Assembly: GCA_934426285.1 (NCBI GenBank)
Contig: CAKRYE010000044.1
Location: forward strand, 1 to 15,930
From: an uncultured Blautia sp.
GTDB taxonomy: Bacteria > Bacillota > Clostridia > Lachnospirales > Lachnospiraceae
Direction: 5' to 3'
Length of the DNA: 15,930 nt
The position numbers were made by a program, and so were the translations under genes. Of this stretch, positions 1 through 15,930 are shown in pieces. Below the pieces are notes generated by a model. It made no database searches and had not been told where the DNA came from. It saw only the letters and a list, made by a program, of their open reading frames with translations. Numbering within the stretch: the first letter of the stretch is position 1; each line of letters starts with the position of its first letter.

Positions 1-2
1 AG

Positions 3-455
3 GGAGATGGAGAATCCTACACAGAGGGAGACTGGATTTCTATGGAATATGTGGTTGCTTCGGATGATTACAGACCACTGAAACATACTCAGATTCTGAA
101 TCATAAGGATGGCACTTCAGAAGAAGCTTCGAAGATGGAATTCTCCTACGGCGTGGACAGACCTGAGGATGTAGCAAATCTCTGTGAAAAGTACGAAGAA
201 GCAGAAATAGCAGAAGGTGATGTACGTAATGTGACAGTTACTGCAGCTCCTGGTACAGAGCAGGAAAAGGATTATGCAATCACGGTTCCAGCAGATAATT
301 ATGTATGGATCATGCTTCATGACGATAATTCTTATTACATTATGTATACAGATAAGGAGTGTAAAGAACTGTACGAGCCAGAGGAAGATGTGAAAGGAGA
401 CACACATCTTTATGCAGAGATTGAGTCTTATGAAGAGGCGGAGGATGAAGTATGA
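3..455 (+). CDS. C-terminal part of an acidic protein of unknown function (5' end outside window)
   Basis: The frame is open to the left edge, so only the last 150 residues are visible and the true start lies upstream; the Met codon at 42 is internal. I do not recognise the family. The visible part is very acidic, with many Glu/Asp, and contains stretches rich in Tyr and Val that look like beta structure (for example ITVPADNYVWIMLHDD). It ends in a Glu-rich tail. No membrane segment is visible in this part. Its stop codon (453-455) overlaps the start of the sigma factor gene by 11 bases, which suggests translational coupling and a shared operon. A protein co-transcribed with a small sigma factor could be part of its sensing or regulation, but this is only inference. 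That it is a real gene is fairly sure; its role is unknown. Confidence 0.75.
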   Translation, partial: GDGESYTEGDWISMEYVVASDDYRPLKHTQILNHKDGTSEEASKMEFSYGVDRPEDVANLCEKYEEAEIAEGDVRNVTVTAAPGTEQEKDYAITVPADNYVWIMLHDDNSYYIMYTDKECKELYEPEEDVKGDTHLYAEIESYEEAEDEV

Positions 456-948
456 GGAGTTTGAGCGTATTTATCAGGAATATTATCTGAAAATTTTGAC
501 ATTTATACATAAAAGAGTTCCTGATCTGTATGAAGCGGAAGAACTGACTGGAGATGTATTTCTGTCTTTTTACAGAAATATGGACAGTTATGATGAAGAA
601 AAAGGTAGTATAGCTACCTGGTTGTATGCAATCACAGCAAACCGCCTGAAAAACTATTATAGGGATAAAAAGAATCATTATTCTCTGGAAATCCTGAAGC
701 AGCAGACAATTCCCCGGGAAAAAATGCCGGAGGAGATTGTGGCAAAGATTATGAGAGAAGAGACATTAAGAAAAAGTCTGGAGCAGCTTTCTGACAGAGA
801 ACGGGAAATTCTTCTGGGAAGATTTTATTATCAGAAAAGTTCCACAGAGCTTGGCAGGCAGATGAATTTATCACCGGGAAATGTAAGGATGATACAGAAA
901 CGTGCTCTGGAGAAGTTGCGAATGATTATGGAAAAACAGGGGGAATAG
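445..948 (+). CDS. Sigma-70 family (ECF-type) RNA polymerase sigma factor
   Basis: A 167-residue protein with the two-domain layout of small group IV (ECF) sigma factors. Region 2 lies at about residues 5-75, with the typical stretches EELTGDVFLSFYRNM and IATWLYAITANRLKNYYR. Region 4 is at about 110-160, with LSDREREILLGRF and a helix-turn-helix containing LSPGNVRMIQKRALEKLR. Region 4 would contact the -35 element. I chose the ATG at 445 because MKYEEFERIYQEYY is the usual start of region 2 and GAGG lies six bases upstream; an in-frame ATG at 430 would add five basic residues. It overlaps the upstream acidic protein gene. No recognisable anti-sigma gene follows; instead there is a degraded membrane protein remnant, so its regulator, if any, may be the upstream protein. 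The target promoters are unknown. Confidence 0.88.
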   Translation: MKYEEFERIYQEYYLKILTFIHKRVPDLYEAEELTGDVFLSFYRNMDSYDEEKGSIATWLYAITANRLKNYYRDKKNHYSLEILKQQTIPREKMPEEIVAKIMREETLRKSLEQLSDREREILLGRFYYQKSSTELGRQMNLSPGNVRMIQKRALEKLRMIMEKQGE

Positions 949-958
949 GCGTTCAGGA

Positions 959-1316
959 GTGGTCTCGATAGTAGAAAGGTCTTCTTCCGGAAGTTTTGAT
1001 GAAGTGATAGGCGCAGTAGGAACTGATGATTTTGGCCTTGTTTTAGGAATTGCACTTGGAATTGTGGAGTGAAAAAGATAAAAAAAGAGACCTCATGATT
1101 CTTGTGGCAGGGCTTTTGATCTGTATTGCTGCTGTGCTGTACTATGAATACAAACCATATCCACTTGATTATCTGCCGGATGGATCACTTCTGGCTGATC
1201 CTGCTAAAATGCGGGGAGATGCATATGAAGGAGTCGGATTTATTGCATCCTTTGTCATCTGCAGGATACTGGAAAAAAGACAATTAGATTTTGAAGAAAA
1301 ACAGGGGCAGCCTTAA
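959..1316 (+). pseudogene. Probable C-terminal remnant of a PAP2-family membrane phosphatase, frameshifted
   Basis: Two overlapping frames read like successive pieces of one membrane protein. Frame A (959-1072) ends GTDDFGLVLGIALGIVE-stop. Frame B (open from a TTG at 1050, first ATG at 1095) begins KKRDLMILVAGLLICIAAVL and continues through a second membrane segment, GVGFIASFVICRILEKR, ending in LDFEEK. A hydrophobic helix, a Tyr/Pro-rich YEYKPYP segment, then DAYEGVGF with a last helix and an ERR/EKR-x-x-DFE end is how I remember the C-terminus of clostridial PAP2 phosphatases. The catalytic motifs (KX6RP, PSGH, SRX5HX3D) would lie upstream and are absent here, because the sigma factor gene stops just before. 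An alternative is that 1095-1316 encodes a small two-helix membrane protein of 73 residues, but its RBS is poor. The assignment rests on pattern memory. Confidence 0.45.
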
Positions 1317-1324
1317 GGCTGCCC
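1297..1324 (-). terminator. Rho-independent terminator of the minus-strand leader-peptide gene
   Basis: A perfect 8-bp stem, GGGCAGCC with GGCTGCCC (1305-1312 and 1317-1324), encloses TTAA. Read on the minus strand it is followed after CTG by five T residues (A-run at 1297-1301 on the plus strand). On the plus strand no T-tract follows, so it serves the minus-strand gene ending at 1368. It overlaps the last codons and stop of the plus-strand remnant ORF. Confidence 0.8.
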
Positions 1325-1367
1325 AGAAGGATTAATATAGTTATTTACGAAACGATATACTAGAACT

Positions 1368-1538
1368 TCAACGTTTTTGAATTTCATCTATTTTCATGCC
1401 TCGTTTTAACATCGCGTTTATCCTCATCTGCTCCTTATATCTGGGATCATCCATAGTAGGACGGCCAAAACCACCGGCAACATTTTCTAATTCTTCTTCA
1501 GATAATTCGTTTGTAATGTTCTGTTTGATTTCGCTCAT
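1368..1538 (-). CDS. Double-glycine leader precursor peptide (RiPP/bacteriocin-like), 56 residues
   Basis: The minus strand encodes a 56-residue peptide with a near-ideal start: AAGGAG seven bases before ATG (1538). The first 23 residues form an acidic leader, MSEIKQNITN followed by ELSEEELENVAGG, the classical double-glycine leader (L-x-x-x-x-L-x-x-V-x-GG pattern) cut by C39 peptidases. The presumed core, residues 24-56, starts FGRPTMDDPRYKEQ and ends KRGMKIDEIQKR. It is basic (9 Lys/Arg against 5 Asp/Glu), has four Met, and contains no Cys and one Thr, so lanthionine or disulfide rings are not expected. The leader motif closely matches that of the Nif11-like precursor at 6988 (ELTDEQLDAVAGG), and the C39 exporter nearby is the natural processing partner. 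A promoter and a terminator flank it, so it forms its own transcript divergent from the exporter operon. Whether it is a toxin, a signal or an inducing peptide cannot be told. Confidence 0.85.
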   Translation of the reverse strand: MSEIKQNITNELSEEELENVAGGFGRPTMDDPRYKEQMRINAMLKRGMKIDEIQKR

Positions 1539-1581
1539 AATAGTTCTCCTTTCTTGTAAGAATTCGAATGCTTCCTATCTG

Positions 1582-1610
1582 TTTATAAACATCAGAAGAG
1601 AATTTGTCAC
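1582..1610 (-). promoter_or_regulatory. Promoter of the minus-strand leader-peptide gene
   Basis: On the minus strand, GTGACA (1605-1610) and TATAAA (1582-1587) are separated by exactly 17 bases, a good sigma-A type promoter. The start of transcription would fall near 1575, giving a leader of about 35-40 bases before the ATG at 1538. Confidence 0.65.
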
Positions 1611-1935
1611 ACTATATGAAGAAAAAATTATTTTTATCTGGAGATCTTTGATGCAAAGCGTCATAGATCAGATACAATTAAAAATAATCAAGTATTGCTG
1701 TGATTGGTGCGTGACGATATAATAATATAATTATAGCTGACATAATAGATAAAACGTTGGTTTTGGTTATGAGCAAGTAGCGAAACAGATTGCGAATATC
1801 CGTTTGATTACCATCAGTGATGGGATGGGATAACAATAATCGTTTTAGGTTACAGCAATTAATCAGAGCTTTTATCGGAGCATTATTTTTTGTACATAAT
1901 ACGGGCATTGAAAGTGAGGAATGGGGCAAAGCAAA
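1611..1935. other. A+T-rich intergenic stretch without a confident gene
   Basis: This stretch between the divergent precursor gene and the exporter promoter holds no gene I can support. All frames are broken by stops. One short plus-strand frame before the stop at 1829-1831 reads YEQVAKQIANIRLITISDGMG, which looks protein-like and may be debris of a decayed gene, but there is no start codon or RBS and I do not recognise the family. The A+T content is visibly higher than in the cell-wall genes further right. Confidence 0.4.
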
Positions 1936-1964
1936 TTGTTAAAACTCAACCTATATGTTACAAT
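1936..1964 (+). promoter_or_regulatory. Promoter of the peptide export operon
   Basis: TTGTTA (1936-1941) and TACAAT (1959-1964) are 17 bases apart, and the -10 box is preceded by TGT, giving an extended -10. It lies about 70 bases before the GTG start at 2035 and is the only good candidate upstream of the exporter genes. Confidence 0.6.
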
Positions 1965-2034
1965 AAACAAATAATAAAAATACAGCATCAGTCAGATGGT
2001 ATGATAAACAAATTGCATACTGGAGGATGAAAAA

Positions 2035-2544
2035 GTGGATAAACAGAGTATATTTCGAAGAGAAAGCCTTGATCGTGTTGAATCTCCGGAACAATTAGAT
2101 GCATATATTAAGGTGTCTCGTCCGAAGGTTTGGTTAATTATGGCGGCACTTCTGGTAGCGGTAATATCTGTGATTGTATGGAGCGTTGTAGGAAGCCTTC
2201 CGCAGACGATGACAGTGAAAGGAATTACCGTTGGAGGTAATGTGATTAACTGCTATGAATGTGTAGAAAATGCCAATACAAACCTGATAGGATGTAAGGC
2301 AAATATTACACTGCCTGATGGAAGAAGCATCAGTGGCAAAGTGGAGGCAGTGAGTCAGAATCCTTATTCACAGGAAGAAATTCGTGCTGAAATATCAGAA
2401 GACTGGCTTGCGGATAATGTGCTTGATGGAAACTATTCTTATGAAGTCCGGGTTATAGCTGAAGAAGACATTCCCTCGAATATGCTGGCAACAGTTATTA
2501 TTACAACGGCCGAAATGAAACCAATTCAATTTATTTTGGATTAG
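2035..2544 (+). CDS. Short HlyD/NHLM-type membrane-fusion subunit of the peptide exporter
   Basis: A 169-residue protein starting with GTG, chosen because GGAGG ends eight bases upstream; the ATG at 2027 is out of frame. The N-terminus IFRRESLDRVESPEQLDAYIKV followed by a single transmembrane helix (about residues 32-54) is typical of the secretion protein of NHLM bacteriocin systems. The rest is extracytoplasmic and beta-rich, with ITLPDGRSISGKVEAVS looking like the barrel or lipoyl-like part. Full-length HlyD-type adaptors are normally more than twice as long and have a coiled-coil hairpin, which is missing. This short form is what I would expect in a monoderm host with no outer membrane to reach. 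Three Cys (in NCYECVENA and IGC) lie outside the membrane and could form a disulfide. It is followed nine bases later by the C39 exporter gene, so it is the first gene of the export operon. Confidence 0.8.
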   Translation: MDKQSIFRRESLDRVESPEQLDAYIKVSRPKVWLIMAALLVAVISVIVWSVVGSLPQTMTVKGITVGGNVINCYECVENANTNLIGCKANITLPDGRSISGKVEAVSQNPYSQEEIRAEISEDWLADNVLDGNYSYEVRVIAEEDIPSNMLATVIITTAEMKPIQFILD

Positions 2545-2553
2545 GAGAGTGCT

Positions 2554-4716
2554 ATGAAAAAGAGAAAAAAAAGAATCACAGTTCCGGTTATTATGCAGAT
2601 GGAAGCCCTGGAATGTGGTGCAGCAAGCCTTGCCATGATTCTTGCGTATCATGGCAAGTGGTTGCCGCTTGAACAAGTTCGTAGTGATTGTGGAGTATCA
2701 AGAGATGGAAGCAAAGCTTCCAGTATTGCAAAAGCTGGAAGAAGTTATGGGCTGGAGGTAAAAGCACATCGATATGGAGTAGACGAAGTAAAAGAGAATG
2801 TTACTTATCCTGCAATTATCCATTGGAATTTTAATCATTTTGTTGTGTTATGCGGTTTTACCAAAAATGCAGCTGTAATTAATGATCCTGCACGTGGAAC
2901 GATCAAGGTAACAATGGAAGAATTTGATCATTCTTTTACAGGAGTATGTATTGAGTTCACACCAGGAGAAAACTTTGAGAAGGGCGGAAAGCCGGAAAGT
3001 GTATTTAAGTTTTTGAAGGATAGACTGGCCAATACAACGGATTCTGTGATTTTTGTAATGATTACGGCAGCCCTTGTTGCTTTTGTAGGCCTGGTTACTC
3101 CCGTGTTTGCCAGAATATTTACGGATCAGATTTTGCCCGGACATAATAGGCATTGGCTTGTAATGCTTCTGGGGGCAATGCTTTTCACTGCTATATTCCG
3201 AATGATTGTTGGTTTTCTTAATGAGATATATCTTTACAGGATTAAAGGAAAGCTTGCTATTGTATCAAATGCCTCATTTATGTGGCATATGCTTCATCTG
3301 CCCATGGATTTTTATGCACAACGAATGGTGGGAGACCTTGCAGGCAGACAAAAGCTGAATGATCAGATTGCAGAGATTTTGATCGCAAAAATAGCTCCGG
3401 TGTTTATCCAGATTATACTGTTGTTTTTTTATTTTATAATCATGATACGTTACAGCGTGGTTTTGACTTTTGTAGGTTGTATTGCGATTGCGTTAAATCT
3501 GCTTGCGTCTCAGATCGCATCACATATGCGGGTGGAAACTACCAGAGTTCGTATGAGGGATGAAAGTAAAGTGGATTCTGCAACTATGTCAGGAATTGAT
3601 ATGATAGAGAGTATTAAAAGCTCAGGTGCAGAGAATGGTTTTTTTGAAAGATGGGCTGGATTTCAGGCTTCAGCAAATATCCAGACAGTAAAGCAGTTAA
3701 GAAATGACAGCTTCTTTCTGAGTATTCCGGTTTTGCTTCAGGAATTGTCGAATGCAGCAATTCTTACCATTGGTGTTTGGCTGATCATGAAAGGAAAATT
3801 CAGTGTTGGTATGCTTGTGGCATTTCAGAGTTTGCTTCAGCAATTCATGATGCCTGTGGAAAGCCTGCTTGATATTGGACAAAGTATTCAGGAAACACGT
3901 ACTTCTATGGAACGGGTACAGGATGTTATGAAATATGCTCCTGACAACAGTTATGTAAAGACGTTTTCAGAGGATGATATTACTGAATTTGAGAAGCTTA
4001 AAGGAACAATAGAACTTCGGCATGTGACTTTTGGATATTCGAAATTGGAGGAGCCACTTCTGAAAGATTTTAATCTGATCATTCATCCCGGAGATAAAGT
4101 TGCTTTTGTAGGACCATCTGGCTGCGGAAAGTCTACGCTTGCAAAGCTGATTTCGGGGCTCTATGAACCGTGGGAGGGAGAAATCCTTTACGATGGGAAA
4201 GAGATAACTGAGATACCAAGAGAGGCATTTTCAGGTTCGCTGTCTGTTGTTGATCAGGAGATTACCTTATTTGAGGATAGTATTTCGGAAAATATCAAAA
4301 TGTGGGATAAGAGCATTACGGATTATGAAGTGATCCTTGCGTCTCGGGATGCCCAGATTTATCAGGATATTATGGCGCGTCCGGGAGGGTATGAACACAA
4401 GATTGATGCAGGAGGCCGTAATTTTAGTGGTGGTCAGCGCCAGCGTTTTGAAATTGCAAGAGTCTTGGCAGGAGACCCTACGATCGTAATTTTGGATGAG
4501 GCAACGTCAGCCCTGGATGCTAAAACAGAATATGAAGTCACCAAGGCAATCAAAAACCGTGGAATTACTACGATAGTAGTTGCGCATCGTCTTTCTACGA
4601 TCAGGGACTGTAATGAAATTATTGTGTTAGAGCATGGTCAGATAAAAGAGAGAGGCACTCACGAGGAATTATATAAGCTGGGCGGAATGTATTCCCAATT
4701 GGTTACAATAGAATAA
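2554..4716 (+). CDS. C39-peptidase ABC exporter (PCAT, NHLM-type) that cleaves and exports double-glycine peptides
   Basis: A 720-residue protein with the full PCAT order. The N-terminal C39 peptidase (about 1-135) has Gln15 and catalytic Cys21 in QMEALECGAASLAMI, His95 in WNFNHFVVL and Asp111 in INDPARG. The membrane domain is at about 165-460. The nucleotide-binding domain has Walker A GPSGCGKST at 520-528, signature FSGGQ at 624-628, Walker B ending ILDEATSALD with Asp648-Glu649, and the H-loop AHRLSTI. All catalytic residues are present, so it should be an active protease and ATPase. By family knowledge it cuts leaders after Gly-Gly while exporting the core across the cytoplasmic membrane. 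The two precursors with VAGG leaders in this window (1368-1538 minus and 6988 plus) are its likely substrates. It starts with ATG after GGAGAG and is coupled to the genes on both sides by short gaps. Confidence 0.93.
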   Translation: MKKRKKRITVPVIMQMEALECGAASLAMILAYHGKWLPLEQVRSDCGVSRDGSKASSIAKAGRSYGLEVKAHRYGVDEVKENVTYPAIIHWNFNHFVVLCGFTKNAAVINDPARGTIKVTMEEFDHSFTGVCIEFTPGENFEKGGKPESVFKFLKDRLANTTDSVIFVMITAALVAFVGLVTPVFARIFTDQILPGHNRHWLVMLLGAMLFTAIFRMIVGFLNEIYLYRIKGKLAIVSNASFMWHMLHLPMDFYAQRMVGDLAGRQKLNDQIAEILIAKIAPVFIQIILLFFYFIIMIRYSVVLTFVGCIAIALNLLASQIASHMRVETTRVRMRDESKVDSATMSGIDMIESIKSSGAENGFFERWAGFQASANIQTVKQLRNDSFFLSIPVLLQELSNAAILTIGVWLIMKGKFSVGMLVAFQSLLQQFMMPVESLLDIGQSIQETRTSMERVQDVMKYAPDNSYVKTFSEDDITEFEKLKGTIELRHVTFGYSKLEEPLLKDFNLIIHPGDKVAFVGPSGCGKSTLAKLISGLYEPWEGEILYDGKEITEIPREAFSGSLSVVDQEITLFEDSISENIKMWDKSITDYEVILASRDAQIYQDIMARPGGYEHKIDAGGRNFSGGQRQRFEIARVLAGDPTIVILDEATSALDAKTEYEVTKAIKNRGITTIVVAHRLSTIRDCNEIIVLEHGQIKERGTHEELYKLGGMYSQLVTIE

Positions 4717-4726
4717 GAGGTTTAAT

Positions 4727-6901
4727 ATGGGGTGGTTTGACAGTCAAATTAGAGAAAGAATTTCAAATAATAAACAACAGCTTCAAAAGGCATACTGGAA
4801 TCTGGCATCAGTTGTTATGAAGGAGTCCAATGAGACCTTTGCAGACACCCAGAGCACTGGAAATCAGAATGCACTGACGCAGATTTGTCGTTATTTCCAT
4901 CTTGAAGTTAATACTGTGCCGGACAATATTGTGGATTTGGAAGAACAGCTGGAATATCTGTTTCGCCCAAGCGGGATCATGAGAAGACGTATTAAATTGG
5001 CAGGCGAATGGTGGAAAGATTGTTATGGACCAATCCTGGCAGAAAGAAAAGATGGACAGATGATAGCCCTCCTTCAGGGAAAAGGAGATCATTATTATTA
5101 TCAGGATATAAAAGGAAAATCAAAGAATCGCGTTGATTCGCAAACAGCAAAAGAGCTCTGCGAAGAAGCAGTTTGTTTTTACCGTCCGCTTCCGCAAAGA
5201 GAATTGACACAAAAAGACCTGTTTAAATTTATACTGAAATCGTTCACAAGTCAGGATAAAGTTTATATGATAGTTGCGGGATTTGCAATTATGTTGTTGG
5301 GTCTGATCGTTCCAATGGCGACTACTTTTCTGTTAGAGAATATACTGCCATCCGGTCAGGCGATTATGGTTGGTTCTATTGCCGTCCTTTTAGCGGGAAC
5401 TGCTGTTTCAAAATTTCTTTTTTCTGTTGTAAAAGAGATGATGAGGGGACGTGTAGAGCAGAAAATGAAAGTTGAGCTTCAAAGTGCTGTGTTTGCAAGG
5501 ATCCTGAATTTGCCGGTTCAGTTTTTTAAAGAGTATTCAGCAGGTGAATTGTCTGAGAGGGCGATGGCTCTCACAGAATTGTGTACCATTTTTTGCGAAA
5601 TATTATTGGGATTTGGTATGACGGCATTGTTTTCCTTAGTATATCTGATACAGATTTTAAGTATTGCTCCGGTTATGTTTTTGCCGGCTCTGGCAGTTCT
5701 TTTCGTTCAGCTTCTTATTGCGGGAGTCAGTGTTTATGGGCGCTTGACTGTAATGACAATGGAACTTGAAGCATCCACAAAAGTACAGGGGATTGTATAT
5801 GAGATCTTTTCGGGAATTCAAAAAATCAAACTTGTAGGATGTGAGGAGCGTGCATTTGCAAAATGGGCAGAAAAATATCAGATGGAAGCTAAGGCCAAGT
5901 ATGATCCGCCGTTTGCATTCAAAGTTCAAAATGCATTGTCACCAGTTGCCACGATATTAGGAAGCATGCTATTATTCGCTGTTGCGACAAATAAATCATT
6001 AAGTGTTCCTCAGTACGTGGCATTTAATACATCTTTTGGAATGGTGAGCGGAGCAATTCTGGAATTGACTTCAGTAGCAGCTATGATATCAGCTCTTCGT
6101 CCGATCATGGATCTTGCAGAACCGATACTGAAGGCAAAGCCAGAAGTATGTGAAGAGCGTCAAATTGTAAAAAAGGTGAAAGGAAGCATTGAGTTAAATA
6201 ATATATCTTTCCGCTATACTGATGATGGACCGTGGATCATCGATCATCTGAATCTTAAAATTCCCAGAGGTCAGTATCTTGCGATAGTCGGAACAACCGG
6301 CTGTGGAAAAACAACATTGATGCGATTAATGATGGGATTTGAAACACCGAAATCCGGGGCCGTATATTATGATGGGAAGGATATTCAGAAGTTAGACCAA
6401 AAATCTTTGCGTCAGCAGATCGGTGTTGTGATGCAAAACGGAAAACTCTTTAGTGGTGATATTTTTTCTAATATTACGATTTCAGCACCGCAGCTTGGAT
6501 TAAAGGAGGCCTGGGAGGCAGCAGAGATGGCTGGTGTAGCAGATGATATACGCAATTTGCCGATGGGCATGCATACGATATTAAGTGAAGGTTCCGGTGG
6601 GATATCGGGAGGGCAGAAACAACGTTTGATGATTGCGCGTGCAATTGTTACAAAACCGAAAGTGCTTTTGTTTGACGAGGCAACCTCTGCACTTGATAAC
6701 ATTACACAGAAACATGTTTCTGATTCTTTGAAAAACTTAAAAAGTACAAGAATTGTGATTGCACATCGATTATCCACAATCAAAGAATGTGATCGGATTA
6801 TCGTTTTGGATAAAGGGCGCATTATTGAAGATGGTACCTACCAGTCTTTGAGTAAAGCAGGAGGTTTCTTTTCTGAATTGGTTGAAAGGCAAAAAATTTA
6901 A
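4727..6901 (+). CDS. Second NHLM-type ABC exporter, ATP-binding/permease protein without a peptidase site
   Basis: A 724-residue ABC protein starting ten bases after the C39 exporter. The first 170 residues lack a C39 catalytic Cys. They contain WWKDCYGPILAERKDG and end in FYRPLP, the pattern of the N-terminal domain of the second ABC protein of NHLM systems. The membrane domain follows at about 180-470. The C-terminal ATPase has Walker A GTTGCGKTT at about 522-530, signature ISGGQKQR at about 626, Walker B FDEATSALD and H-loop IAHRLSTI, so it looks catalytically complete. In NHLM clusters this protein is paired with the C39 exporter and HlyD subunit and probably forms a heteromeric exporter, though the exact stoichiometry is not known to me. 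It precedes the Nif11-like precursor gene by 86 bases. Confidence 0.9.
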   Translation: MGWFDSQIRERISNNKQQLQKAYWNLASVVMKESNETFADTQSTGNQNALTQICRYFHLEVNTVPDNIVDLEEQLEYLFRPSGIMRRRIKLAGEWWKDCYGPILAERKDGQMIALLQGKGDHYYYQDIKGKSKNRVDSQTAKELCEEAVCFYRPLPQRELTQKDLFKFILKSFTSQDKVYMIVAGFAIMLLGLIVPMATTFLLENILPSGQAIMVGSIAVLLAGTAVSKFLFSVVKEMMRGRVEQKMKVELQSAVFARILNLPVQFFKEYSAGELSERAMALTELCTIFCEILLGFGMTALFSLVYLIQILSIAPVMFLPALAVLFVQLLIAGVSVYGRLTVMTMELEASTKVQGIVYEIFSGIQKIKLVGCEERAFAKWAEKYQMEAKAKYDPPFAFKVQNALSPVATILGSMLLFAVATNKSLSVPQYVAFNTSFGMVSGAILELTSVAAMISALRPIMDLAEPILKAKPEVCEERQIVKKVKGSIELNNISFRYTDDGPWIIDHLNLKIPRGQYLAIVGTTGCGKTTLMRLMMGFETPKSGAVYYDGKDIQKLDQKSLRQQIGVVMQNGKLFSGDIFSNITISAPQLGLKEAWEAAEMAGVADDIRNLPMGMHTILSEGSGGISGGQKQRLMIARAIVTKPKVLLFDEATSALDNITQKHVSDSLKNLKSTRIVIAHRLSTIKECDRIIVLDKGRIIEDGTYQSLSKAGGFFSELVERQKI

Positions 6902-6910
6902 GGTTTTTAT
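6882..6910 (+). promoter_or_regulatory. Possible internal promoter before the Nif11-like precursor
   Basis: TTGAAA (6882-6887) and TTTTAT (6905-6910) are 17 bases apart, overlapping the end of the exporter gene. The -10 box is weak. A separate promoter would make sense for a precursor needed in larger amounts than its exporter, but the sequence alone does not prove it. Confidence 0.3.
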
Positions 6911-6911
6911 A

Positions 6912-6947
6912 CCTGTACAATCGTGCAGAAAAAACAGTATTGTAAGG
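6912..6947 (+). promoter_or_regulatory. Hairpin between the exporter and precursor genes
   Basis: CCT-G-TACAAT (6912-6921) can pair with ATTGTAAGG (6939-6947), nine pairs with one bulged G and a 17-base loop. No T-tract follows, so it is not a standard terminator. It partly buries an AAGGAG that has no start codon at a suitable distance. It may stabilise the 5' end of a precursor mRNA. Confidence 0.35.
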
Positions 6948-6987
6948 AGATATCCTTTCAAATAAATAAGAAAATGGAGGAAAAAAC

Positions 6988-7284
6988 ATGAATGAAAACT
7001 TAAAACAGGCTATTTTAAAGGTGAAGGAAATGCCGGAAGTTCAGGAAAAGCTTACAAAGGCAGAGACATTGGAAGAAGTGTATGAGATTATGCAGTCTGC
7101 TGGGTCAGGCTTCACACTGGATGAATTCAAAGCAGCAATGGAAGAAATGAATAAAGCAGGTTCAGGAGAACTCACAGATGAGCAGCTTGATGCAGTTGCC
7201 GGTGGTGCTTTTTCTTTAGCAGAATATCTGAGAATGTCTGCATTAGCATCGAAAGGGGCAATTGAAGCGTTGAAAAATGAGTAA
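6988..7284 (+). CDS. Nif11-like leader precursor peptide (RiPP/bacteriocin-like), 98 residues
   Basis: The start ATG lies seven bases after GGAGG. The leader (1-73) has the Nif11-like helical pattern: an N-terminal segment ENLKQAILKVKEMPEVQEKL, then ETLEEVYEIMQSAG, then GFTLDEFKAAM. It closes with ELTDEQLDAVAGG, the double-glycine cleavage site of C39 exporters. The predicted core (74-98) starts AFSLAEYLRMSALASK and ends EALKNE. It has no Cys and no Thr and only three Ser, is nearly neutral in charge and could form an amphipathic helix. Nif11 leaders are usually found with lanthionine or other modifying enzymes; none is in this window. It may therefore be exported as an unmodified linear peptide or be modified by an enzyme coded elsewhere. 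It is the last large gene of the export operon, directly downstream of both ABC proteins, and its stop codon overlaps the start of a 43-residue ORF. Confidence 0.9.
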   Translation: MNENLKQAILKVKEMPEVQEKLTKAETLEEVYEIMQSAGSGFTLDEFKAAMEEMNKAGSGELTDEQLDAVAGGAFSLAEYLRMSALASKGAIEALKNE

Positions 7285-7408
7285 AAAACAAGGGTCATTC
7301 GAGGAGATGAGACATCACTCCGAAAATGGGGGCCTTTTTGGCGAACGGTTAATTCACAGAGACTTTTATGGGATCGATGATGCGGTAAAGGATGCATGGA
7401 AGCTTTAA
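7277..7408 (+). CDS. Small overlapping ORF (43 residues) at the end of the export operon
   Basis: ATGAGTAA at 7277-7284 joins this ORF to the end of the Nif11-like gene, an arrangement that allows translational re-initiation. The 43-residue product starts MSKKQGSFEEM, contains SENGGLFGERLIHRDFYG and ends DDAVKDAWKL. I do not recognise it. It has no Cys and no membrane segment, so a classical membrane-bound immunity protein is unlikely. It carries one Gly-Gly at residues 18-19, but the preceding residues do not fit a standard leader. No clear RBS precedes 7277; an internal ATG at 7307 sits immediately after GAGGAG, too close for normal initiation. It may be a real small protein, a fragment of a decayed gene, or chance. 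Confidence 0.4.
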   Translation: MSKKQGSFEEMRHHSENGGLFGERLIHRDFYGIDDAVKDAWKL

Positions 7409-7426
7409 AACAATTCATGAAAACAC

Positions 7427-7456
7427 TTGACAACCTTAACTTTACCATACTAAAAT
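7427..7456 (+). promoter_or_regulatory. Promoter of the aminotransferase gene
   Basis: A consensus TTGACA (7427-7432) is followed after 18 bases by TAAAAT (7451-7456). The RNA leader before the ATG at 7535 would be about 70 bases. No T-box or riboswitch pattern is apparent in it. Confidence 0.7.
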
Positions 7457-7534
7457 GTAAAAGATTTAAAATGAAGGAATAAGTACAGATCACATCCCTC
7501 ACGGATTGCACATGAGGACGTCAAGGAGGATATT

Positions 7535-8821
7535 ATGAAGAAATACAGCGACATGACCAAAGAAGAACTTCTCACCCTGAAAGCTCAGTTGGAAAAAGAA
7601 TTCGCAGAAATCAAAGCCCAGGGACTGGCCCTGGATATGTCCCGCGGAAAACCATCTGCAGATCAGCTGGATCTTTCCATGGAAATGATGAACGTATTAA
7701 ACAGTGATTCAAATCTGAAATGTGAAACAGGTGTAGACTGCCGTAACTATGGTGTTATCGATGGAATTCCAGAAGCAAAGCGTCTCCTTGGAGAAATGTC
7801 CGAGGTAGACCCGGAGCATATTATTATTTACGGAAACTCAAGCTTAAACGTAATGTTTGACAGCATTGCCCGTTCTATGACACAGGGAGTAATGGGAAAT
7901 ACTCCATGGTGCAAGCTGGACAAGGTAAAATTTCTCTGTCCTGTGCCAGGTTATGACCGTCATTTCAAAATCACAGAATTCTTCGGAATTGAGATGATCA
8001 ATGTGCCAATGACTCCACAGGGACCTGATATGGATATGGTAGAAAAGCTTGTCAGCGAAGATCCGGCCATCAAGGGAATCTGGTGTGTGCCGAAATATTC
8101 CAATCCACAGGGTTACACCTACTCTGCAGAGACTGTAGACCGTTTCGCGCATCTGAAACCTGCAGCTCCGGATTTCCGTATTTACTGGGATAACGCGTAC
8201 AGCATCCATCATCTCTATGATGACAAGCAGGACTTCCTGGTAGAAATCCTGGAAGCATGTGCAAAAGCCGGAAACCCTGATCTGGTATATAAATTTACTT
8301 CCACATCCAAGGTAAGCTTCCCGGGCTCCGGAATTGCAGCTGTAGCAGCATCTAAGGCAAACCTGGAGGATTTCCGCAAGTATATGCAGATTCAGACCAT
8401 CGGACATGACAAATTAAACCAGCTCCGTCATGTAAGATTCTTCAAGAATCTGGAGGGACTTCATGCGCACATGAGAAAACATGCAGATATTCTCCGCCCG
8501 AAATTTGAAATGGTTCTGGATACTCTGGACAGAGAACTTGGAGGACTGGGAATCGGTGAGTGGACAAAGCCTCATGGTGGATATTTCATCTCCTTTGACT
8601 CCATGGAGGGATGTGCAAAGGCTATCGTTGCCAAAGCAAAGGAAGCAGGAGTTGTCCTTACAGGAGCAGGTGCAACTTATCCATATGGCAAGGATCCAAA
8701 AGATTCCAATATCCGTATTGCACCAAGCTTCCCGACTCCGGAAGAGCTTGGAAAAGCAGCAGAAGTATTTGTACTCTGTGTAAAACTTACAAGTGTGGAA
8801 AAGCTTCTGGAGAATGCCTGA
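7535..8821 (+). CDS. PLP-dependent aminotransferase, probable type Ic aspartate aminotransferase
   Basis: A 428-residue protein starting ATG after AAGGAGG. The sequence follows the MocR-like aspartate aminotransferase family (Asp_aminotransf). LDMSRGKPSADQLDLS lies near the N-terminus and NYGVIDGIPEAKRLL at 71-85 marks the substrate-side segment. YSNPQG at 188-193 carries the Asn that contacts PLP, and WDNAY at 218-222 holds the Asp for the pyridine nitrogen. Lys259 in FTSTSKV is the Schiff base lysine. The C-terminal NIRIAPSFPTPEEL holds the Arg that binds the substrate carboxylate. It would catalyse transfer between aspartate and 2-oxoglutarate in the cytosol, but substrate choice in this fold is hard to call. 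It has its own promoter and is followed by a hairpin, so it is probably monocistronic. Its codon use looks more G+C-rich than that of the export operon. Confidence 0.9.
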   Translation: MKKYSDMTKEELLTLKAQLEKEFAEIKAQGLALDMSRGKPSADQLDLSMEMMNVLNSDSNLKCETGVDCRNYGVIDGIPEAKRLLGEMSEVDPEHIIIYGNSSLNVMFDSIARSMTQGVMGNTPWCKLDKVKFLCPVPGYDRHFKITEFFGIEMINVPMTPQGPDMDMVEKLVSEDPAIKGIWCVPKYSNPQGYTYSAETVDRFAHLKPAAPDFRIYWDNAYSIHHLYDDKQDFLVEILEACAKAGNPDLVYKFTSTSKVSFPGSGIAAVAASKANLEDFRKYMQIQTIGHDKLNQLRHVRFFKNLEGLHAHMRKHADILRPKFEMVLDTLDRELGGLGIGEWTKPHGGYFISFDSMEGCAKAIVAKAKEAGVVLTGAGATYPYGKDPKDSNIRIAPSFPTPEELGKAAEVFVLCVKLTSVEKLLENA

Positions 8822-8848
8822 ACTGAATAAAAATTTACGATAACGATA

Positions 8849-8882
8849 AACTGCCCGGCATATTTTTGTGTGCCGGGCGGTT
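8849..8882 (+). terminator. Putative terminator after the aminotransferase gene
   Basis: AACTGCCCGGCA (8849-8860) pairs with TGCCGGGCGGTT (8871-8882), twelve pairs including one G-T, with a 10-base loop. The stem is strong, but the following bases (GTGGTTGG) are not a real T-tract. It may work partially or only as an mRNA 3' end. Confidence 0.55.
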
Positions 8883-8903
8883 GTGGTTGGAAAGGGGAGA
8901 AAA

Positions 8904-10283
8904 ATGAGTACCCGGAAAAAAATTCTGATCAGCCTGATCATCATCCTGCTTTTGCTCACAGCAGGTGCTTATGGATATGGGGTTTATTATTTTACCAGTC
9001 ATTTCCTGCCTGGGTCTATGGTAAATGGATTTAACTGTTCCTATATGACAGTAGAAGAATCAGAGAAGCTTCTGGATGAACGGATCGGCGCTTATGTGCT
9101 GGCTGTGGAAACCAGAAATAATGGACAGGAGAGTATCAGTGCCCAGGATGCAGGGCTTTCCTACAAGTCTGACGGCAGTGTAAGTCAGTTGGTAAAGGAA
9201 CAGCAGCGTTTTCGCTGGTTCCTGGCTTTTAATCAGCATCAGGACTATGAGATCCCATCTTCAATCCAGTATGATGAGCAGAAAGAAGAAACGGCAGTTG
9301 CTTCTCTGAAATGTATGCAGCCTGAGAACAGTACGGTGCCTTCGGATGCATATATTGCAGAGAAAGATGATAAATTTGTAATTATTCCAGAGGTAGAGGG
9401 AGCAGCCCTGGATCCGGAAAAGACCCGCCAGATAATCCTGGATGCCATGCTTACCGGAAAAGTGGTTGTAAATCTGGAAGAAAGCGGCTGCTATAAGAAA
9501 CCCTCTGTTTATCAGAATGATGAAATGCTGGTGAAAAACTGTGAGCAGATCAATAAGCTGACAGATGTGGTGATCACCTATGATTTTGATGACCGCACAG
9601 AGATGGTAGACAGAGAGACGATTAAAAACTGGCTGAAGAAAGACAAAAAAGGTAATTATACTCTGGACAAAAAGCAGGTAACTGCCTATGTGAAGGGTCT
9701 GAGCGAAAAGTATGATACTGTTGGAAATAGCAGAACCTTTCATACCTATGACGGACAGGAAATCACAGTAGAGGGTGGTAACTATGGATGGCAGATCGAT
9801 CAGGAAGCAGAGGTAAAGGCATTGACAGGACTGATCAAAGAAGGTAAAACCCAGGTAAGGGAGCCGGAGTATGCCCATGAGGGACTGAGCCGGAAAACCA
9901 ATGATATCGGATATACCTATATCGAAATCAGCCTTACTGCCCAGAGGATGGTATATTACAAAGATGGAGTTCCTACAGCAGATGCGCAGATCCTTACCGG
10001 AAACCCCAATGTTCCCAACTGTTCTACCCCTGTGGGCTGCTATTCCACAGGAGAGAAAATATCCGGATATACAGTACCGGGAGAGGATTATCCGGGACCT
10101 GTAAATTATTGGATTCCTTTTGGCGGTGGCCTGGGAATCAATGATGCTCCCTGGAGAACAGCATTCGGCGGACAGATTTATGAGTTTGAAGGAACTCATG
10201 GATGTATCTGTGCACCGGCCGATCAGGTTCAGATCATTTACAGTGCAGTGGAGAAAAATACTCCGGTTATCATTTATGGATAG
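8904..10283 (+). CDS. L,D-transpeptidase (YkuD domain) with PG_binding_4 repeats
   Basis: A 459-residue protein. The start at 8904 (MSTRKK) fits GGGGAG upstream; the open frame extends to a GTG at 8868, but that lies inside the hairpin. A short basic N-terminus precedes one membrane helix (about residues 6-28), so it is anchored with its bulk outside the cell. Residues about 40-320 fit the two peptidoglycan-binding-like domains common in such clostridial proteins (PF12229). The C-terminal YkuD domain begins near YIEISLTAQRMVYYKDG and has the catalytic motif THGCICAP with His432, Gly433 and Cys434. It would form 3-3 crosslinks in peptidoglycan or attach material to the wall, using a tetrapeptide donor. 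It precedes ddl and murF, which provide peptidoglycan precursors, fitting one cell-wall cluster. Confidence 0.9.
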   Translation: MSTRKKILISLIIILLLLTAGAYGYGVYYFTSHFLPGSMVNGFNCSYMTVEESEKLLDERIGAYVLAVETRNNGQESISAQDAGLSYKSDGSVSQLVKEQQRFRWFLAFNQHQDYEIPSSIQYDEQKEETAVASLKCMQPENSTVPSDAYIAEKDDKFVIIPEVEGAALDPEKTRQIILDAMLTGKVVVNLEESGCYKKPSVYQNDEMLVKNCEQINKLTDVVITYDFDDRTEMVDRETIKNWLKKDKKGNYTLDKKQVTAYVKGLSEKYDTVGNSRTFHTYDGQEITVEGGNYGWQIDQEAEVKALTGLIKEGKTQVREPEYAHEGLSRKTNDIGYTYIEISLTAQRMVYYKDGVPTADAQILTGNPNVPNCSTPVGCYSTGEKISGYTVPGEDYPGPVNYWIPFGGGLGINDAPWRTAFGGQIYEFEGTHGCICAPADQVQIIYSAVEKNTPVIIYG

Positions 10284-10340
10284 TTGTTATTTTGGAGCAA
10301 TCGTATTATAATAACGGCATGTGTTATAAGGAGGAATAAA

Positions 10341-11375
10341 ATGAAGATTGTTGTATTGGCTGGAGGAACAAGTACAGAGCGTGCCATTTCCATTATATCC
10401 GGAACTGGTATCTGTAAGGCTTTGCGCCAGAAAGGACATCAGGCAATTCTTGCAGATGTTTTCTGTGGAGTGGAGAATGTAGACTGGGAGAATCCTTTCC
10501 CTGAGGAATATGATGTGGACGCTGCGTCTGCATATATGTCCGGGTTTGATAATAAAATAGAAACTATGAAAAAAGAACGCAGAAGCTTTTTCGGGGAAAA
10601 TATCCTGAAGCTCTGTGAAATGGCAGACATTGTTTTTCTGGGACTGCACGGCTCCAATGGAGAAGATGGCAGACTTCAGGCCACTTTTGACCTGATGGGA
10701 ATCCGGTATACAGGAACAGGATATCTTAGCAGTGCAATGGCTATGGACAAGGGAATTACCAAGCAGATGTTTATGATGAACCATGTACCTACACCAAGGG
10801 GAGTTTCCATGGTAAAGTCTCAGATGACCACAGATCTGAAGGCGCTGGGAATGGAATTCCCTGTAGTGGTCAAGACCTGCTGCGGCGGTTCCAGTGTGGG
10901 AGTCTATATTGTAAATGATCAGAAGGAATATGAGCAGGCACTGAAGGATGCCTATTCCTATGAGGACGAGGTAGTTATTGAGGAATATATCAAGGGACGT
11001 GAGTTCTCAGTGGCTGTAGTGGACGGGAAAGCATATCCTGTCATAGAAATTGCCCCCATACAGGGATTCTATGATTATAAAAACAAATATCAGGCCGGAT
11101 CTACCATCGAGACCTGTCCTGCAGAGCTTTCACCAGAGCTTACCGAAAAAATGCAGCATTATGCAGAGGCAGGAGCGAAGGCTCTGTTTATGGAGGGATA
11201 CTGCCGTCTGGATTTCATGATGAAGGAAAACGGGGATATGTACTGTCTGGAGGCCAATACCCTGCCGGGAATGACGCCTACCAGCCTGATTCCTCAGGAA
11301 GCCAAGGTGCTTGGAATTGATTATCCTACTCTCTGTGAGAAGCTGATCGAGGTGTCTCTGAGAAAGTATCGGTAG
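10341..11375 (+). CDS. ddl: D-alanine--D-alanine ligase
   Basis: A 344-residue cytosolic ATP-grasp enzyme joining two D-Ala for peptidoglycan synthesis. I chose ATG 10341 because AAGGAGG lies just upstream and MKIVVLAGGTSTER is the standard start, with Glu13 as first-subsite residue. Further family motifs are GLHGSNGEDGRLQATFDLMG, the YTGTG segment before MAMDKGITKQMF, FPVVVKTCCGGSSVGV in the ATP-grasp domain, the omega-loop FYDYKNKYQAG, and RLDFMMKENGDMYCLEANTLPGMTP for magnesium and substrate. The Tyr/Lys omega-loop is of the D-Ala-D-Ala type and not of the VanA D-lactate type, so no vancomycin resistance is suggested. The first motif reads ERAIS where many enzymes have EREVS, a minor change. 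It lies between the L,D-transpeptidase and murF genes. Confidence 0.95.
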   Translation: MKIVVLAGGTSTERAISIISGTGICKALRQKGHQAILADVFCGVENVDWENPFPEEYDVDAASAYMSGFDNKIETMKKERRSFFGENILKLCEMADIVFLGLHGSNGEDGRLQATFDLMGIRYTGTGYLSSAMAMDKGITKQMFMMNHVPTPRGVSMVKSQMTTDLKALGMEFPVVVKTCCGGSSVGVYIVNDQKEYEQALKDAYSYEDEVVIEEYIKGREFSVAVVDGKAYPVIEIAPIQGFYDYKNKYQAGSTIETCPAELSPELTEKMQHYAEAGAKALFMEGYCRLDFMMKENGDMYCLEANTLPGMTPTSLIPQEAKVLGIDYPTLCEKLIEVSLRKYR

Positions 11376-11444
11376 TCTGGAGCCGGAGCTGTCAGGACAG
11401 AATCCAACAGATTGCAAAAGAAGAGAAAACAGAAAGAAGATATT

Positions 11445-12815
11445 ATGAAGAATTTAACTCTGGAACATATTACACAGGTCTGCGGAGGCACTTATTATGG
11501 CCCGGCAGACAAAATGCAGGAAGAGGTGAAGTCTGTTGTCACTGACAGCAGAAAGGCAGATAAGGGTTGTCTGTTTGTGCCTATCGTAGGAGAGAGAGTA
11601 GATGCCCACAGATTTATCCCTCAGGTGATGGAGGCAGGAGCGCTGGCAACATTGTCTGAACATGTGCTGGAAAGTGCGGATTTTCCATATATTGTGGTGG
11701 AATCCTCCCTCCAGGCAGTAAAGGACATTGCGGAATTCTATCTGAAGCAGCTTCAGATCCCGGTAGTTGGGATTACCGGAAGTGTAGGTAAGACCAGTAC
11801 CAAGGAAGTGATCGCTTCTGTACTCAGCCAGAAATACCGCACTTTGAAAACACAGGGAAACTTTAACAATGAACTGGGATTGCCTCTGACTGTGTTCCGT
11901 CTGCGGGAAGAGGATGAACTGGCAGTGCTGGAAATGGGAATCAGTGATTTTGGAGAGATGACCAGACTGGCAAAAATTGCCAGACCGGATACCTGTGTGA
12001 TTACCAATATCGGTACCTGTCATCTGGAGAATCTGGGAGACAGGGATGGTGTATTGCGGGCTAAAACAGAAATATTCAAGTTCCTGAAGAAAGACGGTCA
12101 TATTGTATTAAACGGAGACGATGATAAGTTATCTACTGTAAAAGATTATGAGGGAATTTCACCTATATTTTTTGGAATGAACGGAGAATGCCAGGTATAT
12201 GGGGATCAGATCATCAGCCGTGGGCTGAAGGGAATGACCTGTACCATACATATGGGAGATGCTGTTTTTACAGTGGATATTCCTATGCCGGGACGTCATA
12301 TGGTATATAATGCCCTGGCAGCGGCGGCTGTGGGCAGGATTTATGGCCTGACACCTGAGCAGATCAAGGCCGGAATTGAGAGTCTGGAACCTGTAAGCGG
12401 ACGTTTTAAAATGATTGAGACAGAGAAATTCCTGATCGTGGATGACTGTTATAATGCCAACCCAATGTCCATGAAGGCTTCCCTGGATGTGCTTCAGGAC
12501 GGAGCCGGACGTAGAGTAGCTATTCTTGGTGACATGGGAGAGCTGGGAACCAATGAGGCGGAGCTTCACAGGGAAGTGGGAGAGCATGCCGGTAAATGCA
12601 GAATAGATGTACTGATCTGTACAGGTGCACTCTGCAAGAATATGGCAGAAGCAGCAGCTGAGGCGAATCCCTCTCTTGAAGTGATTTATGAGCCGGACAG
12701 AGAAAGCCTTCTGGCTCATCTGGGAAAATATGTACAGAAAGAGGATACGATTCTGGTAAAAGCATCTCATTTTATGAAGTTTGAGGAAGTTGTTGAAGCA
12801 TTACAGAAAATGTAA
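11445..12815 (+). CDS. murF: UDP-N-acetylmuramoyl-tripeptide--D-alanyl-D-alanine ligase
   Basis: A 456-residue cytosolic Mur ligase that adds D-Ala-D-Ala to UDP-MurNAc-tripeptide, the product of the neighbouring ddl gene being its substrate. The start ATG 11445 is preceded by a weak AAAGAAG; the frame is open to 11412, but MKNLTLEHITQVCGG is the expected MurF start. Domain 1 has SVVTDSRKADKGCLFVPIVGE. The ATP-binding domain has GITGSVGKTSTKEV at 109-122 (Walker A Lys116), GNFNNELGLPLTVF, LEMGISDFGEMTRLA and NIGTCHLENLG. LNGDDD and PGRHMVYNALAAAAVG follow, then domain 3 with VDDCYNANPMSMKASLDVL and LGDMGELG. All motifs are intact. It is followed by a strong terminator at 12876. Confidence 0.95.
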   Translation: MKNLTLEHITQVCGGTYYGPADKMQEEVKSVVTDSRKADKGCLFVPIVGERVDAHRFIPQVMEAGALATLSEHVLESADFPYIVVESSLQAVKDIAEFYLKQLQIPVVGITGSVGKTSTKEVIASVLSQKYRTLKTQGNFNNELGLPLTVFRLREEDELAVLEMGISDFGEMTRLAKIARPDTCVITNIGTCHLENLGDRDGVLRAKTEIFKFLKKDGHIVLNGDDDKLSTVKDYEGISPIFFGMNGECQVYGDQIISRGLKGMTCTIHMGDAVFTVDIPMPGRHMVYNALAAAAVGRIYGLTPEQIKAGIESLEPVSGRFKMIETEKFLIVDDCYNANPMSMKASLDVLQDGAGRRVAILGDMGELGTNEAELHREVGEHAGKCRIDVLICTGALCKNMAEAAAEANPSLEVIYEPDRESLLAHLGKYVQKEDTILVKASHFMKFEEVVEALQKM

Positions 12816-12875
12816 AAGAGAAAAAGCAAATACCGGTTGGTGTGCGTTGGAAAAAAGAAAATAGACAGGAATAGA

Positions 12876-12911
12876 TACAGAATCTGCCTTATGTGCAGGT
12901 TCTGTATTTTT
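12876..12911 (+). terminator. Rho-independent terminator after murF
   Basis: TACAGAATCTGC (12876-12887) pairs with GCAGGTTCTGTA (12895-12906), twelve pairs with one G-T, a 7-base loop, and five T residues (12907-12911) following. It closes the cell-wall gene cluster. Confidence 0.85.
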
Positions 12912-12961
12912 GTGGCTGAATTTGACGAACGAATTTAGTTTCCCGGGGGCTTGGACAGAGG

Positions 12962-12967
12962 TATAAT
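12962..12967 (+). promoter_or_regulatory. Possible -10 box for the three-TM protein gene
   Basis: A perfect TATAAT stands about 95 bases before the chosen start at 13063 and just after the murF terminator. No convincing -35 box lies at the right distance (TTTCCC at 17 bases); a TTGGACA lies too close. Confidence 0.4.
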
Positions 12968-13062
12968 ACATTTATGGAGATTTCGAAAAATACCTTGAGA
13001 CTGTGAAACAGGAAGAGGAATTTTACGGAATGGCTGCAGTTCAGAATCAGAAGGAGGATGTT

Positions 13063-13659
13063 ATGGCGGAGAAGGTCATGAATCTGCATCTTCTGCTCTA
13101 TGCAATGGCTGCCCTGGGCGGCCTGGGAGCAGCAGGGATGCTGACAACACATCTTACTTATCGAAGACTGATCAGAAAAAACACAGGGATAAAATCAAAT
13201 CTCAAAGAGAAATGGATGAGTTTATGGAGAACCAGGGACAGGCTTCTGAACAGGATGAATCGTATGGTATGGTACCCTTCCCTTTTCTGTACAGCTCTCC
13301 TGGTGACTGCGATCTCTCTTACTGCTACCGGTGCCGGGCAGAAAGGGGTGCCTCTTGCCTATCTCTATGTAGGGGCAATTGTACCGGCGGCTCTTTTGCT
13401 GCTTCGCCAGGCTTTGGATTTTACTTACAGGGAGGAGCTTATTATGAATACACTTTCTGATTATGTGGAACAGGTCAGGATATGGACAGAGGAAGCTCCG
13501 GCAGCAGGAAAGCCGGATGAGGCTTCCAGAGAAGAAATTGTAGAACATATTGCAGAGAGTATCCGGCAGACTGCGGCTGCAGGAAGTCATTTCAGCAGAA
13601 TGCTTACTCCTGAGGAAGAGGAGATTATGAGGGAGATTATTCGGGAGTTTATGGATTGA
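13063..13659 (+). CDS. Three-helix membrane protein of unknown function
   Basis: A 198-residue protein I do not recognise as a named family. The ATG at 13063 has GGAGG five bases upstream and gives MAEKVMNLHLL at the membrane; an in-frame GTG at 13003 would add 20 mostly polar residues, and the codons there also look protein-like. Helix 1 is at about residues 9-29, followed by a basic cytoplasmic-type loop (YRRLIRKN, KEKWMSLWRTRDRLLNRMNR). Helix 2 is at about 68-90 and helix 3 at about 95-116. The C-terminal 80 residues are acidic and soluble, predicted helical, ending MLTPEEEEIMREIIREFMD. The product probably sits in the cytoplasmic membrane with a cytoplasmic tail. It converges with the minus-strand gene at 13673, with a shared hairpin between the two. 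Reality as a gene is fairly sure; function is unknown. Confidence 0.75.
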   Translation: MAEKVMNLHLLLYAMAALGGLGAAGMLTTHLTYRRLIRKNTGIKSNLKEKWMSLWRTRDRLLNRMNRMVWYPSLFCTALLVTAISLTATGAGQKGVPLAYLYVGAIVPAALLLLRQALDFTYREELIMNTLSDYVEQVRIWTEEAPAAGKPDEASREEIVEHIAESIRQTAAAGSHFSRMLTPEEEEIMREIIREFMD

Positions 13660-13661
13660 CA

Positions 13662-13689
13662 AAGAGGACGGCCTATTGACCGTCCTCTT
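13662..13689. terminator. Bidirectional hairpin between convergent genes
   Basis: AAGAGGACGG (13662-13671) and CCGTCCTCTT (13680-13689) form a perfect 10-bp stem with an 8-base loop. It lies between the stop of the plus-strand membrane protein and the last codons of the minus-strand gene, whose stop codon is in the loop. T-tracts are short on both sides, but the A/T ends of the stem could serve both directions. Confidence 0.6.
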
Positions 13690-13945
13690 CTATAACCTGG
13701 ATCTCCAGATAATCAAAATCAATCTGTTCAATGAAGTTATCCTGATAAAATCTGGCTTTGTCATGTTTTTGGAAATCCTTGACAGTGGAATCCAGCCAGA
13801 TAGGATTTCCCAGATCCATTTCATAACAGACGGATTCCAGCCCCCGGAATATTTTGTGGGTTCTGGTATCCTGGGAATCGTCACATATTACAGTATCTCT
13901 TAGTAAACGGTTATCTTTCCATATTTTGCCCCATAAACGAAACAT
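13673..13945 (-). CDS. Conserved 90-residue protein of unknown function
   Basis: The minus strand encodes 90 residues starting ATG 13945 with GGGAGG six bases upstream. The sequence, with MFRLWGKIWKDNRLLRDTVI, DTRTHKIFRGLESVCYEMDL, PIWLDSTVKDFQKH and a C-terminal IDFDYLEIQVIEEDG, matches my memory of a small protein found widely in Lachnospiraceae and related clostridia, with no assigned function. It has no signal peptide or membrane helix, so it should be cytosolic. It has a clear promoter (13990-14018 on this strand) and shares a terminator hairpin with its convergent neighbour, so it forms a single-gene transcript. The plus-strand frame over the same bases (13676-13903) has no RBS and is treated as its shadow. 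Confidence 0.8.
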   Translation of the reverse strand: MFRLWGKIWKDNRLLRDTVICDDSQDTRTHKIFRGLESVCYEMDLGNPIWLDSTVKDFQKHDKARFYQDNFIEQIDFDYLEIQVIEEDGQ

Positions 13946-13989
13946 AATTTGCCTCCCTGATCCTGCTGTCTGCAGATGGTGATGAAAAC

Positions 13990-14018
13990 AGTATAGAGGA
14001 TTACAGGCGAAATGTAAA
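13990..14018 (-). promoter_or_regulatory. Promoter of the minus-strand 90-residue protein gene
   Basis: On the minus strand, TTTACA (14013-14018) and TATACT (13990-13995) are 17 bases apart, about 45 bases before the ATG at 13945. Confidence 0.65.
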
Positions 14019-14064
14019 GAAACATGAGATAGTAAAGGAAGGAAAAGCTATGGAAAACAGTACC

Positions 14065-14077
14065 GAAAACGATTAAG
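14065..14077 (+). repeat. Upstream copy of the GAAAACGATTAAG box
   Basis: The 13-base sequence GAAAACGATTAAG occurs here and again, exactly, at 14270-14282, 205 bases downstream beside the transcription start of the solute-binding protein gene. The GAAAACG half resembles one side of a LacI-family or CcpA (cre) operator. A repressor bound to both copies could loop the DNA between them, but this is inference. Confidence 0.55.
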
Positions 14078-14232
14078 CTAAAGTTCGGATAAATAGTTGG
14101 AAAAAGCGAAAATAGTCAAAAAATATAAACGTATAAGATTCTTGCGAAAACAGAGAAAAGTAAAAATGCACAGTGAAATAGATTAAAAATATAGCGGATT
14201 ATACAAAACGCATAATTTAAGCAAAATAAGCA

Positions 14233-14261
14233 TTGACAAATTGACAAAAGTGAGGTTTAAT
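14233..14261 (+). promoter_or_regulatory. Promoter of the solute-binding protein gene
   Basis: TTGACA (14233-14238) and TTTAAT (14256-14261) are 17 bases apart. A second TTGACA (14241-14246) follows closely but has no -10 box at the right distance. Transcription would start near 14268, just before the second GAAAACGATTAAG box, leaving an RNA leader of about 120 bases. Confidence 0.7.
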
Positions 14262-14269
14262 AAAGGAAA

Positions 14270-14309
14270 GAAAACGATTAAGTAAAACAAATCAAGGAAA
14301 ACTTAATCG
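14270..14309 (+). promoter_or_regulatory. Operator-like box and inverted repeat at the transcription start
   Basis: GAAAACGATTAAG (14270-14282) repeats the box at 14065. Its CGATTAAGT (14275-14283) is matched by an inverted ACTTAATCG (14301-14309) across 17 bases. Placed just downstream of the -10 box, this is where a repressor of the sugar transport operon would bind. In RNA the same repeat could form a 9-bp hairpin. Confidence 0.5.
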
Positions 14310-14391
14310 AAAGGTGTTTCGAGAATTGAATTTGAGAAGCACACACACCAAAAGGAACGAAATTATTTTAATTTTAAAAGGAGGACACACA

Positions 14392-15750
14392 ATGAAGAAA
14401 AAAGTCATGGCAGTTGCACTTGCAGCAGCAACAGTTGTATCAATGGTAGGCGCTACAGGCGTAAGCGCAGCTACAGAGGTTGCAAAGAATGATCTGGCTT
14501 ACAAGGGTGAACTTGAGATCATGCATTACTCCACATCAGAGGAGTCTGAAGGAAACGGTGGATCTGATGGATTCCGTACAACTCTTGCAGCATGGCAGGA
14601 AGCTCATCCGGACATTACATTGAACGAAAATGTTCTTGCAAATGCAGAATACAAAACACAGATCGCTACATTGGCAGCAGCAGATAACCTTCCGGATGTA
14701 TTCTTACTTCAGGGTATGAATACCAAGGCATGGGCTGAGCAGGGACTGGTTATGGATCTGACAGACACAATCAAGGCTTCTCCGTATTATGATAAATATG
14801 ATCAGGATTACTTTACACCATTTAAGGTTGGCGATAAGCTTTATGGATATCCAGTACTGACAGGTGGTACCTGTACAGTAGTTATCTATGATAAGGCTAT
14901 GTGGAAAGAAGCAGGATACGATGCATTCCCATCCACATGGGAAGATGTTGAGAAAGCTTCCGAATATTTCCAGGAGCAGGGCATTGATACTGTTGCATTT
15001 GGTAATGGTGGAAAATGGCAGGCAAACAGCGACTTCCTTTCTACTTTAGGTGACAGATATACAGGTAAAGACTGGTTCCAGGGTCTGATCGACAACAGCG
15101 GTTCCAAATTTACTGACGAAGCATTTGTAAAAGCTCTGACAGAAACACAGCATCTGTTCACAGAAACCAAGATCTTTAACGAAGACTTCAACTCTGTAAC
15201 AAACGAAGATGCACGTGAGTACTATATCTCCGGTGATGCAGCAGCATTTATCGGTGGTAACTGGGATGAATCCTATATCGCAGCAACTCTGAAAGAAAGC
15301 GATGAAGAGAAATACAACAACATCGGTTTTGCAGTTCTTCCACAGCCTGCAGATGCAACAGAGGATCCTGATTCTCAGAACATCGGTCTTGGATATGCAG
15401 TAGCAATCAATCCTAAGGTTGCTGATGATGCTGATAAATTAGCAGCAGCTATCGATCTTGCACAGGAACTTACAGGACCTGCATTCTCCTCTTATGTAGC
15501 AGAGAACTATGCACTTAGTGGATTAACAAAGACAGACGATGTTGACCTGAGCAAATTTGACCAGGTTACACAGGACTTCTACAACTACTCTTATGTTGAT
15601 ACAACAAAATGTGAGATTTATGACTCCTACATCAACAGCGCTGTATGGGATGTTCTCAACACAGATCTTCAGACTATGATGAATGGTGATATGACTCCGG
15701 AAGATGTAGCAGCAAATGCTCAGAAAGCATACGAAGAGAACTATAAATAG
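14392..15750 (+). CDS. Extracellular solute-binding protein of a sugar-type ABC transporter (family 1)
   Basis: A 452-residue secreted protein. The ATG at 14392 follows AAAGGAGGACACACA; the frame extends upstream to 14314 but without an RBS. Residues 1-26 are a signal peptide: MKKK, a hydrophobic stretch, and a VSA-A signal peptidase I site. There is no lipobox Cys, although solute-binding proteins of Gram-positive bacteria are usually lipoproteins. The mature part follows the bacterial family 1 pattern: [10 protein letters not shown] as the first strand, [41 protein letters not shown] as hinge region, and [18 protein letters not shown] for ligand contact. The downstream gene begins as a transporter permease, so it delivers an oligosaccharide or sugar to a MalFG-type importer. 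The actual ligand cannot be read from sequence. A hairpin just after the gene and an operator-like box before it suggest regulated, high expression. Confidence 0.88.
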
Positions 15751-15786
15751 ATTATATAAATAAGAATATAAATCTATAAGCAATGA

Positions 15787-15821
15787 CCGTTCTGCCCACT
15801 GCGGTGGGCGGAGCGGTTTTT
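15787..15821 (+). terminator. Intercistronic hairpin with T-tract between solute-binding protein and permease genes
   Basis: CCGTTCTGCCCAC (15787-15799) pairs with GTGGGCGGAGCGG (15804-15816), thirteen pairs with two G-T, closed by a TGCG loop and followed by five T residues. It looks like a real terminator, yet the permease gene starts 27 bases later. It probably lets only part of transcription through and stabilises the upstream mRNA. Confidence 0.75.
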
Positions 15822-15847
15822 GAGTGTAGAAAGGAGAGATGCAGCAT

Positions 15848-15930
15848 ATGTTGACGACAATTAAACCTAAAACCAAAACTCTTATTTTATATCTGTGCCT
15901 GCCGGTTGCAATGTTTATTTTTACGGTATT
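15848..15930 (+). CDS. N-terminus of an ABC transporter permease, probably sugar (cut by window edge)
   Basis: The frame is open to the end of the window; 27 codons are visible. MLTTIKPKTKTL is followed by a hydrophobic stretch (ILYLCLPVAMFIFTV) that would be the first membrane helix of a MalF-type permease. Start choice is uncertain. The ATG at 15848 lies eleven bases after GGAG, while an in-frame ATG at 15839 lies only two bases after it. The position directly behind a sugar-type solute-binding protein gene supports the call. The domain itself is not visible here. Confidence 0.7.
   Translation, partial: MLTTIKPKTKTLILYLCLPVAMFIFTV

Follow-up and report, generated by a model that had tools for sequence, protein, structure and literature searches.

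A short double-glycine precursor peptide predicted beside an NHLP/Nif11-type exporter

The locus and the peptide gene

The window analysed here – the whole stretch of 15,930 nucleotides – opens inside the gene preceding an ECF-type sigma factor. Beyond the sigma factor gene, on the minus strand, lies a short open reading frame (ORF) that encodes a precursor peptide; it is adjoined by what profile scores identify as a three-gene exporter of the NHLP/Nif11 type, followed by a second candidate cargo gene. The features are:

412..948, plus strand: ECF-type sigma factor, a possible regulator (TIGR02937, 99.4 bits, cut-off 42.9)
1295..1324, minus strand: intrinsic terminator, GGGCAGCC TTAA GGCTGCCC, then CTGTTTTTCT
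1368..1538, minus strand: 56-aa precursor peptide (ATG-started ORF; 48 protein matches; TIGR01847, 16.3 bits)
1538-1470, minus strand: leader of the precursor, MSEIKQNITNELSEEELENVAGG, 23 aa
1469-1371, minus strand: core of the precursor, FGRPTMDDPRYKEQMRINAMLKRGMKIDEIQKR, 33 aa
1370-1368, minus strand: stop codon of the precursor gene
1546..1551, minus strand: ribosome binding site AAGGAG, 7 nt 5' of the ATG (from the sequence)
1582..1610, minus strand: promoter-like GTGACA-17-TATAAA (10/12 matches)
2035..2544, plus strand: short HlyD-like accessory protein of the exporter, 169 aa (TIGR03794, 50.2 bits)
2554..4716, plus strand: C39 peptidase/ABC exporter ABC1, NHLP-type, 720 aa (TIGR03796; alignment with 6mpz)
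4727..6901, plus strand: second ABC exporter subunit ABC2, 724 aa (TIGR03797)
6988..7284, plus strand: Nif11-type precursor, second cargo, 98 aa (leader end ELTDEQLDAVAGG, core AFSLAEYLRMSALASKGAIEALKNE)

Both ABC subunits score above the cut-offs of their families: ABC1, with 925.9 bits for TIGR03796 (cut-off 853.3) and the active-site residues Q15, C21, H95 and D111, is the C39 exporter that the original prediction had placed next to the peptide gene, and ABC2 reaches 726.4 bits for TIGR03797 (cut-off 709.4). The Nif11-type precursor passes TIGR03798 (36.5 bits, cut-off 32.3) and falls just below Pfam Nif11 (23.6 against 23.8). The match of the HlyD-like protein to TIGR03794 lies below the cut-off of 156.2 and covers profile positions 1-54 of 421; a counterpart in Robinsoniella is 52% identical over all 169 residues. 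All four families belong to the system of Haft and colleagues, as set out in the available part of their report (PMC2887384). Among the 17 window ORFs scanned with Pfam there was no modifying enzyme, and no immunity gene, kinase, response regulator, receptor or sensor was recognised among the window ORFs scanned. A 43-aa ORF (7277-7408), with an ATG that overlaps the last bases of the Nif11 precursor gene, gave no match to Pfam with E up to 1.

On the other side, the sigma factor gene sits 0.4 kb past the end of the peptide gene. Within positions 3-948 it adjoins a gene whose product is like the C-terminal half of a protein of 283 aa that starts with a signal-like stretch, and a similar pair of sigma factor and partner occurs at another exporter locus (L022, 7612-9016). 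The peptide gene itself is flanked by debris – a PAP2-like piece on one side and 500 bp without a clear gene on the other. The former, an ORF at 1050-1316, is 38% identical over 74 residues to the region behind the PAP2 domain in a PAP2-family protein (locus L037) and is probably the remnant of such a gene; we considered it as an immunity protein and judged this unlikely, given its resemblance to the C-terminal part of a PAP2-family protein. The interval between peptide and exporter holds two short pieces in different frames (1740-1942), of which the open one has no Pfam match; they may be what is left of an earlier gene.

The 56-residue minus-strand ORF, its ATG and the AAGGAG seven bases before it are all present as originally described, and so is the double-glycine leader, which terminates in ELSEEELENVAGG and scores above the TIGR01847 cut-off of 15.7. 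Across six frames of the whole window, a strict pattern for such leader ends (L[ST]x[EDQ]ELxx[VI][AS]GG) occurs once, in the precursor ORF; the Nif11 leader at 6988 misses it. The strict pattern appeared in none of 1000 dinucleotide shuffles, a looser one in 7 of 1000. A chance ORF is ruled out by the 48 protein matches together with the absence of the strict pattern from the 1000 shuffles.

The flanking signals fared less evenly. The promoter proposed at 1582-1610 exists, with its 17-base spacing and 10 of 12 matching positions, but its score is reached in 56 of 1000 shuffled versions of the 130 bases upstream, and it is weak evidence; a general promoter and terminator scan omits it because the scan rule demands a T closing the -10 box. 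The proposed terminator is likewise there, as a stem of 8 pairs (1324-1305, minus strand), 7 of them G-C, followed by the T run, but a single terminator in 1.7 kb compares with a shuffle mean of 0.7, so that the count alone is not above chance. A scan with Rfam gave nothing at gathering score. The minus-strand gene is described here as a predicted transcription unit of its own.

The core agrees with the earlier description as basic and Cys-free: its 33 residues carry a charge of +3.8 at pH 7 (pI 10.2), with a GRAVY of -1.29 and a monoisotopic mass of 4051.085. AlphaFold2 places helices at residues 32-45 and 50-55 (block pLDDT 82-93 from residue 31 on; pTM 0.40), so that the core is predicted to fold as a helical hairpin. 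A Foldseek search of the predicted peptide against the PDB gave no match. The tail had been likened to half of a helix-turn-helix, for which support is weak; two helices are predicted, and a core cut from a longer relative comes near MerR_1 (PF13411; 15.4 bits, cut-off 21.6, E=0.021), but the window core matches neither MerR_1 nor any other Pfam domain.

Relatives of the peptide and of the exporter

When 5.8 billion proteins were searched, 48 of 50 candidates matched with E no higher than 1, each match being a cluster. The family members so found were already in the database, and the original description of the gene as hidden and liable to be missed by annotation does not hold. The core is kept to its end in 18 of the 48 clusters, which comprise 552 of the 607 member sequences; completeness was judged by a sequence pattern of our own. 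With 48 protein matches and so many kept cores, the gene is real. Some core-complete clusters (P0006, P0017, P0021, P0032) carry small in-frame gaps or an insertion, and in two of the 18 the GG pair is substituted – VACG in P0002 (4 sequences) and VAGD in P0009 (1).

The other 30 clusters are broken in various ways. Fifteen (37 sequences), with P0011 nearly complete among them, retain the leader and the first part of the core before passing into a different frame or sequence; three (3 sequences) have core deletions; four (6 sequences) have only the leader with its GG; and eight (9 sequences) have lost the GG, six of these (P0042-P0047) resembling joins to unrelated sequence. Several broken clusters are other reading frames of the same DNA. 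Two of those in another frame, P0020 and P0027, have the ending FVNNYINPSGQP, identical to the window's +1 frame entering the terminator stem, and P0037 extends 5' into the window's upstream frame, where the window has a stop; these matches to other frames of the window show that the flanks are common to some relatives. Insertions and deletions, whether real or apparent, occur in the core. Frame-breaking changes in relatives had been named beforehand as evidence that would count against the prediction: such changes were found, in a minority of sequences. P0024 and P0029, the only two members for which an NCBI source is given, are frame-broken, which counts against a universally working gene.

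Two C-terminal types are common, the window's ending in IQKR and the other in IQKALKSYS or IQKALKFYS. Past IQK, the window DNA reads TLKF and then a stop in another frame, which suggests that the types probably differ by one lost base. Several changes from type to type replace a residue by a similar one (K to R, D to E, I to M), and in a chosen set of aligned relatives the core is nearly unchanged (alignment A2: 13 rows including the window, picked from the 48 matches); a further alignment, A3, consists of pieces cut from 8 sequences. Common relatives score just under the TIGR01847 cut-off of 15.7 (P0013 15.3, P0003 15.2), and for P0004 that family is not listed. The precomputed label PF28158.1 is given to members that lack the core and is absent from some that have it, so it seems to track the leader. 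A profile search with the core only gave 31 matches from 36 candidates – the same family plus the short fragments P0169 and P0170 – in a method that needs shared exact words and that distant relatives can escape; the window core matched no family in a core-only search. From these searches, which returned its close family only, the core looks like an orphan.

The family also appears narrowly distributed. An exact-word scan of GTDB r220 representatives gave 294 pattern matches, none of them confirmed, and no relative of the peptide was found on plasmids, phages or viral contigs. In one of five exporter-bearing genomes the peptide found a match within the E limit of 1, the best value being 0.096. 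The host, a member of the Lachnospiraceae, probably belongs to or near Blautia and probably comes from the gut. Its aminotransferase (7535-8821) is 86% identical to a Blautia sp. protein, and the nearest genus was chosen by this gene's 87% identity in genome G267, the best of 397 sampled Lachnospiraceae. Within the 64 genomes of that genus, 12 had a match at E up to 1, the best at 0.058 over residues 9-25 and none convincing; the genus of genome G281 gave none in two genomes. A literature search that included the literal peptide sequence, with most subscription papers outside it, found no paper on the peptide.

When the peptide profile was run against the 397 Lachnospiraceae genomes, 34 had a match at E up to 0.1, none of full length and each covering part of the leader or part of the core. 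Thirteen of the 34 pass a leader-type cut (query start <=11, end >=22, open frame <=150 aa) and hold a leader of the same general kind, outside this family; 9 of these 13 have an ABC1-like exporter, against 41 of the 397 overall (p=3e-7, assuming that the leader and exporter searches used one identical set of 397 genomes). Core-side matches, found in 16 genomes of which 3 have the exporter, show no association (p=0.22); for all 34 genomes the figure is 11 with the exporter (p=2e-4).

For the exporter there were at least 593 matches, of which the best 80 were kept as loci, and ABC1-like exporters occur in 41/397, 21/64 and 4/13 genomes of three sets. Among the matches listed, the best identity is 63% (Robinsoniella); all relatives on plasmids fall below 60%, and megablast of the locus against phages gave no match. 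By a pattern of our own, 44 of these 80 loci, the best of at least 593 matches, contain at least one ORF with a double-glycine leader. They hold 120 such ORFs, 117 on the exporter's strand and 3 on the opposite one; 57 of the 120 have Cys-free cores, and 26, in 15 of the 80 loci, have short leaders (leader <=35, core <=60). Of the 80, 61 loci had at least 3 kb upstream (19 had less) and were scanned there for opposite-strand ORFs of 30-90 aa with a word resembling a ribosome site: six fitted the loose pattern, none read as a leader peptide, and a comparable peptide was found in 0 of the 61. The pairing of peptide and exporter is seen once, in this lineage only.

Among the related loci, double-glycine leaders fused to LysM or CW_7 domains, with Pfam scores above cut-off, occur in L019 (13359-13622, 15898-16119 and 16291-16617), where both domains are represented; such fusions are also seen in L052 (17705-18010, LysM), L027 (15457-15807, CW_7) and L039 (7418-7750, CW_7). 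LysM and CW_7 domains bind peptidoglycan, so the NHLP-type exporters of these loci may also send out wall-binding cargo. The locus of an uncultured Marvinbryantia (L079, 5600-9484) carries twelve paralogous double-glycine precursors with Cys-rich, GGGG-containing cores; the one tested has no Pfam match at E 0.01. The nearest exporter, in Robinsoniella (L001, 1682-9980), is accompanied by five Nif11-like-looking double-glycine precursors, a methyltransferase, two YcaO proteins and a radical SAM/SPASM protein, and is likely part of a modified-peptide cluster.

Leader recognition and the proposed export

The C39 domain of ABC1 is identical to LahT147 (6mpz) at 89 of 136 positions without a gap and keeps the catalytic Gln, Cys, His and Asp, while the residue of the -4 pocket changes from Ile in LahT to Val. 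According to the accessible part of the LahT study (PMC6363468), cleavage stops when residue -4 is Lys or Asp, the same two residues at -7 have a strongly negative effect, and most changes at -12 impair it; 13-14 residues of the leader end are enough, the core may vary freely, and precursors with leaders far shorter than those of Nif11 type are cut as well. The peptide leader, with V-4, L-7, L-12 and GG, conforms to these substrate rules. With a C39 domain so near LahT and its catalytic residues kept, the predicted removal of the leader after GG and the export by the neighbouring system appear well supported, and cleavage by ABC1 is the best-supported mechanism that the sequence suggests.

Family profiles place the peptide at the edge of known groups. 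TIGR01847 passes its cut-off by a borderline margin, and the rest fall short: TIGR03798 (Nif11) at 17.2 bits against 32.3, over profile positions 47-68 only; TIGR03793 (NHLP) at 14.7 against 50.9, over positions 61-77; NF038167 (CTB bacteriocin) at 26 against 32, over residues 2-27; PF04604 (type-A lantibiotic) at 20.4 against 21.7; and Bacteriocin_IIc and ComC, both below cut-off. One feature of class II unmodified bacteriocins, a GG leader with an adjacent C39 exporter, is found here. A lanthipeptide or heterocycle precursor was rejected: the core has no Cys, and no modifying enzyme, lanthionine-forming or other, was recognised among the ORFs scanned.

We favour, with a probability of about 0.75, the reading that the gene encodes a short-leader cargo of the adjacent NHLP/Nif11-type exporter, unmodified as far as the window goes and released as a linear peptide of 33 residues. 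The leader end would form a short helix, placing V-4, L-7 and L-12 in the C39 groove as was shown for LahT; C21 of ABC1 would cut after GG; and ABC1, ABC2 and the short HlyD protein would release a linear, cationic and hydrophilic peptide. It would share this exporter with the Nif11-type cargo at 6988-7284 while being transcribed from the other strand, as a separate unit.

Possible roles and known systems

What such a peptide would do, once exported, is a matter of more tentative choice. A role as an extracellular signal or inducer is possible, a narrow antimicrobial one conceivable though tentative, and a wall- or surface-associated or other role unlikely; the slight lean from antimicrobial to signal comes from a core that is hydrophilic, little changed and unaccompanied by an immunity candidate.

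In its specific form, the signalling reading holds that the peptide is a secreted double-glycine pheromone controlling its own exporter or the Nif11 cargo. Its separate transcription unit on the opposite strand and its nearly unchanged core in the aligned relatives are consistent with this, as is the sigma factor gene close by: in tblastn, relatives of that factor occur at 20 of the 80 exporter loci (the best 80 of at least 593 matches, with no control loci run) and, in a wider set, at 22 of 146, or by a looser count at 21 of about 160. An ECF factor as dedicated regulator of the exporter system is possible. The reading is nonetheless doubtful: neither histidine kinase nor response regulator was found among the ORFs scanned, the link to the sigma factor is conjectural, and a general repeat search (at least 14 nt) found no motif shared upstream of both cargo genes. 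A bolder version, in which one exporter serves two leader classes and the peptide signals to the locus through the ECF sigma factor, with no kinase or receptor of known type, is very improbable.

Rather doubtful, too, is the reading as an unmodified bacteriocin of class II, lethal or inhibitory to close relatives. The GG leader, the C39 exporter and the basic, Cys-free core all suit it, and the best family matches are to leaders of bacteriocins or lantibiotics; yet these matches span the leader and at most six core residues, the window core alone matches no family, and no immunity gene was recognised, the one nearby ORF (1050-1316) being PAP2-like. The core is also more hydrophilic than the Nif11 core (GRAVY +0.19) and than two of the five Robinsoniella cores (+1.17 and +0.95), though at related loci the values for six further short cargo cores lie between -0.08 and -1.79, so that its hydrophilicity is not unusual among them.

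The LysM and CW_7 fusions at related loci, together with MAM – a protein with a GG leader beside a C39 exporter that the available text of PMC12184118 describes as an envelope protein – make surface- or wall-associated cargo a live third option. Set against a window core of only 33 residues with no Pfam domain, it is improbable. Equally improbable is a relic gene on its way to being lost, whose leader and core are kept by recent descent only. The narrow distribution, the frame-broken copies (P0024 and P0029 included), the two clusters without GG, the C-terminus ending in QKR and a stop where others have QKALKSYS – by an apparent loss of one base – and the debris on both sides would all fit such decay, but the core is kept in the great majority of member sequences, several changes between types are conservative, and ribosome site and terminator are in place.

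If the favoured reading – cleavage and release of a linear cargo – is true, it would provide a defined, synthesisable Lachnospiraceae peptide together with a protease to try it on, nearly related to one whose rules are known, and a case of an NHLP/Nif11-type exporter serving a short-leader linear cargo; such exporters are usually discussed with long leaders and modifying enzymes, at least in the accessible portion of PMC2887384. Until an effect is known, the peptide is another orphan among many.

Among known systems, both ABC subunits and the Nif11-type cargo fall by score within the NHLP/Nif11 system (PMC2887384, in the part available); unlike that system's cargo, the 56-aa peptide carries neither of the leader domains, NHLP or Nif11, and the HlyD-like protein, itself short, stays under its cut-off. 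The Robinsoniella locus differs in having two YcaO proteins, a radical SAM protein and a methyltransferase, whereas the window has no recognised modifying enzyme. From class II double-glycine bacteriocins and pheromones (TIGR01847, Bacteriocin_IIc, ComC) the peptide differs in its core, which matches none of them, the leader being alike. MAM of Faecalibacterium is similar in its GG leader and adjoining C39 exporter but has 135 aa and a 21-residue leader of different sequence (PMC12184118, available text). PCAT1/CtA of Clostridium thermocellum offers another parallel, as CtA is a small cargo of a C39 exporter with a 24-residue leader, and one of two PDB sequences that phmmer returned at E up to 10 (a weak match, E=1.5); it is unlike the window peptide in being a 66-residue cargo with M at -4, as given in the passages at hand of PMC6959990, and the C39 domains of PCAT1 and ABC1 are distantly alike (56 bits). 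Closest is LahT/LahA of Lachnospiraceae bacterium C6A11, which shares the catalytic residues, most of the C39 domain and the V-4, L-7, L-12, GG leaders; in the accessible part of PMC6363468 the LahA leaders are of Nif11 type, whereas the window peptide has a leader of 23 residues. By these comparisons the peptide would be a new, narrow addition to a known type of double-glycine cargo.
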